A DNA stretch of 46,480 nt from Bacilli bacterium (lineage in GTDB: Bacteria > Bacillota_I > Bacilli_A > RF39 > UBA660). The notes beneath the pieces were generated by a model. It had not been told where the DNA came from. It saw only the letters and a list, made by a program, of their open reading frames with translations, and made no database searches. The translations under genes were made by a program, and so were the position numbers. Location: assembly GCA_022791775.1 (NCBI GenBank), contig JAAVZT010000001.1, forward strand, positions 1 through 46,480. The letters run 5' to 3'. Positions 1 through 46,480 of the stretch are shown piece after piece. Position 1 is the stretch's first letter; each line of letters opens with the position of its first letter.

Positions 1-48
1 TAAGAAACTTACACATCAATATTAAATTATTCCTTATTTCATAAGGGT

Positions 49-210
49 TTAATGTTGTGTAAGACTGATTTTGCACTCTTCAAATAATAAATAATCATTA
101 CTATTAACTTTTAAAATATGTAGTTTAGTATAGGCAATAATAGTATTTTTAATATTAATAACACTTCTGCTATTAGGTTCATAACTAACACAAGCAAATC
201 CACATATCAT
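49..210 (-). CDS. Possible small or remnant ORF, 53 aa
   Basis: An ATG-started ORF of 53 codons reads toward the left edge. The product begins MICGFACVSYEP and contains no low-complexity run. Nothing in it matches a family I recognise. The sequence before the ATG has only a weak purine stretch, and a stop lies four codons further up in frame. It lies downstream of the tRNA-Ala terminator, so it would need its own promoter, and I see none. It could be a genuine short protein, the tail of a decayed gene, or chance in A/T-rich DNA. Confidence 0.2.
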   Translation of the reverse strand: MICGFACVSYEPNSRSVINIKNTIIAYTKLHILKVNSNDYLLFEECKISLTQH

Positions 211-248
211 ATCTACATTTCTTTCTTAGTTCACTTATCTTAAACAAC

Positions 249-273
249 AAAAAACTAACTATTTCTAGTTAGT
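249..273 (-). terminator. Rho-independent terminator after tRNA-Ala
   Basis: On the minus strand an 8-bp stem (ACTAACTA/TAGTTAGT, loop GAAA) is followed by a run of T. It lies about 45 bases beyond the tRNA 3' end and would end a transcript containing the tRNA. Confidence 0.7.
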
Positions 274-316
274 AGTTTATTAGTCTCGACTGAAAAGCTC
301 GAGTTATCATTCAATC

Positions 317-393
317 TGGTGGAGAATAAGGGATTCGAACCCTTGACCCCCACGGTGCAAACGTGGTGCTCTAGCCAGCTGAGCTAATTCCCC
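317..393 (-). tRNA. tRNA-Ala (anticodon TGC)
   Basis: The minus strand folds into a standard 77-nt cloverleaf. It has a 7-bp acceptor stem, a D arm with AGCTCAGCTGG, an anticodon stem CCACG/CGTGG enclosing TTTGCAC, and a T arm with GGTTCGAATCC. The anticodon TGC reads alanine codons. The third acceptor pair is G3-U70, the known identity element for alanyl-tRNA synthetase, which confirms the assignment. The 3' CCA is encoded in the DNA. It sits alone between rpoZ and a terminator. Confidence 0.97.
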
Positions 394-466
394 AAGAACA
401 GATTAATCTTAACATAAAAAATAAATTGTGGCAAGTCTTTTTTTATTTTTGATTATAGAAAAAGAC

Positions 467-673
467 TTATTCATTCTCCATTTGAATTTGAATAAGTCCT
501 TTATCCACTTCTTCTAAAGCTCTTCCTAGTGGTTTTTTATTTACATAGTCTTTTTCGTTCATTTGATAGTGATTATTTTCTAACATTTGTTTTGCACGAC
601 GGCTTGCAACATGTACGAGCATATACTTTGAGTCCACTATATTTAAAAGCTTATCAATTGATGGATATAACAT
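467..673 (-). CDS. rpoZ: RNA polymerase omega subunit
   Basis: This 68-residue protein fits the small omega subunit, which helps assemble and stabilise RNA polymerase around beta-prime. It begins MLYPSIDKLL and keeps the family core: a lysine before Y-x-L-V-x-x-x-S-R-R-A-(K/R)-Q (here YMLVHVASRRAKQ, residues 17-29), then a K-P-L-G-x-A-L-E-E motif (residues 47-55). In Bacillus rpoZ usually follows gmk; here the guanylate kinase-like gene is 14 kb away, so the pair has been separated. It precedes the tRNA-Ala gene on the same strand. Confidence 0.93.
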   Translation of the reverse strand: MLYPSIDKLLNIVDSKYMLVHVASRRAKQMLENNHYQMNEKDYVNKKPLGRALEEVDKGLIQIQMENE

Positions 674-717
674 AATCTCACGTCCTTACATTAATATCAT
701 ACTAAACTCATTGTAAA

Positions 718-2616
718 TCATACAGCAATTTCACTTTTTTTAGACGCTTCTTTGACACATTTTCTTAATGCATTTAATATTTCTACCATTGCCCAAGTAT
801 CTTGTTGGCAATATATTCTTAAAGCTTCTTGTTTTAGCTTGCGCTCTTCTACGCTCATTTTATCATAATTAGCATATTCAATAATTGCTTCTGTTCCATT
901 TTTTACTTCTAATTGATCATAGGTTAAATCTGAAAAAATAGGTAATGTTTTTTTGATGGAATAAGAACCACTTAAATTGGGATGATAATAATTTATACAT
1001 TTGCTTTCTTCTTTAGAAAAACCTAATTCTTCATAAAATTTCTGATTATTATTAATAATCCACAGTAAATCAAAACCTCGATGATAAATTTTCATTAAGT
1101 CTTCCTGGTACTTTGGAAAGCATTCTGCTAATTCTTTTATTCTACCTTTTTCAAAGGCAACATTTTGGGCTAATAAAGTTCCTTGATTGGGATTAATATA
1201 TTTTATTAAACACTGGATTAGTTTTTCTCTTTCATCATGACTTGTTGTTGCTAAAAAAACAACATTATCTTTATTTTTATCACAAACTCCAGGAGAAGTT
1301 TCAATATGTAAACTAAATTCAAATGGAGATTGGGTAAATGGCTTTTCGCCAGCGAATCTTGGTACTGGACAAGGAAATGTTTCAAAATCCAAATGATAAA
1401 TAGGATATTCAATTTTATTCAGTCCAGCTTTTATTTTTTCAATATTTTGAAAAATTGTATTATTTTGATAACAGTTTCGTTGAATCTTATGATTTTCATT
1501 CTGAATCCAATTTTCTGGAATATCGAGTAAATCATAATATCCTTCATTTATTAACTGTAATCCTTTATGGTAATAGCCATTTTCATCTTTAAATCCTTTT
1601 GGATTATGTAAATAACTTAAAGAGGAATTTTTTGAAGGAATATGGTTCCCACAGATGGCTTTAAAGAATTTACAACAGGTCTGCTTTTTATAGTTACATG
1701 ATTCTGATAATATACAGGGCTTAGCATTACTATTTTTTAAATATTCATATATATTGTCAGCATCTTTCTCTACTTTCTTTTGAAGTTCTTTTGTTAATTC
1801 ATTTAAATGAAAGAAAGTGATTAATTCTTGATTATTCTGATCTTTTTGATATTTTGCTTTCCCGTTTTCATAAGTTCCGTCAAATATATAATCGGCATTT
1901 AAAACGGCTAAGTAGTAGTTAATGTTTTTCATTTTTTTTTCATTTTTAGAAGCTTGATATTCTTTTTCAATAATAAAACGTTGGACAGCCAAATCATAAA
2001 TATAAGACCCTATTCCGTAACGATTTTGAAGTTTTGATTTTAGCGCTTGATAAGTTTTATATGGCATTTCCTTTTCAAGAGGATAATCTTTTTCATACTC
2101 TTTTAATGTATAAATATTCCCCTTTTTAAAAAAAATAGAATGTTTTTCTTCTTTAGGATATCCACCCTGTAAATTGACATATTTTTTACTTGTTGTAGCT
2201 TTTACTTCGATAATATTAATTTGATTTCCTGATTCATTATAAATATCTACATAACAAAGAAACTTTAACCCTTTATAGGTACAATCAAAACTCTCTTGAT
2301 TTTTTGTTTCAAGAGCATAAACTGTCTTTCCAGGAAACATTTTTTCCACTATTTTCCCAGCTTCTTCTTCTACTTTTTTATAGTATTCCATCATTGCTTC
2401 TAATTGACGATTCTTTACATTTATTTTATCAATTAATTTACTATCTTCTTCTTCAAACATGGAAGATAATAATTCTTCTAAAGCTAATTGATATTCTTTT
2501 GCTTTATAATTTTCATAAGAGATATCTGCTTCTAATCGATCTTGATTTACTTTTTCTAAAGCAACATAACGAGGACAACGCGAAAATTCCAAAAAATCTG
2601 TTTTGGTTATGGCCAT
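718..2616 (-). CDS. DUF2779 protein: Cas4/RecB-like nuclease fused to a DEDD exonuclease-like domain
   Basis: The 632-residue protein has two nuclease-like parts. The N-terminal part shows Asp124 and Glu137-x-Lys139, the spacing of the PD-(D/E)xK core of Cas4/RecB nucleases. It also has one early cysteine (Cys14, in SRCPRY) and a later group (Cys301, Cys307, Cys314/315, Cys322), the split pattern that holds a 4Fe-4S cluster in Cas4 and AddB. The C-terminal part has the DxE motif HLDFETF (Asp410, Glu412) and ends with YCQQDTWAMV (Asp606), matching a DEDD/RNase H-like exonuclease. This combination is the DUF2779 family, whose substrate is unknown. The start overlaps the stop of the upstream pseudopilin (TAATG), so the two are translationally linked. 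A role in DNA repair or end processing is inference. Confidence 0.8.
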   Translation of the reverse strand: MAITKTDFLEFSRCPRYVALEKVNQDRLEADISYENYKAKEYQLALEELLSSMFEEEDSKLIDKINVKNRQLEAMMEYYKKVEEEAGKIVEKMFPGKTVYALETKNQESFDCTYKGLKFLCYVDIYNESGNQINIIEVKATTSKKYVNLQGGYPKEEKHSIFFKKGNIYTLKEYEKDYPLEKEMPYKTYQALKSKLQNRYGIGSYIYDLAVQRFIIEKEYQASKNEKKMKNINYYLAVLNADYIFDGTYENGKAKYQKDQNNQELITFFHLNELTKELQKKVEKDADNIYEYLKNSNAKPCILSESCNYKKQTCCKFFKAICGNHIPSKNSSLSYLHNPKGFKDENGYYHKGLQLINEGYYDLLDIPENWIQNENHKIQRNCYQNNTIFQNIEKIKAGLNKIEYPIYHLDFETFPCPVPRFAGEKPFTQSPFEFSLHIETSPGVCDKNKDNVVFLATTSHDEREKLIQCLIKYINPNQGTLLAQNVAFEKGRIKELAECFPKYQEDLMKIYHRGFDLLWIINNNQKFYEELGFSKEESKCINYYHPNLSGSYSIKKTLPIFSDLTYDQLEVKNGTEAIIEYANYDKMSVEERKLKQEALRIYCQQDTWAMVEILNALRKCVKEASKKSEIAV

Positions 2617-2957
2617 TATTCTACAACTTCAATTTCAAAAGAATTGCTTTCTTTTTGATAGCTTATTTTTATTTTCATAGAATTATAAGCATCTTTTTCA
2701 AATAAAAATCCTGCTGTTGCAACTTCTTTTGCGTATATATAGGTTACTTCTTCTTTTTTAAAATCCTCTTCTTTGCTTTTTACATAAGCTTTTGTAGCTT
2801 GCTGCACTAAAGATTTTACTTCTTCTTTTTGAATATCTGGATCATTAATCTCTTTAAATGCATAACTTGTTTTTGAAATGCATATTAATGCTATAATTCC
2901 CGTTAAGGCAATGATCGCTACTAATTCTGGAACAGTATAACCTTTTTTATTGTTCAT
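2616..2957 (-). CDS. Type II/IV pseudopilin-like protein
   Basis: This 113-residue protein starts with a type IV prepilin leader. A short basic segment ends in Gly, followed by YTVPELVAIIALTGIIAL, which is the cleavage site, the Glu at +5 and the hydrophobic helix of ComGC/GspG-like pseudopilins. The rest is a small, charged, soluble domain. It would be processed by a prepilin peptidase and sit in the membrane or a short pseudopilus. No secretion ATPase or peptidase gene is near. It overlaps the DUF2779 gene by one base in a TAATG junction and appears to head that two-gene operon. Confidence 0.75.
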   Translation of the reverse strand: MNNKKGYTVPELVAIIALTGIIALICISKTSYAFKEINDPDIQKEEVKSLVQQATKAYVKSKEEDFKKEEVTYIYAKEVATAGFLFEKDAYNSMKIKISYQKESNSFEIEVVE

Positions 2958-2991
2958 ATTTTCACCCTACTTATTTTTTATTATATCATAA

Positions 2992-3020
2992 ATTTTATCC
3001 TTTTTTTGATATCTTTTCAA
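2992..3020 (-). promoter_or_regulatory. SigA-type promoter for the pseudopilin-DUF2779 pair
   Basis: On the minus strand TTGAAA is followed after 17 bases by TAAAAT, 35 bases before the pseudopilin ATG. A TATAAT lies slightly further downstream and is a competing -10 element. Confidence 0.45.
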
Positions 3021-3033
3021 CCAATATTTGGAT

Positions 3034-3059
3034 AAAAAAAGATCAACCTTTCGGGATCT
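3034..3059 (-). terminator. Terminator after argS
   Basis: On the minus strand, directly after the argS stop, AGATC-CC-GAAA-GG-TT-GATCT forms a stem with a two-base bulge, followed by seven T. Confidence 0.7.
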
Positions 3060-3064
3060 GTTTT

Positions 3065-4807
3065 TTACATTCTAGTTGGCACTTGAATTGCTAAGATATC
3101 CAGTAACAAAAGATTTACATCATAAACAAGTTTTGTTAAGGCTATCCACGTACTTTTTACACTTTCTTCCTTTTCTGTTAAAATTCGATTTTCAGCATAA
3201 AAATTATTATAGGTATTATTTAAATAATAAAGATAATTGGCTAATTCATGAAGAGATTTTTCTTGGAGAGATTTTTCTAATACTTTTTGTAAATTTAGAA
3301 GATGTAAAAATACTTTTTTAGCACTTAAAACTTTAAAATTTTGAAAATATAATTTTTTTATTTTTTCTTCTTTAGCTTTTTTTAATAAAGAGCGCATGCG
3401 AACAGTGGAATATAGAATAAACGGACCTGTTTTTCCACTAGTGTCACTAAATTTTTTTAAGTCGAAAATATAATCAGTTGCTCGATGCGATAGTAGATCA
3501 GCAAATTTAATCGTTGCTGCCGTAATTATTTTTGAAGTAAGAATACGTTCTTCTCCTTGAATGGCAGGAATCATATTTTTATCGGTTTCCTCATTTACTA
3601 AATTCATTAATTCTCGTAAAGATAATACTCCTCCGTCTCTAGTTTTAAATGGTTTTCCATCTTTTCCATTCATGGTTCCAAAACCAATAAATTCCAATTT
3701 TGTTGTTTTAGGAATGATAGAGGATTTGGTGGCGGCACGAAATACTTGGATAAAATGCAATTCTTGTCTTTTATCTACAACATACCATATTTCATCATAG
3801 TTTTCTTTTTTTCGATCCCATAATGTAGCTAAATCCGTTGTTTCATAGGACACTGTTTCATTACTTTTAATTAATAATAAAGGGGGAACAGGTAATTTAT
3901 CGATTTCTTCTTCTACACTAATAATTTCAGCGCCTTCGCTAAGTGTTGTTAAACTTTTTTTTCTTAAATAATCTAACATTTCTGGAATAAATTGCTCCGC
4001 ATCGCTTTCTCCATTCCATAAATCAAAATGCACATCTAATTCTTGATATATTTCTTTCATATCTTTAGTCGATAATGCTAATATAGAACGCCATAATGCT
4101 TTGTAACACGGATCATTTTGTTGAAGCAAATAAGTAATATGACGAGCTTTTTCCATTATTTTTTCATCAGCTTTTGCTTTTTGACTAGCAATTGGATAAA
4201 GATTGATTAAATCTTCATTCGTTATGGGTAAATCTACAACTGTATCCGCATGAAAATCTGTTTGAAAACAAGATAAGTCTGGATATCTAGTTTGAATTTC
4301 TAACATGATCATTCCCATTTGAAGTCCATAATCTCCTAAGTGAACATCTCCAATGACTTCATAACCTAATGATTTTGCTAATCGTTTTAGGGATTCACCA
4401 ATATTAGCACTTCTTAAATGTCCAACATGTAGTACTTTAGCAACGTTGGGACCACCATAATCAATTAATATTTTTTTAGATGGCAACTTTTCAAAATAGC
4501 ACTTTTCTTCTAAAAGTAGATTAGCATAATTTAATAATGCTTGATCTTGAAAAGTAATATTTAAAAATCCTGGTCCAGCTACAATAACTTTTGCAAAATC
4601 TTCATCTTTTTCTAATTCTTTAGCAATTAAATTGGCAATTTCTAGAGGATTTTGGTCCATTCTTTTGGCAATGGCCATGATTCCATTATATTGAAAATCT
4701 CCCAATTCTTTCTTAGTAGAAGGAATTAAAGAAACTTCTTCTACATCATAATGGAAAGATTTAAGGATTGATTTTATTTTACTTTCTTGTATTTTTAAGA
4801 AATTCAT
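3065..4807 (-). CDS. argS: Arginyl-tRNA synthetase
   Basis: This class I synthetase charges tRNA-Arg. It shows the N-terminal Arg-tRNA synthetase domain, the signature around residues 124-138 (VLHVGHLRSANIGE, the HIGH box as HVGH), a degenerate KMSKS region (KTRDGG) and a C-terminal alpha-helical anticodon-binding domain. I place the start at the ATG at 4807 (MNFLKIQESK), giving 580 residues. It is preceded by AAAGGTTGTGAG, whereas a longer in-frame start ten codons upstream has no ribosome binding site. It is a single-gene unit ended by a hairpin. I see no T-box leader upstream. Confidence 0.95.
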   Translation of the reverse strand: MNFLKIQESKIKSILKSFHYDVEEVSLIPSTKKELGDFQYNGIMAIAKRMDQNPLEIANLIAKELEKDEDFAKVIVAGPGFLNITFQDQALLNYANLLLEEKCYFEKLPSKKILIDYGGPNVAKVLHVGHLRSANIGESLKRLAKSLGYEVIGDVHLGDYGLQMGMIMLEIQTRYPDLSCFQTDFHADTVVDLPITNEDLINLYPIASQKAKADEKIMEKARHITYLLQQNDPCYKALWRSILALSTKDMKEIYQELDVHFDLWNGESDAEQFIPEMLDYLRKKSLTTLSEGAEIISVEEEIDKLPVPPLLLIKSNETVSYETTDLATLWDRKKENYDEIWYVVDKRQELHFIQVFRAATKSSIIPKTTKLEFIGFGTMNGKDGKPFKTRDGGVLSLRELMNLVNEETDKNMIPAIQGEERILTSKIITAATIKFADLLSHRATDYIFDLKKFSDTSGKTGPFILYSTVRMRSLLKKAKEEKIKKLYFQNFKVLSAKKVFLHLLNLQKVLEKSLQEKSLHELANYLYYLNNTYNNFYAENRILTEKEESVKSTWIALTKLVYDVNLLLLDILAIQVPTRM

Positions 4808-4872
4808 TTTCTCACAACCTTTGTTATACTTTACCATGAATTTTCAAAGTTCGCAATTTCTTCCTTTTTATC

Positions 4873-4901
4873 ATAAAAAAATCTCGATAAGATTTCGAGA
4901 C
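4873..4901 (-). terminator. Terminator after the CotD-like 3' fragment
   Basis: On the minus strand TCTCGA-aatctta-TCGAGA is followed by seven T, just beyond the stop of the small coat ORF. It was probably the terminator of the intact coat gene. Confidence 0.8.
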
Positions 4902-4904
4902 TTT

Positions 4905-5027
4905 TTAACAGCAACGATTGCCATATACATTTGAGTATTCATCTTCTTCAGAATATGAATAACATGGTGTATAACTATGATGGTATACATGATGATTGAT
5001 CATTCTAGTATGACATGGAATCATATG
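4905..5027 (-). pseudogene. 3' half of a CotD-like spore coat gene, split by the 5026-9762 element
   Basis: The residues encoded here, beginning H-M-I-P-C-H-T-R-M-I-N-H-H and ending in two cysteines, resemble the second half of Bacillus CotD, which has V-P-H-x-x-P-x-H-T followed by N-H-x-H and ends in a Cys-Cys tail. The frame stays open upstream to an ATG at 5057 that overlaps the stop of the NERD gene (ATGA). Another ATG at 5024 follows AAAAAGGA. Either could start a short peptide, but neither makes a whole CotD. Joined at CA (plus-strand 5026-5027 to 9761-9762) with the ORF at 9754-9984, it gives a continuous in-frame protein of 114 residues. It may therefore be an exon-like fragment expressed only after excision of the element, or a dead remnant. 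Confidence 0.7.
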
Positions 5028-5040
5028 TGTGTGTCCTTTT
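5015..5040. other. Predicted attachment site, left junction
   Basis: The proposed crossover dinucleotide is TG at 5026-5027, inside the alternating tract TGTGTGTG at 5026-5033. The coat-gene half lies to the left and the element to the right. The repeated TG leaves some ambiguity. Only the first TG, or the pair six bases on, keeps the coat frame open, and the first gives the gap-free match to CotD. Confidence 0.5.
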
Positions 5041-5053
5041 TTGATAGATTTAT

Positions 5054-5788
5054 TCATTTCTTAATGTATTTACATTTAGGATAATTAGAACAACCAATAA
5101 ATTTGCCATATTTACCATTACGTTCTACTAATTTATTACCACATTTTGGACATATCATATTATTTTCTAATTCTCTATTATTATTAATCTTAATACGAAT
5201 ATCTTTCACATGCTGTTTTCTTAAAAACTTATCTTCAATATTATTAGATATAATTATATTTGCTAATTCTTTTATATCTTTATCAACAAGTAATTCTTCA
5301 TATTTTAAAATTTCACTTTTTAAATAGTCAACTTGTGTGACTATACTTCTACTTTTAACAGCAATCTTTGCTTGATTGGAAAAACATACAATGGGGATAA
5401 AACATTTATCATCTAGTTTAAGTAAATTTGATAGAGATTTTAGGTGCCCATAATTTTGATGAATAGGATTCACAAAATAACTTTTATTTTTTCCTAAATA
5501 TTGACACCATTTATTATCATATTCTTTTCCTTTAATCAAACCATAATAATTTTTCATTTCTATAACAAAAATACCAAATTTTGATAAAACTAAATGGTCA
5601 ATTTGATGAGTTCCTTTTTCATCTTTTATCATAATATCATTTAAAACCACATATTTATTTTTAGGTAATTTTTTTAATTCTAATTTTACCCAAAATTCAC
5701 CCATAAATCCTCTAAACTTTGGATAATATATTTTTAATATTATGCCTAATACTATTAAAATAATTCCTTCAACAAAACTTTTAATCAT
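5054..5788 (-). CDS. NERD-domain nuclease-like membrane protein with C-terminal zinc finger
   Basis: The protein (244 aa) opens with a membrane helix (residues 7-23), followed by a NERD domain with QIDH (Asp64), VIEMKN (Glu77-x-Lys79) and a downstream Gln in NPIHQNYGH. Together these resemble the PD-(D/E)xK nuclease core that NERD shares with restriction-like enzymes. The last 32 residues form a topoisomerase-type zinc finger with Cys213, Cys216, Cys233 and Cys239. NERD proteins are presumed to act on nucleic acid, but their role is unsettled. It is the cargo gene nearest the left end of the element, and its stop (TGA) overlaps the ATG of the coat-fragment ORF. Roles in defence or in DNA processing at excision are both guesses. 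Confidence 0.78.
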   Translation of the reverse strand: MIKSFVEGIILIVLGIILKIYYPKFRGFMGEFWVKLELKKLPKNKYVVLNDIMIKDEKGTHQIDHLVLSKFGIFVIEMKNYYGLIKGKEYDNKWCQYLGKNKSYFVNPIHQNYGHLKSLSNLLKLDDKCFIPIVCFSNQAKIAVKSRSIVTQVDYLKSEILKYEELLVDKDIKELANIIISNNIEDKFLRKQHVKDIRIKINNNRELENNMICPKCGNKLVERNGKYGKFIGCSNYPKCKYIKK

Positions 5789-5825
5789 ATGATGAAATCA
5801 CCACCATAATGATTATATCATGATT

Positions 5826-7394
5826 CTAAGCTAAATCCTTAAAAGTAGCCTTAATATTTATTGTTTTGTCTTCAAATATTTCAATTTTATCAATTAAATT
5901 AATTATTAATTCTCTACTTGGTTCTTTCATAGATAAAAATTTATTAGTATATTCATCAATCATTTTATTTTTATATTCCTTATTAATATTGTCATTAATA
6001 CTATTATTTAATTCTGTGTATTTTTTTTGTTTTATATTTAGTTCATTTTCTAGCCTAACCTTTACTCTTTCAAATTGTTTTTCAGTTATTTTTTTATTTA
6101 ACTTATCAATGTAAATAATATCTAAATTATTATTTATTTGTTTAATATCATTAATTATTCTTTCTAACTCTTTTTTATTATTTAATTTATTATCTTCAGT
6201 TAAATTATTTAATACATTATTTTTAACTTTATCTTTATTAATATAATTTAAGCACATATTAGTTAACGAATTTATTATAACTTTCTCTAATTCATCATAG
6301 TTATTAGAATGAGTAGTACATAATCTTTTTTTCATATAAGTTCTATAATAATTACAAATCGTATAACATCTATTATCTTTTTTACGTCTAGATTGTATCG
6401 ACATTCTATGTCCACAATCCCCACAATATAATAATCCATCTAATAAATGAATTTCTTTTTTTTCGTTTCTGCCTTTATTTTTAGGTATTCTTTTTTGAAC
6501 TTCATAAAATGTTTCTTTATCAATAATTTCTTCATGAGTATTTTCAACAATTATATAATCATTAGGATTATTCTTAATTATTTTTTTTACTTTATAGTTT
6601 ACTTTATTCCGTTTATTTTGTACCATATCACCTATATATATCCTATTTGTTAAAATATCTCTTATAGTTTTAGAATGCCACTCTCCAAATTTTAAATTAT
6701 AGTTACTTTTCCATTCAAAGTTATAGTATTGTGCTGGAGTTTTAACTCTTTCATTTGTTAACTGTTTGGCTATCTTAAAAAACGATAATCCATCTAAACA
6801 CATATCAAATATTCTTTTAACAACACTTGCTTGTTCAGTATTTATTACTAAATGATTTTTATTATCTTTATCTTGATCATATCCAAATGGAGTTCTACCT
6901 CCTACCCATTTTCCTTCTTTCATTTTTGCTTTTAGACTAGATTTTATTTTTTTTGAAATATCTTTAGCATACATATCATTCATTATAGCTTTAAATGGAG
7001 CTATATCATTATTAGTACTATCCAAAAAGGTATCTATGTTATCTGTTACTGCAATATACCTAACATTATGTTTTGGAAAATATCTTTCAATTAAATTTCC
7101 TGTACCAATATAATCTCTTCCAAGTCTTGACATATCTTTAGTAATAACCATATTTATTTTACCAGATTCAATATCATTTAATAATCTATTAAAATCAGGT
7201 CTGTCAAAATTAGTTCCAGAGTAACCATCATCTATATAAATATCATATACTCTTAAATTATTCTCTTTCACATATTGAAGTAATAAACTTTTTTGATTTG
7301 TAATACTTTCACTTTCTAAGGTTTTATCATCATCTTCCCTAGATAATCTTATATAAAGTCCAACATTATATATCTTATTTAAACTCTCTAACAA
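5826..7394 (-). CDS. Large serine recombinase
   Basis: This 522-residue enzyme is a large serine integrase/resolvase. The catalytic domain begins with GLYIRLSRED, with nucleophile Ser18, and continues through the YSGTNFDRPDF and KDMSRLGRDYI motifs. Next come a recombinase domain, a zinc ribbon (LLYCGDCGHRMS, then further cysteines near residues 348 and 360) and a long C-terminal coiled-coil region that normally controls the direction of recombination. The start is TTG at 7394, chosen because AAAGGAGG lies at ideal distance; it overlaps the stop of the upstream small ORF. Relatives such as SpoIVCA (skin), SprA (SP-beta) and TnpX excise or integrate elements. Its location inside a split coat gene makes it the likely enzyme that inserts and removes this segment. 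Confidence 0.95.
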   Translation of the reverse strand: MLESLNKIYNVGLYIRLSREDDDKTLESESITNQKSLLLQYVKENNLRVYDIYIDDGYSGTNFDRPDFNRLLNDIESGKINMVITKDMSRLGRDYIGTGNLIERYFPKHNVRYIAVTDNIDTFLDSTNNDIAPFKAIMNDMYAKDISKKIKSSLKAKMKEGKWVGGRTPFGYDQDKDNKNHLVINTEQASVVKRIFDMCLDGLSFFKIAKQLTNERVKTPAQYYNFEWKSNYNLKFGEWHSKTIRDILTNRIYIGDMVQNKRNKVNYKVKKIIKNNPNDYIIVENTHEEIIDKETFYEVQKRIPKNKGRNEKKEIHLLDGLLYCGDCGHRMSIQSRRKKDNRCYTICNYYRTYMKKRLCTTHSNNYDELEKVIINSLTNMCLNYINKDKVKNNVLNNLTEDNKLNNKKELERIINDIKQINNNLDIIYIDKLNKKITEKQFERVKVRLENELNIKQKKYTELNNSINDNINKEYKNKMIDEYTNKFLSMKEPSRELIINLIDKIEIFEDKTINIKATFKDLA

Positions 7395-7564
7395 TTCTTA
7401 CCTCCTTTAAGAGATAAATAAGCACATGATGATGGTACCTCACATTTTTTATTTTTACAAATCATTTGAATATATTTTTTAAGTTCCTTATTTAAAACTT
7501 TTATAAAAACATCATTTATATCATTATTTTCATTATAGATATAATTAATTTTGTACTTATCCAT
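7388..7564 (-). CDS. Small protein upstream of and coupled to the recombinase, 58 aa
   Basis: I start it at the ATG at 7564 (MDKYKINYIY), which follows GAGGTG at seven bases; a GTG five codons earlier lies within that binding site. The protein is acidic at its N-terminus, then basic, with three cysteines in the second half (MICKNKKCEV, SSCAYL) and a fourth at the C-terminus. Its stop overlaps the recombinase TTG start, and its last codons contain the recombinase ribosome binding site, so the two are translated together. Small ORFs in this position beside serine recombinases can encode direction factors or regulators. I do not recognise the family, so that role is only a possibility. Confidence 0.6.
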   Translation of the reverse strand: MDKYKINYIYNENNDINDVFIKVLNKELKKYIQMICKNKKCEVPSSCAYLSLKGGKNC

Positions 7565-7607
7565 TATTAAGCACCTCACTTAAATTTATGGATAAATAAC
7601 TGATTTT

Positions 7608-7658
7608 AGTAATACTAAATTGTATAATATTTAAATTACACACATATTTAGTATTACT
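7608..7658. repeat. 13-bp perfect inverted repeat in the recombinase leader
   Basis: AGTAATACTAAAT at 7608-7620 is repeated exactly in inverse at 7646-7658, with 25 bases between. In the minus-strand RNA the first arm overlaps the last codon and stop of the 11-codon leader peptide. No T-run follows, so it is not a simple terminator. It could be an RNA stem controlled by translation of the leader, or a protein-binding operator. Confidence 0.6.
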
Positions 7659-7689
7659 TATAAGCATTCGCTCTCTTTCTAATTATCAT
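7654..7689 (-). CDS. Predicted 11-aa leader peptide of the recombinase operon
   Basis: ATG at 7689 follows AAGAAGGAG at nine bases, the best ribosome binding site in this region, and encodes M-I-I-R-K-R-A-N-A-Y-K before TAA. It begins about 20 bases after the predicted transcription start. Its last lysine codon and stop lie inside the 5' arm of the 13-bp inverted repeat, the layout of attenuation systems in which a translating or stalled ribosome decides whether the stem forms. Translation has not been shown, and a chance ORF of this length is possible, but the strong binding site and position argue for it. Confidence 0.45.
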   Translation of the reverse strand: MIIRKRANAYK

Positions 7690-7714
7690 AAACATCATCT
7701 CCTTCTTGTGATGC

Positions 7715-7743
7715 ATGTTACCTCCATTAAAAAAATGAGTCAA
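7715..7743 (-). promoter_or_regulatory. Promoter of the recombinase operon
   Basis: On the minus strand TTGACT is followed after exactly 17 bases by TAACAT. It lies 26 bases upstream of the leader-peptide ATG and points at the small ORF and recombinase. Confidence 0.55.
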
Positions 7744-7768
7744 GCCATAAATTATAGAAAGTAATGCC

Positions 7769-7960
7769 CTTCATCCTAAAAATATTCATAATTTAATAGA
7801 TTATGAAACAGTAGGATAAGAAAGTTGTGTATCAACATATAATTTCCTTTTTAAAATAAAGAAAACTATATACATAATTCTTATTTTGCACTTACAAAAT
7901 TCATCCTAATTTGTAGGATGATATTTAGGATAATCCTAATAATAACAATATTTTTAAACA
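7769..7960. repeat. Cluster of hairpins bordered by TAGGAT/ATCCTA
   Basis: This noncoding stretch holds several inverted repeats that share one word. At 7771-7819 an outer ATCCTA/TAGGAT pair encloses an 8-bp stem (TTCATAAT/ATTATGAA). At 7901-7921 TCATCCTA and TAGGATGA form a stem with a five-base loop. At 7925-7939 TTAGGAT-A-ATCCTAA is a palindrome. A further ATCCTA/TAGGAT pair forms the terminator at 7961-8018. The recurring word suggests a protein-binding array, a structured RNA or a small repeat family. I see no ORF in it. Confidence 0.55.
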
Positions 7961-8018
7961 CAAAAAAATCATCCTATCATCTAATTTCAACTAGATTTTG
8001 TAGGATGATAATTTTTTT
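7961..8018 (-). terminator. Terminator after the Fic gene, probably bidirectional
   Basis: AATCATCCTA (7967-7976) pairs with TAGGATGATA (8001-8010), with an inner ATCTA/TAGAT stem. Seven A precede it and seven T follow it, so it could end transcripts from either side. It lies just beyond the Fic stop. Confidence 0.7.
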
Positions 8019-8769
8019 AATTATTTTCTTCTATTTCAAAATTTAATAATTCTTCACAAGTTTTTTCATATAAGTCTTGTTCATGTTTTATGGTATCAAT
8101 TAAAAACATTTTATCATTTTCATATTCTTTTAAACCTCTCATATAATAAGGTTTATCATTATCTAATACAATAAATGGCATAATATTATTTTTTAAGCAT
8201 TCTTTAAACATTATAATTCTACCAACTCTTCCATTACCATCACCAAAAGGATGAATTTTCTCAAATTTATAATGAAAATTAATAATATCTTCTAAAGTAA
8301 CATTAGTTTTAGAATTATATTCACTTAATAAATTTTCAATTTCTTTCTCTACATCTTCTGGTGCAGTTGTCTTAATAACATCAACAAGGCCTATCATATT
8401 CGGAACTATTTTAAATCCCCCAACATTATATCTAGGATTTTCCTCATCACTCGTATTTCTTTTTAACATCTTATTCATTTCGATAATCATTTCTTTAGAT
8501 AACTTATTATCAACATTATCTAACATATAATCAAATAATTTAAAATGATTCTTAGATTCAGTTAAATCATCTAATTTTATTAGAGTCTCACTTTTAGGAA
8601 TAAAAGATGAAGTATCAAATATTGCTTCAGTTTGTTCACTAGTTAATCTGCTACCCTCAATTTTATTTGAATTATATGAAAAATTAACTTGAGAATAATG
8701 ATAGATATTACCTTTAAACTTTGATTCTTTTTGTTTGATTAATTCCTTTTTAATTTTACTTATATCCAT
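8017..8769 (-). CDS. Fic-domain AMP-transferase-like protein
   Basis: Fic proteins transfer AMP or another nucleotide group onto target proteins. The complete active-site motif HPFGDGNGRVGR is at residues 173-184 of this 250-residue protein, with catalytic His173. Near the N-terminus S-N-K-I-E-G (residues 34-39) fits the self-inhibitory motif (S/T)xxxE(G/N), so this is a class II Fic that holds itself inactive until regulated. I start at the ATG at 8769 (MDISKIKKEL): GGGGGA lies at good distance, and the start directly follows the stop of the ASCH gene, with which it forms an operon. The longer in-frame start 13 codons upstream lies inside that gene. The target is unknown. It is cargo of the element. 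Confidence 0.9.
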   Translation of the reverse strand: MDISKIKKELIKQKESKFKGNIYHYSQVNFSYNSNKIEGSRLTSEQTEAIFDTSSFIPKSETLIKLDDLTESKNHFKLFDYMLDNVDNKLSKEMIIEMNKMLKRNTSDEENPRYNVGGFKIVPNMIGLVDVIKTTAPEDVEKEIENLLSEYNSKTNVTLEDIINFHYKFEKIHPFGDGNGRVGRIIMFKECLKNNIMPFIVLDNDKPYYMRGLKEYENDKMFLIDTIKHEQDLYEKTCEELLNFEIEENN

Positions 8770-8770
8770 A

Positions 8771-9649
8771 TTACATATCCCCCAATGAAATATTATTACC
8801 ATTTTCACAATGCTTATAGAACTCTAAAACATTTAGACGAAATTTTGGTTTTTTATAATTATTATTTAACTCATATTTAATAAATTTATCTCTTACATTA
8901 ATTAATAAATCTTGTAAGGAGTTATATTCATGTATGCCTTTAAATCTTTCCCACGAATGTTCAAACCAATAATACTTATTATCTTTTTCAAAAGTTAAAA
9001 ATGTATGTGTTGGACATTTAGCTTTATCGTAATGAACTATAAAATAAGTTTTAATGTTCCAATCATTACCTTTAAAATAATGTCTTTCAAGTTCTACTTG
9101 ATCCCAGCATACACCAACTTTGTTTTTTATTATTTCATTAGGACTTTGTAAAATATAATTGTCTGAATAATTTTCATCAACTATTTTATGTTTACTCCCC
9201 TGTTTATCCATCCAACCATATTCTATATTTTCCATTAAATTCATAATTTCAAATTCATTATAATAATCCCAAATATTAAGTTGACCTTTTGCTTTTATAA
9301 ATTTTATAGGCTTAATATTATCTAGTATCCAAGCATATCTTCCTTCTTTATATTCACCACAAATATATTCTTGACAGTTATTCTTTTTCATTTCTTCTAC
9401 ATACTCTTTTGTCATATAAATACAATCTACCAAATTGCATTTGCAAATAATATTTCCAAAGTTCATATTTTTATTTTCAACTAAACTCATTAATTCTTTA
9501 TCACCTAAGTCATTTTTAGATGGTTTAGTCATACTTGCATGAATATATAATTCTCCCCTATAATTTGTTTTCCAACTTCTAGTTTCAATTAACTTCTTTT
9601 TTTCATATATCAAAGTTGCAAAAGGCTCTGTCAGACTTAATACCTTCAT
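8771..9649 (-). CDS. ASCH domain fused to a transglutaminase/papain-like Cys-His domain
   Basis: Residues 1-125 of 292 resemble an ASCH domain (MKVLSLTEPFATLIYEKKK, then ETRSW and GELYIHAS), an RNA-binding beta-barrel related to PUA. Residues 145-285 carry a different domain with Cys181 in GVCWDQVEL, His215 in PTHTFLTF and an acidic residue in WFEHSW (Glu230). This order of Cys, His and Glu/Asp is typical of transglutaminase-like cysteine enzymes. The start is the ATG at 9649, placed eight bases after AGGTG; a GTG three codons earlier overlaps that site. It lies at the right end of the element, directly upstream of the Fic gene. A joint role in modifying proteins or RNA-associated targets is inference. 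Confidence 0.72.
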   Translation of the reverse strand: MKVLSLTEPFATLIYEKKKLIETRSWKTNYRGELYIHASMTKPSKNDLGDKELMSLVENKNMNFGNIICKCNLVDCIYMTKEYVEEMKKNNCQEYICGEYKEGRYAWILDNIKPIKFIKAKGQLNIWDYYNEFEIMNLMENIEYGWMDKQGSKHKIVDENYSDNYILQSPNEIIKNKVGVCWDQVELERHYFKGNDWNIKTYFIVHYDKAKCPTHTFLTFEKDNKYYWFEHSWERFKGIHEYNSLQDLLINVRDKFIKYELNNNYKKPKFRLNVLEFYKHCENGNNISLGDM

Positions 9650-9666
9650 AGGAATCACCTATAAAT

Positions 9667-9672
9667 ATTATA
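9667..9672 (-). promoter_or_regulatory. -10 element of the ASCH-Fic operon
   Basis: TATAAT on the minus strand is preceded by TG one base upstream (extended -10, TGGTATAAT), 17 bases before the ASCH ATG. No good -35 is visible, which an extended -10 can compensate for. Confidence 0.5.
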
Positions 9673-9747
9673 CCACACAAAAAGACACTTCTTATCAAAT
9701 GCCTCCAAATTTGTACTTATTTTCTCTTAACTTATTTGGTCTATCAT

Positions 9748-9776
9748 AAATTATCACACCTGAGGAACTTCATAGT
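9748..9776. other. Predicted attachment site, right junction
   Basis: The proposed crossover dinucleotide is TG at 9761-9762, inside the codons for Pro-Gln near the end of the CotD-like 5' half. The element side reads ATCACACC. The coat reading frame meets a TGA only two codons inside the element. Confidence 0.5.
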
Positions 9777-9984
9777 TGATAGTACGATGGCATACTCTTT
9801 CTTGTGGGCATTCATATACTGGTGGACACATCATTGGAGCACAAGATGGCATTTGACAACATGAAGGCATTCCTCCCATATAATTATCATAACTCATATT
9901 CATGGCAAAACCTGGCATTTCCATATTGGCTTGAGCGCTCATATTTTGTGTTGCTTCTTGACAACAACGATCATTTTCAAACAT
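9754..9984 (-). CDS. CotD-like spore coat protein, 5' half of a split gene
   Basis: The 76-residue product is rich in Met, Cys and Pro and ends CPPVYECPQERVCHRTINY then EVPQV. This matches the first part of CotD-family coat proteins, which reach a V-P-H motif and then continue with a His-rich half. Here the frame stops two codons after E-V-P, exactly where the element begins. The missing half is at 4905-5027. I start at the ATG at 9984, eight bases after AAGGA; an in-frame ATG three codons earlier is too close. A SigK-like promoter lies upstream. As it stands it would make a truncated coat protein. After excision of the element it would encode 114 residues. Confidence 0.78.
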   Translation of the reverse strand: MFENDRCCQEATQNMSAQANMEMPGFAMNMSYDNYMGGMPSCCQMPSCAPMMCPPVYECPQERVCHRTINYEVPQV

Positions 9985-10005
9985 AACAAACATTCCTTTC
10001 TATTG

Positions 10006-10032
10006 TATCATATGTCAAAAAAATAACCTTGT
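10006..10032 (-). promoter_or_regulatory. SigK/SigE-like sporulation promoter of the cotD-like gene
   Basis: On the minus strand CATATGATA matches the mother-cell -10 consensus CATAnnnTA, with AC 16 bases upstream as the SigK -35. It lies 22 bases before the coat ATG and overlaps the ffh terminator. I see no good SigA promoter here. Confidence 0.55.
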
Positions 10033-10043
10033 TTAGGTTATTT
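10016..10043 (-). terminator. Terminator after ffh
   Basis: On the minus strand AAATAACCT-aaaca-AGGTTATTT is followed by a T run, directly after the ffh stop. Confidence 0.8.
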
Positions 10044-10048
10044 TCCTA

Positions 10049-11356
10049 TTAAAATGGTAACTTCATGTTTCCATTACTCATCATCTTCATCATTTTTTTC
10101 ATTTCATCAAATTGTTTTAAAAGACGATTAATCTCTTCAACAGGTCGGCCGCAACCTTTACTAATTCGCAATTTTCGGGACGCTTTTAAACACTCAGGAT
10201 GTTTTCTCTCATATGGTGTCATGGATAAAATAATAGCTTCAACATGGGCCATTTGTTTTGGATCGATATCAATATTATTTAAACCCATTTTTCGAGCACC
10301 AGGTAACATTTTCAAAATATTTTCCAAAGGTCCTAATTTTTTGATTTGTTTTAAATTAGTTAAAAAGTCTTCTAAATCATATTTTCCTTTTTTCATCCGT
10401 TCGACTTGTTTAGTTGCTTCTTGTTCATCCATAATATTTTCTACTTTTTCCGCAATTGACATAATGTCTCCCATATCTAATATACGTTCAGCCATACGGA
10501 CCGGATAAAATTCACTTAAACCATCTAACTTTTCACTATCTCCTACAAATTTAATTGGAACATTTGTTAAATGACGGATAGATAATGCTACTCCACCCTT
10601 GGTATTTCCATCTAGTTTAGTTAAAACGGTTCCTGTTAATTTTAAATTATCATTAAATCCAGTTATTACATTAATTGCATCTTGCCCCATCATGGCATCC
10701 ACTACTAATAATGTTTCATGTGGTTTTACTATTTCAGATATATCTTTTAGTTCTTGCATTAATTCTTCGTCAATATGAAGTCTTCCAGCTGTATCAATAA
10801 TAATAAAATCGTGCTGATTTTCTTTGGCGAAAGAAATGGCATTCGAAACAATAGTTGTCGGAGCAATTTTTCCTTCTGTGTATACAGGAATATTTAAAGA
10901 AGCGCCAATTTCTTTTAATTGTTCAATTGCTGCTGGACGATATATATCACAAGCCACTAATAAAGGATTTTTTTTATGTTTTTTGCGGACAAAATTTGCA
11001 ATTTTTCCACAAGTTGTTGTTTTTCCACTTCCCTGTAATCCAACTAGCATTAAAATGGTCGGATTTTTTTCTACTTCTAATAGTGAAGCCTCTTCTCCTA
11101 ATAATTGGATTAGTTCATCTTTGACTAATTTGATAAATAATTCATCTGGTTTTAAACTTTTACCAACATCCATACCTAATGCTTTTTCTTTGACATTTTG
11201 GACAAATTCTTTTACAACTTGATAATTTACATCTGCTTCTAAAAGAGCCATTCGAATTTCACGCATCGCATCACTGATATTTTCTTCTGTGATTCTTCCT
11301 AAGCCTCTGATATTTTTAATCGCATTCGATAAACGATCTCCCATATATTCAAACAT
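10049..11356 (-). CDS. ffh: Signal recognition particle protein Ffh
   Basis: Ffh binds the SRP RNA and signal sequences and delivers ribosomes to FtsY. The 435 residues show the N domain, then the G domain with GLQGSGKTTT (P-loop), DIYRPAAIEQL, DTAGRLHID and TKLDGNTKGG, and the C-terminal M domain with SKGCGRPVEEINRLLKQF, the RNA-binding helix. The length is near the family norm of about 445. GAAGGTGAG precedes the ATG. It is the last gene of an operon with a pseudopilin, ftsY and ylxM, as in many Firmicutes except for the pilin. Confidence 0.97.
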   Translation of the reverse strand: MFEYMGDRLSNAIKNIRGLGRITEENISDAMREIRMALLEADVNYQVVKEFVQNVKEKALGMDVGKSLKPDELFIKLVKDELIQLLGEEASLLEVEKNPTILMLVGLQGSGKTTTCGKIANFVRKKHKKNPLLVACDIYRPAAIEQLKEIGASLNIPVYTEGKIAPTTIVSNAISFAKENQHDFIIIDTAGRLHIDEELMQELKDISEIVKPHETLLVVDAMMGQDAINVITGFNDNLKLTGTVLTKLDGNTKGGVALSIRHLTNVPIKFVGDSEKLDGLSEFYPVRMAERILDMGDIMSIAEKVENIMDEQEATKQVERMKKGKYDLEDFLTNLKQIKKLGPLENILKMLPGARKMGLNNIDIDPKQMAHVEAIILSMTPYERKHPECLKASRKLRISKGCGRPVEEINRLLKQFDEMKKMMKMMSNGNMKLPF

Positions 11357-11369
11357 TGTCTCACCTTCT

Positions 11370-11666
11370 CTATTTTATTATTTTTTTGATTTCTTCTTTT
11401 ATTTTTTCGTCTTTAATAGTTTGTAATAATCTTTCAAATTGTTCCTGTTTTGATTCTAAGTGAAGTATTCGTTCATAAGCAGTTAATTTTATTTCAATAT
11501 TTTTAATTGTCGCGCCGATTGCACTCTTACTTACGCCTCGTTTTTCTGCAATTTCTTGCATAGAAAGATTTTCTTCATAATAATAAGAAAATGTCAGACG
11601 CTCATTTTCATTCAGTAGGCCTTCATAGCAATCAAACAATTTCGTATAATAAACAAATTTTTCCAT
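11370..11666 (-). CDS. ylxM: YlxM-like SRP-associated helix-turn-helix protein
   Basis: This 98-residue protein carries a sigma-70 region 4-like helix-turn-helix (residues 20-52: NENERLTFSYYYEE, SMQEIAEKRGVSKSAIGATI) and a charged C-terminal helix. YlxM/p13 proteins are encoded between ftsY and ffh in Firmicutes and stimulate the SRP GTPases, in some streptococci with effects on acid tolerance. Its start overlaps the ftsY stop (TAATG), and ffh begins 14 bases after its stop, so all three are co-translated. Confidence 0.9.
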   Translation of the reverse strand: MEKFVYYTKLFDCYEGLLNENERLTFSYYYEENLSMQEIAEKRGVSKSAIGATIKNIEIKLTAYERILHLESKQEQFERLLQTIKDEKIKEEIKKIIK

Positions 11667-12673
11667 TATTTTATCATATCCTTAAATAGCCCGTAAATAT
11701 AATTTTCAATATCAAAAGTTTTTAAGTCATCCATTTGCTCTCCTAGTCCAATAAACTTAACTGGTATATTTAATTCCTCTTTGATTGCTAATACGATTCC
11801 ACCTTTAGCTGTACCATCTAATTTTGTCAAAACAATGCCAGTAATATTGGTGATTTCTTGAAAAGATTTTGCTTGCATGACACCATTTTGGCCCGTCGTA
11901 GCATCAATTACTAATAATGTTTCATGTGGAGCATTTGGAATGATACTTCCAATCACTTTGTTCATTTTTTCTAATTCTTTCATCAAATTCACTTTATTTT
12001 GAAGTCTTCCAGCCGTATCAATAAATACTAAGTCTGCTTGTTCTTCTTGAGCTTTTTTTAAGCCATCAAAAATAACTCCAGAAGGATCTGTATTTTCACT
12101 TCCATAAAATAAACTTCCTGTTCTCATGGCCCATTCTTCTAATTGAGCGACCGCTCCAGCTCGAAAAGTGTCAGCTGCAATTACCATCACTTTTTTTTGT
12201 TCTTGCATATATTTATATGCTAATTTTCCAATTGTAGTTGTTTTTCCAACCCCATTTACTCCAACCATTAAAATGACAGTAGGACTTTTTTCTTGAAAAT
12301 TTATTTTATCGGATAACGATTCTCCACTTACATAAATAATAAATAATTCATCTACAATTACTTCTTGTAAATAATCCATATCTGTAATAGCTTCGTCTTT
12401 TACTCGCCGTTTTAAACGATCTAAAAATTTGACGACTGTATTTACTCCAATATCAGCCATAATCAATAAGTCTTCTAATTCTTCAAAATATGCTTCATTT
12501 ACTTTAGTATATTTATGTCCTAGAATGCTCAATTTTGATATAAATTCATCTCGCGTTTTACTGAGACCTTTCTCATAAACTTCCAGTTCTTGCTGGTCAT
12601 GACTTTTATTTTCAGAAGAAATATTATCTTCTTTTTTCGTTATTATATTTTTTAATTTATCAAATAATCCCAT
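11666..12673 (-). CDS. ftsY: SRP receptor FtsY
   Basis: FtsY is the membrane-associated GTPase that receives Ffh-ribosome complexes. The 335 residues start with a short charged A region (no long acidic domain, typical of Firmicutes), an N domain, and the G domain with GVNGVGKTTTIGKLA, AADTFRAGAVAQLEEWA, DTAGRLQNKVNLM and TKLDGTAKGG. AAAAGGTGAAACG precedes the ATG. It lies second in the operon, 14 bases after the pseudopilin. Confidence 0.97.
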   Translation of the reverse strand: MGLFDKLKNIITKKEDNISSENKSHDQQELEVYEKGLSKTRDEFISKLSILGHKYTKVNEAYFEELEDLLIMADIGVNTVVKFLDRLKRRVKDEAITDMDYLQEVIVDELFIIYVSGESLSDKINFQEKSPTVILMVGVNGVGKTTTIGKLAYKYMQEQKKVMVIAADTFRAGAVAQLEEWAMRTGSLFYGSENTDPSGVIFDGLKKAQEEQADLVFIDTAGRLQNKVNLMKELEKMNKVIGSIIPNAPHETLLVIDATTGQNGVMQAKSFQEITNITGIVLTKLDGTAKGGIVLAIKEELNIPVKFIGLGEQMDDLKTFDIENYIYGLFKDMIK

Positions 12674-12686
12674 CGTTTCACCTTTT

Positions 12687-13091
12687 CTATTTGCAAATGC
12701 CTTCCGGCGCGTATGCTTTAGTTTCAGAATAATTTGTTTTTGTTTCTTTGTAAACTAAAATTTGCTGATTTCGATCACAAGAATTTTGATTATCGGTAAA
12801 TAATCCAGCGCTAATGATATCCCCTATTTTAATATATTTATAGCAATTTTGATTGGTGGAAGTTGGATTGGCTGGATCAAAAACTTCTGGGCATTTCTTT
12901 AGGTAAATTCTTTTTTCTTGCGTATACGCCACCGCTGCATCTTTTAATTTTTTTTCGGTATCTTTTCTTAGTGTTTCTTTTTGTTTCGTAACTACACTGA
13001 CAACGGATGTCGATGCAACTGTTATTAGCAAACCAATTATTCCTAATACTGCTAGTAATTCTGCTAATGTAAATCCCTTTTTGGTCTTCAT
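12687..13091 (-). CDS. Pseudopilin heading the SRP operon
   Basis: The 134-residue protein has a classic prepilin leader, MKTKKG then FTLAELLAVLGIIGLLI, with the cleavage Gly, the +5 Glu and a hydrophobic helix. Four cysteines in the soluble domain (KKCPEVF, NQNCYKY, NSCDRN and the penultimate residue) could make two disulfides outside the cell. AGGAGG precedes the ATG. It is transcribed ahead of ftsY-ylxM-ffh, so a membrane or exported protein shares control with the export machinery. No prepilin peptidase or assembly ATPase is in the window. Confidence 0.82.
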   Translation of the reverse strand: MKTKKGFTLAELLAVLGIIGLLITVASTSVVSVVTKQKETLRKDTEKKLKDAAVAYTQEKRIYLKKCPEVFDPANPTSTNQNCYKYIKIGDIISAGLFTDNQNSCDRNQQILVYKETKTNYSETKAYAPEGICK

Positions 13092-13112
13092 TTAAAGCCT
13101 CCTCACATAGTA

Positions 13113-13141
13113 AGTATAGCATAATCACTAGACAAAACAAA
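13113..13141 (-). promoter_or_regulatory. Promoter of the pseudopilin-ftsY-ylxM-ffh operon
   Basis: On the minus strand TATACT is preceded by TG-C (extended -10), with a weak TTTGTT 17 bases upstream. It overlaps the oppositely directed RNase J promoter, so the two may compete. Confidence 0.45.
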
Positions 13142-13157
13142 TACTTTATGTTATGAT
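13129..13157 (+). promoter_or_regulatory. Promoter of the RNase J gene
   Basis: TAGACA is followed after 17 bases by TATGAT, 50 bases before the RNase J ATG, which itself has GAAAGGAAG as binding site. Confidence 0.55.
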
Positions 13158-13206
13158 TTGGATACGAAAAAAACTTTAATTTTTTTTATTTTGAAAGGAA
13201 GATTTT

Positions 13207-14883
13207 ATGAAAAATAAAGGATGTACCACGTCCGTTATTGCTTTAGGTGGCCTTGGTGAAGTGGGAAAAAATATGTATGTGGTTTCACATAATGAGGAAC
13301 TTATTATTATCGATGCTGGTGTGATGTTTCCTGAAAGTGAACTAATGGGCGTTGATTATGTCATTCAAGATGTAACTTATTTAAAGCAAAATCAGGAACG
13401 AATTAAAGCTCTTATTATTACTCATGGACATGAAGATCATATTGGTGGGATTGCTTTCTTATTACAAAATGTCGAAATTCCAGTAATTTACGCTCCACGT
13501 ATTGCAACTTATTTGATTCGAAATAAGCTTGTAGATAATAATATTAAATATGAAAATATTCAAATCTACAATGAAGAAACAGTTTTAAAATTTAAGTATT
13601 TTGAGATTGAATTTGTCACAACTACCCATTCTATTCCTGATAGTTATGCGATGGCTATTCATACTCCAAATGGTATTATTTTTGAAACAGGAGATTTTAA
13701 ATTTGATTTAACTCCAATTGGTCCTATGGCCGATATACATAAAATGGCGAGGATTGGCGAGCAAGGAGTAAAGCTATTATTAAGTGATAGTACGAATGCC
13801 TTATCAGAAGGGTTTTCGAAAAGCGAAAGCTGTGTAGATGAAACATTAAATGATATTATTCGAAGACACCATGGACGAATTATTATTGCTACATTTGCTT
13901 CTAATATCTATCGAGTAAAGCATATTGTAGAAACTTGTCGAAAAAACAATCGCCAAATTATTGTATTTGGAAGAAGTATGGAAACTAGTATTGAACTTGC
14001 ATTAAATAATGGATTGTTAACAGACCGAAGTATTTTTATTGATGCAAATAAAGCCAAAAATTTAAAGCGAAATGAAATTTGTATTTTATGTACAGGTAGT
14101 CAAGGTGAACCTTTAGCTGCTTTATCTCGAATTGCCAATGGAGTTCATAAACAAATTTCTTTATTAAATGATGATTTGGTTGTTTTCTCTTCGAAACCTA
14201 TTCCTGGAAATGCCGCTAGTGTAAATCGAGTTATCAATAAGCTTTATTTAAAAGGCGTAAAGGTATTTACCAATACAGAATTTAGTGATATTCATACTTC
14301 TGGACATGCTAAAGAAGATGAATTAAAGCTAATGTTACGTTTAATTAAACCACAATATTTTATGCCAATGCATGGAGAATATCGAATGTTAATGGCTCAT
14401 AAAGAAATTGCAAAGGAATGTGGAATTTTAGAAGATCATATTTTTATATGTCAAAATGGTGATGTGTTAACATTGGGAAACGAAATTACTAAAGGAGAGC
14501 CTGTTTTGGCAGGTGATGTTTATGTAGATGGTTCACGTATTGGAAATATTGGTTCGGTCGTTTTAAAGGATCGAAAGTTAATGAGTAAAGATGGTATCTT
14601 ACTTACAATATTAAATATAAATCCATTAACACGCAAATTGTTAATTAAACCCAATGTAACAACGAGAGGATTTGTTTTAGTAAATGAAAATGGTGAATTG
14701 ATTAATCAAATCGAACGAAAAGTAAGTGAAATTGTTAATAGATGTTTACAAAGCGGTAGTTATAATTATACGGATTTGAAAAATCAAATTATATTAGAAT
14801 TACACCCTTTTATTAGTGGTTTAACTGGTAGACACCCTATTATTCTTCCAGTTATTATGGAAGTAAGAGAAAGTGGAAATTAA
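13207..14883 (+). CDS. rnj: Ribonuclease J
   Basis: RNase J is a metallo-beta-lactamase/beta-CASP enzyme with 5'-to-3' exonuclease and endonuclease activity in mRNA decay and rRNA maturation. The 558 residues show the zinc-binding motif HGHEDH at 73-78, TTTHSIPDS, GDFKFD, the beta-CASP FASNIYRV segment and IHTSGHAKEDE, followed by the C-terminal dimerisation domain. The length equals that of B. subtilis RNase J1. Whether it is J1 or J2 cannot be decided here; the complete active site favours an active enzyme. It is a single-gene unit facing gmk, from which it is separated by back-to-back terminators. Confidence 0.95.
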   Translation: MKNKGCTTSVIALGGLGEVGKNMYVVSHNEELIIIDAGVMFPESELMGVDYVIQDVTYLKQNQERIKALIITHGHEDHIGGIAFLLQNVEIPVIYAPRIATYLIRNKLVDNNIKYENIQIYNEETVLKFKYFEIEFVTTTHSIPDSYAMAIHTPNGIIFETGDFKFDLTPIGPMADIHKMARIGEQGVKLLLSDSTNALSEGFSKSESCVDETLNDIIRRHHGRIIIATFASNIYRVKHIVETCRKNNRQIIVFGRSMETSIELALNNGLLTDRSIFIDANKAKNLKRNEICILCTGSQGEPLAALSRIANGVHKQISLLNDDLVVFSSKPIPGNAASVNRVINKLYLKGVKVFTNTEFSDIHTSGHAKEDELKLMLRLIKPQYFMPMHGEYRMLMAHKEIAKECGILEDHIFICQNGDVLTLGNEITKGEPVLAGDVYVDGSRIGNIGSVVLKDRKLMSKDGILLTILNINPLTRKLLIKPNVTTRGFVLVNENGELINQIERKVSEIVNRCLQSGSYNYTDLKNQIILELHPFISGLTGRHPIILPVIMEVRESGN

Positions 14884-14908
14884 AAAAAAGTGAATTTAAG
14901 TTCACTTA
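14883..14908 (-). terminator. Terminator after the guanylate kinase-like gene
   Basis: On the minus strand AAGTGAA-cttaa-ATTCACTT is followed by eight T. It sits beside the opposite terminator at 14912-14937, giving two convergent stops back to back. Confidence 0.75.
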
Positions 14909-14911
14909 GAG

Positions 14912-14937
14912 CTCATATTTCATATGAGTTTTTATTT
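14912..14937 (+). terminator. Terminator after RNase J
   Basis: CTCATA-tttca-TATGAG is followed by TTTTTATTT. It overlaps the last codons of the convergent guanylate kinase-like gene. Confidence 0.75.
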
Positions 14938-15524
14938 GGCATAATTTTTAATTTGCGAGTTAAAATACTTTCAATTTCTGTACAGGTTTTTTCTAACGAA
15001 TCATCATTATGAATCATAAATGGTTGATATTTCTCTAATAACTCTTTTGAATAAGCTAAACTATCCATATATAATCTTCGTATCAATTCTGAATAATTTG
15101 GATTTGGTTCTTTTCTTTCTCGATCGATACATCTTATCATTCGAATATCATCAGGAACTTCAATATAAATTGGAATGAGACTTTCGGTTTTATAAACTTT
15201 CAAGAAATTTTGATACATTTCCCAAGTGCTTGGAATAATATAGTTGTTACAATTTAAATCAATGCTTTTTTTGCTTGTAGCATAGGACCATATTCCCGCT
15301 ACTGTTTTATAATCTCTTCGTTCTATTAATTCCTTTTTCCTCTCCATTTTATCTAAAATCTCAGGACAGACAAAATAATATTCCACTCCATTTTTTTCCG
15401 CAGTACGCATCGGTCTTGTAGTATGCAGCAAAATCGATTCCAAATCCCATTTCATTTTTATTTTAGTTATCAAAGATGATTTTCCCGATCCACTTGGTCC
15501 GATTAAAAAAATAATATAATGCAT
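14913..15524 (-). CDS. gmk: Guanylate kinase-like protein
   Basis: The family phosphorylates GMP to GDP. In this 203-residue protein the P-loop GPSGSGKSS (residues 9-17), TTRPMR (35-40) and GVEYYFV (46-52) fit guanylate kinase. Later parts diverge from typical Gmk. The usual V-x-G-x-x-Y-G-T segment reads VAGIWSYATS, and the usual LDID-like stretch is NYIIPSTWEM. It might be a diverged Gmk or a paralogue with a changed substrate; no other gmk is in the window. It is transcribed with the exonuclease III gene, starting just after its stop, and ends in a hairpin. Confidence 0.75.
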   Translation of the reverse strand: MHYIIFLIGPSGSGKSSLITKIKMKWDLESILLHTTRPMRTAEKNGVEYYFVCPEILDKMERKKELIERRDYKTVAGIWSYATSKKSIDLNCNNYIIPSTWEMYQNFLKVYKTESLIPIYIEVPDDIRMIRCIDRERKEPNPNYSELIRRLYMDSLAYSKELLEKYQPFMIHNDDSLEKTCTEIESILTRKLKIMPNKNSYEI

Positions 15525-15525
15525 T

Positions 15526-16284
15526 TTATTTCCCTATCTCCATTTCTAATCCAATTGGACAATGATCACTTCCCAAAATGGCATTATAAATATAGGCTTC
15601 TCTCATATTGGGTAGTAACTTTTTGGAAATTACAATATAATCGAGTCTCCATCCAATGTTACGTTCTCTAGCATTTCGAAAATAACTCCACCATGTATAT
15701 ATTACTTTATTGGGATTTTGATAACGATATGTATCAATAAAATCATGCTTTAAGAGATTTGAAAATTTCTCTCGTTCTTCGATAGTAAATCCAGCACTTC
15801 GTATATTTGCTTTCGGATTTTTGATGTCAATTTCCTGATGGCAGACATTTAAATCTCCACAAAACAAAACTGGCTTTTGTTGTTCTAATTTTAAAATATA
15901 GGCTAGAAAATCATCTTCCCATTTTAAACGATAATCTAATCTTAATAGTTCACGTTTGGCGTTTGGAACATATACATTAATTAAATAATAATTTGGAAAT
16001 TCTAAGGTGATCATTCTTCCTTCTTGATCATGTTCTATAATTCCCATCCCATATTTCACACTTAAGGGATGAATTTTCGTATATATAATGGTTCCTGCAT
16101 AACCTTTTTTTGTTGCTGAATTCACATATATTTCATATCCTTCGGGTTGAAAATTTAATTCTTCTTTTGTAATTTTTGACTCTTGTATGCAAAAGATATC
16201 AGCATTTATTTTATTAAAAAAAGCCATAAATCCTTTTTTTAAACATGCTCTTAAGCCTGCTACATTCCATGATACGATCTTCAT
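15526..16284 (-). CDS. xth: Exodeoxyribonuclease III (AP endonuclease)
   Basis: This is a complete 252-residue ExoIII/APE1-type nuclease that cuts DNA 5' of abasic sites in base-excision repair. It shows MKIVSWNVAGLRACL, the metal-binding FCIQESK (Glu), GRMITLEF, FCGDLNVCHQEIDI, WWSYFRNARERNIGWRLDYI and the terminal GSDHCPIGLEM with the catalytic Asp-His pair. AGGAGGG precedes the ATG. It lies between rny and the guanylate kinase-like gene on one strand, probably co-transcribed. Confidence 0.96.
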   Translation of the reverse strand: MKIVSWNVAGLRACLKKGFMAFFNKINADIFCIQESKITKEELNFQPEGYEIYVNSATKKGYAGTIIYTKIHPLSVKYGMGIIEHDQEGRMITLEFPNYYLINVYVPNAKRELLRLDYRLKWEDDFLAYILKLEQQKPVLFCGDLNVCHQEIDIKNPKANIRSAGFTIEEREKFSNLLKHDFIDTYRYQNPNKVIYTWWSYFRNARERNIGWRLDYIVISKKLLPNMREAYIYNAILGSDHCPIGLEMEIGK

Positions 16285-16310
16285 AAACCCTCCTATTCTA
16301 AAAAAAGCAA

Positions 16311-17867
16311 TTATTTTGCTTCTTCTTGTGCTCTTGATTCTCGAATTACAACGATCTTTATCGTTCCTGGATACTGCATTTCTCCTTCAATTCGTTCTTT
16401 TATTTGTCTTGCAATTTTGTAACTTGTGACATCGTCTACTTCTTCTGGTTTTACCATAATTCGAACTTCTCTTCCAGCTTGTACAGCAAAAGTTTTTTCG
16501 ACACCTTCAAATGAATTTCCAATTTCTTCTAATTGTTCTAATCGTTTAATGTAATTATCTAATGAATCATTTCTAGCTCCAGGACGTGCAGCAGATAGTG
16601 TATCAGCAACTTCTACTAAGGCAGCTATCACTGAATTTTTTTCATGATCTCCATGATGAGAAGCAATTGCATTGATTATAATATCGTCTTCATGAAATTT
16701 CTTTGCAATATCCATTCCGATTTCAACATGACTTCCTTCCATTTCAAAATCAATTGATTTTCCAATGTCATGGAGTAAGCCAGCCCGTTTGGCCAACAGA
16801 ATATTTTCTCCAATTTCGCTTGCCATCAATCCCGTTAAATGAGCAACTTCTTTGGAATGTTTTAAGGCATTTTGACCATAACTAGTCCGATAATTTAGTT
16901 TTCCAATTAAATTGATTAATTCTAAATCCATTTTGGTAATTCCTAAATCATAAATTGTTTCATTTCCCAATTCAATAATTTTAGTATTAATATCATTTGA
17001 TACTTTATCATAGACTTCTTCAATTCTTGATGGATGAATTCGCCCATCTTTCATTAATGTTTCGATTGTAATTTTAGCAATTTCTCTTCGTAATGGATCG
17101 AAACTTGAGATAACAATTGTTTCTGGTGTATCATCAATAATCAAATCTACTCCAGTTACAGCTTCAATTGTTCTTATATTTCTACCTTCTCGGCCAATTA
17201 ATCTTCCCTTCATATCATCACTTGGTAAACTAATGGTGCTTACAGTCTGATCACTTGCCACATCTTCTGAATATCGTTCCATACTTTCTACAATTAACTG
17301 TTTAGCTTTTTCTTTTGCAATCAATTTAGCTTCCCGTTCTTGTTCTTTACAGTAATCGGCAATTTCTTTTTCCATATCATTTTCAATGCGTTTCATAATC
17401 ATTTCACGTGCTTTTTCTTTTGAAAATTTCGATATAGTTTCTAACAAAGTCATTTCCTCTTTATACATTTCTTCTATTTTAACTTCTTTTTCTTGCAATT
17501 CTTTTTGCTTTGCTAATAAGTTGGAGTCTTTTTCATCTAATGTCATATCACGTTTTTGTAATATTTCGTCTCGTTTGTCTAAATTTACTTCTCGTTGCAA
17601 CAAACGATTTTCTATTTCTTTTTGTTCTTCTTTTTTTTGTTTTGTTTCTTTTTCTAACTCTTGTTTTAGTTTATAAGACTCTTCTTTTATCTCTAACAAG
17701 CGATCTCGTTTTAGTTTTTCTGCTTCTTGTTTCGCTTCTTCTAAAAATTTATCAGCTTTTTTTTCGGCACTAATACCTCGGAAATAATTAATAATAGAAA
17801 TTAGAATCATTCCGATAAAAATTCCAATCATTAGAGTTAAAATGATGGTTAATACGCCACTTTCCAT
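16311..17867 (-). CDS. rny: Ribonuclease Y
   Basis: RNase Y is the membrane-anchored endonuclease that starts decay of many mRNAs in Bacillus. The 518 residues show an N-terminal membrane helix (residues 5-27), a long coiled coil (about 40-190), a KH domain with GRLIGREGRNIRTIEAVTGVD, and an HD domain with LLHDIGKS and SHHGDHE. Length and order match the B. subtilis enzyme of 520 residues. AAGGAGGAA precedes the ATG. It follows recA, as in Bacillus. Confidence 0.97.
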   Translation of the reverse strand: MESGVLTIILTLMIGIFIGMILISIINYFRGISAEKKADKFLEEAKQEAEKLKRDRLLEIKEESYKLKQELEKETKQKKEEQKEIENRLLQREVNLDKRDEILQKRDMTLDEKDSNLLAKQKELQEKEVKIEEMYKEEMTLLETISKFSKEKAREMIMKRIENDMEKEIADYCKEQEREAKLIAKEKAKQLIVESMERYSEDVASDQTVSTISLPSDDMKGRLIGREGRNIRTIEAVTGVDLIIDDTPETIVISSFDPLRREIAKITIETLMKDGRIHPSRIEEVYDKVSNDINTKIIELGNETIYDLGITKMDLELINLIGKLNYRTSYGQNALKHSKEVAHLTGLMASEIGENILLAKRAGLLHDIGKSIDFEMEGSHVEIGMDIAKKFHEDDIIINAIASHHGDHEKNSVIAALVEVADTLSAARPGARNDSLDNYIKRLEQLEEIGNSFEGVEKTFAVQAGREVRIMVKPEEVDDVTSYKIARQIKERIEGEMQYPGTIKIVVIRESRAQEEAK

Positions 17868-17980
17868 TTTTTCCTCCTTATATTTTTATAGACAAAATAT
17901 GATCATCTATAAATTTATTATAAGTTTAAACTGGAATTTTTACAAGAAAAAGAAAATAGCTCGTTTCTTTCAAATTGCAT

Positions 17981-19027
17981 TTATTCCTTCCCTTTTTCTT
18001 TTTTTGATTCTTTTTCTTTGAAACTTTCGAATCCATAATGACTGCGAATTTTGTTTTCGATTTCTACTTTTAATTCAGGATTTTGTTTGAGCATAGTTTT
18101 CACATTTTCTTTTCCTTGTCCTATTTTTTCTCCTTGATAAGAATACCAAGCACCACTTTTTTCGACAATATTAATCTCACTTGCAATGTCAACAATTTCT
18201 CCTTCTCGGCTTACCCCTTCTCCATACATAATATCCACGCTTGCTGTTTTAAATGGTGGCGCAACTTTATTTTTTACAATTTTAATATTGGTACGATTTC
18301 CAATGATTCCATCTCCCTGTTTGATCTGCTCGCCTCTTCTTACATCCAAACGAATGGTTGCATAAAATTTCAAAGCTCTTCCACCTGGTGTGGTTTCAGG
18401 ATTTCCAAACATAACTCCCACTTTTTCTCGTAATTGGTTAATAAAAATCGCTGTAGTTTTTGTTTTATTGATTGTTCCAGATAGTTTTCGCAAAGCTTGA
18501 CTCATTAATCGAGCCTGAAGTCCTACATGACTATCTCCCATATCACCGTCAATTTCAGCTTGAGGAACTAAAGCTGCAACTGAATCAATTACGATAATGT
18601 TTACAGCTTCACTTCGTACTAATGCTTCACAGATTTCTAAAGCTTGCTCTCCAGTATCTGGTTGTGATAATAATAATTCATTAATATTTACCCCCAAATT
18701 TTTGGCATAAACAGGATCTAAGGCATGTTCTGCATCTATAAAAGCTGCTCTCCCACCTTTTTTTTGAACCTCTGCAATTGCATGGAGAGCAAAGGTTGTT
18801 TTTCCAGATGATTCTGGTCCATATATTTCAATAATTCGGCCTTTGGGATAACCACCTACACCAAGGGCAATATCTAATGTTAGAGAACCACTTGAAGTAA
18901 CTTCTACTTCCATATGTTCTTGGGCTCCTAACTTCATAATGGCCCCTTTTCCAAATTGCCGTTCAATGTCTGCCAATACTTGTTCTAAGGCTTTATCTTT
19001 ATCTTTTATATCTTTTGTTGTTTTCAT
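17981..19027 (-). CDS. recA: Recombinase RecA
   Basis: RecA forms filaments on single-stranded DNA, drives strand exchange and triggers SOS self-cleavage of LexA. It has the Walker A motif GPESSGKT (residues 70-77), [21 protein letters not shown] (Walker B), the L1/L2 loops ([37 protein letters not shown]) and a short basic C-terminus. I start at the ATG at 19027 ([10 protein letters not shown]), which directly follows GGAGGAGAA, giving 348 residues. An ATG seven codons earlier has no binding site. A clear promoter and a possible SOS box lie upstream. Confidence 0.98.
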
Positions 19028-19058
19028 TTTCTCCTCCAAAGTTTCCATTTACAAGTTC

Positions 19059-19087
19059 ATTTTATTATAGATTATCGGCTTTGTCAA
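19059..19087 (-). promoter_or_regulatory. recA promoter
   Basis: On the minus strand TTGACA is followed after 17 bases by TAAAAT, 32 bases before the recA ATG. The -35 is a perfect consensus. Confidence 0.7.
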
Positions 19088-19096
19088 TCTTTTTCT

Positions 19097-19110
19097 CAAA
19101 CATTCGTTTG
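19097..19110 (-). promoter_or_regulatory. Possible LexA (SOS) box upstream of recA
   Basis: CAAAC-gaat-GTTTG is a 5-4-5 palindrome with the spacing of the Firmicute SOS box CGAACnnnnGTTCG, differing at one symmetric position in each arm. It lies ten bases upstream of the recA -35. No lexA gene is in the window, so its use is unproven. Confidence 0.35.
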
Positions 19111-19123
19111 GTATCTATTTCCA

Positions 19124-19165
19124 AACAAAAAAGAGAAATTTGGGCTAGCAAAAATTCCTCTTTTA
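19124..19165 (-). terminator. Terminator between the PgsA-like gene and recA
   Basis: On the minus strand AAAAGAGGAATTT pairs with AAATTTCTCTTTT (one mismatch), followed by T-rich sequence. It isolates recA from the rodZ transcript. Confidence 0.65.
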
Positions 19166-19173
19166 GCGTTTTT

Positions 19174-19764
19174 TTAATTAAATAAAATATTTTTTGCTTT
19201 AAAATAATAGATCATACCATTTAACATACATAAGGCTGCCCCAATCATTACAAGAACATCAGCTAAATAAATATTCCAAAGTTCAAAAGGTAAATTATAG
19301 AACAAAAGTAAAATGATTCCTAATCCTAAAAAAACAGTTTCACAGTAACCTAATTTACTTTTTTCAATCATTTTTCCATTATGGACACTAATTTTTTTCA
19401 TAGTATCTACTAAAATAAGTTTCAATAAGCAAATGATAGGAATTATTACAGAAATAAAGCCATTAAATGCTAAAATAATTAAAAGGCCTGTTATTAAAAA
19501 TTGTTCACTCGCTTCTTCTAATGAAAAAATTAATTTTGCATTTTCTTTTTTGTTTGGATCTATATGAATTTCAAAAATTTTTAATAGAAAAAATAGCATG
19601 ACTAGAGTTCCAGCAATAAAGTATTTACTATCAATAATCATTTTTCCACCTGCAAGTAACGTCGGAAATTCTATTCCTAATTGATACCAGGGAATTAATA
19701 ATAATACAATGGTTGCTAGCATACATGCCATACGTAGAAAACAGATATTTTTTATACGTTTCAT
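19174..19764 (-). CDS. PgsA-like membrane protein lacking the catalytic motif
   Basis: A 196-residue polytopic membrane protein sits exactly where pgsA (CDP-diacylglycerol-glycerol-3-phosphate transferase) lies in Bacillus, between rodZ and recA. Its size and helix layout fit PgsA, and the C-terminal half keeps family-like stretches, for example a basic K-M-I-E-K-S-K-L-G-Y-C-E-T segment where PgsA has its G-K-x-K-T motif. The defining motif D-G-x2-A-R-x8-G-x3-D-x3-D is absent; the region around residues 60-85 has IFEIHIDPNKKENAK instead. So I expect no phosphotransferase activity. It may be a decayed or repurposed paralogue, with true PgsA elsewhere. Assignment rests mainly on position and shape. 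Confidence 0.5.
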   Translation of the reverse strand: MKRIKNICFLRMACMLATIVLLLIPWYQLGIEFPTLLAGGKMIIDSKYFIAGTLVMLFFLLKIFEIHIDPNKKENAKLIFSLEEASEQFLITGLLIILAFNGFISVIIPIICLLKLILVDTMKKISVHNGKMIEKSKLGYCETVFLGLGIILLLFYNLPFELWNIYLADVLVMIGAALCMLNGMIYYFKAKNILFN

Positions 19765-19771
19765 CTTACAC

Positions 19772-20248
19772 CTACTTCATATAACTGATTGCATTTGTTT
19801 CTCTTGTTTTAATCGTTATTTGACGAATACTCCAAATAAATACAATGAAAACTAATAAGATAATAATGGCATAAATTAAAAAATAATATGATTTAGGATA
19901 TTTCTTCATCGGTTTAGTATATGGTGAACTAACCTTTAGCTCATCTTTTTCGATTTTATTATTTTGTTTGCTTATTTCTTTTTCAATTTCTTTAATTGGT
20001 ATTTTTGAAGTATATTCAAATAAATATTCATTAAATTCGTCGACAATTGATTCATGATTTAAACCTAAATATTTGGCATAATTGCGAATTTGTTCTTTTA
20101 AAACATAAATGTCCTTAAAAGCACCGATATTTCCTTCTTCGATATTTTCAAGGACCACTTCTTTTATCTTTAAATCATTACTTGCTTCACTGATACTAAC
20201 CCCTTTGGTTTCTCTTTTTTCTTTTAAGAGGCCTCCCAGATTATTCAA
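19772..20248 (-). CDS. rodZ: RodZ-like cytoskeletal HTH membrane protein (short form)
   Basis: RodZ links MreB to the membrane during rod-shape growth. Residues 1-75 form the Xre-type helix-turn-helix (NNLGGLLKEKRETKGVSISE, then LKEQIRNYAKYLGLN), followed by a charged linker and one membrane helix (about 122-143). After it only about 15 residues remain, so the extracytoplasmic domain of full-length RodZ is missing. The start is TTG at 20248, placed nine bases after AAAGGAG. The next gene is in the pgsA position, matching the ymfM-pgsA-recA order. Confidence 0.8.
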   Translation of the reverse strand: MNNLGGLLKEKRETKGVSISEASNDLKIKEVVLENIEEGNIGAFKDIYVLKEQIRNYAKYLGLNHESIVDEFNEYLFEYTSKIPIKEIEKEISKQNNKIEKDELKVSSPYTKPMKKYPKSYYFLIYAIIILLVFIVFIWSIRQITIKTRETNAISYMK

Positions 20249-20280
20249 AGTAATTCACTCCTTTAAAAAAAATAATAACT

Positions 20281-20610
20281 CATAAGCCATGTTCTGTACG
20301 CAAATTTGCGCGACAAATATTTATCTACCTTGCGGTCCTTTCGTCCGTTTTGTTCCTTTCGAAAAGCTCCCCTACCAAAATTTGGGTTTCTCACTCGCGG
20401 GGTTTACCACGTTCCACTTCCCTCGTTTCCAAGTTCTTCGTCACTTTGGCACTTTTATATCTACTAAAACCTTCTTAGGTTCCTTCGAAGCCGTTAGTAT
20501 TTCTACTACCTAGGGTTATTTTTTCCCCTAGCGCGAACACTACAATCATCGCAGATTGTGTGAGCATGGACTTTCCTCTACAACTTTTGCTGCAGCATTT
20601 GTCCGGTTAT
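20281..20610 (-). ncRNA. rnpB: RNase P RNA, Bacillus type
   Basis: The minus strand carries the conserved core of the tRNA 5'-processing ribozyme: GTAGAGGAAAGTCCATGCTC near the 5' end, GAAACGAGGGAAGTGGAACG and AAACCCCGCGAGTGAG in the middle, and GTACAGAACATGGCTTAT at the 3' end. Length is about 330 nt, shorter than the 400 nt of B. subtilis. It follows gpsB directly, as in Bacillus, and ends in a T-rich stretch before rodZ. Ends are estimated to within a few bases. Confidence 0.95.
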
Positions 20611-20939
20611 TATTCATTTTTTCCAAAAACGATTTTCTCTAATTGACTAATTCTTCTCAATAAATCAATGTTATTTACTCCAGTATTTCCACTTGTGGAT
20701 TCTTGAGCATCTAGTGCATTTCTTAATTTACGAATTTCTGCTTTTAATTTCGTATTATTTTCCATTAGTTCATGTATTTCTTTTTCTTGACCCCTGATGA
20801 TAGTCATAAATTCTGTGTAATCACGAATTATGATATCGAGATAATTATCTACTTCTTGTGGACGATATCCTCTTGCGTCAACTTTAAATTCTTTTTCATA
20901 AATTTCACTTGGACTTAAGACAATTTTTTCTTCCACCAC
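20610..20939 (-). CDS. gpsB: Cell-division protein GpsB (DivIVA family)
   Basis: GpsB is a small coiled-coil protein that moves PBP1 between side wall and septum. The N-terminal DivIVA-type motif is clear (LSPSEIYEKEFKVDARGYRPQ, then EVDNYLDIIIRDY), followed by a coiled coil and a C-terminal LLRRISQLEKIVFG trimerisation helix. I start at GTG 20939 (V-V-E-E-K), which follows AAGGTG; a second GTG is next to it. A longer TTG reading upstream has no binding site and no family sequence. The class A PBP gene is the next but one on the opposite strand, a fitting partner. Confidence 0.9.
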   Translation of the reverse strand: MVEEKIVLSPSEIYEKEFKVDARGYRPQEVDNYLDIIIRDYTEFMTIIRGQEKEIHELMENNTKLKAEIRKLRNALDAQESTSGNTGVNNIDLLRRISQLEKIVFGKNE

Positions 20940-21025
20940 GCTATCACCTTCTTGGGATTCATTATATCGAAATCCATAGCGTTCGTCAAGTATCGACACC
21001 AGGGCCAAAATTTGGATATTTTATG

Positions 21026-21154
21026 TTATTCTTGGTTTTCTTTTTGTTCTTTTGTTAACGATTCTAATACTTTTTGATAGGTCAATAATCTACTTCCTCT
21101 TTTTATTTCGCTAATCATTTCATCTAGTACTTTTTCCACGTTTAGTTCTTTCAT
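21026..21154 (-). CDS. Small hypothetical protein, 42 aa
   Basis: Starting at the ATG at 21154, seven bases after GAGGAAG, a 42-residue charged protein is encoded: MKELNVEKVLDEMISEI then a basic stretch. It looks like two amphipathic helices with no cysteine or membrane segment. A longer in-frame reading extends upstream, but that part overlaps the recU promoter region and has no binding site. It lies just upstream of gpsB on the same strand and may be co-transcribed. I do not recognise a family. Confidence 0.45.
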   Translation of the reverse strand: MKELNVEKVLDEMISEIKRGSRLLTYQKVLESLTKEQKENQE

Positions 21155-21244
21155 GGCTTCCTCTTTTTTCTTTCTGATTCTTATTTTATCGAAATTACCT
21201 CGAAACACCATCCTTTCGACAGAAGTTGTCAAAATATTTCTAAG

Positions 21245-21273
21245 TAGAATTTTTTGCTCTCTTATAGTATAAT
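21245..21273 (+). promoter_or_regulatory. Candidate promoter of recU-ponA
   Basis: TATAAT at 21268-21273 lies 19 bases before the recU GTG. The -35 position reads TAGAAT, a weak match at 17 bases. Confidence 0.4.
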
Positions 21274-21291
21274 GTTTTATGGTGGTATGGT

Positions 21292-21855
21292 GTGCATTAT
21301 CCAAATAATATTTTAAAACAACCATTAAAGTCTATATCATATGGCAATCGAGGAATGGATTTAGAAAATCTATTAAATCTCTCTAATTTGTATTATGAGG
21401 AACAAAATCGAGCGTTTATTTTCAAAAAGCCAACTCCAATCGGAGTAGTTGATGTCCATTATAGTCCGAAAGGGAAAATAATTGATAAAGCTTATTTTAA
21501 AGCTCCTTCAACTTTAGATTATAATGGTTTATATCGAGGAAGATATGTAGAATTTGAGGCCAAAGAAACAAAACAAAAAACGTCTTTTCCTCTTTCTAAC
21601 ATCCATCCCCACCAAATTAAACATATGAAAAGAATATTAGAACATGCTGGCATTGTCTTTTTAGTTGTTTTAATAAATCAACAAGTATTTTTATTAGATG
21701 GACAAGATTTTTTAGATTATATTTATCAAAATGAACGAAAAAGTATTCCCTATTCTTATTTTTTAGAAAAAGGACACATTATAAAAGAAAAAATTGATCC
21801 CCCACTTGATTATTTGGCATTAGTGGATCAATTATATTTTGGAGGAACTATATGA
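21292..21855 (+). CDS. recU: Holliday junction resolvase RecU
   Basis: RecU cuts Holliday junctions in Firmicutes. The 187-residue protein follows the family closely: N-terminal YGNRGMDLENLLNLSN, FKKPTPIGVVDVHY, AYFKAPSTLDYNGLYRGRYVEFEAKET (split over residues 65-93; the acidic residues and E-x-K form the nuclease core), and PLSNIHPHQIKHM. The start is taken as GTG at 21292; no strong binding site is visible, so an internal start is possible, but the family motif begins only 17 codons in. Its stop overlaps the ATG of the PBP gene (ATGA), the conserved recU-ponA coupling. Confidence 0.95.
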   Translation: MHYPNNILKQPLKSISYGNRGMDLENLLNLSNLYYEEQNRAFIFKKPTPIGVVDVHYSPKGKIIDKAYFKAPSTLDYNGLYRGRYVEFEAKETKQKTSFPLSNIHPHQIKHMKRILEHAGIVFLVVLINQQVFLLDGQDFLDYIYQNERKSIPYSYFLEKGHIIKEKIDPPLDYLALVDQLYFGGTI

Positions 21856-24662
21856 AAAAATTGAAAATTACCAAAAACTTTCGGAATATGAAGGCTAAAT
21901 TAAAGAAAAATGGAACAGCAAAAAAAGAAAAACGAGAAAAAACTGGAAAAGTCAAAAATATTATTTTATCTAGTATTATGTTTTGCGGAATTATTTTTGT
22001 GAGTTGCATTTTAGCTTTTGGACTTTATATTATTTTTACGGCTCCAGATTTTGATTCAGATAAATTATATAATAAGGAAGCAACGGTTATTTATGATCGC
22101 TTAGGGCGAGAGTTAACCCGTTATGGAAAAGAAAATCGTGTTTTGGTCACATATAGTGACTTGCCACAAGTATTTATTGATGCTTTAGTTGCCACAGAAG
22201 ATTCTCGTTTCTTTCAACATAACGGTTTTGATGCCGCTCGTTTTATTCGAGCTAGTTTTGGACAAGCGATGGGAAATTCTGGCGCAGGTGGAGCTTCAAC
22301 TTTAACTATGCAAGTTGTTAAAAATACTTATACTTCTAGCCTAGCAAAAGGAATTAAAGGAATTATCCGTAAATTTACTGATATTTATATGGCTGTCTTT
22401 AAATTAGAAAAGAAATATACCAAAGAAGAAGTTATGGAATTTTACGTTAACTCGCAAGAATTTGGAACCGGTGGAACGAATTTTACTTCCATTAATGGTG
22501 TGGAACAAGCAAGTCAAACTTATTTTGGAAAAAGTGTGTCCGATTTGAATTTATCTGAAGCTAGTTTATTGGTTGGACTTTTTAATAATCCTTATTTTTA
22601 TAATCCTTATACCAATCCAGAAGGTTGTACAAATCGACGCAATACTGTTTTATCTTTAATGTATCGTCATGGTTATATTTCCGAAGAACAAAAAGACGAA
22701 GCTCAGAAAATTCCTGTTCAATCTTTATTAAAACCGAAAGCAAATTATACAAATAGTAATCCTTATCAATCTTTTATCGATTATGTTATTAATGAAGTTG
22801 AAGAGAAAACGGGCTTAAAACCTGCTGAAGTTCCAATGGCGATTTATACGACTATTGATACTGCCATGCAAGATATTGTAAATGATGTGCAAAATGGCAA
22901 AACTTATCAATTTTTAAATGATAAAGATCAAGTTGGAATTGCGATTACGAGTGTAGCTGATGGTTCGATTTTAGCTATGGGTCCTGGACGAAATTATGTT
23001 GCAAAGGGAACGAACCGAGCTTTATTAAAAAAACAACCAGGTTCAACAGCTAAACCAATTTTTGATTATGGTCCTTTAATTGAATATAATAATGTTTCTA
23101 CAGTCCATCAATTTTTTGATGAACCTTATACTTATAGTGATGGCAAAACATCAATTAATAACTGGGATGGAAGATATTGGGGGCTTAGCGATTTACGACG
23201 AGTTCTAATTGATTCTCGAAATATCCCTGCTCTTCAAGCGTTTCAACAAGTGGATAAAGAAAAAATTTCAGAATTTGTTCATAATTTAGGAATTGATTAT
23301 GGAGATACGCTTTATGAATCTACTTCCATTGGAGGATTAGAAATGATGAGTCCATTGGAAAGTTCAGCAGCTTATGCAGCGTTTGCTAGAGGTGGCTATT
23401 ATATAGAACCTTACGCTTACACTAAAATTGTTTATTTAGAAACAGGAAAAGAAGAAGAATATAAGTATACAAAAAAAAGAGTTATGAGTGAAGAAACGGC
23501 TTATATGATTACTGACGTTTTAAAAGAAGGTGGGTCTTCATCTTATAACGTCGGAGGAAGGATGCATATCAGTAATAGTGATATTGCTGCTAAAGGTGGA
23601 ACAACAAATATCACCCCTGATATTGCTCGGCAATATAAATGGCCGTCTCATGCTACTCCAGATCATTGGAATGTTACATACTCAACCGATTATTGTATTT
23701 CTTTATGGTATGGTTATGATAAAAAAGAAGAAGGTTATTATCTAACAACTACATCTGGTACAAAAGCTAGAAAAGCAGTTATGGAAGCGATTGCTAATAA
23801 GATTTATTTACCAAATAAGCGTTTTAATCGACCTGAAGGAGTCATTGAAGTCACAGTGGAAAAAGAAACTATCCCACTTCAATTAGCTAGTGAATTTACT
23901 CCAGGAGATTATAAAATGTCAGCTCTTTATAAAAAAGGAACGGAACCAACGGAAGTTTCATCTCGCTTCGCAACACTTGAAAATCCTACTAATGGAAAAG
24001 CCGAAGTAAAAGGAAATAAAATTACAATTAGTTGGGATCCAATTAAAACTCCTTCAGCAATTGAGCCAGGATCGCTTTCCAATTATTTTAATCAAAATTT
24101 TGGTCAATGGGCTTCAAAATATTATGATCGACGAATTAGTTATAATAATTCTCATATTGGCACAAACGGATATCAAATCTATTTACGTAATAGTAATGGT
24201 AATTTACAAAGTTTAAAATTTACCAATAATAATTATTTTGAATATACTGTGACTACTTCTGAAACCAATTATGAATTTGTTGTAAAAAGTGCTTATAGTA
24301 TTTTTAAGAGTAATATGAGTAGTGGCTTAACGATTAAAGCAAAATATACGAATTCTAAACCGACTGAACCTACCCCACCTACTTCTACGGAAAAATTGGA
24401 TATTACATTAAATGGTAGTCAAAACGTTTGTGTGGAAATTGGCAAAACATTTGTGGATCTTAAAAAACCAGTTACGGTGAAATATAAACAAAATGATATT
24501 ACCGATCAAGCTAAAATAGAAGCAAGTACAAATATTGATACCAGTAAAAAAGGAACGATTAATTTAAACTATAAAGTTACTTTTGAAGAAAAAACTGGAT
24601 CTGTTACACGTGTGATTCATGTTTGCAATAGTTGTAAAGAAGATGGAACATGTGCAAGTTAA
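21852..24662 (+). CDS. ponA: Class A penicillin-binding protein (PBP1a/PonA)
   Basis: This bifunctional wall enzyme polymerises and cross-links peptidoglycan outside the membrane. The 936 residues show a basic cytoplasmic start, one membrane helix (about 36-60), a glycosyltransferase domain with ATEDSRFFQHNGFD (catalytic Glu) and ASTLTMQVVKN, and a transpeptidase domain with QPGSTAKP (Ser-x-x-Lys), SRN and KGGTTN in place of KTG. A fibronectin-like segment and a C-terminal Ig-like domain follow; it contains Cys in NVCVEIG and a CNSCKEDGTC tail. GGAGGAACTAT precedes the ATG, which overlaps the recU stop. Confidence 0.96.
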   Translation: MKKLKITKNFRNMKAKLKKNGTAKKEKREKTGKVKNIILSSIMFCGIIFVSCILAFGLYIIFTAPDFDSDKLYNKEATVIYDRLGRELTRYGKENRVLVTYSDLPQVFIDALVATEDSRFFQHNGFDAARFIRASFGQAMGNSGAGGASTLTMQVVKNTYTSSLAKGIKGIIRKFTDIYMAVFKLEKKYTKEEVMEFYVNSQEFGTGGTNFTSINGVEQASQTYFGKSVSDLNLSEASLLVGLFNNPYFYNPYTNPEGCTNRRNTVLSLMYRHGYISEEQKDEAQKIPVQSLLKPKANYTNSNPYQSFIDYVINEVEEKTGLKPAEVPMAIYTTIDTAMQDIVNDVQNGKTYQFLNDKDQVGIAITSVADGSILAMGPGRNYVAKGTNRALLKKQPGSTAKPIFDYGPLIEYNNVSTVHQFFDEPYTYSDGKTSINNWDGRYWGLSDLRRVLIDSRNIPALQAFQQVDKEKISEFVHNLGIDYGDTLYESTSIGGLEMMSPLESSAAYAAFARGGYYIEPYAYTKIVYLETGKEEEYKYTKKRVMSEETAYMITDVLKEGGSSSYNVGGRMHISNSDIAAKGGTTNITPDIARQYKWPSHATPDHWNVTYSTDYCISLWYGYDKKEEGYYLTTTSGTKARKAVMEAIANKIYLPNKRFNRPEGVIEVTVEKETIPLQLASEFTPGDYKMSALYKKGTEPTEVSSRFATLENPTNGKAEVKGNKITISWDPIKTPSAIEPGSLSNYFNQNFGQWASKYYDRRISYNNSHIGTNGYQIYLRNSNGNLQSLKFTNNNYFEYTVTTSETNYEFVVKSAYSIFKSNMSSGLTIKAKYTNSKPTEPTPPTSTEKLDITLNGSQNVCVEIGKTFVDLKKPVTVKYKQNDITDQAKIEASTNIDTSKKGTINLNYKVTFEEKTGSVTRVIHVCNSCKEDGTCAS

Positions 24663-24689
24663 AAGTGAATAAGCTTTTAACTTTTTTTT
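24658..24689 (+). terminator. Terminator after ponA
   Basis: GTTAAAAG-tgaataag-CTTTTAAC is followed by eight T. The ponA stop lies inside the first arm. Confidence 0.85.
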
Positions 24690-24706
24690 GCAAAAAAAAA
24701 CAATTT

Positions 24707-25336
24707 TCATCGCTTTTTATTATAGTGACAATATTCTTTTAATTGGCACGTTTCGCATTCTGGCTTAATGCTTTTACATTTGTATCTTCCAAATAAAACC
24801 ATTTGATGGTGCAAGCGGCTCCATTTTTCTTTTGGAAATAATTTCGTTAGTTTTTTTTCAATAATCGTTACATTATCCGTTTCTTTGACAAGCTTTAATC
24901 GCTTGCTAACTCTAGAAACATGAGTATCTACTGCAAAAGCTGGGACATCATAAAGATTTGATAAGACAAGATTACAAGTTTTGTGCCCTACTCCAGGTAA
25001 TTTTTCCAAATAACTTCGATTATTTGGAACTGTTCCATTCCAATCTTTTAAAAGAGCATTCGCTATTTCTTTTATATATATGGATTTTCTAGTAAATGTA
25101 CCAACGGGGCGAATAATTTGTTCTATTTCTTTTAAATCAAGTTGGCTAATTTCTTCTAAAGTATATTTTTGAAATAATTCTTTTGTGACTTGATTCACTC
25201 GTTTATCGGTACATTGCGCACTTAATACTACCGCAATTAATAGTTCATAATCTTTTTGATAATTTAATTCACAACGGGCATCTTCATATAATTCATCTAA
25301 ATAATTCATTAAAATTTCTTTATTCTTCGTTATCAT
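24707..25336 (-). CDS. nth: Endonuclease III
   Basis: Nth removes oxidised pyrimidines from DNA and nicks the abasic site. The 209 residues show AVVLSAQCTD, the helix-hairpin-helix LPGVGHKTCNLVL with the catalytic Lys, AVDTHVSRVSKRL with the catalytic Asp, and the 4Fe-4S loop C-x6-C-x2-C-x5-C in CKSIKPECETCQLKEYC. The reading overlaps the end of the dnaD-like gene by 17 bases. A start at the second Met (MNYLDELYED) is possible, since neither site has a strong binding sequence. In Bacillus nth also follows dnaD. Confidence 0.96.
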   Translation of the reverse strand: MITKNKEILMNYLDELYEDARCELNYQKDYELLIAVVLSAQCTDKRVNQVTKELFQKYTLEEISQLDLKEIEQIIRPVGTFTRKSIYIKEIANALLKDWNGTVPNNRSYLEKLPGVGHKTCNLVLSNLYDVPAFAVDTHVSRVSKRLKLVKETDNVTIIEKKLTKLFPKEKWSRLHHQMVLFGRYKCKSIKPECETCQLKEYCHYNKKR

Positions 25337-25952
25337 CTAACCAATTATAGTCAAATAAATTTGTTTCTTTGACTTCCTCTCTTTTCATTAAACCACTTTT
25401 TACTTCTTTCATTGTTTTATATCCTTTTTTCTGCCATTCATATAGAATTTTATCAATATATCGTAAACTAGTTACTCCGTTATATACAGCTTCTTTTAAA
25501 GCTCCTAAAATCAATTCTTCTTTAAATCCCTTCTCCGTCCAGGCTCCGATAATTTCATATTCCATTGACGAAATGGGACGACCAAATTCCGTTTCAAAAG
25601 AACGATAAATATCAATTTTTTCTTCTTCTTTTTGTTCTTCTATTTTTTCTTCTAAAATATTTTCATAAAATGGTTCTAAAGATATCACTTCTTTTTGACG
25701 TCCTTCTAAATCTTTCGTAGATTTTAGAATTATCAGATGTTTTCCCATTAGGGAATTAAAGGTATTTAAAATATCTAGTTCCGTTAATTGGGTGGCAGTT
25801 TTAATTAGCTCCACATTGAATGATTTATCTATCGCATCTTCAAAATATATTAATAAAATAAATTCCTCTAATGATAATTTTAAGCGTAATGCTTCTTTTA
25901 ACAAGTGGGTTGATAAGGAAAAATGTTTTTCCATCATAAAATTTGATTTCAT
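25320..25952 (-). CDS. dnaD: DnaD-like replication initiation protein
   Basis: DnaD helps load the replicative helicase at oriC and restart sites. The 210-residue protein has an N-terminal winged-helix region (about 1-100) and a DnaD/DnaB_2 C-terminal domain (about 120-195) with FETEFGRPISSMEYEII, ALKEAVYNG and the typical YIDKILYEWQKKGYKT. It lies upstream of nth as in Bacillus, and its start overlaps the stop of cca (ATGA). Confidence 0.9.
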   Translation of the reverse strand: MKSNFMMEKHFSLSTHLLKEALRLKLSLEEFILLIYFEDAIDKSFNVELIKTATQLTELDILNTFNSLMGKHLIILKSTKDLEGRQKEVISLEPFYENILEEKIEEQKEEEKIDIYRSFETEFGRPISSMEYEIIGAWTEKGFKEELILGALKEAVYNGVTSLRYIDKILYEWQKKGYKTMKEVKSGLMKREEVKETNLFDYNWLDDNEE

Positions 25953-27043
25953 TTTATTCCTCCTTGAATTCTATTTTTTAAAATATTTTTTTTATTTTTT
26001 AAGTTCCCACTTAGTACTTCTTCAATTAATTGTTGTTCAATTTTTTTGACTTCTAGTGCGTTTTTCTGCGTTATTTTTTTAATCTCTTCAAAGGTTATTT
26101 TGAGTTCTTTTCGATTATGAATTGGCATTTTTTTATATTGTTTTAATATTTTAGAAAGGGGGACTTTTTTGATTTGAGCAGCAACTATGCTAGCATAATA
26201 ACCAAAGTTATATATTACGATAGGTGTTATTTCTTTTTCGTTTAACACTTTTTTTATGGTATTGATTTGATGCATTTCATTTTTACTTCTACCATAGTCA
26301 TTGGTTGTACTAATTTGCGCCCACATGCCATTTAAATCATTCACATAAACTGATGGAATTGTTTCGATTTGTAATAATGGAAGAAGATTTGCTTTTGCTA
26401 ATAAGTGAAACCCTTTTTGAAAATTGGGAGATAATAGCATTTTATCCAATTCTTTTTTTATTTTTTCTTTAGATAAGGTTTTACATAATTTATAATTTTT
26501 TTGAATGCTTTCCCACAATGTTTCTTCTATTTCAAAATCTAATATAGAAGCAAAACGAATGGCACGTAAAATCCGTAAAGGATCTTCTGTTAGTAAAATA
26601 TCTTCCTTTTGAATTGACCGAATCATTTTCTGTTTTAAATCTTCTTGACCATGAAAAGGATCTTTTATATTTCCTTTATAATCTATACAAATGGCATTGA
26701 TTGTAAAATCTCTCCGTTTTAAATCTTCTAATAATTCTGTTACATATTCAATTTGAATGGGTTTACGATTTTGATATTTTAGTTCTTTTCGAAATGTTGT
26801 AATATCAAATTGAAACCGTTTTTTTTGGAAACGAAAAGAACCATATTCTCCCATTTTGGAAGCACATTTAAAAATTTTGTGAACATCTTTTGGTAAAGCA
26901 TTCGTACAAATGTCAACATCACTCGATTTTTGATTTCGTAAGAAGTCTCTTACATAACCCCCAACAATATAGGCTTCATAGCCATTTTGATTTAGCTTTT
27001 TTAGGACGTATCTTATTTCTCTATTCATAAGTTTATTATACAA
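25949..27043 (-). CDS. cca: CCA-adding tRNA nucleotidyltransferase
   Basis: The enzyme builds or repairs the 3' CCA of tRNAs. The 364 residues fit the class II polymerase-beta-like family: YIVGGYVRDFLRNQKSSDVDIC with the metal-binding D-x-D, the F-D-I-T-T-F-R strand, RRDFTINAICID, DPLRILRAIRFA, and then a helical tRNA-binding body. The ORF begins at TTG 27043, but the ATG at 27028 (MNREIRYVLK) is a good alternative: a TATAAT lies only seven bases before it and no binding site is visible, which would suit a leaderless mRNA. Confidence 0.93.
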   Translation of the reverse strand: MYNKLMNREIRYVLKKLNQNGYEAYIVGGYVRDFLRNQKSSDVDICTNALPKDVHKIFKCASKMGEYGSFRFQKKRFQFDITTFRKELKYQNRKPIQIEYVTELLEDLKRRDFTINAICIDYKGNIKDPFHGQEDLKQKMIRSIQKEDILLTEDPLRILRAIRFASILDFEIEETLWESIQKNYKLCKTLSKEKIKKELDKMLLSPNFQKGFHLLAKANLLPLLQIETIPSVYVNDLNGMWAQISTTNDYGRSKNEMHQINTIKKVLNEKEITPIVIYNFGYYASIVAAQIKKVPLSKILKQYKKMPIHNRKELKITFEEIKKITQKNALEVKKIEQQLIEEVLSGNLKNKKNILKNRIQGGIK

Positions 27044-27056
27044 TAAAGCTTTTTTT

Positions 27057-28193
27057 TTATCTACTAGTTCGTTTTAAGAGATATTCATCTTCTAAATCGA
27101 TATTTTCTAAAACAATTTTATATAATTGTTCTAAAATGGTTTCTCGCTCTTGATTGGTTTTGACTTGATGAGCGGTTAAATAACTGTTTATAAAATCAGA
27201 ATCGAGACGATTTTGTTTTTTTCTTGTAAGAATTTGATAATTCTTAATGGTATTGGCTATCGAATCTGACATGACACCACATTGTTTTTCATATAATTTG
27301 CGTAACTCTTCGATTAAAATGGCATATAGAAAAATGGCATCCATTTTATCTTCTTGTAAGGCGTATTTCACACGTTGATATTTCGAAGATAATTGAGCAG
27401 CTTTTCCTTTTAATTGTTCCATTTTTGGAACTATAGAATATTTTTCGTATTGATAAGGAAAATGACTCGTTTTCCATTTTTTTTCGGATAATTCCAGTGG
27501 AATCAACTGAGCATAACTTTGAATATGCTTTATAGCATTTTCTTTTTCTTCTTCTTGAAGCCATTCTAATAATTCATCTGTAATTGTTTCACTTGGTAAT
27601 GTTGCACAAAAGTATTGTTTGGCATATTCTCTATTTTGGAATAAATTTGCCATTTTTTCTTCTGGTATTTTGGATTCGCCATTTTGCATTTGCAACACTT
27701 TTCGAATTTGATTTAAAACATTATAGTAAAGAATCCAAAACGTATTGGCATTCTGATTTTTGAATTGACAAAGCTCTTGAAAATGAATTGTAATTTCCTT
27801 TTTTTCTTTTTCAGAAATTGGATAAGTAGGCAATTTTGCTCGAAATCTTTTTAAAATTAATTTTTGCAATTTTTCTACTATTTTTCCTTTATTTAATAAT
27901 ATTTCACCATTTTGTAAAATTGCTAATAAAGTCATATCTTGATTTTTAAATGCCTGAAAACATTCTTGCTCTATAAATGATAGTGATTTTATTTCATAAT
28001 CTATTTGAATATCATGTAAATATAAATTCCCATAATAAGCAGGTCCTTCTTTTGTAATTAAAAGAACATCGATATCTGAATTTTTATGATAGATTCCTGT
28101 TTGACTACTTCCATAATAAATCGCTGCAATCAGATTTAATTCTTCCCATCTTTTTTCTTTTAAAAATTTTTTAACAATTTCTTTTCTTTCCAT
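27057..28193 (-). CDS. Nucleotidyltransferase-domain protein
   Basis: The N-terminal 100 residues form a polymerase-beta-type nucleotidyltransferase fold: AAIYYGSSQTGIYHKNSDID with the G-S-x9-D-x-D motif, then a third acidic position in IQIDYEIKS. The remaining 280 residues are mostly helical and resemble the helical partner domains of aminoglycoside or antitoxin-type nucleotidyltransferases, but I cannot name a family. I start at the ATG at 28193 (MERKEIVKKF), giving 378 residues; a longer reading of 20 codons has no family sequence. It could adenylylate a small molecule or protein. It is located between cca and a C39-like peptidase gene. Confidence 0.65.
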   Translation of the reverse strand: MERKEIVKKFLKEKRWEELNLIAAIYYGSSQTGIYHKNSDIDVLLITKEGPAYYGNLYLHDIQIDYEIKSLSFIEQECFQAFKNQDMTLLAILQNGEILLNKGKIVEKLQKLILKRFRAKLPTYPISEKEKKEITIHFQELCQFKNQNANTFWILYYNVLNQIRKVLQMQNGESKIPEEKMANLFQNREYAKQYFCATLPSETITDELLEWLQEEEKENAIKHIQSYAQLIPLELSEKKWKTSHFPYQYEKYSIVPKMEQLKGKAAQLSSKYQRVKYALQEDKMDAIFLYAILIEELRKLYEKQCGVMSDSIANTIKNYQILTRKKQNRLDSDFINSYLTAHQVKTNQERETILEQLYKIVLENIDLEDEYLLKRTSR

Positions 28194-28254
28194 AATCCAC
28201 ACACTTTCTTTTAATTTTTTAGTATACGAACTTTTTAATGGAAAGTAAATCATT

Positions 28255-29037
28255 TTATTTTTTTTTGAAAAGAATTAATTGTCTTCCCATCGAGTCATAG
28301 CTTTTTTCTAATTTTTCTTTCGGTATCAAAAGATTTTTTTCTTTTTTTAAAGGATCATTAATATAGTAATAAAGTTCATCTACACCAGTAATAAGTATGG
28401 TATGGCTATTTTTAGGATAAGTGTATGTAAGCCCATCTGTTGGATTGATCCAAAGATATAATTCTGATACTTCTTCATAATCTATGGTTGTCCAAATTAA
28501 AATCGGTTCTCGAAATATTAAAAAGTCTTGGAGTGGTAATGCAAGTTCATTTCGAATGACTTCTAGGTTATTCCATTTTATTTCAGTTTTTAACTTTTTT
28601 ATCATCTTCCAAAGAACTGGTTCAAAACATCCCCATCCTCTTTGCAAACTTCGAGGGTCTCCAGCATAAAATAACGCTGGATTAGGGCCATAACGAGTTT
28701 TTCTTTTTTCATACACGTTTTGTTTTGGAAGATAATTTATATTAAGTTCAGATAAAGATATTTCTATGCCGTGGAAATTTAATAACATCGCAAGGGAAGC
28801 TGTTTCACATCCATTTGGATAGTTTGGATATTGTTGAATGAGGGGAACTTCGAATTGCCATGATATTTCAAATTTTGATGTAGACTCTTGTGATATCATT
28901 CTTTTTGTTCTCATGATTCGTTCTAAAAAATAATCATTTTGCAAAGAAGGAATGAGATAAACTAACCTTTGACTTTTTTGGATGAAATATATTACAAATA
29001 CACTAATTAAGATTATCCAAAACCACTTTTTTTTCAT
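28255..29037 (-). CDS. Membrane-anchored C39-like cysteine peptidase
   Basis: The 260-residue protein has an N-terminal anchor or uncleaved signal (residues 4-19) and an extracellular papain-like domain of the C39_2 type: YPNGCETASLAMLLNFHG with catalytic Cys77, a later His in NSHTILITGVDE and the Asp in YINDPL. Such proteins are thought to cleave peptides at the cell surface, though substrates are mostly unknown. The family has no transporter part here. The neighbouring nucleotidyltransferase gene follows on the same strand. Confidence 0.82.
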   Translation of the reverse strand: MKKKWFWIILISVFVIYFIQKSQRLVYLIPSLQNDYFLERIMRTKRMISQESTSKFEISWQFEVPLIQQYPNYPNGCETASLAMLLNFHGIEISLSELNINYLPKQNVYEKRKTRYGPNPALFYAGDPRSLQRGWGCFEPVLWKMIKKLKTEIKWNNLEVIRNELALPLQDFLIFREPILIWTTIDYEEVSELYLWINPTDGLTYTYPKNSHTILITGVDELYYYINDPLKKEKNLLIPKEKLEKSYDSMGRQLILFKKK

Positions 29038-29153
29038 TCCACAAAATTATCTCCTTTTTTTTGATTTTAGCAGATATTTTTTATGTTCCTTTTTCTTGGT
29101 GTTCTAAAATGCTTTTTGGAAACATAATTTTGCTCTTTCCTTCATAGGATTAT

Positions 29154-29182
29154 TTGACAAGATAAGGGTTTTATGCTAAATT
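29154..29182 (+). promoter_or_regulatory. rpsD promoter
   Basis: TTGACA is followed after 17 bases by TAAATT, with TG one base upstream of the -10 (TATGCTAAATT). It is among the strongest promoters in the window. Confidence 0.75.
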
Positions 29183-29188
29183 ATATTT

Positions 29189-29332
29189 GCTGTTTTAGGC
29201 AGCGTAAATGCTATTGAATATAATGTGTTTTTTGAGATTATTACTAGTACAAAGGGCTGCCTTTTGGAACGTTTTAGAAAGACTCCCTATTTTCAAACAT
29301 TTACATTATGAATAATAGAAAGGAGAATGATT
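29189..29332 (+). promoter_or_regulatory. Long structured 5' leader of rpsD (candidate S4 autoregulatory leader)
   Basis: About 140 bases separate the predicted transcription start from the rpsD ATG. The leader contains GGCAGC (near 29196) and its complement GCTGCC (near 29257), which can pair over a long distance. Firmicute rpsD mRNAs often have a leader that folds and binds S4 to repress its own synthesis, so that is the likely role. I did not match the published fold base by base. The binding site GAAAGGAG lies near its end. Confidence 0.5.
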
Positions 29333-29935
29333 ATGGCAAGATATACAGGACCTGCTTATAAAAAATCAAGAAGACTTGGATTTTCTACTTTAGAAAATGG
29401 AAAAGAATTAGCAAAACGTCCTTATGCTCCAGGTGCACATGGAACAGATCGCCGTAAAAAAGTAAGTGAATATGGAATCCAATTACAAGAAAAGCAAAAG
29501 CTTCGTTTTATGTATGGATTAAATGAAAAACAATTTCATCGTGTATTTGAACGCGCAAGTCACATGAAAGGAATTGCTGGCGAAAACTTACTTATTTTAT
29601 TAGAAAGCCGTCTTGATAATTTAGTTTATCGTCTTGGTTTAGCTAATACACGTCGTGGGGCAAGACAACTTGTAAATCACGGACATATTTTGGTGAATGG
29701 TAATAAAGTTGATATTCCTTCATTCCAAGTAAAACCTGGAGATGTTATTTCTGTAAAAGAGAATTCTATGAATCATCCAGCGATTTTGGCAAGTTTAGAA
29801 GCGACTTTAAACCGTCCTGCTTTTGTTGAATTTGATTCTAAGAAGTTATCTGGTGTTTATAAAAGACTACCAGATCGTTCTGAATTGAACCAAGAAATTA
29901 ACGAAAGTTTAATTGTTGAATTTTACAATCGTTAA
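29333..29935 (+). CDS. rpsD: 30S ribosomal protein S4
   Basis: S4 starts assembly of the 30S body by binding 16S rRNA and represses its own mRNA. The 200 residues begin [20 protein letters not shown] and continue with [36 protein letters not shown], and the S4 RNA-binding domain [20 protein letters not shown], ending in [10 protein letters not shown] start at the ATG at 29333, seven bases after GGAG; an ATG two codons earlier is also in frame. It lacks the zinc-binding cysteines of the C+ form. It is a single-gene unit with promoter, leader and terminator. Confidence 0.98.
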
Positions 29936-29940
29936 TCGAA

Positions 29941-29968
29941 CTCAGTTTCATAAAACTGGGTTTTTTTC
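29941..29968 (+). terminator. Terminator after rpsD
   Basis: CTCAGTTT-cat-AAAACTGGG (one G-T pair) is followed by seven T. Confidence 0.85.
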
Positions 29969-29989
29969 TTTTTTTCAAAGAGGGATTCA

Positions 29990-30018
29990 TTGACTTTTTT
30001 GGCTCTTTTTCTTATAAT
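29990..30018 (+). promoter_or_regulatory. Promoter of the first surface-protein gene
   Basis: TTGACT is followed after 17 bases by TATAAT. The ATG lies 22 bases downstream, behind AGAGGTGG. Confidence 0.7.
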
Positions 30019-30039
30019 TATTTAAGATAGAGGTGGCTT

Positions 30040-31926
30040 ATGAATCCAAAGAAAAAATTTATTATTTATTTTAGTATTGTTACTTTTTGTCTAATTGGTA
30101 TTATTGGAGCAAGTTTTGCTTATTGGCTATTTGTTCGAGAACAAACTGGAACTAACCGTTTGACAACAGGATGTCTTGATTTATCTATAACGAATGATAC
30201 GAAAGAAATTTCACTTACTAATACTTTTCCTATTTCAAATGAAGATGGGATGAAATTAAATCCTTATATTTTTACGATTACAAATACTTGTGATTTATTT
30301 TTAAGCTATCAAATTACATTAAACACTTTACCTACTACGACAATGGATAATAAATATTTAAATGTGGTGTTAGACCGAAATGTTATTCAAACATTCGATC
30401 AGTATGAAGAACTTCCAACATTAAATGGCTATCAAGAAACACGATTATTACAAACTGGGAGTTTAGCAGAAAATGATTCTAAAACTTTTAGTTTAAGGAT
30501 TTGGATGGACGGAGAAAACAATGGAAATGATTTAGAAGCCATGAACAAAACTTTCCAAGCTAGAATTGCAGTTACGATTACACCATCTAGTTATAGTCCA
30601 GTTGATCAAGGGTTTAGAACATTAGCAGATGCTATGCTGGTGAATGAATATCAGTCTTCTAGTGTCGAGCAAGCAAAAGACGCAATTCGTGCAAAACAAA
30701 GTCCTGATTTTACGAAAACTGCTCCGATTATAATTTGGAATCAAAGAATATCAAATACACTATCTACGATTACATCTAATACAAGTAGTTATATTGGAAC
30801 TGGTTATAATTTTAATACGGAAACAGGAATGTATACTTTAGAAAATTATGGTGGTACAGATCATTATCAAAATTATACAGATATTCGTAACGAAGAATAT
30901 AATCAAAATACTTATTTTACTTGTGGTGGTAGTGTGACATATAATCAAGAAGGGGTTCCAAATTATTGGCGCCCAACGAGTTGTAATACATTATATAAGA
31001 TTTCTAGTGTAGAAGCTTATGAAGAAGAAAATGAAACCAAATATCGTTTACAAGTATATGCTTATTCTCAAGATGAAAATGAAAGTGATATATCCGATCG
31101 TGGATTATATGTAGCAAATGATGAAAATGGAGAAAGTTATTATTATCGCGGAAGTGTAGAAAATAATTATGTCAAATTTGCAGATAGTTATTGGAGAATC
31201 ATTCGCCTTAACGGTGATGGTAGTGTAAGACTTTTATATGCTGGTGATAGTCCTAATGCAACTGGTGCAGAACAAAATATTGGGTTGAGTGCTTTTCATC
31301 AACAAAATGATAAGCCTCAATACGTTGGATATATGTATGGAAATAGTACAGATACTTATGAAAATAGTGTCAAAAATGAAAATGATAGTACAATGAAAAG
31401 CGTTTTAGATAATTGGTATCAAGAACATATTTTGACTCCTGGATTACAAGATTATATTTCCGATAGTGTTTTTTGTAATGATCGCTCTATTTATTCTGGA
31501 GATGGAATTAGTACTACTGTTACAACTAGTTATAATGCTAATATTCGAATGAATAACCACACGCCAACATTTACTTGTTCTAATCAAAATGATAAATTTA
31601 CAGTAAGCGATACGATTGGAAATGGTGCCCTTACTTATCCGATTGGACTTATTACAGTTGATGAACTTCATTATGCAGGAATGCTCGACAATGTTTTAAA
31701 TCGTTCCTCTTATGTTTTTTCAAGTCAAGTTTATTGGACGATGTCCCCTATTTTCTTTTTAAAAACAGAAGCTCGCAGTCGCATGTGGCGAATTACTACT
31801 TCTGGAACCTTAAATAGTGACACCACAGATACTGCTTATGGAGTCCGACCTGTTATTAATTTAAAACATGATACTGTTATTTCTAGTGGAGTTGGAACAC
31901 GCAATGATCCATTTGTCATATCTTAA
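30040..31926 (+). CDS. Anchored surface protein with CalY/TasA-like N-domain and repeated C-module
   Basis: The 628-residue protein starts with a membrane signal (residues 8-29, ending ASFAYW). Residues 30-185 resemble camelysin/TasA-type beta proteins: LTTGCLDLSI, ISLTNTFPIS and NPYIFTITNTCDLFLSYQI. The C-terminal 270 residues carry a module found in two other proteins of this window: an SYWRIIRLNGDGSVRLLY start, a YWTMSP core, and GVRPVINL before a final GTRNDPFVIS. The module resembles the fold seen in FISUMP/lectin-like surface domains, but its ligand is unknown. It is exported and presumably exposed at the surface. The adjacent downstream gene encodes a related protein. Confidence 0.68.
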   Translation: MNPKKKFIIYFSIVTFCLIGIIGASFAYWLFVREQTGTNRLTTGCLDLSITNDTKEISLTNTFPISNEDGMKLNPYIFTITNTCDLFLSYQITLNTLPTTTMDNKYLNVVLDRNVIQTFDQYEELPTLNGYQETRLLQTGSLAENDSKTFSLRIWMDGENNGNDLEAMNKTFQARIAVTITPSSYSPVDQGFRTLADAMLVNEYQSSSVEQAKDAIRAKQSPDFTKTAPIIIWNQRISNTLSTITSNTSSYIGTGYNFNTETGMYTLENYGGTDHYQNYTDIRNEEYNQNTYFTCGGSVTYNQEGVPNYWRPTSCNTLYKISSVEAYEEENETKYRLQVYAYSQDENESDISDRGLYVANDENGESYYYRGSVENNYVKFADSYWRIIRLNGDGSVRLLYAGDSPNATGAEQNIGLSAFHQQNDKPQYVGYMYGNSTDTYENSVKNENDSTMKSVLDNWYQEHILTPGLQDYISDSVFCNDRSIYSGDGISTTVTTSYNANIRMNNHTPTFTCSNQNDKFTVSDTIGNGALTYPIGLITVDELHYAGMLDNVLNRSSYVFSSQVYWTMSPIFFLKTEARSRMWRITTSGTLNSDTTDTAYGVRPVINLKHDTVISSGVGTRNDPFVIS

Positions 31927-31951
31927 GCAAATGGCTTCGTTGCTTTTTTTT
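31925..31951 (+). terminator. Terminator between the two surface-protein genes
   Basis: AAGCAA-atggcttcg-TTGCTT is followed by T. The TTGCTT also serves as the -35 of the next promoter, so the two signals overlap. Confidence 0.6.
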
Positions 31952-31968
31952 ATGGCTTTTGTTATAAT
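31940..31968 (+). promoter_or_regulatory. Promoter of the second surface-protein gene
   Basis: TTGCTT is followed after 17 bases by TATAAT. GATAGGAGC precedes the ATG at 31993. Confidence 0.5.
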
Positions 31969-31992
31969 TTTGATAATGATAGGAGCTTATTT

Positions 31993-33093
31993 ATGGAACA
32001 GATGAAAGCTATTTTAGAAAATAAAAAATTGGTTTATATTGGTGGAGGAGTTATAGTTGGATTTATAATTATTTTATTTCTCATCTTATCTTTTCGTTTT
32101 GGAAGATCTACATCTTATCAAGAAATGGAACAGCTAATGATCAAGGCTACCACGAAATATTTGCAAGACCATCCGCTTGAATCCCCAACTAGTGTTCAAC
32201 CAGAAATTACGTTGTCTTCTTCTCTTTTAGTAGATCAAAACTATTTAAAACCACTTGATAAATTACGAAAAGATAATTGCTCTGCTGAAGTGGTAGTTCA
32301 TTATAAGGAGGAAAATCATTTAATTACTCCTTACTTAAGTTGTCAGAATTATGAAAGTACTACAATTTATGATCAAATCGTTCAAAATAATCCAATTGTT
32401 AGTTCTTATGATGGCCTATATGAGATGAATCAAGAACTTGTATTTCGGGGAGATAAAGTAAATAATTATTTATTATTTCATGATGTTTTATGGCGAATTG
32501 TAAAATTAAATCCAGAAAATCAGACCATTTCTTTGATTTTAGAGGACTTGAAAACAACAAAAAATGATATTTGGGATAATCGATATAATACAGTGGAAGA
32601 AAGTAAAAATGGAATTAATGATTTCGAAGTAAGTATTATAAGAGATTCTTTATTTCAAATTTATTCATCTCAATTTGAAAAGGTTCGTCATGAATTAGTT
32701 CCTATGAATGTTTGTATAGGAAAAAGAAGTCCAAATGAGACCAATAAAACTGGAGATATTGAATGTTCTTATTTTTTAAATACGAAGCTCTACGTCTCTT
32801 TACTCCCATTATATGATTATATGAATGCTAGTTTAGATTCTCGCTGTTTATCTTCTTTAGACCGTGGATGTTCCAATTATAATTATTTAGTCAATTCTAG
32901 TGGAAAATGGTGGACCTTGACGGCTGATGGTTCCAAAGGAACAAAAGTTTATGGCATATCAAATAGTGGTGTTATTAGTTCTGATCATGCGATTACAAAA
33001 AAATCTATCCGTTATATGATTCTTTTAGATGGGGGTTCCCTTCTTTATCTAAAAGGAGATGGAACCAAAGATTCTCCATTTGAAATTCATTAA
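31993..33093 (+). CDS. Anchored surface protein with pilin-like N-region and C-module
   Basis: The 366-residue protein has a membrane helix (residues 14-36), then a pilin-like helical stretch (YQEMEQLMIKATTKYLQDHP). Its C-terminal part carries the same module as the previous gene: a DVLWRIVKLN start, KWWTLTADGS and a closing GDGTKDSPFEIH. Cysteines are few and spaced for one or two disulfides. It lacks a cleavable prepilin motif, so it probably stays anchored. The two neighbours probably arose by module sharing. Function is unknown. Confidence 0.6.
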   Translation: MEQMKAILENKKLVYIGGGVIVGFIIILFLILSFRFGRSTSYQEMEQLMIKATTKYLQDHPLESPTSVQPEITLSSSLLVDQNYLKPLDKLRKDNCSAEVVVHYKEENHLITPYLSCQNYESTTIYDQIVQNNPIVSSYDGLYEMNQELVFRGDKVNNYLLFHDVLWRIVKLNPENQTISLILEDLKTTKNDIWDNRYNTVEESKNGINDFEVSIIRDSLFQIYSSQFEKVRHELVPMNVCIGKRSPNETNKTGDIECSYFLNTKLYVSLLPLYDYMNASLDSRCLSSLDRGCSNYNYLVNSSGKWWTLTADGSKGTKVYGISNSGVISSDHAITKKSIRYMILLDGGSLLYLKGDGTKDSPFEIH

Positions 33094-33119
33094 AAAAAAC
33101 ATCAAACGATGTTTTTTTC
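33092..33119. terminator. Bidirectional terminator between the surface-protein and HerA-like genes
   Basis: A perfect stem AAAAAAACATC-aaac-GATGTTTTTTT serves both converging genes, with A or T runs on each side. It overlaps the stop of the HerA-like gene. Confidence 0.8.
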
Positions 33120-34880
33120 ATTTGGATACCATGTTTTTGAGATGTTAATATTACTGCTATTTGGTGTAGGATCTGGAAGATCTATTTTAGCAATTACTGG
33201 TAGAGGAAAGGAACTGCCAAATGCTAAAGCCATTCCTGGACGTAATGTTTTTAGTTTATCCAAATCTCTTAAAGTTACATTAGCAGAAATGGAAGAAATG
33301 ATTTTTAAATCCTCTGGATGAAATAAGCGGAAAATGATGAAATTGGAACACTGACTTAAAGCTGTTGAAGATAGTTCACTTGGTCGTTGGGTGACGAATC
33401 CCATTATTACACCATATTTTCTTCCTTCCTTTGTAATTCGATCAAAAATATTATACCCTAATATTTCTGTATCTCGATCTTTATTCACATAACGATGAGC
33501 TTCTTCCAAAATAATATGGATGGGATATGAACCGCGATTAGTTAAATCTGTAGCAAAAAGAAAGAAGAGGCGAGAAAATATTTTAGTTAAAGTTTTGGCA
33601 AACCGATCATCAATATAATTAAAATTCATATTGACAATTTGGGCTGGTTCTTTTAGTGGTGTCTGAAACATTTCATAGATATATTCTTGTTTACTCAATA
33701 CTTTTTTGGCTTCAAAAAATTGACGCATGCTACTATTTATAATGGCATGTAAACGAACTTTTAAACTATTTGCTTTTTCATACATTGCTTGACTATTTAA
33801 AGTTCCTTCACTTAATAAAGCAAATTCTAAGGCGTAATAGATATCCTCTAAGTCATAAACAAAATCATCCCCTATTATTCCAGATTCTAATTCTACTTTG
33901 GTAAATTCTGATAGGAAATCGACAACAAATTGAATCGCATTTATTTTTCCCTGAGCATCAATATTTAAACATTGACGAATGGTTCTTGTATATCCTGGTT
34001 GGACAATTTCAGAATCTAAGTTTAACTGTTCTGTATGGTATTTCATTAATATTGAAATAATTTGATCACGAATTTGAGTAGAATTTTTACCACTAGATAA
34101 AATATCTAATAAACATTTAGCAATTATATCATTTTTATAAGCTAGGGAACGTGGGTCGGTACTTTTAAATATAAATACATATTGCAGTGTTTTTTCTAAT
34201 ATTGGCAATAATGAGCTATCATTGACATCAAGTAATACTGCTAAATCATCAACATCTAAAAAATATGGAGGAATATAAATTAATTCCCCTTCTGTATCAC
34301 TTGTATCTGTTGTATAACTTTTCATATGGATATTTGGGATTGATTCCATTTTTTTTAAAGCACTATGATATTCTCCATATACATCAAATAACACGATATG
34401 AGCATTGACTGGAACAGCCTCATTATTGAAATAAAAAATATTTTGTAATAAACGAGCAACTCCACAGGATTTTCCAGTTCCCGTATTTCCAATAATTGCA
34501 AAATGATGGGAAAAGAAATCATTTTGATTTAGGGTTATTTTAAATCCTTCATATTGAATAGAATTTCCTAATAAAAGTGTTTTTTTACTTCCATAATTTT
34601 GGGAACCAATTAACATTTCAAGTTCATTTTTATAAATAATACGACAACTCGTATGGATACTTGGAACTTTTAAGATTCCATTTTGAAAAAAGGTATCGTG
34701 AAGTTCCCCTAAGAGAATGATTTGAAATGCTTCTTTTGTAATTTTAATAATTTCCCCTACTATTTTTCGTTTTTCATCTTGAAATACCACATGAATATTT
34801 AATAAATTTGTATCAATAGTTTGATTTATATTTTCAACTAAAACATTATTTTCATAAATATCTAATATCTTTCCAAACAT
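33102..34880 (-). CDS. HerA/DUF87-type hexameric ATPase
   Basis: The 592-residue protein has a HerA barrel-like N-terminal domain (about 1-110) and a FtsK-like ATPase domain: IIGNTGTGKSCGVARLL (Walker A), IVLFDVYGEYH, and IHIILEEAHRYV (Walker B), then TKEGRKYGVIMGFVTQRPSE (sensor and arginine-finger region). HerA pumps DNA and usually works with the nuclease NurA, or with other effectors in defence systems. No NurA, SIR2 or DUF4297 partner is adjacent, so it stands alone here. A housekeeping role in DNA processing is a guess. Confidence 0.82.
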   Translation of the reverse strand: MFGKILDIYENNVLVENINQTIDTNLLNIHVVFQDEKRKIVGEIIKITKEAFQIILLGELHDTFFQNGILKVPSIHTSCRIIYKNELEMLIGSQNYGSKKTLLLGNSIQYEGFKITLNQNDFFSHHFAIIGNTGTGKSCGVARLLQNIFYFNNEAVPVNAHIVLFDVYGEYHSALKKMESIPNIHMKSYTTDTSDTEGELIYIPPYFLDVDDLAVLLDVNDSSLLPILEKTLQYVFIFKSTDPRSLAYKNDIIAKCLLDILSSGKNSTQIRDQIISILMKYHTEQLNLDSEIVQPGYTRTIRQCLNIDAQGKINAIQFVVDFLSEFTKVELESGIIGDDFVYDLEDIYYALEFALLSEGTLNSQAMYEKANSLKVRLHAIINSSMRQFFEAKKVLSKQEYIYEMFQTPLKEPAQIVNMNFNYIDDRFAKTLTKIFSRLFFLFATDLTNRGSYPIHIILEEAHRYVNKDRDTEILGYNIFDRITKEGRKYGVIMGFVTQRPSELSSTALSQCSNFIIFRLFHPEDLKIISSISANVTLRDLDKLKTLRPGMALAFGSSFPLPVIAKIDLPDPTPNSSNINISKTWYPNEKNIV

Positions 34881-34923
34881 TGTCTCACCCTACTTTAAAA
34901 TAAGTTTAACATAAATAATTATG

Positions 34924-34950
34924 AAAAAAAAGAAGGTTTGTCCTTCTTTT
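34924..34950 (-). terminator. Terminator after the small YjcZ-like genes
   Basis: On the minus strand AAAAGAAGG-acaaa-CCTTCTTTT is followed by more T. It overlaps the stop of the 41-aa gene. Confidence 0.8.
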
Positions 34951-35074
34951 AGAAAATTAATCCACCAAGAATTATTGCAAGTAGGATATATAGAATTAAA
35001 ATGATGAAAGCGCTATTATAAAGGTTATTACCTCCACAGCAATTATTTTCCACATTTTTTTTGCAACAGCTCAT
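34949..35074 (-). CDS. Small YjcZ-like sporulation membrane protein, 41 aa
   Basis: The peptide begins MSCCKKNVENNCCGGNN and continues with one hydrophobic helix (about residues 22-40) ending in G-G-L-I-F. This matches the size and design of YjcZ-type small sporulation proteins: a Cys/Asn-rich head and a single membrane helix. AAGGAGG precedes the ATG. It follows the 29-aa gene at 35097-35186 and shares its terminator. The role in the spore coat or cortex membrane is inferred from family resemblance. Confidence 0.65.
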   Translation of the reverse strand: MSCCKKNVENNCCGGNNLYNSAFIILILYILLAIILGGLIF

Positions 35075-35096
35075 GGCACACCTCCTTAATTAAAGA

Positions 35097-35186
35097 CTAA
35101 ATGAATGCTCCTACAATTAAAACAAGTAAAATAAATAATACTAAGATGATTGCAGGGCCAAGTCCATTTTCACAACAGTTGTTCAT
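35097..35186 (-). CDS. Small YjcZ-like sporulation membrane protein, 29 aa
   Basis: A short head (MNNCCENGLG) is followed by a hydrophobic helix and a final V-G-A-F-I, very like YjcZ/YkuJ-type small proteins of spore formers. AAAGGAGGAA precedes the ATG, and a SigK-like promoter lies upstream. It is the first gene of a two-gene unit with the 41-aa protein. It is well below normal gene-finder limits. Confidence 0.68.
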   Translation of the reverse strand: MNNCCENGLGPAIILVLFILLVLIVGAFI

Positions 35187-35219
35187 TAATCATTCCTCCT
35201 TTATTTGTCTTTTCATTTA

Positions 35220-35248
35220 TATTGTATGGGATTTTTGACAATAGGTGC
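35220..35248 (-). promoter_or_regulatory. SigK-like promoter of the two YjcZ-like genes
   Basis: On the minus strand GCAC is followed after 16 bases by CATACAATA, a near-perfect match to the mother-cell SigK pattern (AC, 16-17 bases, CATAnnnTA). The first ATG lies about 34 bases downstream. Confidence 0.65.
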
Positions 35249-35304
35249 TAGGCTTTTTTTCTTTTTTTACTTCCTGATTTCCCTTTTATTTCACTTGGAT
35301 TGAC

Positions 35305-35333
35305 TTGTTTTTTTGGAATATCATTGCTATAAT
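35305..35333 (+). promoter_or_regulatory. prsA promoter
   Basis: TTGTTT is followed after 17 bases by TATAAT with an extended TG-C. The prsA ATG lies 22 bases further on, behind AGGAGG. Confidence 0.6.
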
Positions 35334-35355
35334 ATTTATGTTTTAGGAGGATGAC

Positions 35356-36378
35356 ATGAAAAAGAAAGCAATTATATTAGGAGCTTGTACATTATTATTA
35401 TGTGGTTGTGGAAAAACGATTCCAACTTTATCTAATGGAGAGGAAGCCGTTGTTACATTTGAAAATGGAGATAAAATAAGCGTAAATGATTTATATAAAG
35501 AGATTAAAGATAATTATGCGTTGCAAACACTGCTACAAATGATAGATAAAAAGATCTTAGAAGCAGAATTTCCAGATGAAGTAAAAAGTAAAAGAGAAAC
35601 GGCAGAAAGTACTGTAAAAGCGATGGAAGAAAATTATGGAAAAGATTCTTTTTTACAAATGATACAAAATTATTATGGATATCAATCTGTTGAAGCTTAT
35701 GAAGAAGCTTATTATATTAGTAGTATGCAAAATTTAGCTATATTAGAATACGGAAAAAATCAAGTTACGGAAAAAGAAATCAAAAAATATTATGATGAAA
35801 GTGTTTTTGGAGATATTCAAGTCAACCATATTTTAATTACAGCTGATACAAATGAAAATATGAGTAGTGAAGAAAAAACAAATGCTGAAAATAAAGCAAA
35901 AGAGCAAGTAAATTCCATTATAGAAGAATTGAAAAAAAGTGACAATCCGAAAGAAAGATTTACAGAATTGGCTAAAGAATATTCTAAAGATGAAAGTACT
36001 AAAAATAATGGTGGAAGTCTTGGATTTATCAATATTGGAACCTTATCTAGTGCTTATGATGAGATTGTTAAAAATGCTAATAGTTTAAAAGATAATAGCT
36101 TCTCTACTTCTATTATTACTACCGAATTAGGTTATCATGTAATTTTTAGAGAATCACAAAAAGAAAAAGCTAGTTTAGATGATGTAACAGATTCCATTCG
36201 AACTACACTAGGAGAAAAGAAATTAAATGCAGATAATACTATGAGTGTTACAGCTTTAACAGAACTACGTAAAAAATATGGTATGGATATTGTAGATTCT
36301 GAAATTCAAAAACAATATGGAAATTATATTACAAATACGATTGCAAGTATTGAAAATCAAAGTAATTCTAATTCATAA
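35356..36378 (+). CDS. prsA: PrsA-like foldase lipoprotein
   Basis: PrsA folds exported proteins outside the membrane. The 340 residues start with a lipoprotein signal ending in L-C-G-C (lipidated Cys18), then a helical chaperone region and a parvulin-type prolyl isomerase domain (about 150-270: IQVNHILITAD, FTELAKEYSKDEST, GGSLGFINIG, LGYHVIFRE). A second helical region closes the protein. It is monocistronic with a strong promoter and hairpin terminator. It probably assists the PBP and the surface proteins encoded nearby. Confidence 0.92.
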   Translation: MKKKAIILGACTLLLCGCGKTIPTLSNGEEAVVTFENGDKISVNDLYKEIKDNYALQTLLQMIDKKILEAEFPDEVKSKRETAESTVKAMEENYGKDSFLQMIQNYYGYQSVEAYEEAYYISSMQNLAILEYGKNQVTEKEIKKYYDESVFGDIQVNHILITADTNENMSSEEKTNAENKAKEQVNSIIEELKKSDNPKERFTELAKEYSKDESTKNNGGSLGFINIGTLSSAYDEIVKNANSLKDNSFSTSIITTELGYHVIFRESQKEKASLDDVTDSIRTTLGEKKLNADNTMSVTALTELRKKYGMDIVDSEIQKQYGNYITNTIASIENQSNSNS

Positions 36379-36397
36379 AAAAAGGATTACTTTTTTT
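36359..36397 (+). terminator. Terminator after prsA
   Basis: AAAGTAATTC pairs with GGATTACTTT (one G-T pair), followed by four more T. In the other direction AAAGGATT/AATCCTTT with T may also end recX. Confidence 0.65.
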
Positions 36398-36402
36398 GTG
36401 GT

Positions 36403-37146
36403 TTATTCCACGTGAAATCCTTTGGCATATAATTTTCTTTTAATTTGGAATTCTAATTCTTTTCCACTATATTTTCGGCTTAGTTTATTTCGTAATTTTT
36501 CAAGCTCTTTCTCTTTTAAATCCGTTTCGTCTGGCCAGGCGATTTGGTCTGTTAGATCATCTAACCATTCTTTTGGATATCCTAACAAAATAAAATAATG
36601 AATACATTTTTGTTGCCATTTTTTTAGTCCTTCTTGATGTTTTACATTGGCTTTTTTCTGATATAAACGATATAGCTTCTCTAACCATTCTTCTTTTGGA
36701 ATTTTTACTAAAGCTTTTTTTATTTTTTCTGAATCTAGTCCTAATTTCTCTAATTTTTTGATTAGTTTTAAAGGTCCATCATTTTGAAATCGAAAGGCAT
36801 CATTTAAATAGGCTTCTAAATATTTTTCTTCATTTAAATACCCTTCTTTTTCCAATCTATTTTTTGTCCATTCTATATTTTGGGAAGAAATATTATTTTT
36901 TTTTAGATGATCTTCTATTTCTTTTTTTGTTCGTAATTTATGATTTAAATAATGAATAGCTAAACGATAAGCATATAAATATTCTTGTTCAAACTCCATT
37001 TGTACTATTTGTTTAGATGTGATGTTTTTTTTCGGAATTAATCGATATTTGATAATAATATCTTCATCAAATATTCTCGTTTCATTGTTTGTAAGTGTTA
37101 AAAGATACTGTTGTTTGGCCATTTTTTTTAAACTTTTAATTTCCAA
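36403..37146 (-). CDS. recX: RecX-like regulator of RecA
   Basis: RecX modulates RecA filaments. The 247-residue protein begins MEIKSLKKMAKQQYLLTL and shows the three-helix repeats typical of RecX: AYRLAIHYLNHKLRTKKEIEDHL, EYLNEEKYLEAYLNDAF, GPLKLIKKLEKLGL and later AYAKG-like RKLYAKGFHVE. The length fits the long Firmicute form. It has its own promoter and lies 17 kb from recA. Confidence 0.85.
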   Translation of the reverse strand: MEIKSLKKMAKQQYLLTLTNNETRIFDEDIIIKYRLIPKKNITSKQIVQMEFEQEYLYAYRLAIHYLNHKLRTKKEIEDHLKKNNISSQNIEWTKNRLEKEGYLNEEKYLEAYLNDAFRFQNDGPLKLIKKLEKLGLDSEKIKKALVKIPKEEWLEKLYRLYQKKANVKHQEGLKKWQQKCIHYFILLGYPKEWLDDLTDQIAWPDETDLKEKELEKLRNKLSRKYSGKELEFQIKRKLYAKGFHVE

Positions 37147-37183
37147 TTTTTTTCCTCTTTTCTAAGATTTTAATTATAAATTA

Positions 37184-37212
37184 ACTATATATCACACTTT
37201 TCTTAAAGTCAA
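37184..37212 (-). promoter_or_regulatory. recX promoter
   Basis: On the minus strand TTGACT is followed after 17 bases by TATAGT, 38 bases before the recX ATG. Confidence 0.65.
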
Positions 37213-37254
37213 GCCGCAAAAATACAATTGTTCGTTTTTTGCAAAAAAAAAGAT

Positions 37255-38223
37255 TTATTTTCCCAAATATTCTTTGCAAGAAAGGTCTAAATCTTTTATT
37301 AAATAATCTATTTCTTCTATGTTACTAATTCGAACACCACTTGCAAATTTGTGGCCTCCGCCATTATATTTCGAAGCGATTTCGTTGATAATCGGTCCGC
37401 GACTTCTTATATTTATTTTATAAATCTTATTTTTTTCATCATAAGTGATGAATGTCCAAACTAAAACATCCGATATAAAATTAAAATCATTAATCATATT
37501 AGATGCCGTGGAAGCATCGACATTATATTCTTTTATAATCTCACTTGATATTTTGACATAAGCAAGGCCATTATCTGTTTTCGTTAAATGAGAAGATAAG
37601 TAGCCATGAAATTGAATTTCATTAATGGGTCTTTCGTATAATTTTTCATATAATTTTATAAAATCAATTTTACTTCTTTCTAATAAAGTTGTGACTATTT
37701 TAAAAGTTTCTAAAGTTGTATAAGGAAGCAAAAAACGATCACTATCTGAAACAATCCCTAAGTATAAATTGCTAGCAATATTTTCATCCAATTTTAAATT
37801 CGAATTTAAAATTAATTCTGCAATTAATTGACAAGTGCTGCTCGCATTGTCATCAATCCATTCGAGTGGTCCAAATGTTTCTTCATATGGATGATGATCG
37901 ATTTTTATTATTTCTTGGATTTTTAAATCTTCAATACCATCAATTCGACAATAATTTGGAACGTCTAGAGTAATTAATAATACATTTTTTAAGTTTTTAT
38001 TTTCTATCTTATCTAAGATTCCGTATTTTTTAAATTTAGATACTCCTACTCCTACTGCATATACTTTTTTCGCCGGATATGTTAATCGAATTGCGTCTCG
38101 TAAAGCAACTTGACTACAGATAGCGTCTGGATCAGGACCAACATGTCGTGCTAATACGATAGTATCATATTGTTTTATTTTTTTTGCTATTTTTTTGATG
38201 ATTTCTTTTTTCAATTCTCCCAC
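37255..38223 (-). CDS. nrnA: DHH-family phosphoesterase, NrnA-like
   Basis: NrnA degrades very short RNA and, in some species, pAp or cyclic-dinucleotide products. The 322-residue protein has HVGPDPDAICSQ (motif I), LLITLDVPNYCRIDG (Asp), IKIDHHPYEE (the DHH motif) and ASSTCQLIAELIL, then the DHHA1 domain with GGGHKFASGVRI for substrate binding. The GTG start at 38223 is not supported by a clear binding site and could be one or more codons off. The ackA stop lies only five bases upstream, so the two are probably co-transcribed. Confidence 0.88.
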   Translation of the reverse strand: MGELKKEIIKKIAKKIKQYDTIVLARHVGPDPDAICSQVALRDAIRLTYPAKKVYAVGVGVSKFKKYGILDKIENKNLKNVLLITLDVPNYCRIDGIEDLKIQEIIKIDHHPYEETFGPLEWIDDNASSTCQLIAELILNSNLKLDENIASNLYLGIVSDSDRFLLPYTTLETFKIVTTLLERSKIDFIKLYEKLYERPINEIQFHGYLSSHLTKTDNGLAYVKISSEIIKEYNVDASTASNMINDFNFISDVLVWTFITYDEKNKIYKINIRSRGPIINEIASKYNGGGHKFASGVRISNIEEIDYLIKDLDLSCKEYLGK

Positions 38224-38228
38224 ACTTT

Positions 38229-39416
38229 CTAAGCTGCAAAATGAAATGTATCTCTCGCAATCATAATCTCTTCATCAGTCGGGATGACATAAACAGGAAT
38301 TTTTGAATCGTTTGCCGAAATTTTACCTTCATTTTGATCTTTAAATCCAGCGATTTTCTCATTTTGTTCCTCGTCTAATTTAATATCTAAGAATTCCAAT
38401 CTTTTTAATATTTCTTTTCTAGCGATAGCGCTATTTTCTCCAATTCCAGCTGTAAATACAATGGCATCGCAACCTTGTAGTTTAAAATAATACTTGGCAA
38501 TGTAATCGACTACACGTTCAATAAACATCTGAAATGCTAATATACTTTTCTCATCATTATTCTTTATTTGGTCACATATATCACGCATATCACTTTTTCC
38601 ACAAATTCCTAATAAACCACTTTGCTTGTTTAAAATCGTCTCAATTTCTGCTAAAGATATTTTTTCTTTTTCAATCATATAAGATAGCATGGATGCATCA
38701 ATATCTCCAGAACGAGTACCCATGATTAACCCAGCATTTGGCGTAAAGCCCATAGAAGTATCCACACATTTTCCATTTTCTACCGCACTTATACTTGCTC
38801 CAGATCCAATATGACAAATAATTAATTTATTCTTTTCTGGATATAAATGATTCATTTTTTCTGCAATATATTTATGACTTGTACCATGCATTCCATATTT
38901 TCTTACTTGATATTTTTCATACCATTTTAGAGGTACAGCATATAAAAATGTCTCTTTGGCCATGGTTTGATGAAAGGAAGTATCAAATACAGCCACTTGA
39001 ATTGCATTTGGAATTACAGTTTTTGCTGATTTAATTCCTGTAATTGCAGGAGGATTATGTAAAGGTGCTAAACTACTCAATTCTTCCATTTTATTTATTA
39101 CCTCATCTGTAATGATAACACTGTTTTTAAATACTTCTCCACCATGAACTACACGATGGCCAATCGCTTTGATTTCTTGTAAATCATTTACAATTTGGTT
39201 TTTTACTAATTCTTCAATTAACAAATTAAGAGCCTCTTTATGATCTTTTATGTCTACTGTTTTTTTGATTTTTTGTTGATTTATGGAAAGTGTATAAAAA
39301 CTTTCTCCGATTCCTATTCTTTCAAATGTTCCTGATATTAATTTTTTTTCTTCTGGCATTTCAAAAGCTGTAAATTTTAAAGAAGAGCTACCAGCATTTA
39401 TTGATAATATTTTCAA
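38229..39416 (-). CDS. ackA: Acetate kinase
   Basis: AckA interconverts acetyl phosphate and acetate with ATP, the last step of fermentative acetate production. The 395 residues show MKILSINAGSSSLKF, GHRVVHGG, PLHNPPAI, AVFDTSFHQTM, YGMHGTSHKYI, IICHIGSGASI, MGFTPNAGLIMGTRSGDID and VFTAGIGENS. The start is TTG at 39416, placed after GAGGTGAA. No pta gene is adjacent. It suggests a fermentative, probably gut-dwelling life. Confidence 0.97.
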   Translation of the reverse strand: MKILSINAGSSSLKFTAFEMPEEKKLISGTFERIGIGESFYTLSINQQKIKKTVDIKDHKEALNLLIEELVKNQIVNDLQEIKAIGHRVVHGGEVFKNSVIITDEVINKMEELSSLAPLHNPPAITGIKSAKTVIPNAIQVAVFDTSFHQTMAKETFLYAVPLKWYEKYQVRKYGMHGTSHKYIAEKMNHLYPEKNKLIICHIGSGASISAVENGKCVDTSMGFTPNAGLIMGTRSGDIDASMLSYMIEKEKISLAEIETILNKQSGLLGICGKSDMRDICDQIKNNDEKSILAFQMFIERVVDYIAKYYFKLQGCDAIVFTAGIGENSAIARKEILKRLEFLDIKLDEEQNEKIAGFKDQNEGKISANDSKIPVYVIPTDEEIMIARDTFHFAA

Positions 39417-39463
39417 ATTTATTCACCTCGTAATAATATTATACAAAAAAAAAAGAATTTTTA

Positions 39464-39658
39464 CTATTCTCTTTTACCATAACGATGAGCTAAAGTCATT
39501 TGGCTTTTGGCAGCACTTTCATCAATATTCATTTCTCGTCGCCGATTTGTTTCTAAATTATAGCCATAATCATTACAGCATTCTTGAATTTTACGTTCTA
39601 ATTCATTTTGATATTGACCATCATAACTTTTATAATAATAGGAAATATGTTTTCGCAT
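39464..39658 (-). CDS. Small hypothetical protein, 64 aa
   Basis: A 64-residue, Tyr- and Glu-rich hydrophilic protein begins MRKHISYYYKSYDGQYQNEL and ends AHRYGKRE. It has no membrane segment and two adjacent cysteines. AGGTGATAAA precedes the ATG. I do not recognise a family. It lies upstream of ackA on the same strand and is separated from it by a weak A/T hairpin. The DUF1540 gene diverges from it across a 65-base gap. Confidence 0.55.
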   Translation of the reverse strand: MRKHISYYYKSYDGQYQNELERKIQECCNDYGYNLETNRRREMNIDESAAKSQMTLAHRYGKRE

Positions 39659-39723
39659 TTTATCACCTATTTCTATTATGTATAATTTATATAGATTTAT
39701 TCATATTAAAAATGGGTGATAGA

Positions 39724-39876
39724 ATGAAAGAAGAATATTTTAATCAAAGAATTGGTTGTGATGTAAAAGAATGCAAATATCATGATAAAAAAGAAAACCA
39801 TTGTACATTAGGACAAATTTTGGTCAGTGGTTCTTCGAAGAAAGCACATACATTTTGTGATAGTTTTGAAAAATAA
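39724..39876 (+). CDS. DUF1540 domain protein, 50 aa
   Basis: The start at 39724 follows GGGTGATAG. The 50 residues show the DUF1540 pattern: GCDVKECKYHDKKENHCTLGQI then AHTFCDSF, with four cysteines likely to bind a metal. Proteins of this family are common in clostridia and bacilli; some are linked with sporulation, but the function is unknown. A bidirectional terminator lies directly after. Confidence 0.8.
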   Translation: MKEEYFNQRIGCDVKECKYHDKKENHCTLGQILVSGSSKKAHTFCDSFEK

Positions 39877-39906
39877 TATGATAGTTTTAACTATCATATT
39901 TTTTAT
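39876..39906. terminator. Bidirectional terminator between DUF1540 and thiI genes
   Basis: ATATGATAGTT and AACTATCATAT form an 11-bp stem around TT, with T on the plus side and A/T on the other. It serves the two converging genes. Confidence 0.75.
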
Positions 39907-41090
39907 AATAAATCGTTATAAATAGATTCTTCTTTTTCTATGTGGACAATCTCGTGTTGTTCGATTGCTTCTTTTATTAATTCTTCATAAGGAAAACATT
40001 TTTCAAACTCTTCACATTTTTTAATTTCTGGATTAATGATCGGATGTTCTGGAACAAAAATAGTACAACAATCTTCATATGGCAAAATACTTGTTTGGTA
40101 AGTTCCTATTTTTTCAGCAAGCTTTATAATTTCTAATTTATCAAAACAAGCTAAAGGTCGAATGACGGGAATTTGAACAACTTGATTGATGGCATTCATA
40201 CTGGTAAGGGTTTGACTTGCTACTTGGCCAATTGACTCTCCGTTTACTATTATTTTACATTTTCTTTGTTTCGCTATTCGTTCGCTAATGCGATACATCA
40301 TTCGTCGCATGATTGTAATGAGGTATTCATGTGGAATATTTTTGTAAATAGATTCTTGAATTTCTGTAAAGTTGACAATGTGTAACACACACGTATTTTG
40401 ATATTTTTTTAATATTTTCGCTAAACTTTGTACTTTATTTTTCGCTTCCTGGGATGTATGAGGTGGACTTTCAAAATAAATTGCCTCTATTTTTACACCT
40501 CGTTTCATAGTCAAATATCCTGCGACAGGAGAATCGATTCCTCCACTGAGCATCAAAAGTCCCTTTCCAAGGGTACCCACTGGATAACCACCTAATCCTT
40601 TTCTTTTTTCAATATATAAATATGCTTTTTCTAATCGGATTTCAACATGAATAGTAACTTCTGGATGATGTACATCAACACTTGTTCCAGTTTTTTCTTT
40701 TAAAACTAGACCTCCTAATCTTTTACTTATTTCAGGACTTTTTAGAGGATAATTTTTATTGCTTCTTTTTGTTTCGACTTTAAATGTATTGAAGGTTATA
40801 TTTTGAATCATCACTTTCAAAGCGTCTTCTATCCTTTTTTGGTTATGATCATCTAATTCATATCCGATAATTATTTCATGAATTCCAAAGATACATTGGA
40901 GCTTTTCTACGACTTTATCAAAATTATTTTGGTTACAATAAAGAAACATTCTTCCTGTATCATAAATAATATTTACCTCTTCTTTCACAAGAGCTTGGGT
41001 AATATTATCTTTTAAAGTTCTTAAAAACAAACCAATGTTATCTTTTTTTGTAGTCATTTCCCCATATTTTATTATGATTAGTTTTTTCAT
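39903..41090 (-). CDS. thiI: tRNA 4-thiouridine synthase ThiI
   Basis: ThiI thiolates uridine 8 of tRNA. The 395 residues begin MKKLIIIKYGEMTTKKDNIG, continue with a ferredoxin-like and THUMP region, then a PP-loop ATP site (MLSGGIDSPVAGYL), and end with a short C-terminus without a rhodanese domain, as in Bacillus. Sulfur is therefore expected from the adjacent NifS. I start at the ATG at 41090, six bases after AGGTG. A hairpin separates it from nifS. Confidence 0.95.
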   Translation of the reverse strand: MKKLIIIKYGEMTTKKDNIGLFLRTLKDNITQALVKEEVNIIYDTGRMFLYCNQNNFDKVVEKLQCIFGIHEIIIGYELDDHNQKRIEDALKVMIQNITFNTFKVETKRSNKNYPLKSPEISKRLGGLVLKEKTGTSVDVHHPEVTIHVEIRLEKAYLYIEKRKGLGGYPVGTLGKGLLMLSGGIDSPVAGYLTMKRGVKIEAIYFESPPHTSQEAKNKVQSLAKILKKYQNTCVLHIVNFTEIQESIYKNIPHEYLITIMRRMMYRISERIAKQRKCKIIVNGESIGQVASQTLTSMNAINQVVQIPVIRPLACFDKLEIIKLAEKIGTYQTSILPYEDCCTIFVPEHPIINPEIKKCEEFEKCFPYEELIKEAIEQHEIVHIEKEESIYNDLL

Positions 41091-41123
41091 TGTTTTCACC
41101 TGATTTTTATTATATTTAATTTT

Positions 41124-41148
41124 ATAAAAAAAAGCAATCTCTTGCTTC
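41124..41148 (-). terminator. Terminator between nifS and thiI
   Basis: On the minus strand AAGCAA-gaga-TTGCTT is followed by eight T. It may reduce thiI transcription relative to nifS. Confidence 0.7.
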
Positions 41149-41149
41149 T

Positions 41150-42280
41150 TTAATCAGTTAATTCATTTAATTTGTGATAAATTGTTTTAAAATAGCTTAA
41201 AAATCGATTAATTTCATCAGTGGTTGTTATATATGAAAGACTAATGCGAATGGAGCTCATGGCTCTTTTTTTATCATTGTAAATGGCCATTATACTAGTA
41301 GAAAGCTCTCCGCTTGCACAGGCTGTATTAGTACTTACATAGATTTCATATTCTTCTAAGGCATGAATTAAAGTTTCAGGACGAATATTTTTTAAGCTTA
41401 TATTTAAAATCTGAGGAATAGAATATTTTGTCTGATTCAGTATAATTCCATCTAATTTTTGAAATTCTCCTACTATTTTCTCGTTTAAACGACGCACAAA
41501 ATTCTCTCTTTTGTCTAAATCAGTTAACGCTAAGCGTAAAGCTTTTGAAAAAGATACAATTAATGGTACTGCTGGAGTTCCAGGTTTTAATTCATTACTT
41601 TTTCCACTTCCATAAATTAATGGAACAATTTTTACTCGACTATTTTTATAAAATAAACCGATTCCTTTTGGTCCAAATATTTTATGAGCTGTAATACTAG
41701 CCATATCTACATCATGAAAATTAACAGGTATTTTTCCTACTGCTTGGGTCATATCACTATGAAATAAAGTATTTGAATTTTCTTTTTTTATGATTTGGCG
41801 AATCATTTTTAAAGGTTGACGAATTCCTACTTCACTGTTCACAGCACAAATGCTTACTAAAATCGTATCTTCACGCATTTTATTTTTTAAATCATCAAAA
41901 TCGATTAATCCTTCTTCGTCATTATTGACATAACTTATATAAAAACCATTTTGTTCTAAATATTCACATATTTTATAGATGGATGGGTGTTCTAATTTTG
42001 ATACAATAATGTGATGACCTTTGTGTTGATTTGCTAAACAAGCTCCAATTAAAGCCATATTATTGGACTCCGTTGCTCCACTGGTAAATGTAATCTCACT
42101 TTCTAAAACATTAAACAATTCACTAATTTGTTTTATAGCAGTATTCATTAATGTTTTGGATTTCACACCCAAACTATGCAAACTATTTGGATTCCCTATA
42201 AAATCTTTCGTTGCTTTCAAATAGGATTCTAAAACATCATAACTTACAGGGGTCGTTGCACTATAATCTAAGTATATCAT
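41150..42280 (-). CDS. nifS: Cysteine desulfurase (NifS-type, partner of ThiI)
   Basis: The PLP enzyme removes sulfur from cysteine. The 376 residues show IYLDYSATTPVS, FTSGATESNNMALIGA, SDMTQAVGKIPV, ITAHKIFGPKGIGLF with the PLP lysine, and the catalytic Cys in STNTACASGELS. The short Cys loop indicates class I. Position between ezrA and thiI equals Bacillus NifZ, which supplies sulfur for tRNA s4U8. Its start overlaps the stop of the HAD gene (ATGA). Confidence 0.95.
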   Translation of the reverse strand: MIYLDYSATTPVSYDVLESYLKATKDFIGNPNSLHSLGVKSKTLMNTAIKQISELFNVLESEITFTSGATESNNMALIGACLANQHKGHHIIVSKLEHPSIYKICEYLEQNGFYISYVNNDEEGLIDFDDLKNKMREDTILVSICAVNSEVGIRQPLKMIRQIIKKENSNTLFHSDMTQAVGKIPVNFHDVDMASITAHKIFGPKGIGLFYKNSRVKIVPLIYGSGKSNELKPGTPAVPLIVSFSKALRLALTDLDKRENFVRRLNEKIVGEFQKLDGIILNQTKYSIPQILNISLKNIRPETLIHALEEYEIYVSTNTACASGELSTSIMAIYNDKKRAMSSIRISLSYITTTDEINRFLSYFKTIYHKLNELTD

Positions 42281-42858
42281 TGAGGGGATTCTCCTTCTAT
42301 TAATAATTTGTAAATTTCACGCCAATTTTTTACGCGCAAAATTCCATACTGAGCTAATTCTTCATTGGAATAGCTCTCATTATGTTTTTGATTTAATAAC
42401 AGTTTAATTTTACCATATCCGTCTTTTAGATTGGACACTTTGTCATCAATTTTCACATCGCACATGATTAAATCTTTTGAACTTGTCAAAATAATTTTTT
42501 TCGGATCGATATATGGCATATTTTTTAAGATCCATTCATATTTATATTTTGCTTGAATGGAACATGCTAATGGTTTTCTTTTATCTATAAAAGCACTACA
42601 AATATAGATATCATAATATTTATTTAATTCTTGAATCACTTCAATGGCATCTGGTATTAAATGACTTTTTTCATACACATTTATGTTTTGATAAAAATAG
42701 TCTAGGTATTTGCTATTTTCTTCTGGTGTTAAAATATTCGATACATAATATTCTTTGACATCTTTTGGACGATAATTTGTGTGTAAATACTCATTTAAAG
42801 CCTCTAGATAACCCCCACTCACAATTGTTTCATCTAAATCAATCATAATCTTTTTCAT
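42277..42858 (-). CDS. HAD-family 5'(3')-deoxyribonucleotidase-like protein
   Basis: The 193-residue protein begins MKKIMIDLDETIVSGGYLEA (HAD motif I, D-x-D), followed by a helical cap, YDIYICSAFIDKR (motif II Ser in CSA), IILTSSKDLI, and MCDVKIDDKV (motif III/IV). This matches the small NT5C-type nucleotidases. They release phosphate from nucleotides and may limit dNTP pools. A start six codons upstream (MESRKR) overlaps the ezrA end and is less likely. It is translated with nifS, though no functional link is obvious. Confidence 0.78.
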   Translation of the reverse strand: MKKIMIDLDETIVSGGYLEALNEYLHTNYRPKDVKEYYVSNILTPEENSKYLDYFYQNINVYEKSHLIPDAIEVIQELNKYYDIYICSAFIDKRKPLACSIQAKYKYEWILKNMPYIDPKKIILTSSKDLIMCDVKIDDKVSNLKDGYGKIKLLLNQKHNESYSNEELAQYGILRVKNWREIYKLLIEGESPQ

Positions 42859-42865
42859 TCTTTTT

Positions 42866-44584
42866 CTACTCTCCATATTCTTCCATTAGCCTTTTATGAA
42901 TTCCTGGTTCTAATATATTAATTGCTGCAATAGCATTTTCTAAGGATATTTTAAAATTACCTTTATAAAATGCATTTTCTGCTTTCGTTAATCCCAAATC
43001 TATGTCTTTGTTGACTGGTCGATAACGGTTACCATATACAATTGCTGTTTCAGCCATTTTAGCTGTTTTAATTGTTTCTTTTGTTGTATTGTATAGTTTT
43101 AAAACTAAGTCTCTCGCGGTATCTACTCGAGTATTTAATACTTTAATTGAGATTGGTGTTTTTTCTAACTCATTTACCATATTAGCAATTGCTTCGGTTG
43201 CTTCACTTAATTCCACAAAGTATTTTTTTGGAATAACTGGTAATTTATAACTTTTCATTTGTTCTTTTGATTTATTTAAGATAATTTTTATTTCATCTAG
43301 TTGTTCCCTTGCTCTTAATTCGTCCTCTTTTAGACTTCCTAATGTGCGAAGAGCTGTTTCTAATTTTTCTTCTGTGTGAGATAACTTAGCATTTAATATT
43401 TCCATTTGTTTGGCTAAATGACTAAAACTGTGGCGATGTGCTCGATGTAATTCAATTACTTCATCATATTTATGACGTACACTTTCTAACTCATTTTTTA
43501 TCTCATCAATGACAACTACATCTTCATCATTTAGATCATAACTATATTTTATATCATCTAATTTATTGATTAGTTTATTATTTATTTTTGTTAATTTTGT
43601 TACCTTCATAAGTAAGCTTCTTTGATAATCATCAAATATTTTACGGGCAATGCGTTCTTTATCAAAATCATTGTATAGAGAATCAAAGTATTCGACCATG
43701 GTTTTTAATTCAAAGGTAGAATCTTCAATATTTAGTACATTTAATCGTTGAAATATATCTGTAATTTTTTTATTACTTTCGGTTAAATTATAAGGTAAAT
43801 TTAAAAATTCTAGGTTATAGCCTTCTTTTTTCATTTTTTCATAAATGCCATTAATTTCTTTCATTTTTTTAGGAATTAATATTTTACCCATTGCGATTAT
43901 TTCTGGAGCTTCATCAATTACCAATTCTAAATTTCCAATTGTATCATCAATGGCTTTTACAATCTTCCCTACTTCTTGATAGGCATTTTTATCCATCGAT
44001 AGTTCAAACGCACCAAATAATTTATCAATATTTTCGAATTGTAAATCCAATGGCGAAGCGACAATTTGATATTTTGCTTTATTATTTTGATATTTATTGC
44101 GAATCTCACGATAATGCGCTTTTAATTTGGTAATAGTTTCTCGATTACGTTCTTCACTTAAGGTAATTTCTTTCATTTCCTCTAACAGAAAATTAGATTT
44201 TGTTTTAACGTAATAAATATCTAATTCGGCTTCTGCTAACTTCTTTTTTAACTCTTTATATTTTTTTTCTTGAAATAGCTCTTCAATTTCAATTAATTGG
44301 TCCGTAATTTTTGGAACTTCTAGGTCACGCATTTCTTTAAATCTTCGCTGCCATTCTTGAAATAATTCCTGCATATCTGCATTATTAACCAGTGGTTCTA
44401 CTTTATTTAGTTCTGAAACTACTGCCGCAGAAATAATTAAATTTTTATCTCGTTCTAATTCACTGATTTCTTTTTGATATTTCTTTTTATCCTTTTTATT
44501 TAGTAAGTTCAAGACTATGACAATTGTAACGATTGTAAAAATATAATATGCGATTCCCAGTAACACGAATGTAGATTGCGACAT
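42866..44584 (-). CDS. ezrA: Septation ring regulator EzrA
   Basis: EzrA is a membrane-anchored protein that limits FtsZ ring formation and helps place PBPs. The 572 residues show an N-terminal membrane helix (about 6-23) with the protein inside the cell, followed by four spectrin-like coiled-coil repeats. The family motif LFQEWQRRFKEM appears near residue 78. The size matches Bacillus EzrA (562). I start at the ATG at 44584, after AGGAAGTG; two further starts lie three and two codons upstream. The ezrA-nifS-thiI order is conserved with Bacillus. Confidence 0.93.
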   Translation of the reverse strand: MSQSTFVLLGIAYYIFTIVTIVIVLNLLNKKDKKKYQKEISELERDKNLIISAAVVSELNKVEPLVNNADMQELFQEWQRRFKEMRDLEVPKITDQLIEIEELFQEKKYKELKKKLAEAELDIYYVKTKSNFLLEEMKEITLSEERNRETITKLKAHYREIRNKYQNNKAKYQIVASPLDLQFENIDKLFGAFELSMDKNAYQEVGKIVKAIDDTIGNLELVIDEAPEIIAMGKILIPKKMKEINGIYEKMKKEGYNLEFLNLPYNLTESNKKITDIFQRLNVLNIEDSTFELKTMVEYFDSLYNDFDKERIARKIFDDYQRSLLMKVTKLTKINNKLINKLDDIKYSYDLNDEDVVVIDEIKNELESVRHKYDEVIELHRAHRHSFSHLAKQMEILNAKLSHTEEKLETALRTLGSLKEDELRAREQLDEIKIILNKSKEQMKSYKLPVIPKKYFVELSEATEAIANMVNELEKTPISIKVLNTRVDTARDLVLKLYNTTKETIKTAKMAETAIVYGNRYRPVNKDIDLGLTKAENAFYKGNFKISLENAIAAINILEPGIHKRLMEEYGE

Positions 44585-44672
44585 TTTCATCACTTCCTAG
44601 CCTTAGTATTATTTTATCATAATTTGTCAATTATGGCGAAAAAAAGAAACTATAAGCTACTTTTTTTTATTG

Positions 44673-44699
44673 AAAAAAATCAAGAATTTTCTTGATTTT
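44673..44699 (-). terminator. Terminator after the LURP-one-like gene
   Basis: On the minus strand AAATCAAG-aaaatt-CTTGATTT is followed by T. The stop of the upstream gene lies in the first arm. Confidence 0.75.
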
Positions 44700-45444
44700 A
44701 ATGATTTCTCATTCTTTGTCTTCTTCGTTCACTTTCTAAGCGATAGATTATCGAAGCAATGGCACTGCCGATGACTTCTTCTTTCGAAATATTTTGACGA
44801 AGAATTATATCTGCATTTCCTGCACTACCAAATGGGGCTGATTTTACTTCACCTATGTTCTGTCCATTTTTTAATACACGATATTCGGGAATATAAAAAT
44901 TACCTTTTATGTCTAAATCGCTGGTAGCAAAATTGTCATTTTGAATCTGATAAGACACTCCATTTAAGTTAATGTCATAATATCCAGAATAATGGCCATA
45001 ACCTGATTTTTTAATGCTTCCTACTACTTCATGATATGGATCATAAATGAGATAACTTGGTACTCCATATTTTTGTTTTATTTTGTATATAACATGTCCA
45101 GCCTGATCACTAATATATAGCCTTTGTTCATAGTATGTTCTTTTCTTCATTCGTATATATAAATTTACTGCTTGATCTTTAATCCTTATATAATTTTGTT
45201 TATCTGGGATTTTCATTTCTAAATAAGCCATTTGTTTTTGATCTATTTTCTGATCTCTTTTTGATTCATCTTGAAATAAGATGAGTAGAATCATTACAAT
45301 ATAGAAAATAATATAAAATATTGTTATTCCTATCGGAATGTCTTTGATTGCAAAGCTATCGGCTTGTAAAAATATAATAGCAGTAATAAGATACAAAAAT
45401 GGAGTTAAGATTGTTATTCCCAAAGCATTTAATATTTTACGCAT
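44698..45444 (-). CDS. Membrane protein with LURP-one/Tubby-like domain
   Basis: The 248-residue protein has two membrane helices (about 9-28 and 38-58), then a beta-rich domain (about 75-235) resembling the LURP-one/DUF567 fold: YYEQRLYISDQAGHVIYKIK, YDPYHEVVGSIKK, GYYDINLNGVSY and IGEVKSAPFG. Such domains have a Tubby-like barrel and may bind phospholipids or DNA; the bacterial function is unknown. AGGAGG lies ten bases before the ATG. Its start overlaps the end of the 160-aa membrane protein. Confidence 0.6.
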   Translation of the reverse strand: MRKILNALGITILTPFLYLITAIIFLQADSFAIKDIPIGITIFYIIFYIVMILLILFQDESKRDQKIDQKQMAYLEMKIPDKQNYIRIKDQAVNLYIRMKKRTYYEQRLYISDQAGHVIYKIKQKYGVPSYLIYDPYHEVVGSIKKSGYGHYSGYYDINLNGVSYQIQNDNFATSDLDIKGNFYIPEYRVLKNGQNIGEVKSAPFGSAGNADIILRQNISKEEVIGSAIASIIYRLESERRRQRMRNH

Positions 45445-45919
45445 TCTTTTGAACCTCCTTGAATGATTTTATTATTTTAATGATAATTGTTAAAAATCCG
45501 ATGAAAAGAAATATAGACCCTAAACATATCATAGGAAACTCTTTTGGATTTGATTGACAACCTAAATAGATTGCTAAACTTCCCATTAAGGTACAAGTTA
45601 TTCCTAAATAGATTGGCAAAAAGAATAAGTATTTTTTTTCTCTTTTTCGAGATTCTACCTCTATTTCAAATTGCTTTTTTTCTTTTTCTGTATATCGTTT
45701 GATATATTTTGCTTGATTTTTCCAACTATCATATAGAAATAATGTAATTCCAAAGAAAATCCAACATATTATTATTAAGACAAAATATAAAGGTATGTTT
45801 TGGTTGTCAGTCGTTAAAATGGCGTATAATACAAGCAAAAAATTTAAAAAGAAACCAAACAAAAGATAAATTCCTGCTTGAATTTCTGATTGGGTCCACT
45901 TGTTCATTTTTTGTTTCAT
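45437..45919 (-). CDS. Four-helix membrane protein, unknown
   Basis: The 160-residue protein has two pairs of hydrophobic helices (about 15-35, 42-62, 98-118 and 128-152), separated by a strongly basic and acidic linker (YIKRYTEKEKKQFEIEVESR). AAGGATG precedes the ATG. It overlaps the next gene by eight bases, and the previous surface-protein gene ends 15 bases upstream, so the three are probably one operon. I do not recognise a family. Confidence 0.6.
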   Translation of the reverse strand: MKQKMNKWTQSEIQAGIYLLFGFFLNFLLVLYAILTTDNQNIPLYFVLIIICWIFFGITLFLYDSWKNQAKYIKRYTEKEKKQFEIEVESRKREKKYLFFLPIYLGITCTLMGSLAIYLGCQSNPKEFPMICLGSIFLFIGFLTIIIKIIKSFKEVQKNA

Positions 45920-45933
45920 ATTTTCATCCTTCT

Positions 45934-46480
45934 TTACAATGCTAAAACGATTCGATAACTTGATGATGTATTTATTCCACCATCATACCAGGAAAAAGCA
46001 AAGATTCCCGAACCTATTCCTGAGGCACTATTATAACCCCGTACAAAATATGGATATCGTTTTGATGGCATCCATGCTTCATTTTGATACCACGAACTTA
46101 TTTGTCTATTATTTTCATTTATTCGAAATGGTCCTAATTCCCCTGTGGCATCCCCTAATATACGCCGGTGAAATACACTATAATTATTAGCAAATGCATA
46201 ATTATCATAATACTTTGAATTTGGTAAATCAATTCCTTCTGTAAAATCTGAATCATTTTCTATTAATTTTCCATTAAATCCAGAATTATTTTCTTCTGAA
46301 TATCCACTGATTATTTTTCCTGCTTCATCAAGCATAATACCCATTACAAATTCATGAGCTCCTCCACTCATATCATATATTCCACTAATATTTCCTGTGG
46401 TACTTGCTAGATATCCTATATTTGTATTATATGGCTTGGTTACATTTTCTGTATTTCCTGTTTGATTACAAGTTTCATCA
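45934..46480 (-). CDS. Surface protein, C-terminal part (cut by the window edge)
   Basis: The reading frame continues unbroken to the right edge, so the N-terminus is missing; 181 residues are visible. It contains GYLASTTGNISGIYDMSGGA followed by H-E-F-V-M-G, ISSWYQNEAWMPS and a final FAFSWYDGG, S-S-Y-R-I-V-L-A-L. This pattern resembles FISUMP/formylglycine-enzyme-like lectin folds (G-N-V-x-E-W). Such domains are often found at the end of pilin-type or surface proteins of uncultured gut Firmicutes. It is transcribed ahead of the two membrane proteins. The function is unknown. Confidence 0.65.
   Translation of the reverse strand, partial: DETCNQTGNTENVTKPYNTNIGYLASTTGNISGIYDMSGGAHEFVMGIMLDEAGKIISGYSEENNSGFNGKLIENDSDFTEGIDLPNSKYYDNYAFANNYSVFHRRILGDATGELGPFRINENNRQISSWYQNEAWMPSKRYPYFVRGYNSASGIGSGIFAFSWYDGGINTSSSYRIVLAL

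Follow-up and report, generated by a model that had tools for sequence, protein, structure and literature searches.

On the reverse strand of the 46,480-nucleotide stretch analysed here (the window; contig JAAVZT010000001.1, from a Bacilli bacterium of the UBA660 lineage), an element encoding a large serine recombinase splits a CotD-like spore-coat gene (Table 1). The attB sequence GTTCCT-CA-TATGATTCC is uninterrupted in same-genus relatives and, together with the two element junctions in the window (CCTCA/GGTGTG and GGACACA/CATATG, with the slash at the junction), identifies a CA core. The coat gene is unsplit in five same-genus genomes; the Pfam CotD profile scored 22.2 bits (cut-off 22) in one more distant relative (L188), with two same-genus proteins falling below the cut-off. 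With a serine recombinase, a split sporulation gene and the same gene whole in relatives, the element is skin-like, as the earlier note had presumed of its recombinase. The genome of the window (1.1 Mb in 36 contigs) encodes Spo0A and several sporulation-type sigma factors.

To place the locus in context, we assembled approximately 100 homologous loci, comprising 80 from genomes, 10 from viral contigs and further relatives, which fall into two clades, A (that of the window) and B, with recombinases about 55% identical between them. Of the 59 group-A loci whose recombinase is 65% or more identical and whose sequence extends far enough, 55 have the 3' coat fragment downstream of that gene. The TTG start of the recombinase, which overlaps the ORF3 stop, is kept in nearly all group-A relatives. 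Loci of group B (L099, L101, L102, L151-L195) carry the same control region, mostly without a CotD-like fragment in the available sequence. In L188, HP1, HP2, ORF3 and the beginning of a truncated recombinase adjoin an intact CotD-like gene (1080-1440 and 1527-1787), as if an element had decayed beside a restored coat gene. Cargo varies among elements (NERD nuclease, Fic, ASCH and others; in the window at 5054-5788, downstream of the recombinase, and upstream at 8017-9658) and is possibly of a defence type, and homology between elements breaks sharply just past the recombinase.

Skin in B. subtilis and C. difficile, SPbeta and gin are gene-intervening elements (PMC5025042, PMC5595907, PMC4191935), with gin in B. 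cereus being a non-phage one (PMC5595907). The element described here is like them in that a serine-recombinase element splits a sporulation gene, but its target is a CotD-like coat gene, its length is only 4.7 kb and it carries no phage genes. The C. difficile skin recombinase is constitutive and restrained by a directionality factor that depends on sigma-E, and in B. subtilis the timing of spoIVCA is set by sigma-E together with SpoIIID (PMC5025042).

The region in front of the recombinase contains the promoter, Shine-Dalgarno (SD) sequence, 11-codon ORF and perfect 13-bp repeat described in the earlier note, all of them present between 7743 and 7608 on the minus strand. It also contains features absent from that description, namely a second hairpin (HP2) over the ORF3 start, a reading frame (ORF2) that runs through the first hairpin (HP1) and joins the two hairpins, and an inner stem in HP1.

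Table 1. Coordinates of the features of the element and its control region in the window.
Feature	Position	Strand	Description
Element	5028-9762	-	~4.7 kb; CA core insertion; ASCH, Fic, control region, ORF3, recombinase, NERD
CotD-like spore-coat gene, 5' part	9761-9993	-	79-aa Cys-rich ORF at 9993
CotD-like spore-coat gene, 3' part	4905-5027	-	His/Cys-rich frame
Promoter, sigma-A-like	7715-7743	-	TTGACT (7743-7738)-17-TAACAT (7720-7715)
Leader ORF	7654-7689	-	11 codons, MIIRKRANAYK*; SD AAGAAGGAG just upstream
ORF2	7557-7667	-	36 codons, MLISNTKYVCNLNIIQFSITKISYLSINLSEVLNNG*; ends on ORF3 start (AUGGAUAA)
HP1, outer stem	7608-7658	-	7658-7646/7620-7608; 13 bp, perfect; 25 nt between arms
HP1, inner stem	7642-7635/7628-7621	-	8 bp; loop 7634-7629
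HP2	7554-7598	-	stem 7598-7588/7564-7554; z -4.6
ORF3	7388-7564	-	58 aa from ATG (63 aa from GTG 7579); stop overlaps recombinase start
Large serine recombinase	5826-7394	-	522 aa; TTG start; SD AAAGGAGG; Resolvase, Recombinase and Zn_ribbon_recom domains

Promoter-type sequences are frequent in this AT-rich DNA, with 56 matches in 5.3 kb against 50 expected, and the promoter of the window is unremarkable when taken alone. It is credible because a promoter of the form TTGAC(T/A)-17/18-TA(T/G/A)CAT recurs at the same position in about 35 distinct homologous loci from both clades. Transcription would start at approximately 7709-7706, shortly before the leader. At 7772-7976, in the interval separating the promoter from the Fic gene, lie several copies of TAGGATGA / TCATCCTA that form hairpins, a stretch also conserved in clade B (L099).

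The leader ORF (codons ATG ATA ATT AGA AAG AGA GCG AAT GCT TAT AAG TAA, 7689-7654) has additional in-frame ATGs upstream and, as previously noted, ends within the first arm of the repeat, its UAA occupying 7656-7654. This arrangement is recurrent. Of 36 distinct loci that bear the promoter (three of which were read by eye, the script having misplaced the arm), 35 have their leader stop no more than 2 nt from the base of HP1, and 30 of these end at the same UAA. Among these loci the start context is conserved and leader length ranges from 8 to 24 codons, falling into at least seven length classes that are all in one frame, an outcome expected rarely were indels frame-blind. The peptides themselves (e.g. 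MIIRKRANAYK, MKFKRIIYKEVNAYK, MNKEDYEIK and MLGVRAYK) diverge, and no shared residues, residue run or arrest motif were found across approximately 36 distinct leaders. Two loci (L029 and L078) keep HP1 with no leader, the leader start is weakened or its frame shortened in L040 and L038, both promoter and leader are lost in some loci, and a few relatives retain the recombinase without a leader.

The 13-bp repeat proved to be the outer part of a 21-bp hairpin, HP1, with an asymmetric bulge. Its predicted folding energy is -19.2 kcal/mol, against -7.6 ± 2.2 kcal/mol for shuffled sequences (z -5.2), and the whole 169-nt leader region folds with a z of -5.1. No known RNA family was matched at the locus. 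HP1 is not an intrinsic terminator, since no U-run follows the hairpin. A sporulation-type promoter inside HP1 was also considered and rejected, the sigma-E -10-like sequences not being retained in the second clade.

The arms of HP1 and their 38-nt register are nearly invariant in clade A, where 98% of outer-stem cells are paired, both partners have changed at least once in eleven of 32 pairs (4.9 ± 1.6 pairs in shuffled alignments) and covariation reaches 0.132, compared with 0.083 ± 0.006 on shuffling and at most 0.058 on sliding. Clade B has different arms (GTAATATT.../...AATATTAC) and a GGTATG/CATACC inner stem, with an arm spacing 3 or 6 nt shorter; pairing holds in 95% of its cells and covariation reaches 0.147 (0.119 ± 0.007 on shuffling), while pairs changed on both sides (4) do not exceed the shuffled value (3.1). 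The alignments are sequence-based, and these pair counts are lowered by a few outliers (L074, L079, L009) whose inner stems MAFFT misplaces. Imperfect pairs comprise 120 GU and only 20 AC cells, an excess that points to constraint on the structure as sense RNA. In the homologous loci, which the earlier note had proposed to compare for peptide and stem, the stem shows compensatory changes and the start context and stop of the leader are kept, but the leader amino acids are not.

These data also bear on the possibility that the repeat functions as DNA, either as a site at which the recombinase acts (attachment or accessory) or as the operator of a dimeric regulator. Such a role would agree with the nearly invariant arms and fixed spacing of group A, with the frequent break of homology between loci near the repeat and with the presence of an Arc-like gene just upstream in several loci. 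The actual element junctions, however, lie at approximately 9761 and 5027 and have other arms (TCTATCA/TGATAGA), so that the 13-bp repeat is internal to the element; on this and the RNA evidence we rejected an attachment site. The asymmetric bulge and the 6 to 1 ratio of GU to AC pairs also speak against a DNA site, and the 3 and 6 nt shifts in arm spacing between clades suit a frame-bearing RNA rather than a fixed DNA site. A DNA site would furthermore leave the covering of a start codon by HP2 unexplained, and we regard it as very unlikely.

A covariance model of HP1 and HP2 (R1) found matches in 67 of 338 genomes of the family and none outside it, a search of 296 genomes drawn from the class returning same-family genomes only. 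The same type of recombinase is present in 47 of 52 further stretches, and three of the remainder are cut by contig ends; the other two are L188, a remnant, and L189, a chance match inside a dxs-like gene that was discarded. Conversely, some recombinase relatives lack HP1 (L061, L089, L096).

ORF2 begins 9 nt ahead of HP1 and passes through the whole hairpin. Its length ranges from 32 to 40 codons, and an ATG or GTG start is present in 43 of 52 distinct loci, the other nine having neither; the frame is open for at least 28 aa in 46 of the 52, with early stops in L050, L046 and L174. Substitutions in ORF2 are not enriched at third codon positions, nor does the frame avoid stops to a significant degree. 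We consequently rejected ORF2 as a conserved protein, the substitution pattern lending no support to a role for the peptide itself. The frame ends on the start of ORF3, which encodes a conserved small protein that regularly precedes the recombinase and has no Pfam or NCBIfam match; it is a candidate directionality factor or inhibitor.

HP2 folds directly over this start. Its 3' arm holds the ORF3 AUG (7564-7562), and its apical part holds the ORF3 SD, GAGGTG (7577-7572). The ORF3 start is predicted to be paired with a probability of at least 0.9 in 98% of loci with HP1 and 71% of loci without it, compared with 13% of controls (204 starts in the same DNA). In most loci, stop and start codons overlap at the leader/ORF2, ORF2/ORF3 and ORF3/recombinase boundaries.

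In erm-type translational attenuators, a short leader ORF precedes a set of hairpins that includes one over the start codon of the next gene, and the region described here is alike in both respects. It differs in having neither conserved leader residues nor an indicated inducer, and in that its hairpins overlap two further frames. The earlier note had put forward translation-controlled attenuation. In attenuation proper, a ribosome stalled on the leader by amino-acid lack or an antibiotic would alter HP1 and switch the recombinase on or off. This reading is in keeping with a leader that has a good SD and overlaps the first arm of a stable hairpin, and with the K/R-X-K/R triplet of several leaders (RKR, KFK, KIK, KTK), a type of motif that arrests ribosomes carrying a macrolide. 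The triplet is nevertheless missing from many leaders, which are free to differ in sequence and length. A ribosome stalled on the leader would, moreover, open HP1 and not HP2, the hairpin that covers the start codon, and neither a terminator nor an alternative, mutually exclusive HP1/HP2 pairing was seen in the fold or the alignment. Stalled-ribosome attenuation would call for shared leader residues and for some means of opening HP2; neither was seen, and we consider it quite unlikely. The pattern fits translational coupling better. The part of the original suggestion that finds support is that this looks like a translation-dependent control region, with a conserved stem and a conserved leader start and stop. 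The proposed response to amino-acid supply or an antibiotic is not supported, given the variable leaders, the want of a shared residue run or arrest motif and the absence of an intrinsic terminator at HP1.

The origin of the leader is suggested by loci in which it is longer. The leader of L152 and L158 is a 54-codon Arc-like ORF with a start site of the same kind and an identical stop, located approximately 270-430 nt upstream of the recombinase. Its PHROG matches to Arc-like proteins are weak, and it has no Pfam match and no sequence match in the PDB. In L155, L164, L177 and L010, the middle of this ORF is deleted in frame, and further loci have related genes or pseudogenes directly upstream of HP1. 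Genes for Arc/CopG-type regulators are known in front of integrases, and the full-length leaders of L152 and L158 are like them, weakly by profile, whereas the gene in the window has only 11 codons and could not fold as a repressor. The full-length forms, the in-frame deletions and the fixed stop indicate that the leader is probably a shortened Arc-like regulator gene retained for its two ends, the start and the stop, and that the leader peptide itself is probably without function.

This origin invites the reading that HP2 alone matters, silencing ORF3, with leader and HP1 being either left-overs from a vanished regulator operon or of use to mRNA stability. The wider conservation of HP2, present over the start in most loci devoid of HP1, and the loss of leader and promoter in some loci are compatible with it. 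Left-overs, however, should retain neither covarying HP1 pairs nor a promoter, SD, start and fixed in-frame stop through several in-frame length changes, and we consider this explanation unlikely.

We propose instead, with a probability of roughly two in three, that the leader, ORF2, ORF3 and recombinase form a cascade of translational coupling that holds down the recombinase in this skin-like element. Comparison among loci establishes its predicted components: HP1, HP2, a buried ORF3 start codon, a leader stop at a fixed point, an ORF2 frame that stays open, and stop codons that overlap the starts following them. In the proposed scheme, the mRNA would begin just upstream of the leader and, with the ORF3 start codon hidden in HP2, an mRNA free of ribosomes would support little translation of ORF3 or of the coupled recombinase. 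A ribosome translating the leader would halt at the base of HP1, 9-11 nt beyond the ORF2 start, with the stem melted, and this melting would allow (re)initiation on ORF2. The ORF2 ribosome would then traverse HP1, open HP2 and terminate on the ORF3 start, and translation of ORF3 would in turn end where the recombinase begins, at a weak TTG codon. The recombinase would thus depend on translation begun at its own leader, and would probably be made only when ribosomes traverse the whole chain. We infer translation of the leader and ORF2, re-initiation between frames and a low level of recombinase as the purpose of the arrangement from the sequences compared. The exceptions in L029, L078, L038, L040, L050, L046 and L174 indicate that not every locus needs the chain.

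Translational coupling through RNA unfolding or re-initiation has been described for the VII/IX genes of phage f1 and the coat/lysis genes of MS2 (PMC12548453). The predicted arrangement is alike in that a structure-silenced downstream start would be opened by a ribosome on an overlapping upstream frame, but here three short frames and two serial hairpins precede a large serine recombinase. The earlier note had known of no such control for this kind of recombinase, and none was found for large serine recombinases in the searched literature: no paper treats them jointly with translational coupling and, integrons aside, nothing relevant links leader peptides to recombinases, although that literature covers few subscription papers and its silence is weak evidence of novelty. 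The available parts of the reports on skin, SPbeta and gin mention neither a leader ORF nor a hairpin (PMC5025042, PMC5595907, PMC4191935).

More tentatively, and with considerable doubt, it may be that throughout the family a lost DNA-binding regulator has been reduced through in-frame deletions to a stub that serves only to bring a ribosome to HP1, and that excision of a developmental element is gated by a ribosome relay through two RNA locks and so coupled to the state of translation in the cell, as in the sporulating mother cell. The deletion series that links an Arc-like gene with a stub of 11 codons would show a route by which leader peptides originate. The excision of skin-like elements is known to be timed by directionality factors and sigma factors; if the gate is real, it would add a layer of control over the recombinase. 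Such a gate would also explain how a sigma-A-type promoter is tolerated in front of a DNA-cutting enzyme, and would provide a self-contained RNA part that holds a recombinase at a very low level.

Follow-up and report, generated by a model that had tools for sequence, protein, structure and literature searches.

The question raised by this locus is whether two adjacent genes of an uncultured gut member of the Bacilli form a dedicated functional unit. The window, i.e. the whole stretch of 46,480 nucleotides that was analysed (contig JAAVZT010000001.1 of assembly GCA_022791775.1, lineage RF39; UBA660), carries on its minus strand a gene for a fusion of an ASCH and a transglutaminase-like domain (ASCH-TG), followed by a fic gene (Table 1). 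An earlier note had taken the two for co-translated cargo of a mobile element and had proposed a toxin/antitoxin-like or defence module. The close gene arrangement was borne out, as were the coordinates, lengths and order: the TAA stop codon of ASCH-TG (8773..8771) and the ATG of fic (8769) are spaced by a single base. A ribosome-binding-like site, GGGGGA, is located eight bases 5' of this ATG within the 3' end of ASCH-TG, which makes co-transcription and translational coupling of both genes probable. The dN/dS ratios of fic (0.09-0.20) and ASCH-TG (0.14-0.20) point to purifying selection, which marks both as conserved genes rather than ORFs that arose by chance. A promoter scan of the AT-rich region yielded 52 sites compared to a mean of 47.7 in shuffled sequences, hence no excess over the shuffles. 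Between fic and the 63-aa ORF (window 7765-8010), repeated TCATCCTA / TAGGATGA stems occur, one of which is terminator-like.

Table 1. Features of the element and of its insertion site in the window.
Feature	Position	Strand	Basis or remark
Whole integrative element, 4,735 bp	5026..9760	-	junctions, rejoined ORF, intact same-genus gene
CotD-like gene, 5' part	9761..9993	-	
attL, CCTCA joined to GGTGTGATAATTTATGATAGACC	9738..9765	-	junction comparison
ASCH-TG fusion gene, 292 aa	8771..9649	-	cargo slot 1; ASCH ~1-131, TG ~132-292
ATAATTATAA repeat, site of 30-bp in-frame deletion relative to L041	8853..8862	-	
Fic gene, 250 aa, class II	8017..8769	-	element core gene
Inhibitory-helix motif SNKIEG, Fic residues 34-39	8653..8670	-	sequence and relatives
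Catalytic motif HPFGDGNGRVGR, Fic residues 173-184	8218..8253	-	sequence and relatives
Small ORF, 63 aa, just before the recombinase	7388..7579	-	recurs there in related elements
Large serine recombinase, 522 aa	5826..7394	-	Pfam Resolvase, Recombinase, Zn_ribbon_recom; PHROG integrase
NERD + Zn-ribbon protein, 244 aa, cargo slot 2	5054..5788	-	Pfam; position variable among elements
attR, TCTATCAAAAAAGGACACACACA joined to TATGATTCC	5017..5048	-	junction comparison
CotD-like gene, 3' part	4905..5025	-	

Both genes lie inside an integrative element with defined ends, a rejoined ORF and an empty site, so that their description as element cargo holds. The element is organized in the order attL, cargo slot 1, fic, 63-aa ORF, recombinase, cargo slot 2, attR, and interrupts a CotD-like gene at a fixed codon. 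When the flanks are joined, this gene becomes a single open frame ending in TINYEVPHMIPCHTRMINHHVYHHSYTPCYSYSEEDEYSNVYGNRCC, and it occurs intact next to ffh in four genomes of the same genus (G291, G266, G288 and G253; loci L111, L113, L114 and L115). The predicted attP, TCTATCAAAAAAGGACACACACA joined to GGTGTGATAATTTATGATAGA, displays dyad symmetry about a central CA at 20 of 32 positions, in keeping with a large serine recombinase. Thus, the recombinase, attL and attR, the empty site and a symmetric attP with a dinucleotide core, which together define elements of this type, are all present. The recombinase would insert the circular form at the CA core of the coat-like gene, and the 63-aa ORF is a possible candidate for the recombination directionality factor.

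The assignment of the split gene as a coat gene rests on a CotD match that remains under the Pfam cut-off (E = 0.009). The genome carries Spo0A (2e-41) and SpoIVA (4e-107), and some members of RF39 and related orders were predicted to sporulate (PMC10868615). The analogy to gin, skin and SPbeta (PMC5595907, PMC4191935) suggests that excision of the element may take place in mother cells during sporulation. Regulated excision during sporulation could even be its main biology, with Fic and the cargo as passengers of a gene-intervening element of the gin/skin kind. Apart from these precedents, the insertion into a CotD-like gene whose ORF is rejoined in frame, the sporulation genes in the genome and the small ORF in front of the recombinase, as a possible directionality factor, are consistent with such a role. 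However, the four same-genus genomes represent uninserted rather than excised sites, and a mere passenger would not be expected to be retained as consistently as Fic, nor to be under purifying selection. We therefore regard this explanation as somewhat unlikely.

The Fic domain of the 250-aa protein was readily identified (Pfam, E = 5.5e-16). The protein contains both sequence features of class II Fic proteins, HxFx(D/E)GNGRxxR and an N-terminal (S/T)xxxE(G/N). Among 37 distinct close relatives, the inhibitory motif is kept in all and the catalytic motif in 36, in agreement with the earlier assignment of a full active site combined with a built-in inhibitory helix; both SNKIEG and HPFGDGNGRVGR are intact. 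The nearest solved chains are 4x2e/4x2c (E 8e-32), and a profile match assigns the protein to the PADLOC candidate family PDC-S04 (E 9e-100). Judged from its class II homologues, Fic would be an AMP-transferase that is silenced by its own N-terminal helix through Glu38 of SNKIEG. Once released, it might AMPylate a cellular target and thereby cause growth arrest, in the service of either defence or maintenance of the element. Mutation of the equivalent motif in Campylobacter fetus Fic1 resulted in a toxic protein (PMC5651007), and protection by abortive infection has been reported for Sofic, another Fic protein (PMC12249575). A PDC-S04 gene tried in its native host conferred no observed phage defence (PMC12409345).

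In ASCH-TG, the ASCH domain scored above the Pfam cut-off (E = 1e-4; 23.4 bits compared to 21.2), while the transglutaminase-like region matched DUF553 just under the cut-off (E = 1e-3); NCBIfam gave no match for the protein. Among the aligned rows of 77 distinct TG homologues, 73 of 74 have Cys181, all 73 have His215 and 72 of 73 have Glu230. An AF2 model of the undeleted protein of locus L041 (pLDDT 93.7, pTM 0.82) places Cys181 at the beginning of helix 181-192, His215 within strand 214-222 and Glu230 at the end of strand 225-230, which supports a transglutaminase arrangement of the three residues. Foldseek searches retrieved the ASCH domain of TRIP4 for the N-terminal part (E 3e-9) and, for the TG part, VASH2 (1e-4), NAT3 (9e-4), which has a Cys-His-Glu triad, and CPR-C4 (1.5e-3). 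The predicted secondary structure, the conservation and these matches thus back the placement of Cys, His and Glu in a transglutaminase fold that the earlier note had asked to be checked. The fusion itself is genuine, as are the active-site motifs. Given the predicted fold, ASCH-TG probably acts as a cysteine acyltransferase or a peptidase, guided by an ASCH part that would bind nucleic acid.

The copy in the window lacks 10 residues that are kept by its relatives. The underlying 30-bp deletion falls between two copies of ATAATTATAA and takes out the conserved TG strand 270-275, and the local model confidence at this position drops from 92-97 in the intact protein to 73-78. Owing to the lost strand and the decreased confidence, the ASCH-TG allele in the window may be inactive; alternatively, an error in the assembly may account for the deletion.

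We surveyed 288 order-level genomes for relatives of Fic (E<=1e-60) and of the recombinase (E<=1e-180), which were found in 87 and 54 genomes, respectively. Fic was present in 26 of the 27 loci that had a recombinase at least 79% identical together with enough upstream sequence; G208 is without Fic, and the gene is broken in G014 and L043. At recombinase identities of 71-77%, Fic occurred in one of ten cases. Directly before fic, at least nine unrelated gene types were identified, all co-directional and close: ASCH-TG, double GNAT, TG plus GNAT, deoxyribosyltransferase-like, a Peptidase_MA_2 metallopeptidase, SLOG cluster4, ATP-grasp-like and three unnamed families; some elements carry none of the listed types. 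The deoxyribosyltransferase-like and ATP-grasp-like assignments are our own readings, the former having no convincing Pfam match and the latter no Pfam match. Slot genes without a convincing Pfam family include those of L155/L212 (284 aa), L142/L209 (155 aa), L141/L197 (277 aa) and L161/L208 (160 aa); by eye, the 284-aa protein appears ART-like and the 277-aa protein ATP-grasp-like. The attR side constitutes a second variable position, occupied by NERD, MazEF, SWIM-type or AAA-type proteins. Where the window has NERD, L043, L106, L107, L205, L210 and L218 carry a MazE/MazF-type pair; in L105, L199, L201, L202, L212 and L224, the position is taken by a protein of 525-538 aa that contains a SWIM-type zinc motif.

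In alignments of elements that differ in the slot gene, the region extending from the start of fic up to and including the recombinase is approximately 85-100% identical at the DNA level (91-99% within fic, except for one alignment window at 89%). Upstream of fic and through the slot gene, identity is 51-63% in most alignment windows, i.e. at the level of unrelated sequence. On the Fic tree, at least 14 changes of slot type are required among 25 labelled rows. Together with a breakpoint located where fic starts, these changes indicate many exchanges that affected only the slot gene. Slot and fic have also travelled together: between the window and L041, which belongs to a different genus, ASCH-TG and Fic are 96-100% identical compared to 75-97% for the recombinase/NERD parts and 53-71% for the chromosomal flanks. 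At synonymous sites, the recombinase has diverged by 0.48, fic by 0.06 and ASCH-TG by 0.007. The higher identity of ASCH-TG and fic than of the rest of the element indicates that slot and fic recently moved as a block between elements.

The near-constant occurrence of Fic within the recombinase clade, and its architecture of a self-inhibited toxin, could be taken to suggest an addiction module that holds the element in place. However, no post-segregational killing is expected because a class II Fic protein carries its inhibitor in cis, and loss of the gene would remove toxin and inhibitor together. In addition, MazEF is present in several of the elements. Hence, an addiction function of Fic appears unlikely.

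Full-length ASCH-TG was found in 36 of the 288 genomes, with fic adjacent in eight and absent next to it in the remaining 28. The pair does recur in several genera (the eight genomes and further MAG contigs). Fic-linked ASCH-TG occupies two places on the ASCH-TG tree, mostly within one clade; a few labels on this tree are wrong due to frameshifted fic copies such as those of L043 and L046. On this tree, Fic-linked ASCH-TG does not form a single clade. In L094 (8250-9336; G013), a lone ASCH-TG is located just beyond attR, and the element's own slot is occupied by a SLOG gene. No full ASCH-TG was found in viral contigs; phages matched only the ASCH part, and plasmids mostly the ASCH part only. 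Accordingly, a phage origin was rejected. Fic was present in one viral contig, L166. Papers that mention ASCH together with Fic or with transglutaminase-like proteins contained no description of this pair.

The TG domain represents a lineage-expanded, promiscuous module that occurs alone or in fusions, with up to several copies per genome. Fusions were observed to 2H-like (L084, L085, L073), metallophosphoesterase (L075), HD (L074) and GNAT domains (L081, L083, L223). In L070, L071, L076-L080, L086 and L087, TG is followed by a C-terminal domain of about 190 aa (LYFYHLVNK...YIYFFR) that has no Pfam match. ASCH-TG might accordingly be a NAT-like metabolic or nucleotide-modifying acyltransferase that serves as fitness cargo and is neither a protease nor a defence effector. 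The joining of TG to metallophosphoesterase, HD, GNAT and 2H-phosphoesterase-like domains is in line with such an activity, although the 2H assignment is under the cut-off. The same is true for the structural match to the Cys-His-Glu enzyme NAT3, although vasohibin peptidases are the best fold match on the TG side. Other slot genes, too, encode acetyltransferases, deoxyribosyltransferase-like and SLOG proteins. We consider this role possible, although less likely than not.

These distributions bear directly on the initial question. The one-base spacing, the repeated occurrence of both genes side by side in several genera, the concentration of Fic-linked ASCH-TG mostly in one clade and the ability of slot and fic to move as a block would all fit a two-gene toxin/antitoxin or defence system in which ASCH-TG controls or completes Fic. 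However, fic genes of the same close family follow nine or more unrelated genes, or none, ASCH-TG mostly occurs without an adjacent fic, Fic has its own inhibitory motif, and short spacing is also common to other slot genes. We consider a system of this kind very improbable. A dedicated toxin/antitoxin pair was rejected since constant pairing was not found (at least 14 slot changes; 28 of 36 ASCH-TG genomes without adjacent fic). The toxin/antitoxin-like unit of the earlier note was thus not borne out, given the number of slot types and the breakpoint at the fic start; the anticipated recurrence of the pair was found, while a dedicated pairing was not.

Taken together, we favour, as the fairly likely explanation, that Fic is a constant core component and ASCH-TG an interchangeable cargo gene of a minimal integrative element. 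ASCH-TG would provide an accessory trait on which Fic does not depend; we infer the biochemical and physiological functions of both proteins from their domains and relatives. Slot genes could nevertheless cooperate with Fic in ways not visible in sequence. A more speculative arrangement, which we deem quite unlikely, is a plug-in platform in which the constant, self-inhibited Fic serves as shared actuator or safeguard for the slot enzyme, with loss of the cassette once a sporulating mother cell restores the coat gene. With Fic as core and ASCH-TG as cargo, the supposed gene pair is replaced by a defined mobile platform with exact ends and an empty site, consisting of a core plus two cargo positions that vary. 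This platform was observed in many genera of uncultured Bacilli from the gut. The same Fic next to different neighbours constitutes a natural series for elucidating the role of orphan self-inhibited Fic proteins in mobile elements, and the predicted attB and attP sites of the recombinase are directly testable. The element would also extend spore-gene-splitting elements to a lineage with reduced genomes.

Compared to known systems, the parts of the element belong to established kinds while their arrangement is new. A serine recombinase is common to this element and to gin in gerE (PMC5595907), skin in sigK and SPbeta in spsM (PMC4191935), as is a short att core within a gene, here a putatively sporulation-type one, that is restored by joining the flanks. 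In contrast to these, the element in the window has one recombinase, a CotD-like target and a conserved Fic, its host genome is reduced (1.1 Mb), and at 4.7 kb it is far smaller than gin (28.6 kb; PMC5595907). Its Fic protein shares motifs, length and fold with class II Fic proteins (4x2e/4x2c; C. fetus Fic1, PMC5651007) and with PDC-S04. Unlike known class II proteins, it is a core component of a serine-recombinase element in which the gene upstream of it is exchangeable, and unlike C. fetus Fic1, which is accompanied by Fic2, it is without a Fic partner. ASCH-TG has the same fold and E..R motif region as TRIP4-type ASCH domains, but is bacterial and fused to TG. Its TG domain has in common with vasohibins, CPR-C4, NAT3 and DUF553 a Cys at the start of a helix and a His and an acidic residue on the next strands, and the Cys-His-Glu composition is the same as in NAT3. 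Identity to these proteins is only about 12-16%, and, unlike them, the TG domain is lineage-expanded and joined to many partner domains.
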